Of a DNA stretch of 64,000 nucleotides, positions 1 to 64,000 are shown one piece after another (position 1 is the stretch's first letter; each line of letters begins with the position of its first letter). This DNA is from Clostridiales bacterium (GTDB lineage Bacteria > Bacillota > Clostridia > Christensenellales > CAG-314): positions 115,611-179,610 of the forward strand of contig JAFLVJ010000004.1 of NCBI GenBank assembly GCA_022508375.1. Reading direction: 5' to 3'. The translations under genes were made by a program, and so were the position numbers. A model generated the notes under the pieces. The model was not told the DNA's origin. It searched no databases and worked only from the letters and a program-made list of their open reading frames with translations.

Positions 1-1063
1 AAACGGACAAAAACGTCAGGCTCTTGCTCACGCCACCCAAAATCTTGACATATTTACTATCCACTATTGGCTCACTGAGCGCCGCAACCGCCTGCAACCC
101 CAGATTAACAGACAAAATAGCGACAAGCGGTTGAATCATCATAAACAGCAAAATCAACAACGACACAACGCCAAAAGCGTTTTTGATAAGCGTTGTACTT
201 GCCACGACGATGTCAAAACCATCCGCCAGATAACCACCCAAAATAGGAATATAGTTTTTTGTGGCAAATTTTGCCGCGCGAAAACTCACTCCGTCTATGG
301 ACGCCGCAGATATTCCCTGCACAGTTGTAACGGCAGAAAACAGCATGAAAACTATGCCCAATACCCAGCCCGCGGAATTATTCAAAAAGGATGAAGCCTT
401 GCTGACTCGCACGTTAGTCGAAATGTTGCTGACTGCAGCAAAAACAAGCGCGAATATTGACAAGGGTAATACGACGTTTTTGATTATTTCGATGATACCG
501 GTCGAAAACATTACCATCGACGGTTGACATACGCTTGATGCAGCGTTTCCACCGTTGGCGATAAGCAACGTTAGTAAAATCGGCGATGTAACTTCCGCTA
601 ACAAGCTTACCTTTGCAAGCATTTGATAAACCTGCTTATAACAATCTACCACCATTGACAGCACGGACAACAACACAACCGTTACACCGACAAATGATAC
701 GACGCTATCCGTACTTTCGGAAATCAATCCTCCGCTTGTTCGTCGAATAAGCCCGAGAATCACCAGTACCACAAAGATGGATATCAGTTCAGGCAAAAGT
801 TCCTTTATCGTTTGAGCAAAAAGCAGTCCTATAACCTGCCAAAAGCTTTCGGCGCTGTCGAATTCGCCGTTGATTATGCTTTGTACCTTATCCGCAACAC
901 TCCCGATAAAGTCCTCGGCAACATCATCTACTTGTGAAAAATCTATACTACCAAGTCCTTCCTGTACGTTATCTTCGAGATCATCTACTACATCTGCGTG
1001 CGCAATGGCGGGCAGACAAATGATGAATATCAAGATCAAAATGATGACTGTTCGTAGTTTCAT
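1..1063 (-). CDS. spoIIIAE: Stage III sporulation protein AE, 3' end cut by window start
   Basis: Not in the ORF track because it has no stop in the window. Minus-strand reading from ATG at 1063 gives MKLRTVIILILIFIICLPAIAHADVVDDLEDNVQEGLGS..., an open multi-TM frame to base 1, directly after spoIIIAD. Confidence 0.9.
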   Translation of the reverse strand, partial: MKLRTVIILILIFIICLPAIAHADVVDDLEDNVQEGLGSIDFSQVDDVAEDFIGSVADKVQSIINGEFDSAESFWQVIGLLFAQTIKELLPELISIFVVLVILGLIRRTSGGLISESTDSVVSFVGVTVVLLSVLSMVVDCYKQVYQMLAKVSLLAEVTSPILLTLLIANGGNAASSVCQPSMVMFSTGIIEIIKNVVLPLSIFALVFAAVSNISTNVRVSKASSFLNNSAGWVLGIVFMLFSAVTTVQGISAASIDGVSFRAAKFATKNYIPILGGYLADGFDIVVASTTLIKNAFGVVSLLILLFMMIQPLVAILSVNLGLQAVAALSEPIVDSKYVKILGGVSKSLTFLSV

Positions 1064-1446
1064 AACGCCAAATTCATTATCACGGTAAACAGTTTTTCAA
1101 CAATCGGCAAGGCGCAAAACAAAATGGCAACCTTGGAAGCCAACAGAACCTTGTCCCCAACGCTCTTGCAGTTGGCGTCGATACACACATTACTGCTGAA
1201 CTCTGCCAAGTAACCTATACCCACAACTTTTATTACGCAGCCGATAGCTTCACTGTCTATATTTGCTCGATCGGCGAAATTGTAAAAAGTGTAAACCACA
1301 TTATACAATTCGTCACAAATCATCAATAGCAACAATACGGAAACGCCAATTGTCATAGGCATGGCAAATTCCGGCTTAAGCTGTCTTATTACCGCTATAC
1401 CGACTATCGAAACAAGCGCCAACAAAGCAATTTTGTAAAAATCCAT
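1060..1446 (-). CDS. spoIIIAD: Stage III sporulation protein AD
   Basis: 128-aa membrane protein in spoIIIA operon order; family-like sequence (MDFYKIALLALVSIVGIAVIRQLKPEFA). Confidence 0.92.
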   Translation of the reverse strand: MDFYKIALLALVSIVGIAVIRQLKPEFAMPMTIGVSVLLLLMICDELYNVVYTFYNFADRANIDSEAIGCVIKVVGIGYLAEFSSNVCIDANCKSVGDKVLLASKVAILFCALPIVEKLFTVIMNLAL

Positions 1447-1448
1447 AG

Positions 1449-1643
1449 TTACAAGTTAAATAACGATTGAAGCGTGTCGTAAAGCTGCACGATAACGTCC
1501 AACATCATGACAAGAGATATTACAAGCCCTACTACGGACACAACGGTCGCTATTTCATCCTTGCCGGCACGCTTTAAAAGCATTGCAGCTATTGCTGTGA
1601 TAATTCCTATTGCAGCTATTTTCAAAATAATAGATATATCCAT
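1449..1643 (-). CDS. spoIIIAC: Stage III sporulation protein AC
   Basis: 64-aa two-TM protein (IILKIAAIGIITAIAAMLLKRAGKDE...) between AB and AD. Confidence 0.92.
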   Translation of the reverse strand: MDISIILKIAAIGIITAIAAMLLKRAGKDEIATVVSVVGLVISLVMMLDVIVQLYDTLQSLFNL

Positions 1644-1652
1644 ATTTCACCG

Positions 1653-2099
1653 TTACATCAATACAATACCAACCATTACGCCGAGCAACACGCCCAGCTT
1701 AGTGTAGATAGCAGCTTTATTTACTTCCTCAGATACTTTTTTTGCGTCCGAAGCGAAAACAGTTGCGTAGTAATCGATATGCCGTATCAGCTCTTGCGAG
1801 TTGACACATCCAATATTATTAAAGAAGGCGTCGATGTTATCCCTTTGTAACGAAGATAACGCGCACTTCAGTTTACCTTCATTTATATATTTACAAAATG
1901 AATCCGAACTGTTTTTAACAAATTCCTCATTAAAAACAGCCAACTCTACTTGTTTTCCTTCCACATTCACCTTGAGTAACGAAACGTATCGTTGCAAATC
2001 GGAGTAAAAATCCCCTTTACGCTTTATACGTTTTTCAAGATATCTTCCGCAAACAAAACCGCACGTAGCACATGCTAAAAGTATTATTATGTCTAGCAT
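1653..2099 (-). CDS. spoIIIAB: Stage III sporulation protein AB
   Basis: 148 aa, N-terminal TM then helical; synteny between AA and AC. Confidence 0.88.
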   Translation of the reverse strand: MLDIIILLACATCGFVCGRYLEKRIKRKGDFYSDLQRYVSLLKVNVEGKQVELAVFNEEFVKNSSDSFCKYINEGKLKCALSSLQRDNIDAFFNNIGCVNSQELIRHIDYYATVFASDAKKVSEEVNKAAIYTKLGVLLGVMVGIVLM

Positions 2100-2132
2100 A
2101 GTAATTTATAATTGATTGATATTTGGTATTAT

Positions 2133-2963
2133 TTATGTTGATTTTAGTGCTTTTACGCTGAAACTTAGGTTTTCCTTACTCAGTATAATTGCTGTAGCAA
2201 AGTAGCTTGCAACGCCAAATTTATCGGCAAAATCATCCAAAGTGTAACCGTGTGCACTGCAGGCTATTTTTACACCGCTGTTGACACACGATCTGACAAA
2301 ACCTACATCAATGTCCGCCAACTCATCGCAAATAATAAAATCAGGAGACATCGCACGAACGCCTATATCAAAAGCATATTCCTTGCTGCTCCATTTCAAC
2401 ACGTCACAGTCACACGCATTCAATACATCGTCGTCGTAAAACAGCTCGCCACGCTCGTCAATGACCAAAACGCTATACTGTTTGGATAGTTTAACTGACA
2501 AATCCCTTAAAAACGTTGTTTTGCCACTGCAAGGCGGACCTATCACTACGGTATTACCTTTTTGACATTGTATTAGCGTTGCATAATCCACACAGCCCAC
2601 ATTGTGCGGTATGCGAAGGCATAAAGAAGTATATGTGCGAAATACAGTTTCACGACTGCCCGCCACGTGACCGCACACACCAATTCGCACGCCGTCTTGC
2701 AAAGTGAAAAAGCCTTTTGCAAGCATTTTTTCATAAGCATATACCGAATTGTTGCAAGCCACTTGTACAATACGGTCGCACACCTCGCCAAGCACGATTG
2801 CCTTTTCGATGTTTTGAGTTAGACCACTACCGCCTACGTAATACCACAACCCGCCGACATTCACCTTTACCGGTCGGTGATTTCGAATTCGCAGTTCACG
2901 AATGTTTTTCAACGAAGATACCTTATCCGATATTTCCGTTGGCAGACAGTCGAACAATTTCAT
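2133..2963 (-). CDS. spoIIIAA: Stage III sporulation protein AA (ATPase)
   Basis: Walker A GPPCSGKTTFLRDLS; operon order. The tracked start at 3029 lies inside the efp terminator hairpin, so MKLFDCLP... at 2963 is the more plausible start. Confidence 0.88.
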   Translation of the reverse strand: MKLFDCLPTEISDKVSSLKNIRELRIRNHRPVKVNVGGLWYYVGGSGLTQNIEKAIVLGEVCDRIVQVACNNSVYAYEKMLAKGFFTLQDGVRIGVCGHVAGSRETVFRTYTSLCLRIPHNVGCVDYATLIQCQKGNTVVIGPPCSGKTTFLRDLSVKLSKQYSVLVIDERGELFYDDDVLNACDCDVLKWSSKEYAFDIGVRAMSPDFIICDELADIDVGFVRSCVNSGVKIACSAHGYTLDDFADKFGVASYFATAIILSKENLSFSVKALKST

Positions 2964-3017
2964 ACAACATTTTATTGGACAAGCACTTGTTTTATGAAAG
3001 AAACCGAAATAAAACAA

Positions 3018-3056
3018 TAAAAAAATCACCTCGTGTTGTCAAGGTGATTTTTGAAT
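3018..3056 (-). terminator. Intrinsic terminator of efp
   Basis: Minus strand AAAAATCACCTTGACAACACGAGGTGATTTTTTT: AATCACCT/AGGTGATT stem followed by a T run, just after the efp stop. Confidence 0.75.
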
Positions 3057-3084
3057 ATAATTTGATTACAAATAAAGAGTAAAA

Positions 3085-3645
3085 TTATTTAGCTCTTTCC
3101 ATGTATTCGCCTGTACGGGTGTCGATACGAATCATATCGCCTTCGTTTACGAACATGGGAACCATGAGCGTGTAGCCCGTTTCGACGGTTGCGGGTTTTG
3201 TTGCGTTTGTCGCGGTGTTGCCTGCAACAGCAGGTTCACAGCTTATTACTTGCAAAACAACAAAGTTGGGAGGTTCAACGGAGAATGCCTCGCCTTTGTA
3301 AAACTTGATTGTTGCAGTCATATTCTCTTTCAAGAATTGCAAAGCATCTTCTACCTGACCGTGATTCAAAGGAACTTGCTCGTACGTTTCATTGTCCATG
3401 AAGTAGTACAGATCGCCGTCGCTGTAAAGATATTCCATTTCTTTGTTTTCAATACGCGCCAGTTCAAATTTTTCCGACGGGTTGAAGGTTTCTTCACGCA
3501 CTGCGCCTGTAACAACGTTCTTTATCTTGGTTCTGACAAAAGCTGCGCCCTTGCCCGGTTTTACGTGTTGGAAATCAACAATTACGTAAATACCGTTGTT
3601 GTAAACGAACGTTACGCCTTTTCTAAAATCGCCTGCTAAAATCAT
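3085..3645 (-). CDS. efp: Elongation factor P
   Basis: [44 protein letters not shown]; 186 aa. Confidence 0.98.
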
Positions 3646-3671
3646 AAATTGTAAGCCTCCCTGTGTTTATC

Positions 3672-4745
3672 CTATAAAATTATAATATTTTTGTCTGATG
3701 TTGTCAAATCTATTACGCTATCTTGCTCTACAAGTAGTAAGTCTTCGATTCTTACCCCGCCAAGCCCCGGAATATATATACCGGGTTCGCACGTAATAAA
3801 TTGTTTTGCGCATATTTTTTCTTTCGAGCGCGCATTTGCATTTGGATGTTCGTGGATATCGATTCCCAAACTGTGCCCTGTGCCGTGAACGAAGTAGTTT
3901 TCGTAACCGTTTGACTTTATTACTTCACGACAGAATGAGTCTAGCTCTTTGCCGGTCATGCCACAATAGGCATTGGTAATTCCCATCTTTTGCGCCAGCA
4001 ATACGACATTGTATATTTTACGCATTTCATCCGACGGTTCACCCACAAACACCGTACGCGTCATGTCCGAGCAATATCCATGGTAACGCGCACCGAAGTC
4101 CATTGTAACGGGATCGCCAATCTCAATCAATTTGTCGCTTGGATGAGCGTGTGGTTTGGACGAATTTAGTCCCGAGGCAATTATCGTATCGAATGCCAGT
4201 CCTTCTGCGCCGTTTTTAGCCATGATATATTCCAATTCAATGGCAATATCTTTTTCGGAAATTCCCGGTTTGATAACTTCAAGTATCTTAGTGAACGCAA
4301 TGTCGGTAATGGATTGTGCTTTGCGTATGTACTCGATTTCTTCTTCTGTCTTGAAACTCCGAACAAAATTGATACTGTTGCCAACGGGTTCAAGTTTAAA
4401 TCCTTTTCCCTTAAATTTGTTTTTCAAGGCTACGTGTTCGCTCACAGTCAACTCGGTATCCTCGTAGCCGACAGTCACGATCTCGTGATTTTTCAGAACG
4501 TCAACAAGTATATCCTTATCGGCGCCACCGTTTACAACCTGTACAACTTCAACGCCATCGTTTTCCAAAATTTGCGCCATTTCGTAATATCTGGGATCGG
4601 TGATAAAAACGCTTTTGTTGCCACGCATCAAGATAAGATAGCCGAAAGTTGAAGCGAAACCGGTAAAATAAAATCGGTTTTTATCGCTTATAACGACTAT
4701 CGCATCTACGTTGGATAATTCAAATAATTTATCCGTTGATTTCAT
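3672..4745 (-). CDS. pepP: Xaa-Pro aminopeptidase / M24 family peptidase
   Basis: M24 motifs: VTMDFGARYHGYCSDMTRTV, HGTGHSLGIDIHEHP, CEPGIYIPGLGGVRIED. Confidence 0.92.
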   Translation of the reverse strand: MKSTDKLFELSNVDAIVVISDKNRFYFTGFASTFGYLILMRGNKSVFITDPRYYEMAQILENDGVEVVQVVNGGADKDILVDVLKNHEIVTVGYEDTELTVSEHVALKNKFKGKGFKLEPVGNSINFVRSFKTEEEIEYIRKAQSITDIAFTKILEVIKPGISEKDIAIELEYIMAKNGAEGLAFDTIIASGLNSSKPHAHPSDKLIEIGDPVTMDFGARYHGYCSDMTRTVFVGEPSDEMRKIYNVVLLAQKMGITNAYCGMTGKELDSFCREVIKSNGYENYFVHGTGHSLGIDIHEHPNANARSKEKICAKQFITCEPGIYIPGLGGVRIEDLLLVEQDSVIDLTTSDKNIIIL

Positions 4746-4757
4746 AATGCCTCCAAA

Positions 4758-5603
4758 TTACATGCTTTCATATACGCGCTTCATGTATAACGCGTCATCA
4801 GCCTGCGTGCCATCAGATTCGCAGATGACAACAGGTGATAATTTATACTTTTTAAGAACCTTCGCCAATGGCTCAAATTCCGGACCGAAAACGGTATCTT
4901 CGAAAGTTAAATGTTTAACCTCGCCACCGTTGGAATATTCAATCTTTGAAAAATGAACGTGCATTGAGCTTGCTCGTTCCGTACCAAGGTTGTTTATCAA
5001 GTGCAAAACAATCTGTTCATAATCTTGCTCAGTCTTTAAACTACCGTATGTGCGAGCGTTTATATGTCCGAAATCTATTGTGGGAACAAAGAAATCCGCT
5101 ACCTTGCAAAAATCCGTTACTTCTTCGACATCGCCGATTTGATTGATTTTTCCCATTGTTTCCGGACAGAATATGCAGTCGTCCATTTTGTTTTCAACTA
5201 TAAGATGTGCCAAAATTTCCATGCGTTTTTTTGTCAACGCAACAGCATCTTTTCTCGTCATTTTGCCGACTGTCGATGGATGAAAAATAACCCTGTTTCC
5301 GTAAAATTCACGAACCTTTTCACAGCTTCTGAGTACGTATCCGAAGGACTTTTCCGCCATTTCGTCAGATGGATTTGCCAAATTGATATAATATGGCGCA
5401 TGAACCGAAATTGCCACGTCAAACTTCTTACTGAGTTCACCTATTGCATTGGCTTTTTCGCTGCTTATATTTATTCCCCTTCCAAAGGAATACTCGTAGG
5501 CTGTAAGTCCCTGCTCAGCAAGCCACTTGGGCGCGTCAACGGATGAAGTATGTCCTTCATCGTAAAAACGGTTGCTGTTTCCGCTTGGTCCAAATCTAAT
5601 CAT
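4758..5603 (-). CDS. Endonuclease IV-like / AP endonuclease family 2 TIM-barrel protein
   Basis: FGPSGNSN N-terminus, SVHAPYYINLANP, CPETMGK, TIDFGHINA, MHVHFSKIEY metal-binding motifs. Confidence 0.8.
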   Translation of the reverse strand: MIRFGPSGNSNRFYDEGHTSSVDAPKWLAEQGLTAYEYSFGRGINISSEKANAIGELSKKFDVAISVHAPYYINLANPSDEMAEKSFGYVLRSCEKVREFYGNRVIFHPSTVGKMTRKDAVALTKKRMEILAHLIVENKMDDCIFCPETMGKINQIGDVEEVTDFCKVADFFVPTIDFGHINARTYGSLKTEQDYEQIVLHLINNLGTERASSMHVHFSKIEYSNGGEVKHLTFEDTVFGPEFEPLAKVLKKYKLSPVVICESDGTQADDALYMKRVYESM

Positions 5604-6483
5604 TTAACACCGTTTCCCTGTCTTGTTTTAACTGTTCTACAAGCTCGTCAGAATCTTTATATTTACGTATAGAACGCAAAAAGCGAGTCAACGAAACCTT
5701 GAGTGTCTTGCCGTACAGATCTCCGTCAAAATCCAAAATATGCGCTTCGATATTGACGTAATCAAGTCCAAAAGTAGGTTTTTGACCGACATTTACTATT
5801 GCTTTGTAACTTTTACCATCTACAACCGTCACACCGCCGTAAACGCCGATTGGCAACAACTTATCGCAACTGACTTGCAAGTTGGCTGTAGGAAATCCCA
5901 TTTCGCTGCCTACGTGCCTACCGTGAACAACCGTTCCAATAACGAAATACGGCTCGGAAAGTATTGTATTTAATGTGTTGACGTCGGATTTTAGCAACAA
6001 ATCGCGCGCCAAAGTAGTACTGACTTTTACATTATTCCAACATACCGCATCAACAATATCCACATTACATACGTCGGAAAAATACACTTTCAACGATTGA
6101 CTATTTTTGTGATCGCAACCGTAGGTGTAATCAAACCCGCATACAATGCCTTTCAAGTTGTATCCGGCTAGTTGTTCAACAAACTTATCACCCGAACAGG
6201 CGCGAAATTTATTGTTGAATTCGGCAGCAATTACCACTTCAACGCCCAAGTTCTTATATAGCTCCAAACGCTCGGCATACGTATATACAACGGTAGAATC
6301 CTTGCCAAGCACCTGCAAGTGATTGTTACTGAAGGTAAACAACGCTACTTTGGCTTTACACTCATGCGCACGCTGTTTAGCAACGTCAAGTAACTTGACG
6401 TGACCGCTGTGCATTGTTCCGAAATATCCCAAACACAAAACGATTGGACAATTAAGTTGTTGACCGAATTCTATTACCTGCAC
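5596..6483 (-). CDS. ribF: Bifunctional riboflavin kinase/FAD synthetase
   Basis: FAD synthetase domain (LGYFGTMHSGH) plus riboflavin kinase domain (GRHVGSEMGFPTANL, GVYGGVTVVDGK, VNIEAHILDFDGDLYG). Confidence 0.92.
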   Translation of the reverse strand: MQVIEFGQQLNCPIVLCLGYFGTMHSGHVKLLDVAKQRAHECKAKVALFTFSNNHLQVLGKDSTVVYTYAERLELYKNLGVEVVIAAEFNNKFRACSGDKFVEQLAGYNLKGIVCGFDYTYGCDHKNSQSLKVYFSDVCNVDIVDAVCWNNVKVSTTLARDLLLKSDVNTLNTILSEPYFVIGTVVHGRHVGSEMGFPTANLQVSCDKLLPIGVYGGVTVVDGKSYKAIVNVGQKPTFGLDYVNIEAHILDFDGDLYGKTLKVSLTRFLRSIRKYKDSDELVEQLKQDRETVLND

Positions 6484-6490
6484 AGCACAC

Positions 6491-7345
6491 CTAAATTGCG
6501 TTTCTTAAGTAGTATTCCAAATCCAAACGACCGTTATTACACTTGCCCAGTCCGAAAAATACGCCCTTGCAATATATCTTTTTGTATCCTTCAAATTGAA
6601 CAAAAATATGGCGACCGTTTTCCAAATTGTTGAAATGTTTATCTTCTAAAATATACTCATCTACGTCTTTTAACGGGTACATTACGTCCACAAGACACTG
6701 TTCCTTCTTTTCGCGAATCTCGTCTAACGTGTAGGCGCTTTCGATATTAAAGCAGCCGGATTGCAAGCGAATAAGTCCACTCATATATCCTATTGTACCA
6801 CAGGCAAAAGCAATATCCCTTGCCAGTGAACGAATGTACGTTCCACCGCTGCACTTAATATCGACAACAAGCGTATCCGCACTGCGCTGTTCCAGTAAAG
6901 TTATATCATATATAGTTACGGAACGGGAACGCAACTCCACCGCTTCGCCATTTCGCGCCAACTTATAAGCCCTGACACCACCGACCGATATAGCCGAATA
7001 AGCGGGCGGGACTTGTTGTATTTCACCCGTAAAGCTTTTAAGCGCGTCCGTTATCTGATCAACAGTAGGTACATTACCTCCGCTTTCCACTACTTCCCCG
7101 TACGAATCCAAGGTATCTGTAGTCTTACCGAATGTGAAAAAAGCGCGGTAATACTTTACCTTATTTGTTAAGTAATTGAACAACTTGGTTCCTTGTCCTA
7201 CGGCTACAGGCAACACTCCGCTTGCACCGGGATCTAACGTACCAAGGTGTCCGACCTTTTTTTCATGTAAAACGTGCTTTACACAAATAACAATATCGCT
7301 AGCCGTTGCGCCTACAGGTTTGAGCACGTTAATAAAACCGTTCAT
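6491..7345 (-). CDS. truB: tRNA pseudouridine(55) synthase
   Basis: GFINVLKPVGATASDIV, KVGHLGTLDPGASGVLPVAVGQGTK. Confidence 0.97.
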   Translation of the reverse strand: MNGFINVLKPVGATASDIVICVKHVLHEKKVGHLGTLDPGASGVLPVAVGQGTKLFNYLTNKVKYYRAFFTFGKTTDTLDSYGEVVESGGNVPTVDQITDALKSFTGEIQQVPPAYSAISVGGVRAYKLARNGEAVELRSRSVTIYDITLLEQRSADTLVVDIKCSGGTYIRSLARDIAFACGTIGYMSGLIRLQSGCFNIESAYTLDEIREKKEQCLVDVMYPLKDVDEYILEDKHFNNLENGRHIFVQFEGYKKIYCKGVFFGLGKCNNGRLDLEYYLRNAI

Positions 7346-8304
7346 ATCGTATAACCTACTACCCGAACTATTTTGTCAATGACGTCCTCTAACAATCCCG
7401 ATATCATGCACGCGGAAGCCAAAACGTGTCCGCCACCACCAAATTCTTTGCATACGTCGCGCACAGAAAAGTCTTTTCCGCGCATACTCACCTTATAAAC
7501 GTTTGGTGCATATTCCGTCATGCACACGCCGATTTTTGCCGTGTCAATATTTATAGCGTACTGAACAAGAAAAGACGACGCATTGAATTGCAAATCGAAT
7601 TCCGCCAAATCCGCTTGCGTTAGATACATCAACGCCATTTTTCCGTCGTAATATATACGCATATGCGATAATGCCCTGCAAAGCAATTTGGTTTCAGCGA
7701 GGCTAATATCTTTGAAAAATACGCGATTGATTTGCTCCATACGAGCACCACGCTCACACAGCTCGGCAGCCATCAAGAAACATGCTTTATCGGTGTTGTT
7801 ATGCGCAAAGTTACCTGTATCGGTACACAAACCCATGTACAAATAGGTGGCAAGCTGTTCGTCAATTTCAATATTCAGTTCCTTTACGATCTCGTAAACA
7901 ATTTGACAAGTACTCGCGTAAGGCTTGAGACAGTTGTATTTTGAGAAATAATCTCCACCGTGATGGTCTATCGTTAGCGTCTCGGCAAATTTACAGTATA
8001 GCCCCGCATAATCGCCTACACGCGACAAATCCCCACAGTCAACCGCAACAAATAAGTCGTATTTGCCATTGAAACTTGTTGAAATCTCTGTTACTTCCTC
8101 AAAAACACCAAGTTTGCTTTCCATAGGCATATCACAAAAAATACCGACTGTCTTGTTTAGTTTTCTCAAAGCCAGCGCAAGCGCAATGCTCGAACCTATT
8201 GTGTCACCGTCCGGATGAGTGTGAGCAAATAGCGCTATACGTTGTTTATTTGAGAGAATATTGGCCACTTGACTAATTGTTGTCGTCTTTTTTTCCGATT
8301 TCAT
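7342..8304 (-). CDS. nrnA: DHH family phosphoesterase (NrnA-like nanoRNase)
   Basis: AHTHPDGDTIGSSIAL, AVDCGD, TIDHHGGDYFSKYN, FGGGGHVLASACMI. Confidence 0.93.
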   Translation of the reverse strand: MKSEKKTTTISQVANILSNKQRIALFAHTHPDGDTIGSSIALALALRKLNKTVGIFCDMPMESKLGVFEEVTEISTSFNGKYDLFVAVDCGDLSRVGDYAGLYCKFAETLTIDHHGGDYFSKYNCLKPYASTCQIVYEIVKELNIEIDEQLATYLYMGLCTDTGNFAHNNTDKACFLMAAELCERGARMEQINRVFFKDISLAETKLLCRALSHMRIYYDGKMALMYLTQADLAEFDLQFNASSFLVQYAINIDTAKIGVCMTEYAPNVYKVSMRGKDFSVRDVCKEFGGGGHVLASACMISGLLEDVIDKIVRVVGYTI

Positions 8305-8632
8305 AAAGCATCTCGCTTATCTTTTGTCCGTACGCCATGGAGGTATCCAAGATAAAGTTAAACTCGGGCACTTTACGGATGTGCATGGTACGGGATATTT
8401 CCCTACGCACAAAAGGCTCGTTTTCCTTGATTGCAAGATAAGTTTGCGTAGCTTTTTCGGTATCCGTTGAATAAACGCTGACGTAAACCTTTGCAGTAGC
8501 CAACTCTTTATCCGTATCTACGTCCAAAATCGTAAACATTTCCGTTATGCGCGGATCCTTTACCTTTTTGGTAAGAATCTCCACAATCAAACGTTTAAAT
8601 TCGGAATTTAATTTATTTGTTCTTGTATTCAT
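8273..8632 (-). CDS. rbfA: 30S ribosome-binding factor A
   Basis: 119 aa; synteny after inf[32 protein letters not shown]. Confidence 0.94.
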
Positions 8633-11211
8633 TGAGCAATCTCTTCCATTTGATATATTTCAAATACGTCGCCAACCTTGATGTCGTTGTAGTTTTCAAC
8701 GGAAATACCGCACTCGTACCCCTGAGCAACTTCCTTTACGTCATCCTTGAAGCGCTTGAGCGCCAAGATATTGCCGTCGTAAATGCTGATATTGTTACGG
8801 TAGATACGTACCTTACCGTTGCGAACGACCTTTCCGCTCGTGACGTAACAACCTGCAACTGCGCCAACGCCCGTGATCTTGAATACCTCGCGCACTTCGA
8901 CGCTACCGGTAACGGTTTCGCGATATTTAGGCGCAAGCATACCTTTCATAGCTGCAGTAACGTCGTCAACGGCGTCGTAAATTACGCTGTACAGACGAAC
9001 ATCCACACCTTCCTTTTCGGCAAGTGCCTTAGCGTTGGAATCTGCGCGAACGTTGAAGCCGATAACGATTGCTTCACTTGCTTTTGCAAGCATAATATCC
9101 GTTTCGTTGATTCCGCCAACACCACCGTGTATTGCGCTGACCTTGACTTCGTTGTTGGAAATCTTTTCCAAACTGCTCTTCAAAACTTCCAAGCTACCTT
9201 GAACGTCGGTTTTGATGATAATGTTGAGGTTCTTAAGTTGACCTTCGGAAATACGTCCGAACAAATCTCCAAGATTGATGGAAGGAGTTTGACGAGCGTT
9301 TTCCAACTTGACCTTATTTTTACGCTCTTCGGCGGCTTTCTTGACGAGTTTTTCGTCGGCAACGTACATGTAGTCGCCTGCTTGAGGAACTTCGGAAAAG
9401 CCCAATACTTCGACAGGCATCGAAGGACCTGCACTCTTGATTTTCTTGCCCTTGTCGTCGAACATGGCGCGAATCTTACCCGTTGCGTAACCAGCTATGA
9501 GGCTGTCGCCAACGTTAAGCGTACCGTTGCTGACAAGCACTGTCGCAACAGGACCTCTGCCCTTGTCGAGCTTGGCTTCGATAACCGTACCGGTTGCGCG
9601 TTTTTCGGGATTGGCCTTCAGTTCTTTTATTTCGGTAACAAGCAATACACTTTCGAGCAACTTATCCAGTCCCATACCGGTCTTAGCAGATACGGGGACC
9701 ATGATTGTGTCGCCGCCCCATTCTTCCGGTACAAGTTCGTACTCAGTGAGTTGCTGCTTGACTCTATCAGGGTCGATATGCGGTTTATCCATCTTGTTGA
9801 TTGCAACTACAATGGAAACGCCTGCCGCTTTTGCGTGGTTGATAGCTTCAATTGTTTGAGGCATTACGCCGTCGTCTGCTGCAACAACGATGATTGCAAC
9901 GTCTGTGATTTTTGCTCCGCGAGCGCGCATGGCAGTGAATGCAGCGTGTCCGGGAGTGTCGATAAACGTGATAAGTTCACCGTTAGCGGTAACGGTATAT
10001 GCGCCGATATGCTGAGTAATACCGCCGGCTTCGCCACTTGTTACGTTAGTGTTACGTATAGCGTCCAGCAGGGAGGTTTTGCCGTGATCTACGTGTCCCA
10101 TAACGGTAACGATGGGTGGGCGTTTAGTATTGTTTTCCAGTCCGTCGTCCGAACCGGCGTTGTAAATAATTTCTTCGGCGGTTTTTTCAAGCTTGAGTTC
10201 GAGAGTAACGCCGTGCATTCCTGCAATGTACTCGGCATAGTCGAAGTCAACAGTGTCATTGATTGTCTTCATTATGCCTTCTTTGAACAGTTGCTTGATG
10301 ATTTCCGACGCGGATACACCGATTTTTTCGCTCAACACCTTGATTGCAACTTCTTCACTGGTTACAACAGCGTGAGTTATCTTAGGCGCAGTAACCGTAG
10401 GTGTATCGTTGGATTTCTTTGTACGAGCCCTACGTACAACTTTTTCGTCATCGTAATCCGCGCTGTAATCACGAGTAATAAGACTCTTCTTGGATAGCGT
10501 CGAACGCTTCTCGTCGGGATGTTCCTTAGTCTTGTTTTTGTTGCCGTGAGATTTTTGCGGCTCGTTACGCGGGATATCCATGATTGGAGCGTAGGCTTTG
10601 CCCGCTCCTTGACGCTGCTGCTGCGAGGCGTTACCGCGTTTAGCTTGACCTTGATCGGGTCTGGCTGTTCGCGAACCTTGCTGAGATTTGTTTGCACCAA
10701 CGCGTTCGTCGCGTTTGGCTCCGCTTGCAGGCGTGGCAGGTTTTTTCGTTGCACCGCTTAAGTCGAGGAACTTTCTTACCTTTACGTTACCTTTTTCGTC
10801 GGTGTAAGTCTTGACTTCCCTACCGTTTTCCATAGTGGTAACAACCTTAGTCTTGGGTTTTTCCTCCACTACAGGTTCGGGTTCGACAACAGGCTCGACG
10901 ATGAGTGCTTCATCCTGCGCAGGCGCTTGTTCCACTTGAACAACTTCTTCTTCCACTACAACAGGAGCGGAAATTTCTTCAACTTGTTCGACAACTTCCA
11001 CTACGGTCGGTTGTTCGACTTCCTGTTGCTTGAACTCCGCCTTGCGCTGCTGAATTGCTTCGGAAAGCGCACTTGCGCGTTGTCTGATGCTCGCAAGCGT
11101 CTGTTGCATTGAGCGCGCAACGTTAACAACGTTAGTTTTGACCGTCTTGACGTTATCAAAACTTTTTGTTTTTTGAGTATTGGTTGTATTTGCCATATTA
11201 CCTCCCAGCAA
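8629..11211 (-). CDS. infB: Translation initiation factor IF-2
   Basis: 860 aa; [44 protein letters not shown]; long charged low-complexity N-terminus. Confidence 0.98.
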
Positions 11212-11212
11212 T

Positions 11213-11494
11213 CTACATCAAATTTTCAAGTATTGCGTTAGCCAACGACTTATCACAAATTGCCAACGCTTTACAGTTCTTTTTCTTTAGCGTTTCGTAA
11301 TCATCAATCTGCGCAATGGGACATCCCGTGCGTTGCGATACGTTTTGCAAAACCGAAAGAGAATTGTCCGAAAGAGTCGGTGTGTACAGTAACAGGTGAA
11401 GGTGTTTTTTATTGCTTTTTATACTGTCACAACCAAGCACTACCGAACCTTTTTTTATTGCAAAGCCAATATACGTTTCTACTTTACTGTTCAA
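11213..11494 (-). CDS. ylxQ: L7Ae-family ribosomal protein (YlxQ-like)
   Basis: 93 aa between ylxR and infB, in the nusA-ylxR-ylxQ-infB order. Confidence 0.78.
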
Positions 11495-11744
11495 TCAAAT
11501 TCTCCAATTCTTGCGCTACGCTATCAAGGGTAAAACCATGCTGTTTAGCAAATCCCTTGCTTTTTATTGCCTTGTTTATGCAATCCTTGCACTTGCAAAG
11601 ATACACTCCACGCCCATTGAGCTTGCCTGTTTTGTCGATTACAACCACATCGTCGTTGTGGACTATACGAATCAGCTCGTTTTTCGGCTTCATCTGACGG
11701 CAAATAACACACATCCTCTCGGGCACTTTTTTAACTGCACTCAC
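11484..11744 (-). CDS. ylxR: YlxR family RNA-binding protein (RnpM)
   Basis: VPERMCVICRQMKPKNELIRIV...GRGVYLCK motif. Confidence 0.93.
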   Translation of the reverse strand: MSAVKKVPERMCVICRQMKPKNELIRIVHNDDVVVIDKTGKLNGRGVYLCKCKDCINKAIKSKGFAKQHGFTLDSVAQELENLIEQ

Positions 11745-11746
11745 AA

Positions 11747-12838
11747 TTAGTCATCCTCATCAGTAGTTTTCATGTCATCAAACATGCCGCTTTGCATGGC
11801 CGCAGTATATGATTTGACGTCAATTTTCCATCCTGTAAGTTTTGCAGCCAAACGTGCGTTTTGACCTTCTTTGCCAATTGCCAATGACAACTTTTCGTCA
11901 GGAACGACCACTTTTGCCTCTTTCGTTTCCTCATCCGCCTGAACAATAAGAACTTTTGCAGGGGAAAGAGCGCGCGCAATGTAATCGAGAATATCGCTAC
12001 TCCAGGGGATAATATCAATCTTTTCTCCGCCGATTTCAGCAACGATTGCGTTTACGCGTGCGCCTTTGTTACCGACGCATGCGCCAACAGCGTCGATTTC
12101 GGGATCGGTTGAATAAACAGCCATCTTGGTGCGGAAACCTGCTTCACGGACAATACTCTTGATTTGCACGATGTCGGCGCGGATTTCAGGAACCTCCGTC
12201 TCGAACAAACGCTTGATGAACATGAAACTTGCGCGAGAAAGCATAACCTGAGTTCCACCTGCACCGTCGCGAACACGCTTGACAAGCACCTTGATTCTGT
12301 CTCCGGCGTGATAACGTTCACCTGGAATTTGCTCCTGAACAGTCAGTACGCCCTCCATTTGGTTTTTGCCGATTTCAACGTAAATTGTGCCGTCATCCTT
12401 GACGCGATTAACTACGCCGATAAGCAATTCATTTTCCTTGTCCATGTATTGGCTGAACGTAACATCCTTTTCCGCTTGATGCAAACTGTTCATTATAACC
12501 TGGCGTGCATTTTGCGCGGCGATTCTGCCAAAGCCACGAGGATCGATTTCTGTAAGCATCTCATCGCCGATTTTGTAGGATTTCTTTACAAGGCGGGCGT
12601 CAGCAAGCGACACTTCCTTTTCGGGAAATTCAACAGTTTCCACAACGGTTTTGCTGATATACACACGGATAGCAAATTTCTCGGGGGTAATTTTTACTAC
12701 GATATTGTTTGCTTCGCCGTAATTCTTTTTGCAAGCGATAGTCAATGCGGTTTCCAAGGATTCGATAACCTTCTCCTTGCTTATACCTTTCATTTCTTCC
12801 AGTTCGTCAAGAGCGAGAAAAAACTCTTTGCTAATCAT
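11747..12838 (-). CDS. nusA: Transcription termination/antitermination protein NusA
   Basis: MISKEFFLALDELEEMKGISKE, S1 and KH domains (IDAVGACVGNKGARVNAIVAEIGGEKIDII). Confidence 0.97.
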   Translation of the reverse strand: MISKEFFLALDELEEMKGISKEKVIESLETALTIACKKNYGEANNIVVKITPEKFAIRVYISKTVVETVEFPEKEVSLADARLVKKSYKIGDEMLTEIDPRGFGRIAAQNARQVIMNSLHQAEKDVTFSQYMDKENELLIGVVNRVKDDGTIYVEIGKNQMEGVLTVQEQIPGERYHAGDRIKVLVKRVRDGAGGTQVMLSRASFMFIKRLFETEVPEIRADIVQIKSIVREAGFRTKMAVYSTDPEIDAVGACVGNKGARVNAIVAEIGGEKIDIIPWSSDILDYIARALSPAKVLIVQADEETKEAKVVVPDEKLSLAIGKEGQNARLAAKLTGWKIDVKSYTAAMQSGMFDDMKTTDEDD

Positions 12839-12850
12839 TGTCGTGTCCTC

Positions 12851-13309
12851 CTAAAACTCGATTACAGGCTCAACCTTAGCCGTATCTTTTTTGATAAATG
12901 TAATTTGTTTACCGTTTTTCAACTCAACGGTGAAAGTATCTTCGTCATATGCAACCAACACACCTTCATAACTTTTTTTGTTGTCCAGCGGCGTGTAAAG
13001 TCTAACCAAAATTTTCTTATTAAAATTGCGCTTGTAGTCTCGTTCGGTTTTAAGCGGTCTATCAATACCCGGCGATGATACGTTCAAGATGTATGACGTA
13101 TCTATAGGATCCAACTTATCAAGCGGTTCGTCAATTGCACGGTGCAATTTCTCGCAGTCGTCAATGGTAACTCCGCCATCCTTATCTATTACAATAGTCA
13201 GGTTCATACCATCATACTTCTTTTCGTACAGTACTTCAATTACCTCCAAACCAAAGGATTGAGCAATTGGCTGTACCAACGACATTACCTGTTCGGATAC
13301 CTTACCCAT
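12851..13309 (-). CDS. rimP: Ribosome maturation factor RimP
   Basis: MGKVSEQVMSLVQPIAQSFGLEVIEVLYEKK; start moved from 13372 to 13309 because GGAGG sits just upstream of that ATG. Confidence 0.94.
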   Translation of the reverse strand: MGKVSEQVMSLVQPIAQSFGLEVIEVLYEKKYDGMNLTIVIDKDGGVTIDDCEKLHRAIDEPLDKLDPIDTSYILNVSSPGIDRPLKTERDYKRNFNKKILVRLYTPLDNKKSYEGVLVAYDEDTFTVELKNGKQITFIKKDTAKVEPVIEF

Positions 13310-13343
13310 AAAACCTCCTTGAAAAATGTCCTTACATAAAGTT

Positions 13344-13367
13344 GAGAGTGGAGCCTTCTCCACTCTC
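13344..13367 (-). promoter_or_regulatory. Perfect 10-bp hairpin in rimP-nusA 5' leader (candidate attenuator)
   Basis: Minus strand GAGAGTGGAG-AAGG-CTCCACTCTC followed by AACTTTATG. Confidence 0.65.
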
Positions 13368-13430
13368 ACCAAGTAATGACATTAACTTTGGCGAAAATCA
13401 TATCGACAACAACAATTCATCGATACTAAA

Positions 13431-13444
13431 CGAACGTAAGTTCG
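13431..13444. promoter_or_regulatory. LexA-box-like palindrome
   Basis: CGAACGTAAGTTCG (CGAAC-N4-GTTCG), about 8 bp downstream of a predicted -10. Confidence 0.5.
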
Positions 13445-13452
13445 TTGTAATT

Positions 13453-13481
13453 AGTATATCACTAAATAAGTTATTTGACAA
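13453..13481 (-). promoter_or_regulatory. Predicted sigma-A promoter of the rimP-nusA operon
   Basis: Minus strand TTGTCA-17 bp-TATACT. Confidence 0.7.
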
Positions 13482-13604
13482 CTATTTATTATAAATAAAT
13501 AGAAATCGACCATTTTACGGGCTTTTACACACCATTTTAGCGATAAAAACCAAGCAAAAGTTGCTATGCGTGTCATAGTAGTTTATAAAAGCACAAAAAT
13601 CGAC

Positions 13605-15257
13605 CTACTTAGCGTTATACGAAAGGTAACTCATGCACCTTGCCACAGTCAAAGCGGTATCCGCGCAAAAAACAGTGCTTGGGCACTCTACTCGGCACTT
13701 CTTGGCGACGTCATCTATCTTCGAAGTATTTATTGAAACTTCCAATATGCTGTTTTCAAACAGTTCGCCAAGCAAATCCGACTGAACCACCGTTTTGTTC
13801 TTAAAGAGGTATCCAAACGGCGACGCGTAGTAATTGAGTATATCCAAGATTTGTCCGAGGTTTACACCTACAAGCGTACAGCCATAAGTAAACTTGTACA
13901 GGTCGGAAATAATCTCCGTTAACGTTGGGTAAAATATAAGTTTATTTTGCGTTATTCCGCACGCCTCCAGCAATTTGACGTCCAATTCATCATTTCTTTC
14001 GGGATTTATATAGGTAAATAAACGTTCGGTAACATGTCCGTGTGCGACCTTAACTGCAGAAATTGCGTACAGCTTGTCCTCTATCACTTTACCCAGACCT
14101 GTTGCATTAACGTGCAAAACTACAAAGTCCTGTTCGCTAATCACAGATTTCTCCGTTGAGTCATCAACGAAGTTTATTTGTCTGTACTCGGTAAAATCTT
14201 CAGGCCTGACAATTAGGTACTGACTCGCAGGCTCGTTTATATACTCTCGCTGAGTGGATATTGCCTCTATCTTGCACTTGCACAAATCGTACACACACAT
14301 TTCGAGACTGCTTCCATCGCGATTATACGCTACCTTACCCCGAACAACAACAGAATCCCCGTTTGTTAAAAAAGTTGCAACGAGCTTTAGCTTTTTATCA
14401 TTCGCCAGGATACGCTTTTCCGATAGCGTCTTTGCCTCCGCTTCGCCCTTGCCCGTTTCGCTCATTATCGTTGATACGTCCGTTATTTGCAAACGCAAAA
14501 ACAGTATGCAGGACATTGAATGTCCGGTGCCGTCTGTCAATGTAAATGAGCAAACGTTCAGCATTGGGTTGCTCTTGGCAACTCGCGTAGTTTTGTTGGA
14601 TATTGTTCCGCAAACAACGCAAGCATCCATTGGTCTGCGCACGTCAGCTATGTACATAGGCGAAGCTGTTATTTGCTTGCCAAATACCACGTCAACGTTG
14701 CTTATACTGAAATAACGCGAAGGTTTTAGCAGTTCTCTGTTGATTGCAAATTGTACCAATTTTTCCTGCTCTTCAACGTTTGTAGCAGGCGACGAGGACG
14801 TATCCAACCGAACAACAAATTCAACTTGATAACAAGTATATTCAGCAAAATATTCCGACAGTTTTTCACAAAATTCCGATACCTCGAAATTGCGCTTTAC
14901 CACTTCGTTCACGTTAAAAACAACGGTAATATATCTGCCTGCAACACCGACGTCAATTTTTGTCTTGGGGATATTGGCGTAAATTGGATATCGATTCTTT
15001 ATCAACTCTATCAAAATTCGCCTAAAACTTAAGTCGGTAAATTCGTCATCTACGAACTTAACGGAACACGTGTACCCCTTGGGCAAATCACTCTTGACAA
15101 TATTGATAATTTGCGTACGTAAATTGACGTCAAAACCTTGCGCCTGCGGGTGCGAAAGTGTACAAAAAACCTTTCGCACTTGTCTGTCAACGCGAATTTC
15201 TCTCATGCGCAAGTCGCACAAATCATTAAATTGTTGATGCAATTTATCAATTATCAT
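13605..15257 (-). CDS. PolC-derived protein lacking PHP and polymerase domains, with degenerate exonuclease domain
   Basis: 550 aa at the polC locus (between ispG and rimP). Internal OB-like segment (VCSFTLTDGTGHSMSCILF...DSVVVRGKV). C-terminus FVVLHVNATGLG...LYAISAVKV...GITQNKL...TLVGVNLGQILDIL...CADTAL matches the PolC exonuclease layout FVVFDVETTGLS...IIELAAVKV...GITDDML...LVAHNASFD...YDTEA. Confidence 0.75.
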   Translation of the reverse strand: MIIDKLHQQFNDLCDLRMREIRVDRQVRKVFCTLSHPQAQGFDVNLRTQIINIVKSDLPKGYTCSVKFVDDEFTDLSFRRILIELIKNRYPIYANIPKTKIDVGVAGRYITVVFNVNEVVKRNFEVSEFCEKLSEYFAEYTCYQVEFVVRLDTSSSPATNVEEQEKLVQFAINRELLKPSRYFSISNVDVVFGKQITASPMYIADVRRPMDACVVCGTISNKTTRVAKSNPMLNVCSFTLTDGTGHSMSCILFLRLQITDVSTIMSETGKGEAEAKTLSEKRILANDKKLKLVATFLTNGDSVVVRGKVAYNRDGSSLEMCVYDLCKCKIEAISTQREYINEPASQYLIVRPEDFTEYRQINFVDDSTEKSVISEQDFVVLHVNATGLGKVIEDKLYAISAVKVAHGHVTERLFTYINPERNDELDVKLLEACGITQNKLIFYPTLTEIISDLYKFTYGCTLVGVNLGQILDILNYYASPFGYLFKNKTVVQSDLLGELFENSILEVSINTSKIDDVAKKCRVECPSTVFCADTALTVARCMSYLSYNAK

Positions 15258-16296
15258 TTGTCAATAAATCAATTTCTTTCTTGAATTCCGAAACCGCTTC
15301 TTCTTGCGATACGTTCCTGTAATGTTTGCCGTGCTTAAAGAAAGTAAACCAGCCGTTTGCTCCCGCCATGCCTAAGTCCGCATCGCTGCATTCCCCCGGA
15401 CCGTTAACTTCACAGCCCATCACTGCGATTTTGACATTGGAACGCAGATCTTTAACGTAGTCGTAAATTTGGGTGGCAACACTCTCCAGATCGATACTAC
15501 ACCGTCCGCACTTAGGACAGGATACAAATGTTACGCCCTGCCGTAACCCCAACGAAATCAATATATCTTTTGCAGCATATACTTCGTCAACCGGATTTGA
15601 AGTAAGAGATACGCGAATCGTATCACCTATGCCGTCTAACAGCAACGAGCCTATTCCAATAGAATTTTTTACAAGTCCTTGACGTAGCAAACCCGCTTCC
15701 GTTACACCCAAGTGCACAGGATACCCCAGTTTACTTATTAAACGATTTACTCCCACCGTTTCCCTGACGTCCGTACTCTTTACAGATAAAACAATATCGG
15801 AAAAATTGCGACCTTCGAAATAGTGAACGTACTGCTCCAAACTGAGCGCTAAAGCTTTGCTTTTATCGCCGTTAACGGAGGCAAGCGTTTCCTTATTGAT
15901 AGAACCACTATTTACGCCGATTCGCACAGGGACGGAGTGCGCCTTTGCGCAATCGATAATCTTGTCAAGATGATTTAATGGAATATTGCCCGGATTGATA
16001 CGAATTTTATCTGCGCCCGCAATAATCGCCAGTACCGCAAGTCTGTGATCGAAGTGGATATCCGCAACAAGTGGAACATCAGTTTGCTTGCGAACGGCAC
16101 TAAATGCTTCATAGGAGCGCAAATTGGGCACGGCAATACGCACGATATCACACCCAGCCTTTTTACATTCCTCTATCTGACGCAAGGTGCCTTCCCTGTC
16201 CGTCACAGGAATGTTTGTCATTGACTGTATTGCAATTTGGTTACTACCACCAATGACAATATCCCTTATTTTTACTTGCTTAGTTTCTACTCTCAT
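15247..16296 (-). CDS. ispG: 4-hydroxy-3-methylbut-2-enyl diphosphate synthase
   Basis: IAIQSMTNIPVTD, IRINPGNI, PVRIGVNSGSI, CPKCGRCSID, MGCEVNGPGE. Confidence 0.97.
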   Translation of the reverse strand: MRVETKQVKIRDIVIGGSNQIAIQSMTNIPVTDREGTLRQIEECKKAGCDIVRIAVPNLRSYEAFSAVRKQTDVPLVADIHFDHRLAVLAIIAGADKIRINPGNIPLNHLDKIIDCAKAHSVPVRIGVNSGSINKETLASVNGDKSKALALSLEQYVHYFEGRNFSDIVLSVKSTDVRETVGVNRLISKLGYPVHLGVTEAGLLRQGLVKNSIGIGSLLLDGIGDTIRVSLTSNPVDEVYAAKDILISLGLRQGVTFVSCPKCGRCSIDLESVATQIYDYVKDLRSNVKIAVMGCEVNGPGECSDADLGMAGANGWFTFFKHGKHYRNVSQEEAVSEFKKEIDLLTNDN

Positions 16297-17588
16297 AGTT
16301 TCAAAATATCAATAAGCAACATCAACGCAATCAACACTATCAGGCCTATACCGTTGATATATGACTGAACCTTTCTGTTGATGGGTTTACGCGCAATCCA
16401 CTCTATCAGTACGAAGATCATTTGACAGCCGTCCAAAGCGGGCACCGGTAAAAGATTGAATACGGCAAGATTGACTGAAATCAACACAATAAGCATAAGC
16501 ACATTACCAAATCCCGTCTGAATAACTTGGGTAGTCATGCTTATTGTCGTGATAGGCCCGCCTACACTTTCTATACCTACAACACCGGTCAACAGTCCGC
16601 CAAGAGTACGCAATACAAGCATACCGACTTCACAACAGTACGGCACCACTCTGACAAGCGATTCGCCAAAGCCGAACTTGTATTTGTCGTAGTGAATGGA
16701 CATGCCTATACCGCTATAGGAGGCTTGCTGCTCCGCAACTATCGCACTGTTGTAAAAGTCACTTTTACTAAGTTGATAATCGTACTCTGTATTACCGTCG
16801 ATTACTGTCAAGATAAGCGTTTCACCAGCCAGACCGAATTGATTGCTCCAATCACCGTCTTTGCTAAGCAATTTACCTTCCAATTTATAAACAGTGTCGT
16901 TTGGTTGCAATTTGCGATTGCCGTCAACGGAATAAAATTTTCCATCAACTTTCGTTAACGTTACCGGAGTAAAAACATCCTGTTTGACGCCGTGAAGCGT
17001 TTCCTTTTCATACTTTCCGTCGCCGTTTGTATCACGCAACACAGTTATAGACATCTCGTCGTCGGTGAAATATCGACTGAGGCTGTCCAACATATAGACG
17101 CGCTTTCCATTAACTTTGTAGATAATATCACCGCTTTGCAGTTGTTGATTTACCTCGGGAGCGTATTCGTAAACGTTATTGACAACCACAACCGTCTCGC
17201 CATAGCACGCGAAAACGATGATTGCAATCAAAATTGCGGATATGAAATTAAAAAAAGCACCTGCAAATAGAACGATAAGCCGTTTCCATGGTTTTTGCTT
17301 GTGAAATGCCTTGGGATTGTCGGTATCATCGTTCTCGCCTTCAAATGCGCAAAACCCGCCCAAAGGCAACAAACGCAAGGAAAAAACTTCGCCATTTTTC
17401 TTTTTACGCGATAAAATCTTAGGACCCATACCAACGGCGAACTCGTTAATTTGAAATCCGAGAAGTTTACCAGCGGCGTAATGTCCCGTTTCATGTATAA
17501 GCACCATAACCATCAGTACAACAAACGCAAGTAGGACGTAACCCACCGTTTTCATTACCGATGTAAAATCACACAAAAGCGTCAGCAT
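16293..17588 (-). CDS. rseP: RIP metalloprotease
   Basis: HETGHYAAGKLLG (HExxH), NLLPVPALDGC (LDG motif), multi-TM. Confidence 0.95.
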   Translation of the reverse strand: MLTLLCDFTSVMKTVGYVLLAFVVLMVMVLIHETGHYAAGKLLGFQINEFAVGMGPKILSRKKKNGEVFSLRLLPLGGFCAFEGENDDTDNPKAFHKQKPWKRLIVLFAGAFFNFISAILIAIIVFACYGETVVVVNNVYEYAPEVNQQLQSGDIIYKVNGKRVYMLDSLSRYFTDDEMSITVLRDTNGDGKYEKETLHGVKQDVFTPVTLTKVDGKFYSVDGNRKLQPNDTVYKLEGKLLSKDGDWSNQFGLAGETLILTVIDGNTEYDYQLSKSDFYNSAIVAEQQASYSGIGMSIHYDKYKFGFGESLVRVVPYCCEVGMLVLRTLGGLLTGVVGIESVGGPITTISMTTQVIQTGFGNVLMLIVLISVNLAVFNLLPVPALDGCQMIFVLIEWIARKPINRKVQSYINGIGLIVLIALMLLIDILKL

Positions 17589-18679
17589 ATTTCTCCATTT
17601 ATAAGTTCAGTGGCGTAAACCTTTGCAATCGCATCAAAATGTCTGATTGATTGGATTGATAATTCTATGTCAGCCGTCTCGCAGGCAAAGTGATCCACTG
17701 TTTTTAGTATTATATTATATATATTGCAGAAAGACAACTTACCATTCAAAAAACTTTCGACGCATACGTCATTTGCAGCGTTCATAACAGTTCTCGACAA
17801 CGGTGAATATTTAAATATATCGTATCCAAGCCGCGCACAGGGGAATTTGTCGAAGTTGCATTTGTCAAAAGTCAAAGTAAGAAGGTTACTAAAATCTATC
17901 GGTTGACACTTGTAGTTAGCTACGTCTAGCAGTGCCATCTGAATAGGCAAACGCATATCCGGCATTGCCATCTGCGCAACAACACTACCGTCAATAAATT
18001 CAACCATGGAGTGAACCACGCTCTGTCTGTGTACAACAATCTGTATTTTGTCCGCAGGTACGCCGAACAAAAAGCTTGCCTCAATAACCTCCAATGCCTT
18101 GTTCATCATGGTGGCACTATCTATGGTTATTTTTGCGCCCATACTCCAATTGGGATGCGCAAGCGCTTGTTTTGACGTAACTTTGGAAAGTGAATTTGTA
18201 TCAAAATTCCAAAACGGTCCGCCACTTGCTGTCAACAAAATCTTGTTAATGCTATTTATATCACGCCCAAGCAAACACTGACTTATAGCACAATGCTCGC
18301 TGTCTATAGGGATAAGCTTGGCTTTCCCAACCCTAGACATTATCAATTCGCCGGCACACACTAAAGCCTCTTTGTTAGCCAACGCAACGTCTATTCCGTG
18401 CTCCAAACAGTAAAGAATACTAGTCAGCGCAACTATTCCACGTGTTGCCACTACGACAACATCCGCTCCTTTAACTGCTTTCAAAAGACACTCCTCGCCA
18501 TCACGTTGTATCAAGCCGCAATATTTCGGAGCAAACTCTTGCACCTGCGTGGAAAGTTTATCCGCATTGGAATAGGCGACAAGCGAATGAACCTTCAACT
18601 TGTCGCTATTGCAACGCACTATGTCTAATGTTTGTGTACCAATAGAACCTGTACTTCCAAGTATTGCAACTTTCTTCAT
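17582..18679 (-). CDS. dxr: 1-deoxy-D-xylulose-5-phosphate reductoisomerase
   Basis: KKVAILGSTGSIGTQTLDIV, NKEALVCAG, IDSEHCAI, GGPF, HPNWSMGAKITIDSATMMNK. Confidence 0.98.
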   Translation of the reverse strand: MKKVAILGSTGSIGTQTLDIVRCNSDKLKVHSLVAYSNADKLSTQVQEFAPKYCGLIQRDGEECLLKAVKGADVVVVATRGIVALTSILYCLEHGIDVALANKEALVCAGELIMSRVGKAKLIPIDSEHCAISQCLLGRDINSINKILLTASGGPFWNFDTNSLSKVTSKQALAHPNWSMGAKITIDSATMMNKALEVIEASFLFGVPADKIQIVVHRQSVVHSMVEFIDGSVVAQMAMPDMRLPIQMALLDVANYKCQPIDFSNLLTLTFDKCNFDKFPCARLGYDIFKYSPLSRTVMNAANDVCVESFLNGKLSFCNIYNIILKTVDHFACETADIELSIQSIRHFDAIAKVYATELINGEIC

Positions 18680-19701
18680 TACAAAATAAACATAAATACG
18701 AAGGATACAAGGACTGCATTAAGCATTATGCCGTCAAATCTGTCCATGATTCCACCGTGCTCGCCTAATATTCTGCTGTAATCTTTTACTCCGCAGTAAC
18801 GTTTTACCAAACTTGCAAGCAGATCACCTATCTGCGTAGCGACCGAACCGAAAATTCCTATCAATACATAGGTTATCACCACCTGAAAAGTAGGCAATCC
18901 TAGTCCGGAAAAGGTAAGTCCGAACTCCTTTCCAAACGGAACGAAGTAAGGAAAATCAAAAAAGAAATATACTATCGTCGAACCGAGAATACCGCCTGCA
19001 ATTCCACCAATGGCACCTTCTACAGTTTTGTTAGGACTGATGTCCGGACACAACTTGCGCTTACCTAACCAACTACCTACAAAGTATGCAAACATGTCGG
19101 TAAAAGAGGAAACAGCAAATACGAATGCCAAACCAATTGCATTAAGTGGCAAAAGTTGAGTTTCACCGTTAGTTCCAAGCCATTTATCGAGGTATGCCCA
19201 TATATCGTTTTCCATAAACCGATACATTTCCTCGCCAACGACATAAGTATGTGTCGATGCACTACGGTTCAAATACAACAGTGAAGCCATAAATAATCCC
19301 GGATATATCAACATAAAGCCGACATACATCAGGCTATCGACGCGATTTATAAATAGCGCAGTTACCACTGAACAAATGAACACTATCAACGAAAAAAAGA
19401 TAATGCCCGTATAACCGAAAAGACTGTACGCAGGTCCGAGACCAAAGCCGTATAACCACAACAGCCAACTGAACTGGTCGGGAATTCTTTCTACGCCAAG
19501 TGCGCGCCTCATTTCGATAACGGAAAGCAAAATAAGTGCAAAAATAATCACAGAGTTAATTGCTCTGCCACTGATAAAGGTATCCGGTTCACTTATGTAG
19601 TTGGGGAAATAGACATTTAACATAATCATGCCTATTATCACCACAAAAATTGCAAAGCCCACGCCGACACGGTTGAGCAACTTCTTTTTATTCAGAGCCA
19701 T
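18679..19701 (-). CDS. cdsA: Phosphatidate cytidylyltransferase
   Basis: Multi-TM; SFTDMFAYFVGSWLGKRKLCPDISPNKTVEGAIGG, KRYCGVKDYSRILGEHGGIMDRFDGI. Confidence 0.96.
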   Translation of the reverse strand: MALNKKKLLNRVGVGFAIFVVIIGMIMLNVYFPNYISEPDTFISGRAINSVIIFALILLSVIEMRRALGVERIPDQFSWLLWLYGFGLGPAYSLFGYTGIIFFSLIVFICSVVTALFINRVDSLMYVGFMLIYPGLFMASLLYLNRSASTHTYVVGEEMYRFMENDIWAYLDKWLGTNGETQLLPLNAIGLAFVFAVSSFTDMFAYFVGSWLGKRKLCPDISPNKTVEGAIGGIAGGILGSTIVYFFFDFPYFVPFGKEFGLTFSGLGLPTFQVVITYVLIGIFGSVATQIGDLLASLVKRYCGVKDYSRILGEHGGIMDRFDGIMLNAVLVSFVFMFIL

Positions 19702-20377
19702 TCAGTCCTCCAAAATTTCGTGAACGCTTGCAGTATTCGGCTAAAATACTGTCAAATTCTTCCGTGGTAAAATCGGGCCAAAGAGTATCGGTGAAAAATA
19801 ACTCGGCATACGCGCTTTGAAACAACAAGAAATTGGACAATCGCTTTTGCCCGCCTGTACGCACAATAATATCCGGCTCGGGCAACTTGCAGTACATATT
19901 ATCCATAATATTTTCCTTAGTTATCTCCAAGCCCTGCCTGTTCAGTTTTTTAACAGCTTCTACAATTTCCTTTTGACCGCCATAATTTATGCACAAATTA
20001 ACGCAAATAGCGTCAAACTCCTTGGTTTGTCGCTCGATGAAGTCAATTCGATTAACAAGCTTTTGCGGCAGACCTTCCCGTTCGCCCGAAACGACAACAC
20101 GCACTCGGTCCTTACAAAATTTTTCAAAACGAGCAAGATATTTATCCGCCAATGCAAACAGGTTGTTGACTTCCGTCATAGGACGTTTCCAGTTTTCTGT
20201 AGAAAATACATATAGCGAAAGATACTTTACACCAATCGCAAGCGAGTAATCGATTATCTGCTCGGCGACCTCCAAGCCTCTTTTGTGGCCATGAAGACGC
20301 GCCAGACCTCTGTTTTTCGCCCAGCGTCCGTTTCCGTCCATTATTATCGCTACGTGCATTGGAACATTTTTCATCAA
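19688..20377 (-). CDS. uppS: Isoprenyl (undecaprenyl) diphosphate synthase
   Basis: HVAIIMDGNGRWAKNRGLARLHGHKRG; DIIVRTGGQKRLSNFLLFQSAYAELFFTDTLWPDF. Confidence 0.97.
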   Translation of the reverse strand: MMKNVPMHVAIIMDGNGRWAKNRGLARLHGHKRGLEVAEQIIDYSLAIGVKYLSLYVFSTENWKRPMTEVNNLFALADKYLARFEKFCKDRVRVVVSGEREGLPQKLVNRIDFIERQTKEFDAICVNLCINYGGQKEIVEAVKKLNRQGLEITKENIMDNMYCKLPEPDIIVRTGGQKRLSNFLLFQSAYAELFFTDTLWPDFTTEEFDSILAEYCKRSRNFGGLNGSE

Positions 20378-20568
20378 ACTTCAAATTTGTAACGGCAAAC
20401 GACAAGCTCAACGTAACCGTCCTTCTCGCGCACCGCTGTAACTAGCTCCTTATCGTGCTCTTTTTGTTTTCTATCTACATAATAAACAAACTTGAAGTTT
20501 GTTATACCTGATTTAAGCAATCTTTCGGCTTCACAAACTTCAAGTCCGATTAAATCTTTGAAATTCAT
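20374..20568 (-). CDS. Small conserved-looking protein, PASTA-like pattern
   Basis: 64 aa; stop overlaps the uppS start by 4 nt; sits between frr and uppS. Confidence 0.65.
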   Translation of the reverse strand: MNFKDLIGLEVCEAERLLKSGITNFKFVYYVDRKQKEHDKELVTAVREKDGYVELVVCRYKFEV

Positions 20569-20575
20569 CTAAAAA

Positions 20576-21151
20576 TTACACAGACATTACGTCCGTTTCC
20601 TTGTCTTTAGCCAGTTTGTCAACCTGTTCGATTTGTTTTGTAAGAGATTTGTCGATTTCGCTTTCGTAGTCGGCAATCAAATCTTCCGAAACGGTTTTGG
20701 CATTCTTTTCCTTTTTCAGACCGTCCATTGCTTCCCTACGAGCATTACGAAGAACAACCTTGGTATCTTCGGCAAGCTTCTTTACCTGCTTTACAAGATC
20801 GCGACGGCGTTCCTCTGTAAGGATGGGGAAGGTAAGACGAATAACAGTTCCGTCATTTTGCGGAGTAACGCCAATGTTAGCCGCCAGTATCGCCTTCTCC
20901 ACGTCCTTCAAAGCAGACTTATCCCAAAGCGTGATAACCATACATCTCGGTTCGGGAATCGAAATGTTACCCATCTGGTTAATTGGAGTGGATGCGCCGT
21001 AGTAATCCACGCGAATTCCCTCCACTAGCTTAGGATTGGCACGACCTGCGCGCATCAGGTTATACTCGCCCTTCATATAGTCGATTGCCTTTTCGCAACT
21101 CAACTCAAAATTCATAAAAATTTCTTCTATTTGCGGTGTAGCGTAATTCAT
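20576..21151 (-). CDS. frr: Ribosome recycling factor
   Basis: MRAGRANP, GTVIRLTFPILTEERRRDLVKQVKKLAEDTKVVLRNARREAMD. Start moved to 21151 (MNYATPQIEE) with GGAGG upstream. Confidence 0.96.
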   Translation of the reverse strand: MNYATPQIEEIFMNFELSCEKAIDYMKGEYNLMRAGRANPKLVEGIRVDYYGASTPINQMGNISIPEPRCMVITLWDKSALKDVEKAILAANIGVTPQNDGTVIRLTFPILTEERRRDLVKQVKKLAEDTKVVLRNARREAMDGLKKEKNAKTVSEDLIADYESEIDKSLTKQIEQVDKLAKDKETDVMSV

Positions 21152-21230
21152 AACACCCTCCATTATATATAGATATATACCTATTTTACAATATATTAAA
21201 ATAAAATACAATAATAATTTACATTTTCGT

Positions 21231-21929
21231 CTAGGAAATAATTGTACCTATTTTTTCACCTTTTAAAGCGCGAACAATGCCATTTTTTTCATTTTTGCCA
21301 AGCGCGACAACCGTTACGCCGAACTCTCTGCACATTGCTATTGCCGTAAGATCCATTGCCTTAAGATTATCGGCAATAACCTTGTCGTAACTTATTTTGT
21401 CATACTTGATTGCATTTTTGTTAATTGTAGGATCGCAATTATATATTCCGTCAACGGCTTTTAGACAAATGAGTGCATCGGCATGTATCTCGCAGGCGCG
21501 AAGTGACGCTGCTGTGTCCGTTGAGAAATACGGTGAACCCGTTCCGCCAACGAAGATAACAACCTTTCCTTCCTTAAGATAATTTTTCACGTTTGGCAAA
21601 AAGTATGTTTCCGCCACTTTGTCTATTGCAAATGAGGACACCACTTTGTTGTCAACGCCGGATGCCGTCAAAGCCTCGCCAAGCGCCAGACCGTTCATAA
21701 CCGTTGCCAGCATTCCAATGTAATCGGCGGTTGCACGGTCCATACTTTCAATTGTACGTCCGCGCCAAATGTTGCCACCACCGACAACTACGCCAAGTTC
21801 TACGCCCGTACTTACGATTTGCTTAATCTGCGCGGCGACATTGGCGGTGCTTTCGCCATTAATGTTCATATGTCCGTCCGATAACGCTTCGCCACTTATT
21901 TTGAGCAATATGCGTTTGTATTTCATCAT
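21231..21929 (-). CDS. pyrH: UMP kinase
   Basis: YKRILLKISGEALS, VVVGGGNIWRG, DYIGMLATVMNGLAL, GGTGSPYFSTDTAASLRA. Confidence 0.98.
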   Translation of the reverse strand: MMKYKRILLKISGEALSDGHMNINGESTANVAAQIKQIVSTGVELGVVVGGGNIWRGRTIESMDRATADYIGMLATVMNGLALGEALTASGVDNKVVSSFAIDKVAETYFLPNVKNYLKEGKVVIFVGGTGSPYFSTDTAASLRACEIHADALICLKAVDGIYNCDPTINKNAIKYDKISYDKVIADNLKAMDLTAIAMCREFGVTVVALGKNEKNGIVRALKGEKIGTIIS

Positions 21930-21962
21930 ATATATACCTCAATACTTGTAGTAATAAGTTTT

Positions 21963-21995
21963 AAAAAAGGGAACGACAAAAAGCGTTCCCTTTAA
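21963..21995 (-). terminator. Intrinsic terminator downstream of tsf
   Basis: Minus strand AAAGGGAACG-CTTTTTGT-CGTTCCCTTTTTT. Confidence 0.8.
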
Positions 21996-22005
21996 CAGAA
22001 TTCAA

Positions 22006-22938
22006 TTACTTAATGCTTTTGAGTTGTTCTGCAATTTCGTCAACGAAGTTATCAACGCGCTTTTCAATTCCTTCGCCCATTTCATAGCGAACAAATCTTG
22101 TAACGTTGATTTCGGCGCCAACCTTTTTTGCTGTGTCGGCAATAACATCTTTAACAGACAATGCGGAATCACGAACATATTCTTGTTCGAGCAAGCATAC
22201 TTCTTTGTAGTATTTGTGAATACGTCCTTCTACCATCTTACCGATGATTGCCTCGGGCTTACCTTCATTTCTGGCTTGAACGGTAAGGATTTCCTTTTCT
22301 GCTTCGAGTTGGCTAGCGTCAACGTCTGCAATACCAACAACTTGAGGCTTGCTAGCAGCAATTTGCATGCAAATATTGAATGCAAGTTCCATCAAGTCAG
22401 CTTGCTTTGCCTTGCTTTCGATTTCAGCGAGAACGCCGATCTTTCCGCCCATATGAATGTAGCTGGAAATCAAACCGGATTTAGCGCCGAGTTCAAATTT
22501 TGTAAATCTGCGAAGAGAAATCTTTTCGCCGATAGCTGCCGTTGCTTCAGCAATAAGAACGTTAACAGTCTTACCGCATTCGGGGCAGGAAACTTCCAAT
22601 ACTTGCTCTACCGATGTAGCCTTAGCACCAAGAATGATGGACGCAATTTTGTCAACAAGCGCAACAAATTGGTCACTACGAGCAACGAAGTCTGTTTCGC
22701 AGTTAACTTCAACAGCAACAGCTGTTTTGCCGTCTTTGGATACAACGCACTTTACAATACCTTCAGCTGCAACACGGCTAGCCTTCTTAGCAGCGGACGC
22801 CATGCCCTTTTCGCGAAGGTACTTGATAGCTTCTTCAAAGTTACCGTCTGTTTCAACAAGCGCTTTTTTGCAATCCATCATGCCAACGCCTGTTTGCTCA
22901 CGGAGTTTCATTACGTCTTGATTTGTAAAATTAGCCAT
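22006..22938 (-). CDS. tsf: Elongation factor Ts
   Basis: LREQTGVGMMDCKKALVETDGNFEEAIKYLREKG; VNCETDFVARSDQF. Confidence 0.98.
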   Translation of the reverse strand: MANFTNQDVMKLREQTGVGMMDCKKALVETDGNFEEAIKYLREKGMASAAKKASRVAAEGIVKCVVSKDGKTAVAVEVNCETDFVARSDQFVALVDKIASIILGAKATSVEQVLEVSCPECGKTVNVLIAEATAAIGEKISLRRFTKFELGAKSGLISSYIHMGGKIGVLAEIESKAKQADLMELAFNICMQIAASKPQVVGIADVDASQLEAEKEILTVQARNEGKPEAIIGKMVEGRIHKYYKEVCLLEQEYVRDSALSVKDVIADTAKKVGAEINVTRFVRYEMGEGIEKRVDNFVDEIAEQLKSIK

Positions 22939-23720
22939 TAGTCTGCGTCCTCCTCGGATTTAGTTTCTTGTACGGTTTCAGCAATTTCGGGTTGCTTTTC
23001 GGGTTCCTTGTCGTCATCCTCGGGAGCGGTCATAACGATACCTTCTTTAGCCTCGATAACTGCGCCGGAGATGATTCCTGCGATAACCTTAATTGCGCCG
23101 ATAGCGTCATCGTTAGCGGGAATAACTACGTCCACTTGGTCGGGGTCGCAGTTCGTATCCACAATTGCAACGATGGGGATATTCAATGCGTGAGCTTCTG
23201 CAACTGCGATAGCTTCCTTTTTGGGATCTACGATAAAGATACAACCGGGCATACCCTTCATATCCTTGATACCGCCAAGGTTAGCTTCGAGCTTGTCACG
23301 CTCTTCAAGAAGCTTTGCAACTTCTTTCTTGGGAAGAACGTCCAATTCACCAAGCTTTTCCATTTGGTTGATTTGATGAAGACGTTCGATACGGGACTTA
23401 ATTGTCTTGTAGTTTGTAAGTGTACCACCGAGCCAACGGTTGTTAACGTAGTACATTCCGCAACGCTCTGCTTCCGTCTTGATAGCTTCTTGAGCTTGCT
23501 TTTTGGTGCCTACGAACAGGATGGGCTTGCCTTCTGCTGCGATATCGCGTACGAAAGTGTAAGCGATTTCCGCTTGAGCGACCGTTTGTTGAAGGTCGAT
23601 GATGTGTATATCATTGCGTTCAGCGTAGATATACTTCTTCATTTTGGGGTTCCATCTTCTGGTTTGGTGTCCGAAGTGAACGCCGCTTTCCAAAAGCTGT
23701 TTCATTGATACAACTGCCAT
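22938..23720 (-). CDS. rpsB: 30S ribosomal protein S2
   Basis: [41 protein letters not shown]. Confidence 0.99.
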
Positions 23721-23850
23721 TTTTCTTTTCTCCTTTTTTTGTTGTTTTTAACCTCTTTGCGCCGTCAACTCTACACGCAACCGAGCGGCAAAACTCGGCA
23801 CAACGGATAAATCTTGCGCAAATGCGAATTAAACCTAGTAAAGTATAGCA
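23721..23850 (-). promoter_or_regulatory. Candidate structured rpsB 5' leader
   Basis: TTGCGC/GCGCAA closing pairs (23757-23762 with 23816-23821) enclosing a CCGAG...CTCGG hairpin. Confidence 0.4.
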
Positions 23851-23905
23851 CAAGCCCCTATATTATGCAACAAAATAACACATATTTATAATTAAAAACA
23901 GCCTA

Positions 23906-25279
23906 TTATAGTACGACTGCAAATTTGTAACGTTTCCACACGCAAAGTGATGCGCAAGCAACCAAGTCGAGTGCAATAATAAAAAACGCAGTCGCATTGA
24001 CGATTGAAGAATAATCCCGAACCATTGTGTGCACGTACGCCATACCTTCACCTGCTCTGTCAACAGAGTAATTCTCATATATAACGTATGGGTCGTCGTT
24101 ATTTGCCATTTCGGGATATTGCCAATACCTAACGTTAAAGAATGAAAAGGATCCGTCCTCTTCAATCAAAAAATAACGTGGCGCTTCAAATGAGAAAGGG
24201 GAAATACCAAGTTGCGTACCGTCACCTAAAAGCATACTAATGTTCTCATTAGTGATTGTAAACGAGTATCCGCGGTAAACAGCAACATAGCCGTCCCCCA
24301 AATCAAATTCTTCGCCGAGCTTAGCTGTTTTAGCAAGCTCCGACAGCGGAAACCGCTTCCCCGTGTCAAATTCTCCAAACGATTCCATATGTTTAACAAA
24401 ATCCTCTGCGCTAGCATTTTCGTATATAGTAGCTTTATCTTCAAGGCGTACAAAACTTAAAACGGTTGCCACTATTGCTGCAAAAGTAATTGGTATAATG
24501 CCAATCAACGCTATCATACGGATAAATTTTTTACTCCGATTTATATGCGAACACGCCTTTTCGCCACCCCACTTCACAAGCGCTCTTTTATACAAAAACC
24601 AACCTATCAAAAACAATGCAATCGCAACTATACCAAACACCACACAGGTGACAATACCACAGTTGCGTATGGAGTGGCAAATAACCAATCCAACTGCGAC
24701 AACAATCATTGCGAGGATATTTGTAGCCGCCAATATATAAAGACAATTTGAAAGTTTTTTACGTAAAACTAGACAATACGTGCCGTATTGCTCGGTCGAA
24801 TCATCAACAGACGCCTCCAATCCTTTCCAATCGGCAAAAAGATTTGTCAAGCAAATAATAAGAGGAACAAGCCCTACAAGCAGAACTCTCCACCACGGAA
24901 AACCATCTCTCGACACGGTTGTTATTTCAATGTACGCGCAGACGGCTACAAGCAATACGCACGTAATGATAATACCCATCAAAGTCCAACATTGCGTGCC
25001 GAATCGCGCAATTTTACTCTTGAATATTTTCTTTTCCGACTTGCCCGACAACGACACATCACTTCGTGATATGCGTTCTCCCGCCAATATTTCATCGACT
25101 GTAACCCCATAAAGCTCTGCCAGTACCGGCAAAAGCAGTATATCAGGTAGCACCTTGTCGCACTCCCAACCGGATAAGGTACGGTTGCTTATTCCCAAGC
25201 GGTCAGCGACTTCCTGTTGCGTGTAACCGTTAGCCTTGCGTAAAGTAGCTATAAATTCGCCAATTGTTTGTTTTGTCAT
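23906..25279 (-). CDS. XRE-family regulator with C-terminal multi-TM and extracytoplasmic region
   Basis: HTH: IATLRKANGYTQQEVADRLGISNRTLSGWECDKVLPDI; several TM segments, about 130-aa soluble segment and a final TM. Confidence 0.85.
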   Translation of the reverse strand: MTKQTIGEFIATLRKANGYTQQEVADRLGISNRTLSGWECDKVLPDILLLPVLAELYGVTVDEILAGERISRSDVSLSGKSEKKIFKSKIARFGTQCWTLMGIIITCVLLVAVCAYIEITTVSRDGFPWWRVLLVGLVPLIICLTNLFADWKGLEASVDDSTEQYGTYCLVLRKKLSNCLYILAATNILAMIVVAVGLVICHSIRNCGIVTCVVFGIVAIALFLIGWFLYKRALVKWGGEKACSHINRSKKFIRMIALIGIIPITFAAIVATVLSFVRLEDKATIYENASAEDFVKHMESFGEFDTGKRFPLSELAKTAKLGEEFDLGDGYVAVYRGYSFTITNENISMLLGDGTQLGISPFSFEAPRYFLIEEDGSFSFFNVRYWQYPEMANNDDPYVIYENYSVDRAGEGMAYVHTMVRDYSSIVNATAFFIIALDLVACASLCVWKRYKFAVVL

Positions 25280-25307
25280 AAAATGTACCTCCGTATTTTA
25301 TCACGGA

Positions 25308-25319
25308 AACTTGCAAGTT
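25308..25319. promoter_or_regulatory. Palindrome upstream of XRE regulator
   Basis: AACTTGCAAGTT perfect 12-bp palindrome; adjacent CCGT-N8-ACGG inverted repeat at 25291-25306. Confidence 0.4.
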
Positions 25320-25397
25320 CTGTGTAACTGTATTCTAAACCTCTCGGAGTAGAAAAGCAAGGTGAGTAATTAGGATTTTGTCCGAATTTCTCGGAAA

Positions 25398-25434
25398 ATA
25401 AAAAAAAGCCAGGGAATATCCTTAGCTTTTTTTC
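25398..25434 (-). terminator. Terminator downstream of DUF1292 gene
   Basis: Minus strand AAAAAAAGCTAAGG-ATATT-CCCTGGCTTTTTTTT. Confidence 0.65.
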
Positions 25435-25500
25435 ATGCGACTCTATATTAACAAATGAATACCGCCATACGGAAGGCGAGGCGGAATAGCCGAGTCTTAA

Positions 25501-25890
25501 TTAGTCTTCGTCGTGATGATGATGGCAATGGCAGTTGGGATCGTCGCAATCGTCTTCGCCCATAGCCGCAACTTCCTCTTCAAGTTGCTTGTAAAGAGCT
25601 TCGTACAGCTCATCGTCAATAGGAAGGAAATTGTAATACGGTTCGCCGTCTTCTTCTACTTCCTCAAGCTCGAAGATTTCAACGATAGGATCTTCGTCAT
25701 CAGCCTGTTGCAAACAAGCGTACTCCTTGCCGTCGCGTTCAAGCGTTGCAATGTGATAGAAAGCAATTTCGTTGCCGTCTTCGTCTTCCAACATAATTAC
25801 GTCTTCATCTACCATACAATCGCAGTCCGCACCATGTTCATGATGATCGTGTTCACAACCGCAGTCACAGTTCTTTTTCTTCTCGTCCAT
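25501..25890 (-). CDS. DUF1292-family protein with His/Cys-rich termini
   Basis: DVIMLEDEDGNEIAFYHIATLERDGKEYACLQQ...; next to ruvX as in many Firmicutes. Confidence 0.85.
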   Translation of the reverse strand: MDEKKKNCDCGCEHDHHEHGADCDCMVDEDVIMLEDEDGNEIAFYHIATLERDGKEYACLQQADDEDPIVEIFELEEVEEDGEPYYNFLPIDDELYEALYKQLEEEVAAMGEDDCDDPNCHCHHHHDED

Positions 25891-25905
25891 AATATTTCTC
25901 CTTTT

Positions 25906-26322
25906 TTATCTTTTTCTATCTAAATAATTTTGCAAAATGATGGTCGCAGCCACCTTATCAATAACCTTTTTTCTGTTTTCACGGCGAACGTTACCCTCAA
26001 TCAAAACACGTTCGGCAGATAGCGTAGTAAAACGTTCATCAAGATACTGCACAGGAATGTCGCACACTTCCTGCAACTTGTCGATAAACTCACGCGTCTT
26101 TGCCGTCTGCTCATTTTCCTGTCCGTTAAGTCCCAACGGTAAGCCGGAAACAAACAACGACACTTCCTTACTCTTAGCAAGCTCCGCGATATAACGCGCG
26201 TCAGCATCCAAGTTACCCTTGCGTGTGTATGTTTCCAAGGGGTTAGCAATTATTCCCATCAAGTCGGAAACAGCTATTCCAATACGGACGTCACCGACGT
26301 CCAGTGCCATAACTCTACCCAT
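25906..26322 (-). CDS. ruvX: Putative pre-16S rRNA nuclease / Holliday junction resolvase-like (YqgF/RuvX)
   Basis: ALDVGDVRIGIAVSD, LPLGLNGQE, YLDERFTTLSAERVL. Confidence 0.95.
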   Translation of the reverse strand: MGRVMALDVGDVRIGIAVSDLMGIIANPLETYTRKGNLDADARYIAELAKSKEVSLFVSGLPLGLNGQENEQTAKTREFIDKLQEVCDIPVQYLDERFTTLSAERVLIEGNVRRENRKKVIDKVAATIILQNYLDRKR

Positions 26323-26457
26323 AGTATTGATATTGTATCATAAAAACTTGCAGATTAACAGCATTTTTTCTATTTTCGTAGAATTATTTTACAGTTGCAT
26401 TCTGAGTTATGATTGATAAATTTAAACACGGAATCGAAACAAAATTTAACTACTAGC

Positions 26458-26487
26458 AAAAAGACTGTCTATATCGACAGTCTTTAA
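26458..26487 (-). terminator. Intrinsic terminator after 40-aa ORF
   Basis: Perfect 10-bp stem AAAGACTGTC / GACAGTCTTT (26460-26469, 26476-26485) followed on minus by T residues. Confidence 0.75.
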
Positions 26488-26496
26488 GTTAGCACG

Positions 26497-26619
26497 TTAC
26501 TTCGTCATTTTCTTTACTTTCTTCTTACCCTTATCAAGCACTTGTCTTATTTCCGGTATCTCGCTTACTACCATACCGACAGCTGCACCTAGGGCAATAC
26601 CGATTAAAAGCTTTTTCAT
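26497..26619 (-). CDS. 40-aa small protein with hydrophobic N-terminus and Lys-rich C-terminus
   Basis: Not in the ORF track (too short). ATG with upstream GGAGGAATT; MKKLLIGIALGAAVGMVVSEIPEIRQVLDKGKKKVKKMTK*; own terminator. Confidence 0.65.
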   Translation of the reverse strand: MKKLLIGIALGAAVGMVVSEIPEIRQVLDKGKKKVKKMTK

Positions 26620-26773
26620 AATTCCTCCATAAACGATACTGACCTTAGTTTGAATATCGAAACAATAAATATGCGCCTATATCTACAAAATTGTATAAAA
26701 CAGCAAAAACAGGGCAAAAAGTGCTATTATTACAGACATAGTATTATGCAAATACATCAAATTAAGAGTTGTT

Positions 26774-27178
26774 TTACACGTAATCAATCTTCTTTTTGTC
26801 TATCTGCTTATTTTCCTTCTTAGCGCGGTAATCCTCTATAGCTTTCTTGATTGCTTCCTCGGCAAGCACAGAACAGTGAATTTTTTGCGGAGGCAAACCT
26901 TCCAATTCCTCTACTACTCTAGCGTTAGTTAACTTCAAAGCTTCGTCAACTGTCATACCAATTACCATTTGAGTGGCTGTGGAACTTGTGGCTATTGCTG
27001 CTGCACAACCGAACGTCTGAAACTTAGCGTCAACTATTTTGTCATCAATAATACGCAACGTTATCTTCATAATGTCGCCGCACGTAGCGTTACCAACTGT
27101 TCCCTCTCCGTCGGGGTTTTCAATTTCGCCGACGTTTTGCGGGTGAGCGAAAGCTTCCAAAACTTTTTGATTATACAT
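26774..27178 (-). CDS. iscU: Fe-S cluster scaffold protein IscU/NifU-like
   Basis: GNATCGDIMKI, FQTFGCAAAIATSS, KIHCSVLAEEAI. Confidence 0.96.
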   Translation of the reverse strand: MYNQKVLEAFAHPQNVGEIENPDGEGTVGNATCGDIMKITLRIIDDKIVDAKFQTFGCAAAIATSSTATQMVIGMTVDEALKLTNARVVEELEGLPPQKIHCSVLAEEAIKKAIEDYRAKKENKQIDKKKIDYV

Positions 27179-28352
27179 TGTAGGTTCCTCCTGTTTTCAA
27201 GTTAAATAATGGGGACATTTCACGAAGTTTTCCTATTGTATCCTTTAGTTTGTCAACCGTATAGTCAACTTCTTCCAACGTGTTATCTTTACCAAAAGAA
27301 AATCTTATTGAACCGTGAGATACTTCGATTGGAACTCCCATCGCAAGCAACACGTGCGACGGATCCAAACTTCCACTACTGCATGCTGAACCACTGGAAA
27401 CCGCAATTCCGTTGAAGTCCATCAACATCAGTATTCCTTCGCCTTCCACAAATTCGAAGCTGAAATTGGCAATACTCGGAACACAGTGCTCCCTGTTTCC
27501 GTTGAAACGAACGTATGGGATTTCCGACATAACTCGCGACACAAAGTGATCGCGGAGATTTGCTATATGCTCGTTGTTGTGCTCCATTTCCTGTTGGGAA
27601 ATTTCCAGTGCACAAGCCATACCCACTACCGCAGGCGTATTTGTTGTTCCGCCACGCTGTGAACGCTCCTGACCGCCACCGCAGATAAGTTTGTCAATCT
27701 TGACGCCGTTGCGAATATACAAGGCTCCCACACCCTTTGGTCCGTAAAACTTGTGACCTGACAGAGTAAGCAAGTCAACTCCTAACTCTTTCACGTCTAT
27801 CTTCATATACGGCATGGCCTGTACGCAGTCGCTGTGGAATAACGCGCCGTGCTTATGGGCAACCTCTGCAAGCTCCTTGATAGGCTGAATGGTGCCGACC
27901 TCATTATTGACGTACATGATTGAAACAATCGTAGTCTGCTCATCAATGGCCTTTTCCAAATCAGCAACGCTCACAAGCCCCGTATTGTCAACAGGTAATC
28001 GCGTCACTCTGAAACCGTTGCGTTCCAGCCATTCCGCAGCGGTAAGAATTGCATGGTGCTCTATAGCGGATATTATTACGTGATTTCCCTTATCTTTTTT
28101 GTGGAGCGCAACACCCTTTAATGCCCAGTTGTCGGATTCCGTTCCGCTTCCGGTAAAATATAGCTCATTAGGGTTGCAGCCAATGATTTTTGCCACCGTT
28201 GCGCGTGCTTCCGCCACAGCCTTGGCTGTATCTCTGCCAAAAAGGTGCTGACTGTCAGCATTACCGAAATCATTTGTGAAATACGGAAGCATTGCATCCA
28301 CTACGCGCTTGTCGCAAGGAGTAGTTGCCGCATGATCAATATATACCTTCAT
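27171..28352 (-). CDS. iscS: Cysteine desulfurase
   Basis: YIDHAATTPCDKRVVDAM, LSGHKFYGPKGVGALYI, SSGSACSSGSLDPSHVL. Confidence 0.97.
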   Translation of the reverse strand: MKVYIDHAATTPCDKRVVDAMLPYFTNDFGNADSQHLFGRDTAKAVAEARATVAKIIGCNPNELYFTGSGTESDNWALKGVALHKKDKGNHVIISAIEHHAILTAAEWLERNGFRVTRLPVDNTGLVSVADLEKAIDEQTTIVSIMYVNNEVGTIQPIKELAEVAHKHGALFHSDCVQAMPYMKIDVKELGVDLLTLSGHKFYGPKGVGALYIRNGVKIDKLICGGGQERSQRGGTTNTPAVVGMACALEISQQEMEHNNEHIANLRDHFVSRVMSEIPYVRFNGNREHCVPSIANFSFEFVEGEGILMLMDFNGIAVSSGSACSSGSLDPSHVLLAMGVPIEVSHGSIRFSFGKDNTLEEVDYTVDKLKDTIGKLREMSPLFNLKTGGTYNV

Positions 28353-28762
28353 ATATTATCCTCCGCGAGTTGTGTCAAAGAAATTGTGTCAAGATAGGAA
28401 TTGATGTTGTCGTATAGCTTACCCCATAGATTGCGCGCTACACATTTTTGATGATTGGCGCAACCACTGTGCAAACAGTCAACTATTTCAAGATTGTCTT
28501 CTACGGCGCGCAAAACCTGACCAACTGTAATGATTTCGGGACTGTCGGCAAGTTTATAACCACCGCTTGAACCTCTTGTGGCAGTTACAATGTTCGCTTT
28601 TTTCATAAGAGCAATAATCTGCTCAAGATACTTTTCCGTAACACCGGTTGATTGAGACAAACTTGTAACGTTCACAAGAACGTCATCGCTGTAGTTTTTG
28701 GCAAGTTCAACGGCAACGTACAGACCGTACCTTGCCTTGGAAGACATTTTCATATCGTTCAA
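28349..28762 (-). CDS. iscR: Rrf2-family Fe-S regulator (IscR-like)
   Basis: Rrf2 HTH (SSKARYGLYVAVELAKNY...) with CLHSGCANHQKC cluster ligands; head of the iscRSU operon. ATG at 28753 is an alternative start. Confidence 0.92.
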   Translation of the reverse strand: MNDMKMSSKARYGLYVAVELAKNYSDDVLVNVTSLSQSTGVTEKYLEQIIALMKKANIVTATRGSSGGYKLADSPEIITVGQVLRAVEDNLEIVDCLHSGCANHQKCVARNLWGKLYDNINSYLDTISLTQLAEDNI

Positions 28763-28768
28763 TTCCTA

Positions 28769-28813
28769 CTAATTTACTATGATTAGTTTACTACTATTAT
28801 AATCGCAAGTCAA
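28769..28813 (-). promoter_or_regulatory. isc promoter with overlapping operator-like repeats
   Basis: Minus strand TTGACT-17 bp-TAAACT; repeats AGTAAACTAAT and AGTAAATTAGT overlapping and following the -10. Confidence 0.65.
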
Positions 28814-28924
28814 ATGATTTTATACAAAAAAACTTATTTCTGATATGAAACGAGTTTTTTACAATTGTTAGATTAAAATTACGGTTTAGAATACTATCGT
28901 AATCCCGTCAAATTGTTGTTGCCT

Positions 28925-29746
28925 TTAAAGAGTATTGAAAAGTTCCTGAGCGTTTATAAAGTCGCTCGTAACTCCTGTTATATACGGATCGATATTTGAC
29001 ACAATCGCTTCGGAATTTACCGTCCACACCTCGATTGGAATGCCGAAAAGCTTTGCGCGTTTTATTTGTGATCGGGTAAGCGTTGCATAAAAACAATCTG
29101 CAAACACCTCTGTTGTTTCGGACAATTGGGATAAGTACCTCAAAGCGTCTTGGTTGAGCAATTCCGTCAGCAGTCCTATTCTATCGCCTATACGAAGCTG
29201 CGAAATAAGCGTCAAAACGTCTCTGTCCCTGCCTATCCAGGTAACTGACAAGTCAGTTTTATCCACTATTTCAACAAGTCGTTGAGTTTGCTGCAACGTA
29301 ACGTCATTTTTTATTTCAACGTATGGGTGCAACTCCAATTCTGCACATAAAGAAATAAATTCTTCGAAGGTAGGAATTTGTTCGCCTACATATTGCATGC
29401 TTTTCCAACTGCCGAAATCCAACCGACGAACCTCATCAAGCGTCATATCGGATATCTTTCCTCTTCCGTTGGATGTACGTATAACTGTTTTGTCGTGTAA
29501 CAATACAGGCTGATTATCCTTGGTAAACCTAACGTCACATTCTACGCAATCAAATCCCATTTCCTTTGACATTCGAAATGCGGAGAGTGTATTTTCCGGG
29601 GCGTCAACGTACCCGCGATGGTTTATCGAATTTATATGTCTTCGCGCGTTCGCCTGAATATTGGATTGACACCCCGTCAACAAACAAATTGCCACCAATA
29701 CCAGACAAACAGCAATTACAGTTGTACTTCTAATAACTTTCTTCAT
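28925..29746 (-). CDS. Glycerophosphodiester phosphodiesterase-family lipoprotein
   Basis: LLTGC lipobox; HRGYVDAPENTLSAFRMSKEMGFDCVECDVRFTKDNQPVLLHD. Start trimmed to MKKVIRS at 29746. Confidence 0.9.
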   Translation of the reverse strand: MKKVIRSTTVIAVCLVLVAICLLTGCQSNIQANARRHINSINHRGYVDAPENTLSAFRMSKEMGFDCVECDVRFTKDNQPVLLHDKTVIRTSNGRGKISDMTLDEVRRLDFGSWKSMQYVGEQIPTFEEFISLCAELELHPYVEIKNDVTLQQTQRLVEIVDKTDLSVTWIGRDRDVLTLISQLRIGDRIGLLTELLNQDALRYLSQLSETTEVFADCFYATLTRSQIKRAKLFGIPIEVWTVNSEAIVSNIDPYITGVTSDFINAQELFNTL

Positions 29747-29836
29747 AGTAAAAATCGTCCATATCAAATCACGCAACAAAGCGCTGCCCATTAAACAAGC
29801 AGCACTTTAAGTGTGTGAAATGATTGGACGAATTAT

Positions 29837-30148
29837 TTATATGTGTTTCTTAATCGTTTCGGTTAGTTCGTCTTCGTCGCAAAGTCCGATTATTCTGTCA
29901 ACAAGTTGTCCGTCCTTGAAAATGCAGACATTGGGAATTGACATTATTTGAAATCTCTTTGCAAGTTCACGCGCGTTGTCAACGTCAACCTTGCCAAACT
30001 TAATGTCGGTAAGTTTATCAGCAACTTCGTCCAAAATCGGAGCAAGCATACGGCACGGACCGCACCATGTCGCCCAAAAGTCAACAACAACGACTCCGTT
30101 TGCAATATATTCATCAAAATTATCTGCGATTTCGGGTATTTTACTCAT
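29837..30148 (-). CDS. trxA: Thioredoxin
   Basis: VVVDFWATWCGPCRMLAPILDEVA. Confidence 0.97.
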   Translation of the reverse strand: MSKIPEIADNFDEYIANGVVVVDFWATWCGPCRMLAPILDEVADKLTDIKFGKVDVDNARELAKRFQIMSIPNVCIFKDGQLVDRIIGLCDEDELTETIKKHI

Positions 30149-30608
30149 TATTTTGTTCTCCTTGTTCCGTTTTGTCTTGTTCTACCGTTTTACGTCCAAC
30201 AACCGCCAGTATCTGCGGTGTTTCCATCCATTTATGCTTGCGCAATTTGTCAACAACCGCAACAATTGTAAATCCAACAGCCAATCCTACAATGAAAAGA
30301 ATTACCGATAGCCAATCTGCCCATTTGAGCCCGATGGATAGAAATAACAAAGCCAGTGCTGGGATAAGTGGCAAACAATACGCTACGAAAGCAAACTTCG
30401 CGCTGTTTGTTTCCGGTATCTCAATCGATACGGTATCGCCAACCGCTGCACCAATGTCATTACTCGCGAAAAAGTCAACGTGCTTTTGTTTTTCCGTCAT
30501 ACCACACTTCCCGCAAGAGGCGCAAGCGGAATTACGTCCGACACGTACTTTGGCAAATTCATCCTTTACACTAAGTACAACGCCTTGCTCAGTCATTGTG
30601 TTCCTCAC
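30141..30608 (-). CDS. SoxR-reducing system protein RseC-family
   Basis: CASCGKCGM Cys cluster then two TM segments; 155 aa. Confidence 0.82.
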   Translation of the reverse strand: MRNTMTEQGVVLSVKDEFAKVRVGRNSACASCGKCGMTEKQKHVDFFASNDIGAAVGDTVSIEIPETNSAKFAFVAYCLPLIPALALLFLSIGLKWADWLSVILFIVGLAVGFTIVAVVDKLRKHKWMETPQILAVVGRKTVEQDKTEQGEQNNE

Positions 30609-32382
30609 AGGTAATATACAGTTCTTTTAATTGCTTGTCATCAACCGGAGAAGGAGCTTCACTCATCATGCAACTAGCATTTTGCATCTTGGGGAATGCA
30701 ATGACGTCCTTGATATTGGTTGTATCTGTCAACACCATTACAAGCCTGTCCAGTCCCAGCGCCAAACCACCGTGCGGAGGGGTTCCGAATTTGAACGCAT
30801 CGACAAAAAATCCAAAACGGTCTGCGATTTGCTCGTCACTGAAGCCAAGCGTTTCAAACATCAGCTTTTGCACTTCTCTGTTGTAAATGCGCATACTGCC
30901 ACCGCCCATTTCGTCGCCGTTGATAACAACGTCGTATGCCTTTGCGCGTACGCGAGCGGGATCCGACTTCATATATTGAAGGTCTTCGTTTTTGGGACTG
31001 GTAAACGGGTGATGCATTGCAACGTAACGACCTTCCTCTTCGGAATACTCAAACAGAGGGAAGTCAACAACCCACAACGCGGCAAAGTCGCCAGCCTTAT
31101 ACAGTTCGAATTTACTTGCCAAGTGACAGCGGAGAGCGCCCAAAGACACTACTGCCGTTTGCCAATCCGCATCGGCAACAATCAATGCAATATCGCCTTG
31201 ATCCATAGATAGCGCGCCTGCTATTGCGCCGAGTTCTTCCTCCGTTACCGCTTTAGCAAAGCTGCACTTTACGCCCTCTTTGCCCAGTCCGTACCAAGCA
31301 AGTCCTTTTGCTTTGTACGTTTTGACAAAATCAACAAGTTTATCAAGATCTTTGCGCGACAATTTATCTGCACCGTCTTTCAAAACAATCGCACGTACCG
31401 TGCCACCTTCTGCCAACGCATTTGTAAATACTACGAACTGCGAATCCTTTACAGTTTCGTCCAATTTATGGATTTCCATACCGAAACGCATATCAGGCTT
31501 GTCCGAACCGAAACGGTTCATGCATTCCGTCCAGGATATGCGCGGGAAATGCTTAGGCAACTTGACTCCGCGAATTTCCTTGAACATTTTGACAAGCAAG
31601 CCTTCCGTTAATGTCATTACTTCCTCTTCCTGATCGACAAAACTCATTTCAAGGTCGATTTGCGTAAATTCAGGCTGACGGTTAGCGCGCAAGTCCTCAT
31701 CGCGGAAGCACTTGGCAATCTGGAAATACCTGTCCATACCGCCAATCATCAACAGCTGCTTGTACAGTTGCGGGGATTGTGGCAAAGCGTAAAAACTACC
31801 GGGGTGCACACGACTCGGAACAAGATAATCGCGTGCTCCTTCGGGAGTGGATTTACCAAGCATCGGTGTTTCTACCTCGATGAATCCTTTTTTTGCAAGA
31901 TAATTGCGAGTGATTTGGTAAATCTTGCTGCGCGTTACGAGGTTATTTTGCAATGCCTCACGTCTGAGATCAAGATATCTGTATTTGAGACGTAGCGCTT
32001 CGTTTGCCCCGTCATCGCCTATAGAGAAAGGCGTAACGTCAGCTTCGGAAAGAATCTTCAGTTCCTCGGCAACAAGTTCCAATTCACCCGTTTTCATATT
32101 GGGGTTGATGTTGTTGCCTGTACGAAGGCGCACCTTGCCCGTTACACTGATTACATATTCAAGCTTGATTGTAGATGCTTTTTCCAACAATTCCTTTGAA
32201 CAAACATCAGTATCAAACACAACCTGCATAATGCCACTGCGATCGCGTAGTTGCAAAAAGATAAGTCCGCCCAAGTCGCGACGTCTATGCACCCAACCCA
32301 TAAGAGTTGTAGTTTTGCCTAACGACAATTTGTCAACGTTTCCGCACATCACCGTGCGTTGTTGTCCGTTTAGTAGTTCCAT
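30589..32382 (-). CDS. aspS: Aspartyl-tRNA synthetase
   Basis: GWVHRRRDLGGLIFLQLRDRSGIMQVVFD; FRDEDLRANRQPEFTQIDLEMSF. Confidence 0.98.
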   Translation of the reverse strand: MELLNGQQRTVMCGNVDKLSLGKTTTLMGWVHRRRDLGGLIFLQLRDRSGIMQVVFDTDVCSKELLEKASTIKLEYVISVTGKVRLRTGNNINPNMKTGELELVAEELKILSEADVTPFSIGDDGANEALRLKYRYLDLRREALQNNLVTRSKIYQITRNYLAKKGFIEVETPMLGKSTPEGARDYLVPSRVHPGSFYALPQSPQLYKQLLMIGGMDRYFQIAKCFRDEDLRANRQPEFTQIDLEMSFVDQEEEVMTLTEGLLVKMFKEIRGVKLPKHFPRISWTECMNRFGSDKPDMRFGMEIHKLDETVKDSQFVVFTNALAEGGTVRAIVLKDGADKLSRKDLDKLVDFVKTYKAKGLAWYGLGKEGVKCSFAKAVTEEELGAIAGALSMDQGDIALIVADADWQTAVVSLGALRCHLASKFELYKAGDFAALWVVDFPLFEYSEEEGRYVAMHHPFTSPKNEDLQYMKSDPARVRAKAYDVVINGDEMGGGSMRIYNREVQKLMFETLGFSDEQIADRFGFFVDAFKFGTPPHGGLALGLDRLVMVLTDTTNIKDVIAFPKMQNASCMMSEAPSPVDDKQLKELYITCEEHND

Positions 32383-32401
32383 AATATATTTCTCCTAAGT
32401 G

Positions 32402-33685
32402 TTACAGTACATATTTTTTAAGGTTGCGCGATTCAGTACGGAAGTTGTTTTCAACGTACGCCTTGTCGATAACGACGGTCTTTTTCGCGCCTTCTTCGTC
32501 GATATCATAGGAAATATCTTCAACGATATGCTCCATTATGCTTTGCAATCTGCGTGCGCCGATGTCTTCGAGAGTGTTGTTTTGGTCGAAAGCAACGTTT
32601 GCTATCTCGGCGATTCCGTCTGCGGAAAATTGCAAATCGATATTATCGACGGCGAGCAGCTTCTTGTACTGCTCGGTGATTGCGTTCTCCGGCTCGGTCA
32701 AGATCTTAATAAAGTCATCCACCCCGAGGCTGTCCAACTCTACAAGAACAGGGAAACGGCCCTGCAATTCGGGGATAAGATCGGAAACCTTACTGACGTG
32801 GAATGCACCGCTGGCGATAAACAAAATGTAATCCGTTTTGATATTTCCGTACTTTGTGGACACTGTGCAGCCTTCGACTATAGGCAAAATATCCCGTTGC
32901 ACGCCCTCGCGGGAAACGTCCGGACCCTGTTGCGAAGATTTGCCTGCAATCTTGTCCATTTCGTCAATAAAGATAACGCCATCGTTTTCTGCACGTTTCA
33001 ATGCTTCACTTTCTACGCTGTCCAGGTCAATGAGTTTTTCGCTTTCTTCCGACGAGAATATACGAAGCGCCTCTTCCACGGTAACGGTACGCTTTTTCAT
33101 CTTTTTGGGTAGCATATCGCCGAAGATACTGCCAAGATTGATTTCTCCACCACCGGCTTGAAGTTCAACCGGCTTGGGGATGTCGGCAACGGATATTTCC
33201 ACCTGCATCTGATCAAGATTGTGCTTAAACAGCTCGTCTTTTACAGCGACCTTGGTTATACCTTCGGGCAACTCCTTCGATTGCTTCATCAAAATGTCTG
33301 CAAGTCTGTCAACGGCAAGTTCGAAAGCACGTTCTTCCACTTCCTTATAGCGCTCATCTTTTACAAGACGAATGGACACTTCCACAAGATCTCTTATCAT
33401 GCTTTCGACGTCGCGACCGACGTAACCGACTTCAGTGTACTTGGTTGCTTCCACCTTCAAAAACGGCGCTTTTACAAGCTTAGCAAGACGTCTGGCAATT
33501 TCCGTTTTACCTACACCGGTAGGCCCCTTCATGATAATGTTTTTAGGAGTAATTTCCTCGCGGTCGGCTTGCGAAAGCTTGCTACGACGGTATCTGTTGC
33601 GCAAAGCAATTGCTACAGCCTTTTTCGCTTTAAATTGACCGACAATATAACGGTCCAATTCATAGACAATTTGTTTAGGTGTCAT
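32402..33685 (-). CDS. hslU: ATP-dependent protease ATPase subunit HslU
   Basis: MTPKQIVYELDRYIVGQFKAKKAVAIALRNRYRR; GPTGVGKTEIARRLA. Confidence 0.97.
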   Translation of the reverse strand: MTPKQIVYELDRYIVGQFKAKKAVAIALRNRYRRSKLSQADREEITPKNIIMKGPTGVGKTEIARRLAKLVKAPFLKVEATKYTEVGYVGRDVESMIRDLVEVSIRLVKDERYKEVEERAFELAVDRLADILMKQSKELPEGITKVAVKDELFKHNLDQMQVEISVADIPKPVELQAGGGEINLGSIFGDMLPKKMKKRTVTVEEALRIFSSEESEKLIDLDSVESEALKRAENDGVIFIDEMDKIAGKSSQQGPDVSREGVQRDILPIVEGCTVSTKYGNIKTDYILFIASGAFHVSKVSDLIPELQGRFPVLVELDSLGVDDFIKILTEPENAITEQYKKLLAVDNIDLQFSADGIAEIANVAFDQNNTLEDIGARRLQSIMEHIVEDISYDIDEEGAKKTVVIDKAYVENNFRTESRNLKKYVL

Positions 33686-33686
33686 A

Positions 33687-34238
33687 TTACGCCTCCTCTA
33701 CGGTTATGTGACCGTTTGTGAATACGCAAATTTCACTGGCAATCTCCAGCGCTTTTTGAGCAATTTCCTTGGCGGAAAGCTTGGTGTTGCGATATAACGC
33801 TTTTGCGGCAGCCAGTGCGTAATTTCCACCGCTACCGATTGCGCATACGCCGTCGTCTGGTTCGATAACGTCACCCGTTCCCGAAAGCAAGTATATGTTG
33901 TCCTTGTCGGCAACTATCATCATTGCTTCAAGCTTGCGCATGACGTTGTCCCTACGCCACAGCTGAGCCACCTCAACTGCCGAACGCAACAGGTTTCCGC
34001 TGAACTTTTGCAACATTTCTTCAAATTTTTCCGAAAGAGTAAACGCGTCGGCAACGGACCCTGCAAAGCCGGTTACAATCTTTCCGTCATAAATACGGCG
34101 AACTTTTACGGCATTTCCTTTCATAATGACGCTTTGCCCTTGGGTGACTTGTCCGTCGCCGGCAACGGCAATTTGTCCGTTACGCTTTACAGCGCATATT
34201 GTTGTGCCTTTTATAGAATCGGCAAAAACTTCTGACAT
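33687..34238 (-). CDS. hslV: ATP-dependent protease peptidase subunit HslV, N-terminal extension
   Basis: [24 protein letters not shown]; strong SD AAGGAGG upstream of the ATG at 34238. Confidence 0.96.
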
Positions 34239-34250
34239 ATTTGTACCTCC

Positions 34251-35552
34251 TTAAAGGTTTGTTACTATTTGTTTCATTGCATTGATTGCCCTTTCGGCAT
34301 AGGCAACTTTTCGTAAAGATTTATCCCGTATCTTCTCAGTCAAGGAAGAAAGAATACCGAAATTACTGTTCATTGGAGAATATTCTCCAAATTCTACTGA
34401 TATATGCTCACACAACGCGCCGGTTAACGTATCATTGCCAAATTCCAACGGCGCAAGTCCGCATTGCATACGGTATCCTTGAATAGCCGCAACGAGTCCG
34501 CTCAATGTGGATTCCATATACCCCTCTACACCCGTAAGTTGACCTGCGAAGAATATCTTGGGATTGCTTTTCAACTGAAAATATTTGTTGAGAAATTTCG
34601 GCGCGTTGATAAAGGTATTTCGGTGCATAACGCCATAACGAACAAACTCGGCTTCCTTCAATGCAGGAATCATAGAAAATACTCGCTTCTGTTCGCCGTA
34701 TTTGAGGTTTGTTTGAAATCCTACAAGGTTGTACAGCGTACCTTCGGCGTTTTCCTTGCGCAGTTGCAATACGGCGTACGGCTTATCACTTTTCCGTTCA
34801 TCACGCAACCCTACAGGTTTCAAAGGACCGAATCGCACCGTATCCACACCGCGTTTAGCCATGACTTCAATGGGCATACAGCCTTCAAATACGTTGTTCT
34901 CGAAATCCTTTAGCTGTACCGTCTCAGCAGATACAAGGTTCTCGTAAAAAGCGAGGTATTCGTCCTTGTTCATGGGACAGTTGAGATAGTCCGCGTCGCC
35001 CTTTCCGTAACGACTGGCGACAAACGCACTGTCGTAATCGATACTGTCAGCTGTAACGATGGGCGCGACAGCATCAAAGAAATACAAAAATGCTTCACCA
35101 AACACTTGCTTAAAAGCAGGAATAAGCGCTTCGTCCGTAAGCGGTCCTGTGGCAACAATTACGAAGTCGTATCCATCCGACGAAAAGTCGGTTGCGACTT
35201 CATTTACTCGGTGAAAATTTGGATAACTATCCAACCTTTCCGTAACCGTTTTCGAAAATGCGTACCTATCCACAGCAAGAGCATTGCCTGCGGGAACACG
35301 CGTTTGCTCGGCAATCTGCACCACGAGACTGTCCAACAAGCGCATTTCAGCCTTGAGTAATCCGCTAGAGGTATTAACGTCGTCACTTTTGAACGAATTG
35401 GAGCAAACGACCTCGCACAATGTATCAAGATGATGCGCAGGCGTGTGTTTGAGCGGTTTCATTTCCACGAGCGTAACATCGACCCCACGCTTCAACAGTT
35501 GGTAACAGGCTTCACAGCCTGCAAATCCACCACCGATAACTTTAACTTTCAC
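34251..35552 (-). CDS. trmFO: tRNA (uracil-5-)-methyltransferase, folate-dependent
   Basis: VIGGGFAGCEACYQL; GLLKAEMRLLDSLV; synteny with topA and hslV. Confidence 0.96.
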   Translation of the reverse strand: MKVKVIGGGFAGCEACYQLLKRGVDVTLVEMKPLKHTPAHHLDTLCEVVCSNSFKSDDVNTSSGLLKAEMRLLDSLVVQIAEQTRVPAGNALAVDRYAFSKTVTERLDSYPNFHRVNEVATDFSSDGYDFVIVATGPLTDEALIPAFKQVFGEAFLYFFDAVAPIVTADSIDYDSAFVASRYGKGDADYLNCPMNKDEYLAFYENLVSAETVQLKDFENNVFEGCMPIEVMAKRGVDTVRFGPLKPVGLRDERKSDKPYAVLQLRKENAEGTLYNLVGFQTNLKYGEQKRVFSMIPALKEAEFVRYGVMHRNTFINAPKFLNKYFQLKSNPKIFFAGQLTGVEGYMESTLSGLVAAIQGYRMQCGLAPLEFGNDTLTGALCEHISVEFGEYSPMNSNFGILSSLTEKIRDKSLRKVAYAERAINAMKQIVTNL

Positions 35553-37770
35553 TTACTTCACCGCCGTCGTAATTGCAATCCTTGTTAGAGCAACGTATTG
35601 ACTTCTTGCCACGGTTTATCTTGTACACCAAGTGAGAACCGCAGCTTGGGCATATATTACCTGTGGGAATATCCCATGAAATGAAATCGCATGCGGGATA
35701 TCCTGTACAACCGTAAAAAGCTGTTCCACGCTTGGACATGCGTTTTACGACGTCCTTACCGCATTTAGGACACTTTGCCACTGTTTCTACAATAGGCTTG
35801 GTATTTTTACATTGCGGATAGTTACTGCAGGACAAATATTTACCGAATTTGCCTTGGCGTTCTAACATTTTACCGCCACAAATATCACAGACAACGTCCG
35901 TTTCCTTGGGAGGAGTCTTTTCCTTCAGGCTTCGGATATTGGAACAAGCAGGATAATTGCTGCAAGCAAGATACTTGCCGTATTTGCCCATTTTAACAAC
36001 CATGGGCGAACCGCATTTATCGCATACGACGTCCGACGGCTCGTCCTGCAAGGAGATTTTGTGTCCGTGCATTGCGACATCCACTTCCTTGAGCATAGGC
36101 TTGTAGAAACTGTCCACTACCTTGTACCAAGGTTCGCCGTTATCTTCGATGGCGTCCAATCTGTCTTCCATTTCCGCAGTAAACTGAACGTCAACAACTT
36201 CGCCGAAGTACTTTTCCAAGTATTCGGTGACCTGTATGCCTAGGTTACTGGGGACAAGCGCTTTGCCATCTTTCTTGATGTAGTCGCGCTTGTACAACGT
36301 CTGCATAATAGTCGCGTACGTGCTGGGACGGCCTATGCCTTTTTCCTCCATTGCCTTGATTATGCTTGCTTCGGTATAACGTGCAGGCGGCTTGGTAAAG
36401 CGTTGTTCGCTGTTTAGTTTTACAAGGTTGAGCTTGTCACCCTTTGCAAGTTCGGGCAAAAGAGCATTTTCCGTTTCGTCATCTGTATTTTTTTCTTTGC
36501 TTTTTGTCTCGCCGTAAATTGCCAAAAATCCATCAAAGATGAGCGTTTTACCCGTTGCGGTTAATGTGTAATTACCACAGTCAACGTTTACTGCTACGCT
36601 ATCGTAAGTAGCAGGCATTGCCTGACTTGCCAAGAAACGTTCGTAAATCAACTTGTAAAGTAAATATTGATTGCGTTGAACCTTATCCTTGATTGAGTCG
36701 GGAGTAAGCTCCAAGTTAATTGGACGGATTGCCTCGTGAGCATCCTGCGCCTGTTTCTTCGTTGCGTAAAAATTGGGCTTTTCCGGCAAATATTGCTTAC
36801 CGTATTTCTGTTCGATAAGGTCACGCGCAGCAAATACTGCATCCGTTGATACACGTACTGAATCGGTACGAATATAGGTTACCAATGCGACGTGTCCCAT
36901 TCCCGCAATATCAAATCCCTCGTACAATTGTTGCGCAACCGACATAGCAGCGGCACTGGACATACGCAACTTGTTGACGGCATCCTGTTGCATTGTGCTG
37001 GTAGTAAAGGGCGGCTGAGGCTTGGCAACGGTTACCGACTTTTTGACAGATGCAACAACGTAGTCATTGCCGTTAAGCGTTTCAAGCGCCTCATCACACT
37101 GCTCTTTGTTTTTAATTTTAATCTTTTTACCGTCTTTTTCGGTAAGGGTTGCGGTAAATTGCGGTTTCGATCTTGGTTTTTCGAGAACAGCCGCCACGTG
37201 CCAAAATTCTTCCGGCTTAAATTTCTGTATTTCCTTTTCGCGATCTACAATTATTCTCAGTGCAGCCGACTGAACGCGTCCCGCCGACAATTTACTCGTA
37301 ATCTTTTTGCAAAGCACGGGTGACAACGTATAACCAACCAAACGGTCGAGGACGCGCCTTGCCTGTTGAGCATAAACAAGTCCCTTGTTAATGTAATCAG
37401 GGTTTTGAATTGCCTGATTGACCGCTTTTTTGGATATTTCGTTGAACATAATGCGGTTTTTCTCGTTTGGATCAAGATTGAGTGCGCATTGCAAATGATA
37501 GGAAATCGCCTCGCCTTCGCGATCCGGGTCGGTTGCAAGATACACTTTTTCCGCCCTTGCAACGTTCTTCTTCAAGCGTTCGATGGTTTCCTCCTGTTCG
37601 GGCTTGCGGGCTTTCAATGACGGTTCGTAATTATTGTCAAAGTCAATGCCCATCTCCTTGTCGGGAAGGTCCCAAATATGTCCGCGCGAAGCGTCAACCC
37701 TGTAATCGGGCCCCAAATACTTTCCTATAGTTTTTGCCTTTGCCGGTGATTCGACAATTACAAGTTTCAT
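35542..37770 (-). CDS. topA: DNA topoisomerase I
   Basis: MKLVIVESPAKAKTIGKYLG; TYIRTDSVRVS; C-terminal Cys4 zinc ribbons. Confidence 0.98.
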   Translation of the reverse strand: MKLVIVESPAKAKTIGKYLGPDYRVDASRGHIWDLPDKEMGIDFDNNYEPSLKARKPEQEETIERLKKNVARAEKVYLATDPDREGEAISYHLQCALNLDPNEKNRIMFNEISKKAVNQAIQNPDYINKGLVYAQQARRVLDRLVGYTLSPVLCKKITSKLSAGRVQSAALRIIVDREKEIQKFKPEEFWHVAAVLEKPRSKPQFTATLTEKDGKKIKIKNKEQCDEALETLNGNDYVVASVKKSVTVAKPQPPFTTSTMQQDAVNKLRMSSAAAMSVAQQLYEGFDIAGMGHVALVTYIRTDSVRVSTDAVFAARDLIEQKYGKQYLPEKPNFYATKKQAQDAHEAIRPINLELTPDSIKDKVQRNQYLLYKLIYERFLASQAMPATYDSVAVNVDCGNYTLTATGKTLIFDGFLAIYGETKSKEKNTDDETENALLPELAKGDKLNLVKLNSEQRFTKPPARYTEASIIKAMEEKGIGRPSTYATIMQTLYKRDYIKKDGKALVPSNLGIQVTEYLEKYFGEVVDVQFTAEMEDRLDAIEDNGEPWYKVVDSFYKPMLKEVDVAMHGHKISLQDEPSDVVCDKCGSPMVVKMGKYGKYLACSNYPACSNIRSLKEKTPPKETDVVCDICGGKMLERQGKFGKYLSCSNYPQCKNTKPIVETVAKCPKCGKDVVKRMSKRGTAFYGCTGYPACDFISWDIPTGNICPSCGSHLVYKINRGKKSIRCSNKDCNYDGGEVSES

Positions 37771-38855
37771 TCAATTCCTCCATATAACCGATATAAATTA
37801 CCGGGTAACCTTACAATTATACTCCTAATTTCCAAATTTGCCAACATGTAATTTAGGTCTGCAGGCGCAATGCCCGTACTTGCTATCAACTCGTCGAAAC
37901 TCAACTGACCGCACGACAGCGCATTTACAACAGCTTGCTCCTCTATACTAATCTGATAACTTTGCTTTGCTACCGCCTTTCTGTCCAGACCGTAATAATC
38001 CACTATATCCCTCGGGGTAGTAACACATGCAGACTGAACTGTTTTGATCAACCTGTTGCTGCCACTAAATCCATAGTCGTAAATTTCACCGGGAACTACG
38101 AAAATATCTTTACCTTGATCAAGCGCCAGATCCACCGTAGTAATTGTACCGCTTTTGGCAGGAGCCTGACACACAAGTACACCTTTACTCAATCCAGACA
38201 CAATTCGGTTGCGATGCGGGAAATGAAATGCCAAAGGTTCTGCGTGCAATCCATATTCGGACACCAGCAAACCACCGTTTTGTACAATTCTATCCGCCAA
38301 GCCTTGATGAGCGGCAGGATAAACGTTTAACACCCCACTACCTAACACGGCTATCGTTGAACAGTCTTCGTCAAGAGTTGTTTGGTGAGCAATGCTGTCA
38401 ACGCCGTAGGCAAGTCCGCTGACGATAGTAAAATACTCGGATAGCACCTTGGTAAAATCCGTAGCTATGCGTCTGCCGTAGGATGATACCTTGCGCGTTC
38501 CAATTACCGCAAGACAATCAGTTTCAAACAAGCTCACGTTGCCTTTGCAAAACAACACGTATGGCGGATCGGAGATATCCCGTAGTTGCGCAGGGTAATC
38601 GGATGAAAACCAAGTCACCGCAACTACCCCACATTCATTCATTTCGTTAATAATCTTGTCAAAGCTCTGCTTTTTGATTTCGGACTTCAACTTGGAGTAG
38701 CTGTTGCCAAGCAACGTTTTCACCTGTTCACTTTGGGAAAAATTTAAAACAAAGTCATCTGCGCCTTCAAACAGATTCCACAAGTGAAAGAACTTAGTTG
38801 AAGGAATGTTGTACTCGCCAAGTAAAATGCATATTTTTTCTTCTAAAGTGTACAT
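37767..38855 (-). CDS. dprA: DNA processing protein DprA
   Basis: AVIGTRKVSSYGRRIATDF; SGLAYGVDSIAHQ; FPHRNRIVSGLS. Confidence 0.95.
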   Translation of the reverse strand: MYTLEEKICILLGEYNIPSTKFFHLWNLFEGADDFVLNFSQSEQVKTLLGNSYSKLKSEIKKQSFDKIINEMNECGVVAVTWFSSDYPAQLRDISDPPYVLFCKGNVSLFETDCLAVIGTRKVSSYGRRIATDFTKVLSEYFTIVSGLAYGVDSIAHQTTLDEDCSTIAVLGSGVLNVYPAAHQGLADRIVQNGGLLVSEYGLHAEPLAFHFPHRNRIVSGLSKGVLVCQAPAKSGTITTVDLALDQGKDIFVVPGEIYDYGFSGSNRLIKTVQSACVTTPRDIVDYYGLDRKAVAKQSYQISIEEQAVVNALSCGQLSFDELIASTGIAPADLNYMLANLEIRSIIVRLPGNLYRLYGGIE

Positions 38856-38856
38856 T

Positions 38857-40380
38857 TTATACTCTGTATTTCCTGTCCAGCATGCGGAATTGTAGCGACT
38901 CCGCTACATGCTTGACAGCTATATTTTCCGACCCGTCCAAGTCGGCTATTGTGCGCGCAACCTTGAGTATTCGGTTATACGCACGTGCAGTAAGGTTTAA
39001 TTTCTCGAACGAGTCCTTTAATAAGTTTAAACTCTGCGTATCAAGTTTGCAGTACTTATTGATGTCCGCAGGAGTCATTTGCGCGTTACAGCGTCTTCCC
39101 GAAGCGGACAAGCGCTCAAGCTGAATACTGCGTGCGTTGTTAACTCTTTCTCTTATGACCTGCGAGGATTCGGATAAATCATCTACTTGCAGTTGGTCGT
39201 AGGTGACGTTGTCCACTTCGATATGAATGTCAATTCGGTCAAGTAGCGGTCCTGAAAGCTTGTTGAGATATTTATGAATCTGTGACGCAGTGCACTTGCA
39301 TTCCATTGTTGCGCTACCGTAGTTTCCACACGGACAAGGGTTCATGCTTGCAACAAGCATAAAGTCGGCAGGGTAGGTAACGGACACAGCATTTCGTGCT
39401 ACCGTTATCACACCATCTTCTAGCGGCTGACGCAACGTTTCAAGTGTATGACGGTTGTACTCGGGCAATTCATCCAAAAACAATACGCCGTTGTGCGCAA
39501 GGCTGATTTCGCCGGGGCGCGCTTTGTTCCCACCGCCCGTCAACGCCACCATTGTAGAGGAATGATGAGGGGTGCGAAATGGACGCTCATATATAAATCC
39601 GTCGAGTTGTCCCGAAACGCTGTGAATTTTCGCCACTTCCAACGCTTCTTCGAAAGTAAGGGACGGCATTATGGACGGAACCGCACGTGCTAACATTGTT
39701 TTGCCTGCTCCGGGCGGCCCGATCATTATGATATTGTGTCCACCTGCAACGGCAATTTCCATTGCGCGTTTTGCTGCAAATTGCCCTTTTATATATTTAA
39801 AATCGTTATCACTGTGATTAGACTGTACGTCGCTTTGCCAGCTTCGTATGGCAAGCGGTTGTATTTCAATCTGATTTGTAAGAAATTCGACCGCTTGAGT
39901 CAAGGTATCCACTGCGTAAATTTTTGCGCCCTCAATAAAGGAAACTTCGTCGCAATTTGCCTTGGGAATAACAAAAGTCGTTTCGCCCTGTTGAACCGCC
40001 GTGATTATCATCGGCAAAAGTCCGTTTACCTTACGTACTTCACCGTTTAAGGACAGTTCACCAAGTACAATTGCCTTTTTCAAACTGTCGTACGGTATTT
40101 GCTTGCTTGCAGAAAGCAAACCAATAGCAATAGGTAGGTCGTATAAACTGCCCTCTTTTTTGACATCGGCAGGCGCAAGATTGATTACAACCGAGGCGAC
40201 AGGATATTGATATCCACTATTCTTCATAGCGGAGCGAACACGCTCCTTGGACTCCTTAACAGCCGTATCCGCAAGACCGACAATATCGTAGGTGGGCATG
40301 CCTGAATGCATGTCAATTTCGGCCTGTACGGGAAAGCCATCCAATCCTTTTAGCCCAAAGCTCTTGATAAGCGCAAGCAT
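38857..40380 (-). CDS. comM: YifB/ComM-family Mg-chelatase-like AAA+ protein
   Basis: MLALIKSFGLKGLDGFPVQAEIDMHSGMPTYDIVGLADTAVKESKERVRSA; GPPGAGKTMLARAVPSIMP. Start set at 40380 with GGAG upstream. Confidence 0.94.
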   Translation of the reverse strand: MLALIKSFGLKGLDGFPVQAEIDMHSGMPTYDIVGLADTAVKESKERVRSAMKNSGYQYPVASVVINLAPADVKKEGSLYDLPIAIGLLSASKQIPYDSLKKAIVLGELSLNGEVRKVNGLLPMIITAVQQGETTFVIPKANCDEVSFIEGAKIYAVDTLTQAVEFLTNQIEIQPLAIRSWQSDVQSNHSDNDFKYIKGQFAAKRAMEIAVAGGHNIIMIGPPGAGKTMLARAVPSIMPSLTFEEALEVAKIHSVSGQLDGFIYERPFRTPHHSSTMVALTGGGNKARPGEISLAHNGVLFLDELPEYNRHTLETLRQPLEDGVITVARNAVSVTYPADFMLVASMNPCPCGNYGSATMECKCTASQIHKYLNKLSGPLLDRIDIHIEVDNVTYDQLQVDDLSESSQVIRERVNNARSIQLERLSASGRRCNAQMTPADINKYCKLDTQSLNLLKDSFEKLNLTARAYNRILKVARTIADLDGSENIAVKHVAESLQFRMLDRKYRV

Positions 40381-40536
40381 AAACTTCTCCATTGTAAGAA
40401 CTATATATACAAGTATAACTATATACTTTGATTTTAGCAAGAAATTTATAGCAGTTTTTAGTATAACATTTTGCAAAAAATGTCGCATTAAGCAAACAAA
40501 AAAGCGACCGTAAAAGGTCGCCTGATTTGTTTGGAG

Positions 40537-40875
40537 TTATTTGCTTGACTTAACCTTAGCAGCCTTACCGGTACGTTCACGCAGATAGTAAAGCTTTGCA
40601 CGTCTAACTTCGCCTTGACGAACAACAACGATGCTGTCAATCTTGGGGCTATGAACGGGGAAGGTTCTTTCCACGCCGATACCGCTGGAAATACGTCTAA
40701 CGGTAAAGGTTTCACGAAGACCGCCGTGCTTACGTGCAATAACGATACCTTCGTAAGCCTGAATTCTTTCCTTGTTACCTTCGATAACCTTGAAGTTAAC
40801 GCGTACAGTGTCGCCAACGTTAAACTTTGCTACTTCTCTCAAAGATTCTGCTTCAATTTGCTTAATGATGTCCAT
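40537..40875 (-). CDS. rplS: 50S ribosomal protein L19
   Basis: [45 protein letters not shown]; start at 40875 with GGAGG upstream. Confidence 0.98.
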
Positions 40876-40995
40876 TTGACTTTTCCTCCAAATAATTTTG
40901 TTAACTAAGCGTTCATACACTGGGCCACGCAAAACTTGAATACTGTAAGGTTTCGTGTGGCGAAAAGTCAGAGGACCGCCCGAAGTCACCGCTAA
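40876..40995 (-). promoter_or_regulatory. Candidate L19 leader RNA
   Basis: Minus strand GCCACACGAAAC-CTT...AAG-GTTTTGCGTGGC, about 15-pair hairpin (40924-40961) in the rplS 5' UTR. Confidence 0.6.
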
Positions 40996-41223
40996 TTATA
41001 TTAACATATTGCAGTCAATAAAGCAACTGTTTTACCGCATTTTTAATTACGAATTTGTTATGAATTTAACTTTATTTTATAACTACAAGCTGTTTCGTTG
41101 ATAAAAAACCGCAAGCGATATTTTTGAGAAAATACTCATTTTTGAGGCAATAATAATGCTATGTCTGTAATAGTAGTTTGCAAAACGACCAATTTTGCCA
41201 TAAAAATGGCATTTTTTTGCCGA

Positions 41224-41568
41224 TTATGGGCGGAAAGCGTCTTTAATGTGGTTGACCTGTTCCCCCAATATCTCCACAACGTCAAAGCGTACAGGAACGC
41301 CCGTTTGCTTGTTTTTGAACAACCAGTAGGTTGCACATTTGACGATTGTTTGCTGTTTACGCCAGTTGACAGCCTCGCGTGGCAATCCAAATGCATCGTC
41401 TTTACGCGCTTTAACCTCGATGAAAATAACGCTTTCGCCGTCCCATGCAATTATATCTATTTCGCCGTAGTGACAAGTGAAATTTCTTTCAACGATCTTG
41501 TATTTATTTTTTGTCAGGTATCGCACAGCTATATCTTCGCCGTACCGCCCTACCGCTCGCGTGTTCAT
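41224..41568 (-). CDS. yraN: YraN family (UPF0102) endonuclease-like protein
   Basis: GRYGEDIAVRYLTKNKYKIVERNFTCHYGEIDIIAWDGESVIFIEVKAR. Confidence 0.94.
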   Translation of the reverse strand: MNTRAVGRYGEDIAVRYLTKNKYKIVERNFTCHYGEIDIIAWDGESVIFIEVKARKDDAFGLPREAVNWRKQQTIVKCATYWLFKNKQTGVPVRFDVVEILGEQVNHIKDAFRP

Positions 41569-42161
41569 ATTTCAACAAAATGCCCGATAAACGTACGTCT
41601 GTGTATGGGGCAAGGTCCGTGTTCTTTAAGCAAGCGGATATGCTCTGCCGTACCGTATCCCTTGTGTTTTGCAAAGTTATACTGCGGATACTGCAGGCTA
41701 TATTCCATCATCAATCTATCTCTTGTAACCTTAGCGACAATGCTTGCAGCCGCAATGCAATAACTTAGAGCGTCACCATGGATAATAGATAGCGTAGGAA
41801 CCTTTGCAGCTAGAGCGACAGCGTCTATCAGCACTCTATCAACCTTTTTAAATCCATTGATGCATTGTATCATTCCGCTTTTAGTTGCATTGAGAATATT
41901 GTCGCGATCGATTGTTTCGCTGTCAATTATAGCAACCTGTACCTCTATTGCCTTATCCAGAATCAGGTCGTATAGCACATCGCGTTTTTTAGCGGATAGC
42001 TTTTTGCTGTCGTTCACACCGACGATTATATCATTATCGTCCAATGGCATAATAACGCCTGCAACCACAACAGGGCCGGCAAGAGGACCACGTCCTGCTT
42101 CATCAATACCGGCGATATATTTTGCTCCAGCTTCTTGAAGTTGTCTTTCGTATTCAAGCAT
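41565..42161 (-). CDS. rnhB: Ribonuclease HII
   Basis: IAGIDEAGRGPLAGPVVVAGVI; DSKKLSAKKRD; IHGDALSYCIAAASIVAKVTRDRLM. Confidence 0.98.
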   Translation of the reverse strand: MLEYERQLQEAGAKYIAGIDEAGRGPLAGPVVVAGVIMPLDDNDIIVGVNDSKKLSAKKRDVLYDLILDKAIEVQVAIIDSETIDRDNILNATKSGMIQCINGFKKVDRVLIDAVALAAKVPTLSIIHGDALSYCIAAASIVAKVTRDRLMMEYSLQYPQYNFAKHKGYGTAEHIRLLKEHGPCPIHRRTFIGHFVEI

Positions 42162-42175
42162 AGCAATCCTCGTTT

Positions 42176-43024
42176 TTACAAATCAGTCGGTAAATCGAAA
42201 GTAATTTTGCCGATTTTGCCCTTGCGGAAGTCGTCCAATATTGCTTTGGCGCACCGTTCGCCGTCCATTTCGCCTCCGCGAAGCAAAAAACCTCGTTTTG
42301 CAGCAATTTCTTCAAATACTTCAAGCGTTGTTTTACCTTCACAATGCACGTTAAACCGTTGTTCTATACAATTGGGATACTGTTCAACCAGTTGCTCGAT
42401 GAGAGCAAACGCTACTTCGGATAAATCTACAACATCGTCCTTGATACTTCCGATAAAACATAATCGTGAAGCCACCAAATCGTTATCAAACTTGGGCCAA
42501 AGCGTACCGGGCGTATCCAAAAGCTCCAATCCCGATTGCAAACGTACCCATTGTTTTCCCTTCGTCACTCCCGGTTTGTCACCTGTAATCACTGCCTTCC
42601 TACCCGAAAGACAGTTAATTATCGTTGATTTTCCACAGTTTGGCACGCCGATTATCAGGCATCTGACAGGTTTGAATATGCCTTTTGCTGCGTATTTAGC
42701 TCGCAAATCTGCCGTGATATCCGCGAAAGCCTTGGATATCTTCGACGCTTCCGCCGACGCGGTTGCAGTCACCTTTACATACGGCAGTTTGTTTGCAACA
42801 AAATATCTGCACCACAATTCAATCTTGGCAGGGTCAGCCAAATCACACTTGTTGAGTATAAAAACACATGGCTTATTGCCGACAATTTTACTGAAACTAG
42901 GATTAAAACAGGATGCAGGAGCACGCGCATCAAGAACGTAGCCTATCGCATCAACGATTTTTACGTTTTCCTCCATCATGCGGAGCGCCTTTGTCATATG
43001 CCCCGGAAACCATTGAATATTCAT
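42176..43024 (-). CDS. rbgA: Ribosome biogenesis GTPase RbgA (YlqF)
   Basis: MNIQWFPGHMTKALRMM; circularly permuted GTPase motifs NKCDLAD, GVPNCGKSTIIN, DTPGTLWPKF; start at 43024 with GGAGG. Confidence 0.96.
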   Translation of the reverse strand: MNIQWFPGHMTKALRMMEENVKIVDAIGYVLDARAPASCFNPSFSKIVGNKPCVFILNKCDLADPAKIELWCRYFVANKLPYVKVTATASAEASKISKAFADITADLRAKYAAKGIFKPVRCLIIGVPNCGKSTIINCLSGRKAVITGDKPGVTKGKQWVRLQSGLELLDTPGTLWPKFDNDLVASRLCFIGSIKDDVVDLSEVAFALIEQLVEQYPNCIEQRFNVHCEGKTTLEVFEEIAAKRGFLLRGGEMDGERCAKAILDDFRKGKIGKITFDLPTDL

Positions 43025-43695
43025 TTTTCCTCCAGTAAATCGGGACGGTTTTTGCGAGTAATTTCCAAGGACTTCTCCTTGCGCCATTTGTTAATGTTGG
43101 CGTGATTGCCACTCACAAGCACTTCAGGAACGCTCATACCCATGAATTCCTGCGGGCGCGTGTACTGCGGATACTCTAACAAAGGTTGCGAAAAGGATTC
43201 GTCAACGGTCGATTCGCTGTTGCCAAGCACTTCGGGAACGTAACGCAATACACTGTCGATTAGCACCATTGCGGGAATTTCACCGCCCGAAAGAACGTAG
43301 TCGCCGATGGACAGCTCCATATCGATATCCATATCAAGCACGCGCTGGTCCACTCCCTCGTAATGCCCGCACAAAACAAGCAAATGCTGTTCGCCTGAAA
43401 ACTCTTTCACCATCGCCTGTGTAAGTACCTTTCCGCGCGGAGACATATATATTCGCTTTGCAGTGTGTTGCGGATCCACCGCTACAATACAGTCGTGAAT
43501 AGGCTGAGGCATCATCACCATACCGGCCCCACCGCCAAACGGTGTATCGTCACACTTTTTGTGCTTATCATTTGTGTAATCGCGAATATTATGGACGTTA
43601 AGCTCGTACAGTCCTTTTTCGCGTGCCTTACCCGTTAGCGACGAATTTAGCGCATCTAACATTTCAGGAAAAAGAGTCAATACGTCAATCTTCAT
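43021..43695 (-). CDS. trmD: tRNA (guanine-N1)-methyltransferase
   Basis: MKIDVLTLFPEMLDALNSSLTGKAREKGL; LCGHYEGVDQRVLD; SIGDYVLSGGEIPAMVLID. Confidence 0.97.
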   Translation of the reverse strand: MKIDVLTLFPEMLDALNSSLTGKAREKGLYELNVHNIRDYTNDKHKKCDDTPFGGGAGMVMMPQPIHDCIVAVDPQHTAKRIYMSPRGKVLTQAMVKEFSGEQHLLVLCGHYEGVDQRVLDMDIDMELSIGDYVLSGGEIPAMVLIDSVLRYVPEVLGNSESTVDESFSQPLLEYPQYTRPQEFMGMSVPEVLVSGNHANINKWRKEKSLEITRKNRPDLLEEK

Positions 43696-44185
43696 ACACA
43701 GCCACCTGCCCGAAACGTATTTTGTTAACAACCACTGTCTTGTGCTCGACATTGACTTGAACAACCAAATCCTTCAAGAACGGAAACGACACTTCCTTTT
43801 CGCCGTCGCTACACACAAAAACATCCGCCGCACCGTACTGCAAAACGTCCTTTACTACGCCGACCTTCGTACCGTCATCCAGCGTAACGTTGCAGCCTAT
43901 CAAATCCGCGATAAAATATCTATCTTGCGGAACGGTAATATATTCCTTATCTGCGTAAACGCTCCAATTGCGCAATGCCTCCGCCATATTTCTATCAGTG
44001 ATACCGGATAGTTGAACGTAGCAAAAAGCGCCGTCGGGACGAAGCTTTTCGACGGTGTATGTATTTGAGCCGATATACAGTTGTTTTGTTCCCTTAAGCA
44101 TCGCAGCGTCATCCAAATAACAGGAAATTTTTATTTCCCCCTTGATACCCTGCGCCTTGAGCACTTTACCAATTTCCAATTTCAT
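43685..44185 (-). CDS. rimM: 16S rRNA processing protein RimM
   Basis: IGKVLKAQGIKGEIKISCYLDD; synteny khpA-rimM-trmD. Confidence 0.95.
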   Translation of the reverse strand: MKLEIGKVLKAQGIKGEIKISCYLDDAAMLKGTKQLYIGSNTYTVEKLRPDGAFCYVQLSGITDRNMAEALRNWSVYADKEYITVPQDRYFIADLIGCNVTLDDGTKVGVVKDVLQYGAADVFVCSDGEKEVSFPFLKDLVVQVNVEHKTVVVNKIRFGQVAVYED

Positions 44186-44303
44186 TGTTTATTACAATCC
44201 GTTAATAAACATACCAAAGAACACGTTCAAAACTATGCCTTGAACATGATCGATGAGTACAAAATTTGCCACAAGTGTTTCTTGTGGCAATTGCCTAAAA
44301 TAA

Positions 44304-44534
44304 TTAGTCTTCTATTTCGATGTTGTATCTTTTGCCAACTTTTACGCCGACAGCTCTTGCAAGCGTACGGATAGCCATAGCAATCTTGCCTTGCTTACCG
44401 ATAACCTTGCCGATATCGTTTTCAGCCACTCGGATGGTTATTGTTTCCACACCGTCAGCTTCTGCGGACGTAATGTTGATCGCGCTCTTATCATCAACAA
44501 GCTGTTCAACAATGTAAGTTACAAGTTCAACCAT
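44304..44534 (-). CDS. khpA: KH-domain RNA-binding protein KhpA
   Basis: DIGKVIGKQGKIAMAIRTL; between rpsP and rimM. Confidence 0.95.
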   Translation of the reverse strand: MVELVTYIVEQLVDDKSAINITSAEADGVETITIRVAENDIGKVIGKQGKIAMAIRTLARAVGVKVGKRYNIEIED

Positions 44535-44543
44535 GATTTACCT

Positions 44544-44810
44544 CTATTGCTTAGCTTTGGGCGCCTTTTTGGGTTCGAGAATGTTTTCGCGAACAAGAAG
44601 TGTGCGAACCGTTTCGGTGGGTTGAACGCCGCAAGAAATCCATTTCTTAGCCTTTTCAACATCGAGATGAGTTTCGTCGTTTAAGGGGTTATAGGTACCG
44701 ATAAGGTCAACGTATTGTCCGTCACGAGCCTTGTGTGAGTCGATAACTACAACGCGGTAGAAAGGACTTTTCTTGTCGCCCATTCTTGTCAATCTCATTT
44801 TTACTGCCAT
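44544..44810 (-). CDS. rpsP: 30S ribosomal protein S16
   Basis: MAVKMRLTRMGDKKSPFYRVVVIDSHKARDGQYVDLIGTYNPL; start at 44810. Confidence 0.98.
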   Translation of the reverse strand: MAVKMRLTRMGDKKSPFYRVVVIDSHKARDGQYVDLIGTYNPLNDETHLDVEKAKKWISCGVQPTETVRTLLVRENILEPKKAPKAKQ

Positions 44811-44874
44811 TTTGTGTTCCTCCAATGTATTAAATAAATTTTATTGTAAAGATAGATTTATCTGTCTTTTCACC

Positions 44875-46185
44875 TTAGAAGGGCAAGCGCTTGGACTTTG
44901 CCATTTTCTTCATCATATCGCGCGTTTGCTCAAATTGTTTGATTAGCTTGTTTACGTCCTGAACCTGAAGTCCGCATCCTGCCGCTATACGCTTACGTCT
45001 GGAATAATTGAGAATTTTCGGGTTGGAACGCTCCTCTTTCGTCATCGACTGAATGATTGCCTTGTTGCGCTTGAGCTGCGCCTCGTCCACCTTTTTGTCG
45101 GCAAGCTTCAGCCTGCTTGCGCCCGGGATCATACCGACAAGGTCGTTGAGGTCGCCCATTTTTGCCACTTGCTCGAATTGCTCCAAGTAATCATTGAGGT
45201 CAAAGCTGGCTTCCTTCAACTTTTTAGCCATTTTCATAGCTTGCTCTTCGTCGATTGCGGTTTGAGCTTTTTCAATTAACGTCAGTACGTCGCCCATTCC
45301 GAGAATTCGACTAGCCATTCTGTCGGGATGGAAAGGTTCAAGGTCTTCCATTTTTTCGCCGGTGCCGACAAATTTAATGGGCTTACCTGTAACTGCCTTG
45401 ATTGACAGTGTAGCTCCACCGCGCGTATCGCCGTCTAACTTGGTCATGATAACGCCTGTTATATCCAGTTGCTCGTCAAACGTTTTTGCGACGTTAACAG
45501 CGTCTTGACCTGTCATCGAGTCCACTACAAGCAAGGTTTCGCATACGTTGACGTTCTTTTTGATGGACTTAAGTTCATCCATCAATTCTTCATTTATATG
45601 AAGCCGTCCTGCCGTATCGATAATTACAGTGTCGAAGCCGTTCTTTTCAGCAAAGCTAACTGCGCCTTGAGCAATCTTTGTGGGATTGCTTTGTCCCATT
45701 TCGAAGAAACCAGCTTTAGCCTTACCGGCAACAATCTCCAATTGTTTGATTGCCGCAGGTCTGTAAATGTCGTCCGCACAAAGCAATACTTTCTTACCCT
45801 GCTTCTGCAAATACATTGCAAGTTTACCGCACATCGTCGTCTTGCCCGCACCCTGAAGTCCGCACATCATGATGATTGTGGGAAGTTTCGACGATACAGC
45901 GAGCTTGCTTTGCGTGGAGCCAAGCAGTTCGATGAGTTGCTCGTTTACAATCTTGATAACCTGTTGACCGGGCGTAAGACTTTTGAGTATTTCTTCACCG
46001 ACCGCGAGTTCAGTAACCTTGTTGATGAAGTCCTTAGCAACAGAAAAGTTGACGTCCGCTTCCAACAAGGCAACACGTACCTCGCGCATGGCTTGCTTTA
46101 TTTCCAGTTCTGTTAATGCACCACGGTTTTTAAGCTTGCTAAAAACGTGATTGATTCTTTCTGTTAGATTTGCAAATGCTGCCAA
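44875..46185 (-). CDS. ffh: Signal recognition particle protein Ffh
   Basis: GLQGAGKTTMCGKLA, DTAGRLHINEELMDELK, TKLDGDTRGGA, M-domain. Confidence 0.98.
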   Translation of the reverse strand: MAAFANLTERINHVFSKLKNRGALTELEIKQAMREVRVALLEADVNFSVAKDFINKVTELAVGEEILKSLTPGQQVIKIVNEQLIELLGSTQSKLAVSSKLPTIIMMCGLQGAGKTTMCGKLAMYLQKQGKKVLLCADDIYRPAAIKQLEIVAGKAKAGFFEMGQSNPTKIAQGAVSFAEKNGFDTVIIDTAGRLHINEELMDELKSIKKNVNVCETLLVVDSMTGQDAVNVAKTFDEQLDITGVIMTKLDGDTRGGATLSIKAVTGKPIKFVGTGEKMEDLEPFHPDRMASRILGMGDVLTLIEKAQTAIDEEQAMKMAKKLKEASFDLNDYLEQFEQVAKMGDLNDLVGMIPGASRLKLADKKVDEAQLKRNKAIIQSMTKEERSNPKILNYSRRKRIAAGCGLQVQDVNKLIKQFEQTRDMMKKMAKSKRLPF

Positions 46186-46188
46186 AAT

Positions 46189-46500
46189 TTACTCCTTTGA
46201 AACGAAGGATTTCGCTACCTGAAACACCTTATCCACATCCTGCTGTTCAACTGCCACAGTCAACTGACTGTATAACTCGGCAAGGTGCAATACATTTTCC
46301 AACTTTACAAGAGTTGCTTCCCCTTTCACTATCGCGTCGCGCACTCCCTGGCGGGAAATGCCCACTTCACTTGCAATCTCCGACAAAGAACAGTCACAGT
46401 CGCAATACATCAAAAGCGCGACACGCTGTTTATCGGTAAGCATGTCGGCGTAAACACGCAAAAGCTCGGAAAGTTGAATTTTCGTTAACGCCATACTCAC
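46189..46500 (-). CDS. ylxM: YlxM/p13-like DNA-binding protein
   Basis: LTDKQRVALLMYCDCDCSLSEIASEVGISRQGVRDAI; between ftsY and ffh. Confidence 0.9.
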   Translation of the reverse strand: MSMALTKIQLSELLRVYADMLTDKQRVALLMYCDCDCSLSEIASEVGISRQGVRDAIVKGEATLVKLENVLHLAELYSQLTVAVEQQDVDKVFQVAKSFVSKE

Positions 46501-46574
46501 CTCTAATCAAACTGTAAAGCACAACAACTTTACACCGCTATTGTATTATATTTTATTGCCAAAGTCAAGCAAAA

Positions 46575-46612
46575 AAAACAAAAAAGCCACAAAGTATGTT
46601 GCTTTGTAGCAT
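46575..46612 (-). terminator. Terminator of the rnc-smc-ftsY operon
   Basis: Minus strand GCTACAAAG-CAACATA-CTTTGTGGCTTTTTTG. Confidence 0.75.
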
Positions 46613-46655
46613 TTTGATAGTTATGTTACACATAGTATTATACGATATCGGCGTT

Positions 46656-47549
46656 TTAGACTATACCTTCGACGTAACTGGCAGCGTCAAATTCGAGAAG
46701 ATCGTCAATCCCCTCACCTACGCCGACGAAATATACGGGTATATCCATATCGTGCTTGATTGCAAGCACTACACCGCCCTTTGCAGTGCCGTCCAGTTTT
46801 GTAAGGACGATCCCGTCGATATCAATTGCTTCATTGAAGATATCTACCTGTTGAATTGCATTTTGTCCCGTAGTCGCGTCCAGTACAATCAGGTTTTTAC
46901 GGTCCGCTTCGGGAAATTCACGTTCTATTACGCGGTTGATTTTCTTCAACTCTTCCATCAGGTTCTTTTTGTTGTGAAGTCTTCCTGCGGTATCGACAAG
47001 TACCACGTCCGTTCCTCTGCTTTTGGCAGATGAAATAGCGTCGAATACCACCGCCGCAGGATCGCTACCCTCCTCGTGCATTATAATTCGCACTTTGGCG
47101 CGATTTGCCCATACTTCCAACTGCTCGCTTGCTGCCGCGCGGAAGGTATCGGCAGCTGCAATGACAACGGATTTACCCTGCTTGACGAAAATGTTAGCAA
47201 GCTTACCTATGGTAGTAGTCTTTCCTACACCATTTACACCGGCAACCATTATTACGCACGGAGTAGAGAAACTAAACTTCTCATCACCAAGAATATCCGA
47301 TAAAACGTCGCGCAAATATTGATTTGCTTTTTCAGGGTCGGACACCTTATCCCTACCCATACGCTCACGCAACTCGTCGATTATATCTACCGTTGTATCT
47401 TCGCCAATATCACTGGACAGCAATATGAACTCCAATTCTTCATAGAAATCGTCGTCAAATATACCGCGTTTGAACAGTTGATTGAGTTTAAACCCTATCT
47501 GTTGCTTAGTTTTCCTCAGTCCATCGATGATTTTTTGAAAAAATCCCAT
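46656..47549 (-). CDS. ftsY: Signal recognition particle receptor FtsY
   Basis: GVNGVGKTTTIGKLANIFVKQGKSVVIAAADTFRAAA; start at 47549 (MGFFQKIIDG). Confidence 0.97.
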   Translation of the reverse strand: MGFFQKIIDGLRKTKQQIGFKLNQLFKRGIFDDDFYEELEFILLSSDIGEDTTVDIIDELRERMGRDKVSDPEKANQYLRDVLSDILGDEKFSFSTPCVIMVAGVNGVGKTTTIGKLANIFVKQGKSVVIAAADTFRAAASEQLEVWANRAKVRIIMHEEGSDPAAVVFDAISSAKSRGTDVVLVDTAGRLHNKKNLMEELKKINRVIEREFPEADRKNLIVLDATTGQNAIQQVDIFNEAIDIDGIVLTKLDGTAKGGVVLAIKHDMDIPVYFVGVGEGIDDLLEFDAASYVEGIV

Positions 47550-47621
47550 ATTAAAACAGCAAACCTCCAATTACAGATAATATTGAAAGTACCGTCGCAT
47601 AGATGAATGTACTTTCAATTG

Positions 47622-50600
47622 CTACATTGCTTGCTTGATTGCTTCGGTAAGTTTTACCGACACAATCTTAGATACGCCCTTTTCTTCCATTGTTACGCCG
47701 TACAGAACGTCGGCATTTTCCATTGTGGGCTTTTTGTGGGTGATGACGACAAATTGTGTAGAGGTAGAGAATTTGCGCAGATATTTTGCGATTCTCTCCG
47801 CGTTCGCATCATCCAATGCCGCTTCGATTTCGTCCAATACGCAGAAAGGCATTGGATTGTATTTCAATATCGAAAACAGTATTGCTGCCGTCGTCATTGT
47901 ACGCTCACCACCGGATAGCAGCGAAATATTTTGCAATTTCTTTCCCGGGGGTTGCGCCTCAATTTCTACACCTTGGTCAAGCGACTCCTTGCTCGGGTCT
48001 TTTTCTATGTACAGACGCGCATTTCCGCCGTTGAACAATTCACGGAAAATAAGCTTAAAGTTATCGTTTATCTGCGTCATACCGTCTTCAAAACGCGCTT
48101 CGATATCCGCCGTCAGTTCTTTCAACGCACTCTTGAGGTCTTCTTCCGCTTTTTTGAGGTCGTCAAGCTGTGCCATCAGTTCGTCGTAGCGAGCTTGTTC
48201 CACTTCAAGTTCCTGAATGGATGCGACGTTTACGTGTCCCATCTTCATCATTTCCTGCTTAAGTTCGGAAATACGCTCCTTACCGGCCTCTTTATCGTAA
48301 TTCTCATCCTTGTATTGCATTGCAGCCGAATAGGTTATGCCATATTCTTCCTGCACCTTTTGTTGCAATTCAAGTAGGTCGTCATCGATTTTATTGAGAA
48401 TATATTCCTCTTTGTCAATCGTACCGTTCAACGCCTCTAGCTCGTTCGACAAACGGAACCGTTCATCAGTCAAGCGTTGAAAATCACTGTCCATTTGCAT
48501 CTTTAGTGCTTCCGTTTCCTTAATTTGCGCAAGAAGCTGTGTCATATCCTCCTGCAAATTGGTATCGGTCACACTTTCGTTAAGTGCGCTGTACATGTTG
48601 TCGATTGCCGAACGCACCTGCGCAATATAAGACAATCGTGACGCTATGCTATCCTTCAAGGTTTCTATTTGAGCAGTATTGTTCTTTATATCCTTTTCAG
48701 CCGTTTCGATGTTAGAAGTGAGCAAAGCCAAGTGATAGCGTTTATCTGACAGAACCTGATAAAGCGAATCCTTTGCAGCGTTTTCCAGTTGACTGGTTTG
48801 ACGCGCATGATCGGATTTTTCACGCAACTGTTTTTCAGTCACAGCCAGTTCCTTCAAACGGCTATCGTACTTTTTGATAGATTCATCAATTTGAATCAAT
48901 CGTTGCAAAAGTTTTTCCTTTTCTCCGGACAAACGCAAAACATTTTTCTTATCGGAATTAGACAGCGTATTGGAAGTTTCAATTTTCTCTTTAGCCGTTG
49001 CAATCTCAATCTTTAACGCATTGAGTGCATCAGTCACATTATTAGCCGTCGTACGTGTTTCTTCCAAAAGTGCGTCGAGTTTGCGCTTTTCTTCCTCGGT
49101 TTGTTGCAAATCCTTGAGCAGCTCCTCAAGTTTTAAAGAACGCTCGGAAATCTGGGTCTCGTAGGAAAGCAGATTTGTGCCGGATTGTTTCTTTGCGCTA
49201 CCGCCTTCCATTGAACCGTCATTTGAAATACGTTCGCCGGTAAGCGTAACCATACGGTGAGCGTAGCGATATTTTCTGCTGATGGAAATAGCATTGTCAA
49301 ACGTGTCCACTACCACAATTCCGCCAAGCAATGACTCAAAAACATTGGAGTAATGCTTATCATAACTTATTAGTTCAGACGCAATACCAAGCACGCCCTT
49401 TTCCTTCAACACTTCGGCGCGATCGATTCCGTGCGGTTTCATCGAACTGACCGGAAGGAACGTTGCCTTACCGTAGTCATTGATCTTGAGGTAATTGATA
49501 AGGTACTTTACGTCTTCTTCATTTTCGGTGACGATATTTTGAAGTCTTCCGCCAAGCGCTGTTTCAATGGCAAGTTGCAGTTTAGGCTCCACTTTCATAA
49601 GATTTGCCACCACTCCACGGATATGCGACGCAAGTTCTTTGTCGCGCTTTGCATCTTGCATAAGATACTGGATACTTGCTTGGTATCCCCTGTAGTTAGT
49701 AGCAAAGTCGCGAAGCATGTCGATTCCGCCCTTTTCGCCGGAGTAAGATTGTTGCTTACGAGTGAGATCCTTTGTAAGATTGAACTGCTTAAACTCCAAA
49801 TCCTTGACCTGTTGCTTGAGTTGGCGAAGAGTGTTTTCGAGGTTGTCTCTTTCCTTACGAAGTTTTTCGTAACGACCGAGCAAATCGCCTTCTTCACCGG
49901 CAGATTCCTGCAATTTTTGCGTAAGTTCCGCTTCGCTGGCAATAATTTGCTCGAACCGCTCGGATATCGTCGCCTTTTCCGTTTGCAATGCTACCAGTTT
50001 ACTGTTGGATTCCGAAATTGCCTGCATTGCCTCATCCAACCTTTTGCGCAGACTTTCGGCACGTTGATTTATTTCGTCAACACGCTTACCCACCGAAGAA
50101 AAGTTCTCGTTTGCCTGTTCAACTTCTTTTTCAAGTGTTGCCAATTCTTCATTACGGCGAAAACGTAAAGCAGCAAGTTCCTCATTTGTCTGAGTCAGGT
50201 TCTCAATTTCCTGCTTGCTTGTCGCAATCAGTTCCTCATTGGATTCAATTTCGCGGTTGCAACTGTTGATACGCTCTTGAATAAGGTTCTTTTCGCCCGA
50301 ACTCTTTTCCAACTTGACAGCCAAAGTTACCTGTTTATCACGCAATGCTGTTATTTCACCGTCAATACCGTTGCGTCTATGGAACATCTCGTCGTACTGC
50401 TCGTTGATTTCAGCGTATTGCGATTCCTTAAGGTTATATTCTTCCTTTAATCCCTGAAGTTTCTTTTTGCCGTTTTCCTTGTCCTGGCTTGCATTATCGT
50501 ATCCGTAAATGTAGGCGTTGATTTCGCACAAGCGCAGTTCATCGTAAACTTCAATGTATTTTTTTGCTATGGTTGATTGACGCTTAAGTTCCGGCAGATG

Positions 50601-51203
50601 GCGTTTCATTTCCTCTACCAGAATCATAATTTGCGTTGTATTTGTGCGCGTCTTTTCCAGCTTGCGCTCCGTTTCTTCCTTTTGAACACGGAAGGTGGAA
50701 ATACCCAACGCGGCCTCGAATATCGAGCGTCTGTCTTCGGGACGTGCATTCAAAATAGCGTCCATTCGCCCCTGCCCAACTATCGAATAGCCGTCTCTGC
50801 CCAGTCCAACGCCACGCAAAAGTGACAATATATCACGCAAACGAACTACGTTTCGATTGAGCAAATACTCGCTTTCGTTATTGCGGTACAGCTTACGGCT
50901 GATGATAATTTCGTCCATGGGTATAGCAAACAGTCTTGTTGTGTTGTCAAAAAATAACGACACCTCGCAGTAGCTCATGGATTTGCGCGAGTCAGTACCG
51001 TTAAAAATCAAGTCCTGCATCAACTTACCGCGCAAATTTTTGGTGCTTTGTTCACCAAGAACCCAACGAATAGCATCGGAAATATTACTTTTACCGCAAC
51101 CGTTCGGACCGACAATACCCGTTATCGGCTGATCGAATTTCAATTCTATTTTGTCTGCAAAGCTTTTAAAGCCGTACATTTCAATTTTTTTCAAATATAG
51201 CAC
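47622..51203 (-). CDS. smc: Chromosome segregation protein SMC
   Basis: 1193 aa; MYGFKSFADKIELKFDQPITGIVGPNGCGKSNISDAIRWVLGEQS; hinge and coiled coils; LLSGGERTMTTAAILFSI. Confidence 0.98.
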   Translation of the reverse strand: MLYLKKIEMYGFKSFADKIELKFDQPITGIVGPNGCGKSNISDAIRWVLGEQSTKNLRGKLMQDLIFNGTDSRKSMSYCEVSLFFDNTTRLFAIPMDEIIISRKLYRNNESEYLLNRNVVRLRDILSLLRGVGLGRDGYSIVGQGRMDAILNARPEDRRSIFEAALGISTFRVQKEETERKLEKTRTNTTQIMILVEEMKRHLPELKRQSTIAKKYIEVYDELRLCEINAYIYGYDNASQDKENGKKKLQGLKEEYNLKESQYAEINEQYDEMFHRRNGIDGEITALRDKQVTLAVKLEKSSGEKNLIQERINSCNREIESNEELIATSKQEIENLTQTNEELAALRFRRNEELATLEKEVEQANENFSSVGKRVDEINQRAESLRKRLDEAMQAISESNSKLVALQTEKATISERFEQIIASEAELTQKLQESAGEEGDLLGRYEKLRKERDNLENTLRQLKQQVKDLEFKQFNLTKDLTRKQQSYSGEKGGIDMLRDFATNYRGYQASIQYLMQDAKRDKELASHIRGVVANLMKVEPKLQLAIETALGGRLQNIVTENEEDVKYLINYLKINDYGKATFLPVSSMKPHGIDRAEVLKEKGVLGIASELISYDKHYSNVFESLLGGIVVVDTFDNAISISRKYRYAHRMVTLTGERISNDGSMEGGSAKKQSGTNLLSYETQISERSLKLEELLKDLQQTEEEKRKLDALLEETRTTANNVTDALNALKIEIATAKEKIETSNTLSNSDKKNVLRLSGEKEKLLQRLIQIDESIKKYDSRLKELAVTEKQLREKSDHARQTSQLENAAKDSLYQVLSDKRYHLALLTSNIETAEKDIKNNTAQIETLKDSIASRLSYIAQVRSAIDNMYSALNESVTDTNLQEDMTQLLAQIKETEALKMQMDSDFQRLTDERFRLSNELEALNGTIDKEEYILNKIDDDLLELQQKVQEEYGITYSAAMQYKDENYDKEAGKERISELKQEMMKMGHVNVASIQELEVEQARYDELMAQLDDLKKAEEDLKSALKELTADIEARFEDGMTQINDNFKLIFRELFNGGNARLYIEKDPSKESLDQGVEIEAQPPGKKLQNISLLSGGERTMTTAAILFSILKYNPMPFCVLDEIEAALDDANAERIAKYLRKFSTSTQFVVITHKKPTMENADVLYGVTMEEKGVSKIVSVKLTEAIKQAM

Positions 51204-51883
51204 TACTCAATTCCCCATTCTTTAACTATTTTGCCTGCGGCATCCTGTTCTGCCGCTTTCTTACTTGGTCCAACCCCGACGCTTTCGGATTTACCGTTGA
51301 TGTAAAGGGCGTACTTGAATGTCGGTTTATTGTCAGGACCGCTCCGTCCGACCGATTTGTATTCCAATGTATATCTGTGTTTTTGACAGTACTCCTGAAG
51401 TAATGTTTTTGCGTCTTTTTTAAGCGTGTCTTGGACCGTACGAATATTTTCGCCAATTGTGCGCAACACAAACTCCCTTGCAGGCGCAATACCGCCGTCT
51501 AAATATATCGCACAAAGAATCGCTTCGTATAAATTTGCTTGCGTCTTGTGAGATAATTCACCGTTTGCCCCATGACCGCTTACTATTTGCAGATATTGTG
51601 TCAGATCAAGCTTATCCACAATTTTGCTCAAACTTTCGGCAGAAACGAGCTTTGCCCGCATTGCAGACAATGCACCCTCTGCACTGCTATTAAAGGTAGC
51701 GAACAACTGCTCGGAAACGAGGTAACCTAATATCGCATCGCCCAAGAACTCCATACGTTCGTTATCCGCCACACTTTCCTGATTGCCGAAGGAAGAATGA
51801 GTAAAAGCTTGCTCAAGCAACTTATCGTTACCGAACGAGTACTGCAATCTATTTTCTATTTCCTTAAACTTGCAAACGTCCAT
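51203..51883 (-). CDS. rnc: Ribonuclease III
   Basis: NERMEFLGDAILGYLVSEQLF; C-terminal dsRBD. Confidence 0.97.
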   Translation of the reverse strand: MDVCKFKEIENRLQYSFGNDKLLEQAFTHSSFGNQESVADNERMEFLGDAILGYLVSEQLFATFNSSAEGALSAMRAKLVSAESLSKIVDKLDLTQYLQIVSGHGANGELSHKTQANLYEAILCAIYLDGGIAPAREFVLRTIGENIRTVQDTLKKDAKTLLQEYCQKHRYTLEYKSVGRSGPDNKPTFKYALYINGKSESVGVGPSKKAAEQDAAGKIVKEWGIE

Positions 51884-51963
51884 TATTATCTCGATATTAC
51901 GCGCTACTAAAGTTAACTAAATATTAAACGAATAGCAACAAGAAATTTCACTATTTATTAAAT

Positions 51964-51992
51964 ATTATAACCTAAAATATAACATTTGGCAA
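51964..51992 (-). promoter_or_regulatory. Predicted sigma-A promoter of rnc-smc-ftsY
   Basis: Minus strand TTGCCA-17 bp-TATAAT. Confidence 0.7.
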
Positions 51993-52014
51993 TAAAAAAC
52001 ATACAAAAACCAAT

Positions 52015-52055
52015 ATTGTTTCACGGAATATAACATTATTATACAATTGTTTCAC
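52015..52055. repeat. Two direct 10-bp repeats upstream of rnc promoter
   Basis: ATTGTTTCAC at 52015-52024 and 52046-52055, 31 bp apart. Confidence 0.55.
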
Positions 52056-52060
52056 AACGC

Positions 52061-52088
52061 AAAAAAGCCACCGACAGTCGTCGATGGC
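52061..52088 (-). terminator. Terminator of rpmF operon
   Basis: Minus strand GCCATCGAC-GACT-GTCGGTGGCTTTTTT. Confidence 0.85.
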
Positions 52089-52115
52089 AATCATTTACAA
52101 AGAAATTAGCCGATA

Positions 52116-52304
52116 TTATTTTTTATCTTCGGAAACTTCCACCACTTGCTTACCGTCATAGTAACCGCAAGCGTCGCAAACCTTGTGAGCAACCTTCAAT
52201 TCGTGGCATTGAGGACATTCCACCAAAGTAGCTGCGCTAGCCGTCCAGTTAGCTGCTCTCTTGTGCTTTCTTTGCTTTGATGTTTTTCTCTTGGGTACTG
52301 CCAT
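52116..52304 (-). CDS. rpmF: 50S ribosomal protein L32
   Basis: MAVPKRKTSKQRKHKRAANW; CPQCHE...CDACGYYDGK zinc ribbon. Confidence 0.97.
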   Translation of the reverse strand: MAVPKRKTSKQRKHKRAANWTASAATLVECPQCHELKVAHKVCDACGYYDGKQVVEVSEDKK

Positions 52305-52319
52305 AGTAATGCACCTCCG

Positions 52320-52823
52320 TTAGAATTTTATGTTTTTTAGTACGGAAAAAGCGTTTTCGCGTGAAGTGTCACAATCGCACTGCCGTTCGTTAAGGTTTAC
52401 GCCACACTTGGGACACAATCCCAGGCAACCTTCCTTACACAACAGACTGCTTGGCAGTGACAACACTATTTCGTCGCAAATTGCTTTTGTCAAATCCAAT
52501 CTGCTTCCCGAATAGACGTAACCGTCTTCTTCAACCGAACTGTCCTTGAAAAATACCTGATCAAACGGTAAAGTAATCTGAGTAGATACTTCTGTCAAGC
52601 ATTTGTCGCAATAGCCGTCAACGTAACACACTATTTTACCGACAATGTGCACGTTAGGCTTAACAAAGGTTACCTCCATATCCAGCAAAACCTTTGTGAG
52701 CGCTGCGTTGGGGTAAGGCAACAAATCGCTACCCAACTTACAATCCACCAAAAGCGGAATTGGCTTACCAACACTTGCAAAATTTTCCGTCAAATCTATT
52801 ACAATCTTATCAGACACAATCAT
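52320..52823 (-). CDS. yceD: YceD/DUF177 family protein
   Basis: Upstream of rpmF; CxxC motifs CDKCLTEV, CLGLCPKCGVNLNERQCDC. Confidence 0.9.
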   Translation of the reverse strand: MIVSDKIVIDLTENFASVGKPIPLLVDCKLGSDLLPYPNAALTKVLLDMEVTFVKPNVHIVGKIVCYVDGYCDKCLTEVSTQITLPFDQVFFKDSSVEEDGYVYSGSRLDLTKAICDEIVLSLPSSLLCKEGCLGLCPKCGVNLNERQCDCDTSRENAFSVLKNIKF

Positions 52824-52888
52824 TATTATACAAAATCGTTATAACTTTGTCAACGATTTACGCCATTTTTGCTTTATCAAATACAAAG

Positions 52889-54091
52889 TCAGCCCAGCTT
52901 CGCTTCTTTTACCGTTTCGCGAGCAATAACCAACTCTTCATTGGTGGGAATAACCAAAATCTTTACCTTAGAACCTTTCGCCTGAATTTCTGCTATCGTT
53001 CCGCGAGGACAGTTGTCATTCTTTTTGGCGTCGAGTTTAATGCCGAGGTATTCCATATCTTTCAAAGCAGCTTCGCGAATTCTGTTGTCATTTTCGCCAA
53101 TACCTGCAGTAAATACGATAACGTCAACGCCGTTGAGAGCTGCCGCATACGCGCCAATATATTTCTTGGTGCCGTATGCAAACATATCCAATGCAAGCTT
53201 TGCGCGATAATTACCTGCGTCTGCTGCCGCGGACAAATCTCTGAAGTCGCTAGACACTCCAGACACGCCCAGCATACCGCACTTTTTGTTGAGGTAGGTC
53301 AGCATTTCGGAAACGTCCATACCTTCCTTCTTTGCAATGTACTCTGCCGCGGCGTAATCGATATCACCGCTACGCGTTCCCATTGGTACGCCTGCAAGCG
53401 GAGTAAATCCCATCGAAGTATCAATACATTTGCCACCATTAACGGCTGTGATTGACGAACCGTTTCCAAGGTGACAGGTGATAATTTTAAGATCCTCAAT
53501 GTTTTTGCCGAGGTACTTTGCAGCTTCTTCCGCCACAAATTTGTGACTTGTTCCGTGCGCACCGTAACGTCGTATTTTGTATTTTTCGTAATGCGTATAG
53601 TCCACTGCATACATATATGCGTAATCGGGCATCGTGAAGTGGAAACCGGTATCGAATACCAAAACCATTGGTGTATTGGGCATTGCGGCTAGGCAAGCCT
53701 TAACACCTACGATCGCAGCAGGATTATGCAGCGGCGCAAGGTCCTTGATTTCTTCCATAAGCTCCATTGCCTTGGGCGTTACAAGCGTAGGCTTTTTAAA
53801 AGCTTCACCGGACGCCACCACTCTGTGTCCTACACCGTCAATCTCACTCATTGAGGAAATGACGCCCACTTCTTTATCTGTGAGCTTGTCCAAAACAAGC
53901 TTAACAGCAACGTTGTGAGAGGGCATATCGATTTGTTGCTCAATTGTTGTGCCATTCGCCTTGTATATGAAGTTAGAATTGGCAATACCTATACGCTCAC
54001 AAAGACCTTTTGCAAGTACGCCTTCCGTTTCCATGTCTATCAACTGGTATTTAAGGGATGAGCTACCAGAGTTTATTACTAAAATTTTCAT
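52889..54091 (-). CDS. ackA: Acetate kinase
   Basis: MKILVINSGSSSLKYQLIDMETEGVLAKGLCERIG; start at 54091. Confidence 0.98.
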   Translation of the reverse strand: MKILVINSGSSSLKYQLIDMETEGVLAKGLCERIGIANSNFIYKANGTTIEQQIDMPSHNVAVKLVLDKLTDKEVGVISSMSEIDGVGHRVVASGEAFKKPTLVTPKAMELMEEIKDLAPLHNPAAIVGVKACLAAMPNTPMVLVFDTGFHFTMPDYAYMYAVDYTHYEKYKIRRYGAHGTSHKFVAEEAAKYLGKNIEDLKIITCHLGNGSSITAVNGGKCIDTSMGFTPLAGVPMGTRSGDIDYAAAEYIAKKEGMDVSEMLTYLNKKCGMLGVSGVSSDFRDLSAAADAGNYRAKLALDMFAYGTKKYIGAYAAALNGVDVIVFTAGIGENDNRIREAALKDMEYLGIKLDAKKNDNCPRGTIAEIQAKGSKVKILVIPTNEELVIARETVKEAKLG

Positions 54092-54171
54092 TGAATTTGC
54101 TCCTATTTGGCTTTTACTCGATAACAACAAGCAAAGCGCTAAATTGTTTTGAAAAATATTTCATTTAATGC

Positions 54172-55171
54172 TTAGGCGCATTCTGTTTGCAGTACGGTGA
54201 TTGCTACTGCTGCAACAATATCTTCCGCCTTGCAACCGCGAGACAAATCGTTCAACGGCTTTGCAAATCCTTGGCAAATGGGACCGACAGCCATAAAACC
54301 ACCCAAACGTTCTGCAATTTTGTAGCCGATATTACCTGCTTGAAGATCGGGGAAAATGAACACGTTAGCGTGTCCCGCAACAGGGCTACCCTTTGCCTTC
54401 ATTTCGCCAACAGCGGGAACGATTGCCGCGTCAAACTGCAACTCGCCGTCAAGAAGTATGTCGGGTGCTTTTTCTTTTGCAATGCGAGTGGCTTCCTGCA
54501 CTAGCGTTACGTTGTCGTGCTTCGCGCTGCCCTTTGAGGAGAATGACAGCATAGCAACCTTCGGCTCGATGCCTGCAATTGCCTTTGCCGATTGTGCCGT
54601 CGATATTGCGCAGTCAGCAAGACCTTCCGCCGTATATGTAGGATTCAAACCGCAATCGGCAAATACAACCAGTCCGTCGGGACAATATTGGTTGCCTTGC
54701 GGAGGACAAATCATCAGGTTAAAGCTGGATACTGCGGATACACCGGGAGCGGTTTTAATAATTTGCAATCCGGGACGAAGTGTATTTGCCGTAGAATGGC
54801 ACGCACCGGATACAAGACCGTCAACGTCGCCCATCTTGAGCATCATTGCGCCGAAATAAGTGCCGTCCTTGAGCAGCTCTGTCGCCTGCTCGGGAGTCAT
54901 TCCCTTGGATGCGCGTAGTTCGCACAGTTTTGCATTGTAACCGGCGAGCTTTTTGCTTGTCAACGGATCAACAATTTCTACGCCCGTCAAGTCAACGTCG
55001 GGATTGGCCTTTTTTATTGCTGTCGGATTGCCAAGCAACACTATCTTTGCAATGCCTTCCTGTGTTGCCATCTGAGCAGCTTTTACAACACGACTATCTT
55101 CACCTTCGCAAAGGACAATCGTTTTGTGAAGTTTTGCAGCCTTACTCTTGATTTGTTCCAATACGTTCATA
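54172..55171 (-). CDS. pta: Phosphate acetyltransferase
   Basis: MNVLEQIKSKAAKLHKTIVLCEGEDSRVVKAAQ; VDGLVSGACHSTANTLRPGLQIIKT; start at 55171 with AAAGGAG upstream. Confidence 0.97.
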
Positions 55172-55388
55172 ACTTTCTCCTTTTGAAACACTTTATTTAT
55201 TGCTCAATTTAGTGTATAATACCACACAAGTAACTTTCGAAACTTTTCGGCGCGGTTTACACTGCAATTTAACCAAAACAGATTATATCATATCAGCAAT
55301 CTGTTGTAAACAAATTGCAAATAATAAAAATCACCTTCGCGCAAAGGAAAATAAAAAGTTTTTGAACACATAAAAGTAAAAGGACCAA

Positions 55389-56444
55389 ATGAAATTAGCG
55401 GCAATCATATGCGAATTTAATCCACTGCACACCGGGCACAAAATACTTATCGACTACGCTAAAAGCATAGCTGACAACGTCGTATGTATAATGAGCGGAA
55501 ATTTCACACAAAGGGGATTACCAGCATGCGCGGACAAATATTCTCGCGCAAAGCATGCAATTTATGCAGGAGCTGATCTTGTTGTTGAACTACCAACCGT
55601 TTTTGCGACCGCTTCCGCAGAGAACTTTGCTTACGGAGCAATTGCAATTGCACACAAATTGGGTGCCGATTGTTTGGTTTTCGGGAGCGAATGTGGCGAC
55701 ATTGAACAATTACAGCAATGTATTGACACAATAGACAACGCCGATACAAACAACCGCATACAACAGGAAGTACAAAAAGGCGTCAGTTATCCCAAGGCAG
55801 TTGCATTGGCAACAGGGCTAGAACTACTGTCACATCCCAACAACGTGCTTGCAATCGAATACCTCAAAGCAATTCGAAATATTCATGCCGACATTACGCC
55901 GTTTACGCTCAAACGAGAGGACAACTACAACGACGAAGAACCTCAGCTGTATGCATCTTCGAAAGCATTACGTACAAACAAACACTTGCGTGATAAATTC
56001 ACCTTTGACTACGTTACTAAGGATATTGACGACAACATTATAGACAGGTTTTGCCGGATAGCACCTACTTTTTTAGCCGTTGCAACAAGCGAACAATTGG
56101 AGAAAATCGAAGGCGTCACCGAAGGGCTGCACAACAGGATATATAATGCTGACAAAACTAAAGGTTACGAGCACATGATTGAGGAAATCAAAACCAAACG
56201 CTACACTCGACTAAAAATCCAAAGAGTAATATTAAACCAAATTCTTGGAATCACAAAAGAAGTTGTTACCAACGTAAAAGAGAAACAACCTACAACAAAA
56301 GTACTTGCAGTTAAGTCAAGTGCTGTTACTCTATTACAAAACATACAAAACGAAACGGACGAAATAACACTCCGTGCAGACAGATTATACGCAACACTTT
56401 CAGGCAAAACAGCCCCAACAAAACTGGTTAAAATCGACGTCTAA
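55389..56444 (+). CDS. tmcAL: tRNA(Met) cytidine acetate ligase / nucleotidyltransferase (YlbM family)
   Basis: AAIICEFNPLHTGHKILIDYAK; IMSGNFTQRGLPACADKYSRAKHAIYAGADLVVELP. Confidence 0.95.
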   Translation: MKLAAIICEFNPLHTGHKILIDYAKSIADNVVCIMSGNFTQRGLPACADKYSRAKHAIYAGADLVVELPTVFATASAENFAYGAIAIAHKLGADCLVFGSECGDIEQLQQCIDTIDNADTNNRIQQEVQKGVSYPKAVALATGLELLSHPNNVLAIEYLKAIRNIHADITPFTLKREDNYNDEEPQLYASSKALRTNKHLRDKFTFDYVTKDIDDNIIDRFCRIAPTFLAVATSEQLEKIEGVTEGLHNRIYNADKTKGYEHMIEEIKTKRYTRLKIQRVILNQILGITKEVVTNVKEKQPTTKVLAVKSSAVTLLQNIQNETDEITLRADRLYATLSGKTAPTKLVKIDV

Positions 56445-56469
56445 CAGAAAGCCCTATGTTTATCGTAAT

Positions 56470-56512
56470 TGCGGACAAAGGCAAAATACTTGCAATTTGT
56501 CCGTTTTTTTGT
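56470..56512 (+). terminator. Terminator of tmcAL
   Basis: CGGACAAA...TTTGTCCGTTTTTTT. Confidence 0.75.
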
Positions 56513-56688
56513 GTATTATCTATACTATGTCTGTCATATTACTATACAAAATGATAAATTTAACAATAATATAGCCACTTTTGACCACACAATCAGACCA
56601 CGCATCACCGACATAAATTTAACTGCAAAAAAAAGACAATCAAATATATATTCCACATACATCAACGGACAAGAGAATAAATTACTAT

Positions 56689-57576
56689 GTGAAATATTTA
56701 AGAGTAATACTGACGGTTCTCTTTGCTGCAGTTGCAGCAACTTTTATTTCTGCGCCGACAAAGTATATGCAAAGCTTTTTCGACGGGCTGACAGTGTGGG
56801 CATACAACGTATTGCCTGCATTGTTTCCTTTTACCGTGATCACCACCATTGCATTGAAACTTAAACCAAAGTCAAAGCACTCATTAACAAAACATCTGTT
56901 CGGAGTGTCCTGCGACAACGTATTTATTACAAGCGTATTGTGCGGCTATCCAATAGGCGCCAGGGCTATATCCGATAGCGAAGCAGATTCTGCTACAGCG
57001 ATGCGTATGTGTTCGTTTTGTTCTACAGCAGGGCCGATCTTTATGATCGCAACAGTTGGCGCCAAGCTATTGCAAAACACTACCGCAACTGTAATTCTTG
57101 TTTTAGTGCATTTTTTATCCTCAATTGCAAACGGTTTTCTTTATCGTAGCAAAGTTTCGTTAAATTTAATTGAAAACGACGGCGAATTTACGCCAGAGGA
57201 CTTCGGAAACACTATTACCAATTCGGTCTTGTCGATAATTTCGGTTGGCGGATTGATTGCACTGTTTTACATGCTTTCCGACATGATAAAAAGCTTTTTA
57301 CCAAGTAATCTGTGTAACAGTCTTGTAGTTTCCTTTGCAATAGGATTGCTTGAAATGACCAACGGTGTATTTGGCATTTGCAAACTGACAGACGTTGCCA
57401 CCGCCACCGTTCTGTGTAGTACACTACTGGCATTAGGAGGAATGTGCGTATTTTTTCAATGTTACGCATTTTTAGGACAGAAAAAAATAAAAGCGGTTGA
57501 CGTCATAAAAATGAAATTGACTCAATCCGCCTTTGCAACAATATTTAGTTTCGTGTTAGTTAAAATTTTTTTGTAA
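56689..57576 (+). CDS. ylbJ: YlbJ-like sporulation integral membrane protein
   Basis: 295-aa multi-TM; LPALFPFTVIT, CGYPIGARAISDS, CSTAGPIFMIATVGA; GTG start. Confidence 0.82.
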   Translation: MKYLRVILTVLFAAVAATFISAPTKYMQSFFDGLTVWAYNVLPALFPFTVITTIALKLKPKSKHSLTKHLFGVSCDNVFITSVLCGYPIGARAISDSEADSATAMRMCSFCSTAGPIFMIATVGAKLLQNTTATVILVLVHFLSSIANGFLYRSKVSLNLIENDGEFTPEDFGNTITNSVLSIISVGGLIALFYMLSDMIKSFLPSNLCNSLVVSFAIGLLEMTNGVFGICKLTDVATATVLCSTLLALGGMCVFFQCYAFLGQKKIKAVDVIKMKLTQSAFATIFSFVLVKIFL

Positions 57577-57601
57577 AATCAACGCATATCGATTTATTCG
57601 A

Positions 57602-58585
57602 TCACTTATTATTTACTGCCGCTTGCAGGTAACGCAGTAGCTTTTGGGTTTGCTCAAAGCTTATACAGTCGTCTGTTTGAGACGTTCCGTAAACAGATGA
57701 ATGCCCGCCTGCATTGAGATAACTTTCTATCATTACGCCATCAACGCCTGCCAAAACCGCCAGCTTAGCATTATCCATTTGACGTTCTGCTACTTTACCA
57801 CTATTGGCATGATTTAGATCTGCCATTACGAAGTCATTCATTCCGTATTGGCCGAGCAATTGTTTGGAATATTTTATATGCTCAACAGTAATATTAGAGA
57901 CAAATTTACCCTCGTTTGAGCCCCCACGTAACACAATATGAGCGTATTTACAGCCCTCGGTTACAATTTGCATGCCGCAATAAGGAAATACACAGGAATT
58001 ACCCACGGCGTAAAGCGAATCAACCACTTTATCGACGTTTCCGTCTGTGGCGTTTTTTATACCGCAACATACATCCAGCCCCGAAGCAACACCTCGGTGA
58101 AGGCTATCTTCCGAACTGCGCGCACCTACAAACCAATACGATACAAGATCGTCGAAACATCCGTATAAATCCGGATAAAGCATTTCGTCTGCAACGGGCA
58201 GTCCGATTTCAAGGCACTTCAGCATCATTTGCCTGCAACGAACAATTCCTTGGTCGATATCAACGCTATCGCTAGGTGCAAGTTGGAAGGCCGTTCCTTT
58301 GTATCCTTGTCCGTTGGAATGAGGCTTCGACGTATATATTCGCGCCACAACAAGCAAATTGGAACACTCATCCGCAATAGCCTTTAGTTTACACAGATAC
58401 TCCTCCATAGCAACAGGATCGTCTGCCGAGCAAGGTCCGCACACTACAACAAAACGCTTGCGCGATATTAAGTTTTCTTTTAGTTGCTCGTCAAATTGCA
58501 ACTTTTGCTTGCGCAACTTGACAGTTAAAGGCGCAAGTTTTTTGTAGCTTTTTACACTTTGCAACTTTTTTTCCACTGTAAACAT
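57602..58585 (-). CDS. 3-deoxy-7-phosphoheptulonate synthase (AroF/G/H-like)
   Basis: VVCGPCSADDP, ARIYTSKPHSNGQGYKG, ARSSEDSLHRGVASGLDVCCGIKN, LRGGSNEGKF, MIESYLNAGGHS. Confidence 0.92.
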   Translation of the reverse strand: MFTVEKKLQSVKSYKKLAPLTVKLRKQKLQFDEQLKENLISRKRFVVVCGPCSADDPVAMEEYLCKLKAIADECSNLLVVARIYTSKPHSNGQGYKGTAFQLAPSDSVDIDQGIVRCRQMMLKCLEIGLPVADEMLYPDLYGCFDDLVSYWFVGARSSEDSLHRGVASGLDVCCGIKNATDGNVDKVVDSLYAVGNSCVFPYCGMQIVTEGCKYAHIVLRGGSNEGKFVSNITVEHIKYSKQLLGQYGMNDFVMADLNHANSGKVAERQMDNAKLAVLAGVDGVMIESYLNAGGHSSVYGTSQTDDCISFEQTQKLLRYLQAAVNNK

Positions 58586-58587
58586 AA

Positions 58588-59064
58588 TTAATTTGCTAAA
58601 TACTTTTTTATTTCATCTACGCAACAAATTGGAACATACTCGGAAAAGTCCTTACCCAAGCCTGCCAACTCGCGTACAAGTGAACTGGAAATATGTCTGT
58701 ACTCCTTGCTACCCACCACAAATACAGTTTCGCCCGACCAATAACTTTTGTTAATATCAGATAAATCAATCACCGACTGCAGGTCAAGCGCGTTGCGAAT
58801 AGACTTTATCATAACCGTTGCGGAAACGTCCTTACAAAAGTCCGTCATCATACCGCTGTGTACAACAGCTTGAACGTTTTTCAAGTGAGATATAGCTTTT
58901 TGCAGCATTGTCAAGCGAGCATCCTGCGGGATTGCGTATTTTTTTTCGGCGTTTATTCCCACAACGACGTACAGCTTGTCCACAAGTTTGGACGCTTTTT
59001 CAATTGCATCAACGTGTCCTTTTGTTACAGGACAAAATGATCCTGCATATACTCCTATTCGCAT
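58588..59064 (-). CDS. coaD: Phosphopantetheine adenylyltransferase
   Basis: MRIGVYAGSFCPVTKGHVDAIEKASKLVDKLYVVVGIN. Confidence 0.96.
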   Translation of the reverse strand: MRIGVYAGSFCPVTKGHVDAIEKASKLVDKLYVVVGINAEKKYAIPQDARLTMLQKAISHLKNVQAVVHSGMMTDFCKDVSATVMIKSIRNALDLQSVIDLSDINKSYWSGETVFVVGSKEYRHISSSLVRELAGLGKDFSEYVPICCVDEIKKYLAN

Positions 59065-59600
59065 TCTTCACTCCTTTGGTAAAAGCTGAATCTAACCGTG
59101 CCCATTTTTCGACTGTCGAAACAGACAAGTGAGCCAACATTACTCGGCAACTCATCAACCGAGGCGTGTTCGCAAATTATCCAACCGTTTGGCGTAATTA
59201 CGTTTAACTCGTCAACTGCTTGCAATACTTCGTTATACACGCCAGCCTTGTACGGCGGATCAACAAACACCAAATCCATTTGACAGGGTAAACGCTTCAA
59301 ACAATCACGAAAGTCGCAGAACATAAGATCGGGCTTCAATCCGATTTTTTCGAAGTTGGCTTTGATTGCTGCAACAGCGTCACTGCTGTTGTCACACAGT
59401 ATTGCTCTATCAGCCCCACGGCTCAAGCACTCGATAGCCAACTGCCCCGAACCTGCAAACAAATCCAACACGCTAGCGCCTTGAATTTTTGAGTTGACAA
59501 TATTGAACAGCGTTTCTTTCATTCTGTCCAACGTTGGGCGCGCGTCATGCTTTGGCGCGACTAAACTTCTGCCTTTGTATTTTCCTGTGATAACTCGCAT
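59055..59600 (-). CDS. rsmD: 16S rRNA (guanine(966)-N(2))-methyltransferase RsmD
   Basis: MRVITGKYKGRSLVAP...RPTLDRMKETLFNIV; LDLFAGSGQLAIECLSRGA; VFVDPPY. Confidence 0.96.
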   Translation of the reverse strand: MRVITGKYKGRSLVAPKHDARPTLDRMKETLFNIVNSKIQGASVLDLFAGSGQLAIECLSRGADRAILCDNSSDAVAAIKANFEKIGLKPDLMFCDFRDCLKRLPCQMDLVFVDPPYKAGVYNEVLQAVDELNVITPNGWIICEHASVDELPSNVGSLVCFDSRKMGTVRFSFYQRSEECE

Positions 59601-59622
59601 ATAATGTATATATTTTACTACA

Positions 59623-60618
59623 TCATTTCAAATTACACAACAGTTCATAAATAATTACCTGATCGTTTGCAATATTTACTCCCTGTCCAAGCAAAGTTGC
59701 CACCTCACCAACGGAAATCTCCGCATCGCCCACGTCAACCAATGTCATCGCCATACATATAGCGACAATTGGATAAAGATTGTTTCCTATCTGTACTTTT
59801 GAGCCGATAAGTGTACGCGACAATCCCGTAGCATATCCTACGTTTAACGTGGCTATATTCGTGTCGGAAGTACACACATATTTTGCACCGTAACCGACAA
59901 CGCTTCCCGCGACAGCCCTTTTTACTGAGATTACGTCCGCATTGACGCGTTTTGCAGGCAACAAACTGTCATTTCCGTATCCGTATAATCCCAACCCAAC
60001 ACGAACCATGTCAAGGTGATATTTCGACGATAATAGCGCTGCACCGCTATTTGCAATATGCTTTACAACAGAAAATCCTAGTCTTTGTTCAAATTCTTTG
60101 AAGCATAATTCAAATTTGCGAAATTGAGCATCACATTCCGGTTCCGTATCACCGTAAAAATGTGAAAATATGCCTTCAACTTCGAGATTTGAATTGCACA
60201 ATAATTGTAACAACTCACCAATGTCCGCATACTGAAATCCCAGTCGCGACATACCGCTGTCAATCTTTATATGTACTCGTGCTGTCTTGTTGAGGCTACG
60301 CGCCACCGTATCGACTAAATTCAGCGTAAAAAAACTATCAACTGTCAATATACAATTGGATTTAATTGCGCGTACGGTATTACGTTCATTTTGCGGAAGC
60401 AAGATAAGTATATCTTTATGCAAAGGCAACAGCTGCTCCGCCTCGTCAATTGTTCCGACAGCAAAACAATCAACTACACCGACTATGTGACGCGCCACGT
60501 GCGTCAATCCATGTCCGTACGCATTATTTTTCAACACGGCGCACAGTTTGCTTTCACCCACTAACCGTTTGAAAAACAACGCGTTTTTTTCTATTGCATT
60601 GTAGTCAATGATTTGCAA
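59623..60618 (-). CDS. alr: Alanine racemase
   Basis: LCAVLKNNAYGHGLTHVAR PLP-Lys motif; HIKIDSGMSRLGF; VRVGLGLYGYG. Confidence 0.95.
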   Translation of the reverse strand: MQIIDYNAIEKNALFFKRLVGESKLCAVLKNNAYGHGLTHVARHIVGVVDCFAVGTIDEAEQLLPLHKDILILLPQNERNTVRAIKSNCILTVDSFFTLNLVDTVARSLNKTARVHIKIDSGMSRLGFQYADIGELLQLLCNSNLEVEGIFSHFYGDTEPECDAQFRKFELCFKEFEQRLGFSVVKHIANSGAALLSSKYHLDMVRVGLGLYGYGNDSLLPAKRVNADVISVKRAVAGSVVGYGAKYVCTSDTNIATLNVGYATGLSRTLIGSKVQIGNNLYPIVAICMAMTLVDVGDAEISVGEVATLLGQGVNIANDQVIIYELLCNLK

Positions 60619-60737
60619 AGAACTCTCCTTTTGACACGAATGATGACTTTAAACTATATTAAATAGCGCATAAATTATCGTAAGTAAACATGTTTACAAC
60701 TTGGGGCTTTTTTGATACAATAAATATAGGTGACATC

Positions 60738-61205
60738 ATGAGATTTATGGCAACGTTTACACCAACAATCAAGATTTTTCTTTGGATAATAGCGGCAATC
60801 AGTTTTGTCGGTATTGTCATTGGCATACTTACACTTGCAGGCGTTCACTTGGAGATCACCACAGGTCAAGCGTCGCTACTTATTAGCGTATGCTCATTTG
60901 GACTTATAGTTTCCACTTTGCTTGCAACAATTCATTACAAGGTTGATAAAACGCACGTGCGCCTCAACGTAGGATTTATTGATATGCTAAGCGGAAGGAT
61001 CAACATTGACAACATTTTAAACATTGTAATTGATGACAACAAGATGTATATAAGCTATCTTTGGAAGGGACCTGATCCTGTAATTGCCTTGATAGCAATC
61101 AAGCCCAAACACTACGACGATTTCAAGGAATTATTGATGTCACGAAATAAAAGAATAATTTTTTACGAAAATAAAAATGAAACTACTGATAGCGAGCAAC
61201 AATAA
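60738..61205 (+). CDS. Uncharacterised two-TM protein with C-terminal PH-like (DUF) domain
   Basis: MRFMATFTPTIKIFLWIIAAISFVGIVIGILTLAG...KVDKTHVRLNVGFIDMLSGRINIDNILNIVID; start trimmed to the ATG after GGTGACATC. Confidence 0.75.
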   Translation: MRFMATFTPTIKIFLWIIAAISFVGIVIGILTLAGVHLEITTGQASLLISVCSFGLIVSTLLATIHYKVDKTHVRLNVGFIDMLSGRINIDNILNIVIDDNKMYISYLWKGPDPVIALIAIKPKHYDDFKELLMSRNKRIIFYENKNETTDSEQQ

Positions 61206-61749
61206 ACACAAAATTGAAGAAATCAAGGCTGTTCTCGATGGAAAGTTTGACGAAATAACGTCACTTTCCGAGGAAGGCTTAGTTTGCGATCCGGACGAAA
61301 CAGGCGAAACATTTTACGATAACGCATTGATTAAAGCCCATGCGGTTGCGCAGCTTACCGATAAAGCAGTCCTTGCCGATGATACGGGCTTGTGCATAAA
61401 GGCGCTTGGCGGGCGCCCGGGCGTGCACTCCGCGCGTTATGCCGACGATCATGACAATGCAGCGAACAGACGTAAAGTATTGACAGAACTACATAACGTT
61501 ACCGATCGAGCCGCATATTTTCAGTCTGTCGTTGTATTACTTTACCCTGACGGAAAGATAATATCAGGCGAAGGAAAAGTATCCGGATATATACTGAATG
61601 ACGAAAAAGGCGCAAACGGTTTCGGATATGACTGCATTTTCTACTCGACGGAACTGAACAAAACATTTGCGGAGGCAACGACTGACGAGAAATTAACCGT
61701 CAGCCACCGCTCCCGTGCTCTGCAGGATTTACTAAGTAAGTTAAAGTAA
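61177..61749 (+). CDS. rdgB: XTP/dITP diphosphatase
   Basis: MKLLIASNNKHKIEEIKAVL; TFYDNALIKAHAVAQLT; LADDTGLCIKALGGRPGVHSARYAD. Confidence 0.97.
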   Translation: MKLLIASNNKHKIEEIKAVLDGKFDEITSLSEEGLVCDPDETGETFYDNALIKAHAVAQLTDKAVLADDTGLCIKALGGRPGVHSARYADDHDNAANRRKVLTELHNVTDRAAYFQSVVVLLYPDGKIISGEGKVSGYILNDEKGANGFGYDCIFYSTELNKTFAEATTDEKLTVSHRSRALQDLLSKLK

Positions 61750-61756
61750 AAAAACA

Positions 61757-61790
61757 AACGCCATGCAACAAATTGCATGGCGTTAATTTT
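61757..61790 (+). terminator. Terminator of rdgB
   Basis: Perfect 12-bp stem AACGCCATGCAA-CAAA-TTGCATGGCGTT then AATTTT. Confidence 0.8.
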
Positions 61791-61868
61791 AACAAAATGT
61801 CAACTCAAAATATATGTACTAACTTGCATGTAAATATACAAACGCATCATTATATATACGTAGATATA

Positions 61869-62555
61869 TCATTTAACAATGTCCAGTAACTCGCGCAAAT
61901 CAGTTATTTCATACGTAGGCGTTAGATTAGTGTTATTAGCGTTACGCCACGGGTTAAACCAGCATGTGTCAATACCTGCGTTTACACCACCCTGTATATC
62001 ACTTGTCAGCGAGTCCCCAATAATAAGAGTTTTGCACTTGTTAAAGCCTTCAATATGCTTAAAACAGTGGTTAAAGTACTCTACCTGCGGTTTGGGGTAG
62101 CCAACTTCTTCGGATACAAAGCGTGCAATAAAGTACTTTTCCAATCCGCTTCCCTTCATACGACTGTTTTGAATACGCAGCACTCCATTTGAAACCAAGT
62201 ACAACTTGCACTTGGATTGCAACTCAACAAGAACATCTTCCGCATGGGGGATCACGTAAAACCCAAACATAAGGTATTCCTCGTACAAATCACCTGTTTG
62301 CAGAGCCTTTTCAAGTGGCAAGCCAAGTTCCTTAAATGTCTCAATGTATCGATTTGCCAACACTTCCTCTTTTGTTTGTTTGCCCTGTTCAAACAATTGC
62401 CATTGATATATGTTGTTTTTGCGGTAAACATTGAGGAAAGTTTGCTCATACGCTAACCCCACTTCGGCAAAAGCGCGTTTGAGCGCCTGTTCTTCCGACT
62501 TGTCAAAGTCCAGTATGGTATTGTCCGCATCAAATAAAAGTATTTCGTATTTCAT
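61869..62555 (-). CDS. YjjG-family noncanonical pyrimidine nucleotidase (HAD)
   Basis: ILLFDADNTILDFDKSEEQALKRAF; LVSNGV; IGDSLTSDIQGGVNAGIDTCWFNP. Confidence 0.9.
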   Translation of the reverse strand: MKYEILLFDADNTILDFDKSEEQALKRAFAEVGLAYEQTFLNVYRKNNIYQWQLFEQGKQTKEEVLANRYIETFKELGLPLEKALQTGDLYEEYLMFGFYVIPHAEDVLVELQSKCKLYLVSNGVLRIQNSRMKGSGLEKYFIARFVSEEVGYPKPQVEYFNHCFKHIEGFNKCKTLIIGDSLTSDIQGGVNAGIDTCWFNPWRNANNTNLTPTYEITDLRELLDIVK

Positions 62556-62670
62556 AGTTTTTCACCATTTCTTTTTTTATTATGCAATTTTCCACTGCGA
62601 AATTTAATGTAAAATATCAACAGCATAATAGTCTTAAATACATCAAGTCCTATATTTAAACACTGTTACT

Positions 62671-63186
62671 CTATAATTTCATTGAGTACATATATTGTCT
62701 TGCAGCACCACGCCCATCAAGATATTGACGGTCCTGTTCAAGAACAAAGTTCATTCCAATCTTTTCCATGACGCGTCTGCTGGCATTGTTACGCGTATCA
62801 CAGTGGGCAATCAATTCTTTCGCGCCCAATGATTTTGCAAATCGCACAAGCTCTAGTGCCGCCTCGGTACAATATCCGTTCCCTTGGTAATCCCTGTCAA
62901 GTATCCAACCGAGCTCGTAGCAATCACAATTAACTTGCGACAAGCTTATTCCACCTATATGGATAGCACCTAAACAAATTGCAAATTCGTAATTTACCAC
63001 ATGCTCCTTGCCCCACTCCGCTTCGGCATACTGCAAAAACCCCATAGTTTCTTCCATGCTGTGATTAGGTAAATAAAACATATATTTAGTTACGTCCAAG
63101 TCGGATGCATATTTGTGTGTCGTTTCCAAATCTTTCGATGATAGCGGACGCAAAATAAGCCTTTTAGTCTTCAATTCAATAAACAT
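62671..63186 (-). CDS. GNAT family acetyltransferase (RimJ/RimL-like)
   Basis: LKTKRLILRPLSSKDLE; LGWILDRDYQGNGYCTEAALELVRFAKS; NNASRRVMEKIGM. Confidence 0.9.
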   Translation of the reverse strand: MFIELKTKRLILRPLSSKDLETTHKYASDLDVTKYMFYLPNHSMEETMGFLQYAEAEWGKEHVVNYEFAICLGAIHIGGISLSQVNCDCYELGWILDRDYQGNGYCTEAALELVRFAKSLGAKELIAHCDTRNNASRRVMEKIGMNFVLEQDRQYLDGRGAARQYMYSMKL

Positions 63187-63215
63187 GTAATATTCCTGAC
63201 TAAATCTAATAAAAA

Positions 63216-63644
63216 TTACAATTCCTTACGCATGAACCCTTCATCATATTCAACATAGCCGTGCTTGGGGTAAAATTGCTTTGATTCAAAATACTCTTTT
63301 CCCCCAAGATGTACGATAGAATATTTGTATCCAACAGCTTTCATATAGTGTTCGGCAGTCTTCAACAGTTCAGAGCCTATACCCTGTCTTTTCAAATTGT
63401 ATTTTACGTATAGACGGTGCAATTTCGCAGTATCATTACTGTATCTGTTGTAACCAATACAACCGATAACTCTATCATTATCGTCTAGTGCGAGCCAAAA
63501 CCTATCACCGTGTAAAATGTAATGACTATGAATATCTAACAAATCCTCATTTAGATGCGGAATTCTACCTAAAGCATTTTTTGCTTCGAGCACCATAAAT
63601 ATCATATCATCTCTGTACTTTTCCTGAAATTCTATAATCTTCAT
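63216..63644 (-). CDS. GNAT family acetyltransferase
   Basis: LHRLYVKYNLKRQGIGSELLKTAEHYMKAVGYKYSIVHLG...FYPKHGYVEY. Confidence 0.88.
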   Translation of the reverse strand: MKIIEFQEKYRDDMIFMVLEAKNALGRIPHLNEDLLDIHSHYILHGDRFWLALDDNDRVIGCIGYNRYSNDTAKLHRLYVKYNLKRQGIGSELLKTAEHYMKAVGYKYSIVHLGGKEYFESKQFYPKHGYVEYDEGFMRKEL

Positions 63645-63763
63645 AAATTATCACCGCAAAATATCCGTTTCCACGCATTCATACAAGCAAAAAAAGCAAT
63701 TTGCCCACAAAATTAAATTAGCACGTGGCCAATACAAGTCAAATGTTGAATCCCACTGAATAG

Positions 63764-63793
63764 AAAATTACCCCGTTCATATGAACAGGGTAA
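63764..63793 (-). terminator. Terminator downstream of tRNA-Gly
   Basis: Minus strand TTACCCTGTTCAT/ATGAACGGGGTAA then TTTTC. Confidence 0.75.
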
Positions 63794-63868
63794 TGGAGCG
63801 GGAGACGGGATTCGAACCCGCGATATCTGCCTTGGCAAGGCAGCGCTCTACCACTGAGCCACTCCCGC
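63794..63868 (-). tRNA. tRNA-Gly(GCC), CCA encoded
   Basis: GCGGGAGTGGCTCAGTGGTAGAGCGCTGCCTTGCCAAGGCAGATATCGCGGGTTCGAATCCCGTCTCCCGCTCCA; full cloverleaf. Confidence 0.97.
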
Positions 63869-63882
63869 GTATTAAGTTATCT

Positions 63883-63966
63883 TGGTGCGGATAAAGGGAC
63901 TTGAACCCCCACGTCGAAGACACTAGATCCTAAGTCTAGCGCGTCTGCCAATTCCGCCATATCCGC
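63883..63966 (-). tRNA. tRNA-Leu(TAG), CCA encoded
   Basis: GCGGATATGGCGGAATTGGCAGACGCGCTAGACTTAGGATCTAGTGTCTTCGACGTGGGGGTTCAAGTCCCTTTATCCGCACCA; class II variable arm. Confidence 0.97.
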
Positions 63967-63979
63967 ACGTAGAGATGAT

Positions 63980-64000
63980 TGGTACACCTTCAGGGACTCG
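63980..64000 (-). tRNA. 3' end of a further tRNA, cut by window end
   Basis: Minus strand CGAGTCCCTGAAGGTGTACCA: T-loop end, T-stem, acceptor strand and CCA; anticodon outside window. Confidence 0.65.

Follow-up and report, generated by a model that had tools for sequence, protein, structure and literature searches.

A 19-bp sequence recurs in separate intergenic regions of a 64-kb stretch of a clostridial draft genome. This stretch, hereafter the window, comprises positions 115611-179610 of contig C19 of genome G000 (1.63 Mb in 24 contigs). An earlier note had described four near-identical copies of the sequence and had proposed that they are binding sites for a regulator, sites of chromosome architecture, or a small mobile repeat. 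All four copies were found where it had placed them and on the strands it had given, and a search with the consensus at up to three mismatches yields exactly 4 matches in the 64 kb, against 0.03 expected from dinucleotide-preserving shuffles. The features considered here, among them a fifth site and a weak candidate, are listed in Table 1.

Table 1. Sites of the terminus array in the window, and the dif-like site beside the recombinase gene (window coordinates unless a contig is named).
Feature	Sequence	Position	Strand	Scores and remarks
Terminus-array site	GCTATGCGTGTCATAGTAG	13563..13581	+	R1 E=5.2e-5; intergenic
Terminus-array site	ACTATGTCTGTAATAATAG	26724..26742	-	R1 E=5.2e-4
Terminus-array site	GCTATGTCTGTAATAGTAG	41158..41176	+	R1 E=1.4e-6
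Terminus-array site	ACTATGTCTGTCATATTAC	56524..56542	+	R1 E=8.2e-6
Fifth terminus-array site	ATTATGTCTAGCATAGTAA	2086..2104	+	PWM 21.0; R1 E=2.7e-4
Weak candidate site	GTTATGTTACACATAGTAT	46620..46638	+	PWM 14.9 only; not in R1 matches at E<=0.1
dif-like site		G020:C1:203168-203197; own C19:62542-62571 (outside window)		Beside xer

The site extends well beyond the 19 bp. From 40 sites of two species we obtained the consensus TTTnnnATACTATGTCTGWAATAGTATTnTATAAA (consensus site sequence ACTATGTCTGWAATAGTAT), the core of which is a quasi-palindrome around GTCTGWA. Symmetry is broken in the centre (G T C T G W A/C) and in the flanks, of which the right one is better conserved. The core dyad CTATG-N5-CATAG named in the earlier note is better described as ATACTAT-GTCTGWA-ATAGTAT together with the conserved right flank, about 33-35 bp in total.

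Copies exceed controls genome-wide: at up to three mismatches the pattern matches 15 times and its reversed form 5 times, and a position weight matrix (PWM) applied to 740 kb recovers 40 sites against about one in shuffled or reversed DNA. The enrichment between genes that the earlier note had suggested looking for is pronounced: 26 of these 40 sites are intergenic, compared with 10% of the DNA (P = 2e-17; 740 kb). Many of the intergenic sites are close to the 3' ends of the upstream genes. The statement that no copy lies within a coding sequence holds for the four sites on which it was based and fails elsewhere, as about one third of sites are intragenic, several of them at conserved positions. 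The gaps between sites are barely more even than random (P 0.06-0.09), and thus no regular spacing is claimed.

We found that the sites are confined to the replication terminus, that they are polar, and that their strand changes at dif, all of which strongly supports the chromosome-architecture option. In a whole-contig scan of G020, the genome of a second species (contig of 1,097,360 bp, with 65 kb at the contig end masked), there are 20 PWM hits at a score of at least 14. Of these, 18 lie within 56-377 kb and form a run of 9 minus-strand followed by 9 plus-strand sites, so that 18 of 18 are polar; the other two hits are the weakest listed. The pattern matches, among those listed, also fall without exception in 56-377 kb; below 190 kb every one is on the minus strand, and above 207 kb every one is on the plus strand. 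The GC skew of this contig turns negative at about 205 kb, where the site strand switches, and positive again at about 840 kb; this places the replication terminus at the switch point. On C19 of the window's own genome, the GC skew flips at about 60 kb, and the sites occupy the minus strand at 5-25 kb and the plus strand from 64 kb onwards; C1 and C20 carry plus-strand sites only. Orientation relative to origin and terminus, a comparison that the earlier note had proposed, thus does flip at the terminus.

The same polarity is seen across the genus. Among the matches listed on 17 xer-bearing contigs, 91 sites agree with it and 7 do not. With the two genomes used for model building removed, the figures, again among the matches listed, are 61 and 6 (P about 1e-12), a probability that overstates independence because some of the sites within one genus go back to a common ancestor. 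Weak matches resembling the site were also seen outside the terminus region (own C12:145216-145234; G020:C1:546346 and 838345); these may be chance or stray sites.

Individual sites of the window conform to this arrangement with one exception, and 14 of the 18 terminus sites of G020 share a gap or a position in a coding sequence with the window's genome, some of them inside conserved genes. The site at 13563 belongs to the right arm and has the expected polarity; it lies 33 bp off the 3' end of the upstream minus-strand gene. The site at 41158, the best match in the genome, shares its gap with the G020 site at 114202, and the site at 56524 occupies the same gap as the G020 site at 99061, keeping the polarity of its arm although the flanking genes run opposite to the usual direction. 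The exception is the site at 26724, the sole one of inverted polarity on C19; in G020 this gap has a normally oriented site, at 128987. The fifth site, absent from the earlier note, overlaps the start of a minus-strand ORF (1653-2099), and its position matches that of the G020 site at 153870. The window also encodes, at 23909-25279 on the minus strand, a 457-aa protein whose N-terminal domain is HTH_3 and whose long C-terminal part matches nothing in Pfam.

Overall, the array comprises about 20-30 sites, with neighbours mostly some 4-48 kb apart, over roughly 320 kb or more. All of the genomes are drafts and most are metagenome-derived; copy numbers per genome are therefore lower bounds.

At the strand switch, both species have the gene order mutS-mutL-miaA-methionine gamma-lyase-[tyrosine recombinase]-hflX-lexA, in which the names mutS, mutL, miaA, hflX and lexA were assigned from the sequences of the genes, without a profile search. 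The tyrosine recombinase (355 aa) scores best against XerS, below the cut-off of that model. This XerS-like recombinase is 76-100% identical in 23 of the 25 genomes of the genus, the remaining hits being remote. Upstream of its gene, 20 of 22 genomes carry a dif-like site, CTATTCGYAAAA-N6-TTTTRCGAATAG, which emerged only from a genus-wide comparison of the DNA upstream of the recombinase: a search near the terminus with the Firmicutes dif consensus gave nothing convincing, and a MAFFT alignment of the recombinase upstream regions was uninformative. A dif site beside its recombinase gene is usual in single-recombinase systems (PMC5357621), and the XerS-like/dif module offers a starting point for understanding dimer resolution in these gut Clostridia. 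We considered whether the dispersed motif is itself a dif variant or Xer-binding site and rejected this on sequence, given that the local dif-like site beside xer is CTATTCGCAAAA-N6-TTTTGCGAATAG; as the motif is unlike it, the motif is not a Xer site.

The terminus of the window's own genome also carries an insertion of about 28 kb between lexA and ygjP-padR (C19:30619-59132, outside the window), which contains a 6,644-aa ORF with a secreted-protein-like start and two more large ORFs.

The array is common to all 25 genomes of the genus, to other genera of the family and to two further sampled families, with a motif that diverges. At up to two mismatches, the motif is present in all 24 further genomes of the genus (2-13 copies each), and 16 genomes of other families in the order have 0-2 copies. 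A sequence-only model of the 35-bp site finds 5-28 sites in each of the 25 genus genomes (E <= 0.001) and 2-11 sites in five other genera of the family; in families f15, f19 and f32 its matches are scattered and weak. For two of these families the DNA was read directly, covering most of an 824-kb contig in G210 (f15) and 200 kb of terminus-flanking DNA in G055 (f32). The RTTATGTSWSRCATAGTAC sites of G210 switch from the minus to the plus strand at xer (17 of 19 in polarity), and a dif-like repeat, CACTTCGTAAAA-GTTGTG-TTTTACGAAGTG, lies beside xer and is related to the dif-like site of the genus. G055 has an array of nearly symmetric, more palindromic RTTATGTCTGACATAATAY sites around xer, and its polarity is weaker; this suggests that polarity is perhaps dispensable in places.

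Which protein reads these sites? A likely candidate, judged from its domains, position and promoter, is a transmembrane PadR protein that we call PadR-TM (440-490 aa). In most of the genus its gene is within a few genes of xer, and in f15 and f32 it likewise maps close to the terminus. In the window's own genome PadR-TM is encoded at C19:28116-29579, with the winged-helix domain in residues 1-110. PadR-TM consists of a PadR winged helix (PF03551, E = 9e-20), a long acidic linker and four hydrophobic C-terminal helices. In an AlphaFold2 model built on a 31-sequence alignment, the winged helix and the C-terminal helical bundle are confident and the part between them is disordered; the best PDB matches found with Foldseek are PadR and LmrR. 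In a class-wide sample, a joint match to the winged helix and the C-terminal domain (E <= 1e-25) is restricted to the order, and matches outside the order are ordinary PadR proteins of 114-155 aa. Two genomes, G019 and G270, have sites and no strong PadR-TM match, perhaps as a result of assembly gaps.

A copy of the motif lies 75-87 bp upstream of the PadR-TM start codon in 18 of 20 genomes of the family, f1 (19 loci with upstream DNA, plus G020), one of the copies being weak (L247, 13.0). In G020, for example, the site is at 207449 and PadR-TM starts at 207526. Four of the 18 positive genomes belong to three other genera, and the sequences of the promoter sites differ, which indicates that the position has been kept while the letters drift. 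Among the 20, the window's own genome and G023 have no such site, and any autoregulation would therefore not be universal; padR and xer are, in addition, on different contigs in G023. Upstream regions of PadR-TM in f17, f6 and f29 gave no match to the genus motif. Full-length homologues with 26-30% identity occur in f17 and f6 (L250, L251, L254 and L256), and these are candidates for a diverged array; f3, f10 and f29 are further families of the order with PadR-TM.

In the operators of PadR proteins, ATGT and ACAT form an inverted repeat, usually 8-10 nt apart (PMC3506622); the core TATGTCTGACATA contains ATGT-N3-ACAT, a spacing of 3 nt if taken literally. The same work reports that PadR proteins can autoregulate and that PadR dimers have the fold and dimer layout of RTP despite a lack of sequence similarity (PMC3506622). 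In the open-access literature, we found no link between PadR and a terminus array.

We consider it probable that the motif is the DNA half of a membrane-anchored terminus-organising system, MatP/matS- and RTP/Ter-like in its properties and built from unrelated parts. This proposal draws on features legible in the genomes: an array that is confined, polar, centred on xer/dif and conserved, and a copy of the site in operator position before PadR-TM. In the mechanism that we envisage, polar quasi-palindromic sites of 33-35 bp, with an ATGT...ACAT-like dyad and oriented symmetrically on both arms around dif, would be bound by dimeric PadR-TM through its PadR-type winged helix, while the C-terminal four-helix domain would anchor the protein in the membrane by way of the long, flexible, acidic linker. 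PadR-TM, encoded at the terminus, may repress or tune itself through the copy of the site in its own promoter. With many sites held at the membrane, the terminus would be gathered and tethered beside the XerS-like/dif dimer-resolution site and the division machinery, and the polarity of the sites might lead the bound protein to treat machines entering and leaving the terminus differently, be they the replisome, SMC or FtsK.

The strongest of the other readings is that the array is a replication fork trap, in which PadR-TM on polar sites would act like RTP of B. subtilis or Tus of E. coli and stop forks on their way out of the terminus, membrane anchoring being secondary. Polar sites do flank dif with a strand switch there, the site is a quasi-palindrome with an asymmetric, better conserved right flank, the gene of the reader would, like rtp and tus, map to the terminus and have a site in its promoter (PMC10331603), and the fold and dimer arrangement are common to PadR and RTP (PMC3506622). 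We nevertheless regard it as unlikely, as some 20-30 sites are far denser than a trap needs, incoming forks would stall at the 7 of 98 sites (among the matches listed) that break polarity, f32 sites are nearly symmetric, and RTP and Tus, neither of which has a homologue in the 25 genus genomes, are not membrane proteins.

A somewhat less probable reading, which also has PadR-TM as the reader, is control of SMC or of a DNA motor: within the terminus, the bound protein would unload the former or orient the latter, in the manner of XerD sites (SMC, B. subtilis), matS/MatP (MukBEF, E. coli) or KOPS (FtsK). The polarity fits a directional motor; an SMC is encoded in the window (47622-51203); MatP/matS works through terminus-wide arrays of several sites with an effect graded by site number (PMC10945525); and XerD unloads SMC at the B. 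subtilis terminus (PMC12322038). Against this, the motif is unlike the local dif and hence no Xer site, a 19-35 bp sequence present about 30 times differs from the KOPS octamers found chromosome-wide (PMC6549158), and no direct link between PadR-TM and SMC was seen. Tethering, fork trapping and control of SMC or FtsK are not mutually exclusive.

That the sites are operators of an ordinary PadR regulon, whose genes happen to be near the terminus, is improbable. In its favour, PadR proteins regulate transcription, can do so for their own genes and can bind many promoters (PMC5050560), intergenic positions account for 65% of sites, and one site stands at a fixed promoter distance before PadR-TM; the regulator option of the earlier note was therefore right in part, because a site does precede the gene of a probable DNA-binding protein. 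However, many of the intergenic sites are near the 3' ends of upstream genes, a third of sites are within genes, and the strand follows the chromosome arm even where the flanking genes are reversed (window 56524, G020 99061). The mobile-repeat option, or chance similarity, can be set aside: near-identical copies are indeed spread over several gaps, but the expected count per window is a small fraction of one, 14 of 18 positions are conserved across two species, orientation follows the chromosome arm within a confined terminus, and the flanks inspected show no element body or flanking duplications.

We return to the membrane-anchored terminus system in its broadest form, which we advance tentatively, as a proposal that could as readily fail as hold: throughout a whole order of gut Clostridia, a transmembrane PadR-fold protein on a dense, polar, dif-centred array would anchor the terminus to the membrane and give a directional signal, an independently evolved arrangement with properties of both MatP/matS and RTP/Ter, in which a regulator operator has turned into a chromosome landmark. 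Few lineages are known to have a terminus system; fork traps based on Tus or RTP occur in four clades only (PMC6549158). If the proposal is true, this would be a previously undescribed way to handle the bacterial chromosome terminus; the marking of the terminus with directional sites would have arisen again, in uncultured Clostridia with an unrelated, membrane-anchored reader; and a fork-trap-like fold (PadR/RTP) would be tied to membrane tethering. The finding supplies a DNA consensus and a protein that are directly testable in vitro.

How does this array compare with known terminus systems? Profile searches, each with a working control, found no RTP (PF02334; the control finds B. subtilis), MatP (PF06303; the control finds E. 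coli) or Tus (PF05472) in any of the 25 genus genomes. In likeness to MatP/matS of E. coli, the sites here are palindrome-like, terminus-confined and similar in count, and a link to the septum or membrane is expected. The matS site is symmetric rather than polar, and MatP is a ribbon-helix-helix protein without a membrane domain. Sites of f1 and f15 are, by comparison, asymmetric and polar, and those of f32 nearly symmetric. E. coli has 28 matS over an 838-kb Ter region (PMC10945525).

With RTP/Ter of B. subtilis the array shares polar, quasi-palindromic sites of about 30 bp on both sides of dif in opposite orientations, as well as, if PadR-TM is the reader, a winged-helix dimer of common fold and layout whose gene has a site in its promoter (PMC3506622, PMC10331603). 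Both rtp and tus have a ter site in the promoter, through which each gene is autoregulated (PMC10331603), and on the same condition a promoter site of this kind is present in those 18 of 20 f1 genomes, weakly in one. The candidate reader here differs in belonging to the PadR sequence family and in having four predicted transmembrane helices, and the sites are more numerous and denser. Tus/Ter of E. coli also has polar sites around dif and an autoregulated protein gene beside a site; unlike here, its sites are non-palindromic and Tus is a monomeric, unrelated protein.

The XerD sites at which SMC is unloaded in B. subtilis (Karaboja et al. 2021, cited in PMC12322038) are similar in being several terminus sites apart from dif in the same phylum; the present motif differs in being unlike the local dif arms and in having a candidate reader that is not a recombinase. 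KOPS, SRS and AIMS likewise switch orientation at dif, but these are 7-8 bp long and extend over the whole chromosome (PMC6549158, PMC5357621), in comparison with about 30 copies of 19-35 bp near the terminus only. On this comparison, the number and density of the sites look more matS-like, and the polarity and promoter site more fork-trap-like. By function the system is a terminus site array; by its parts it is none of the named systems.
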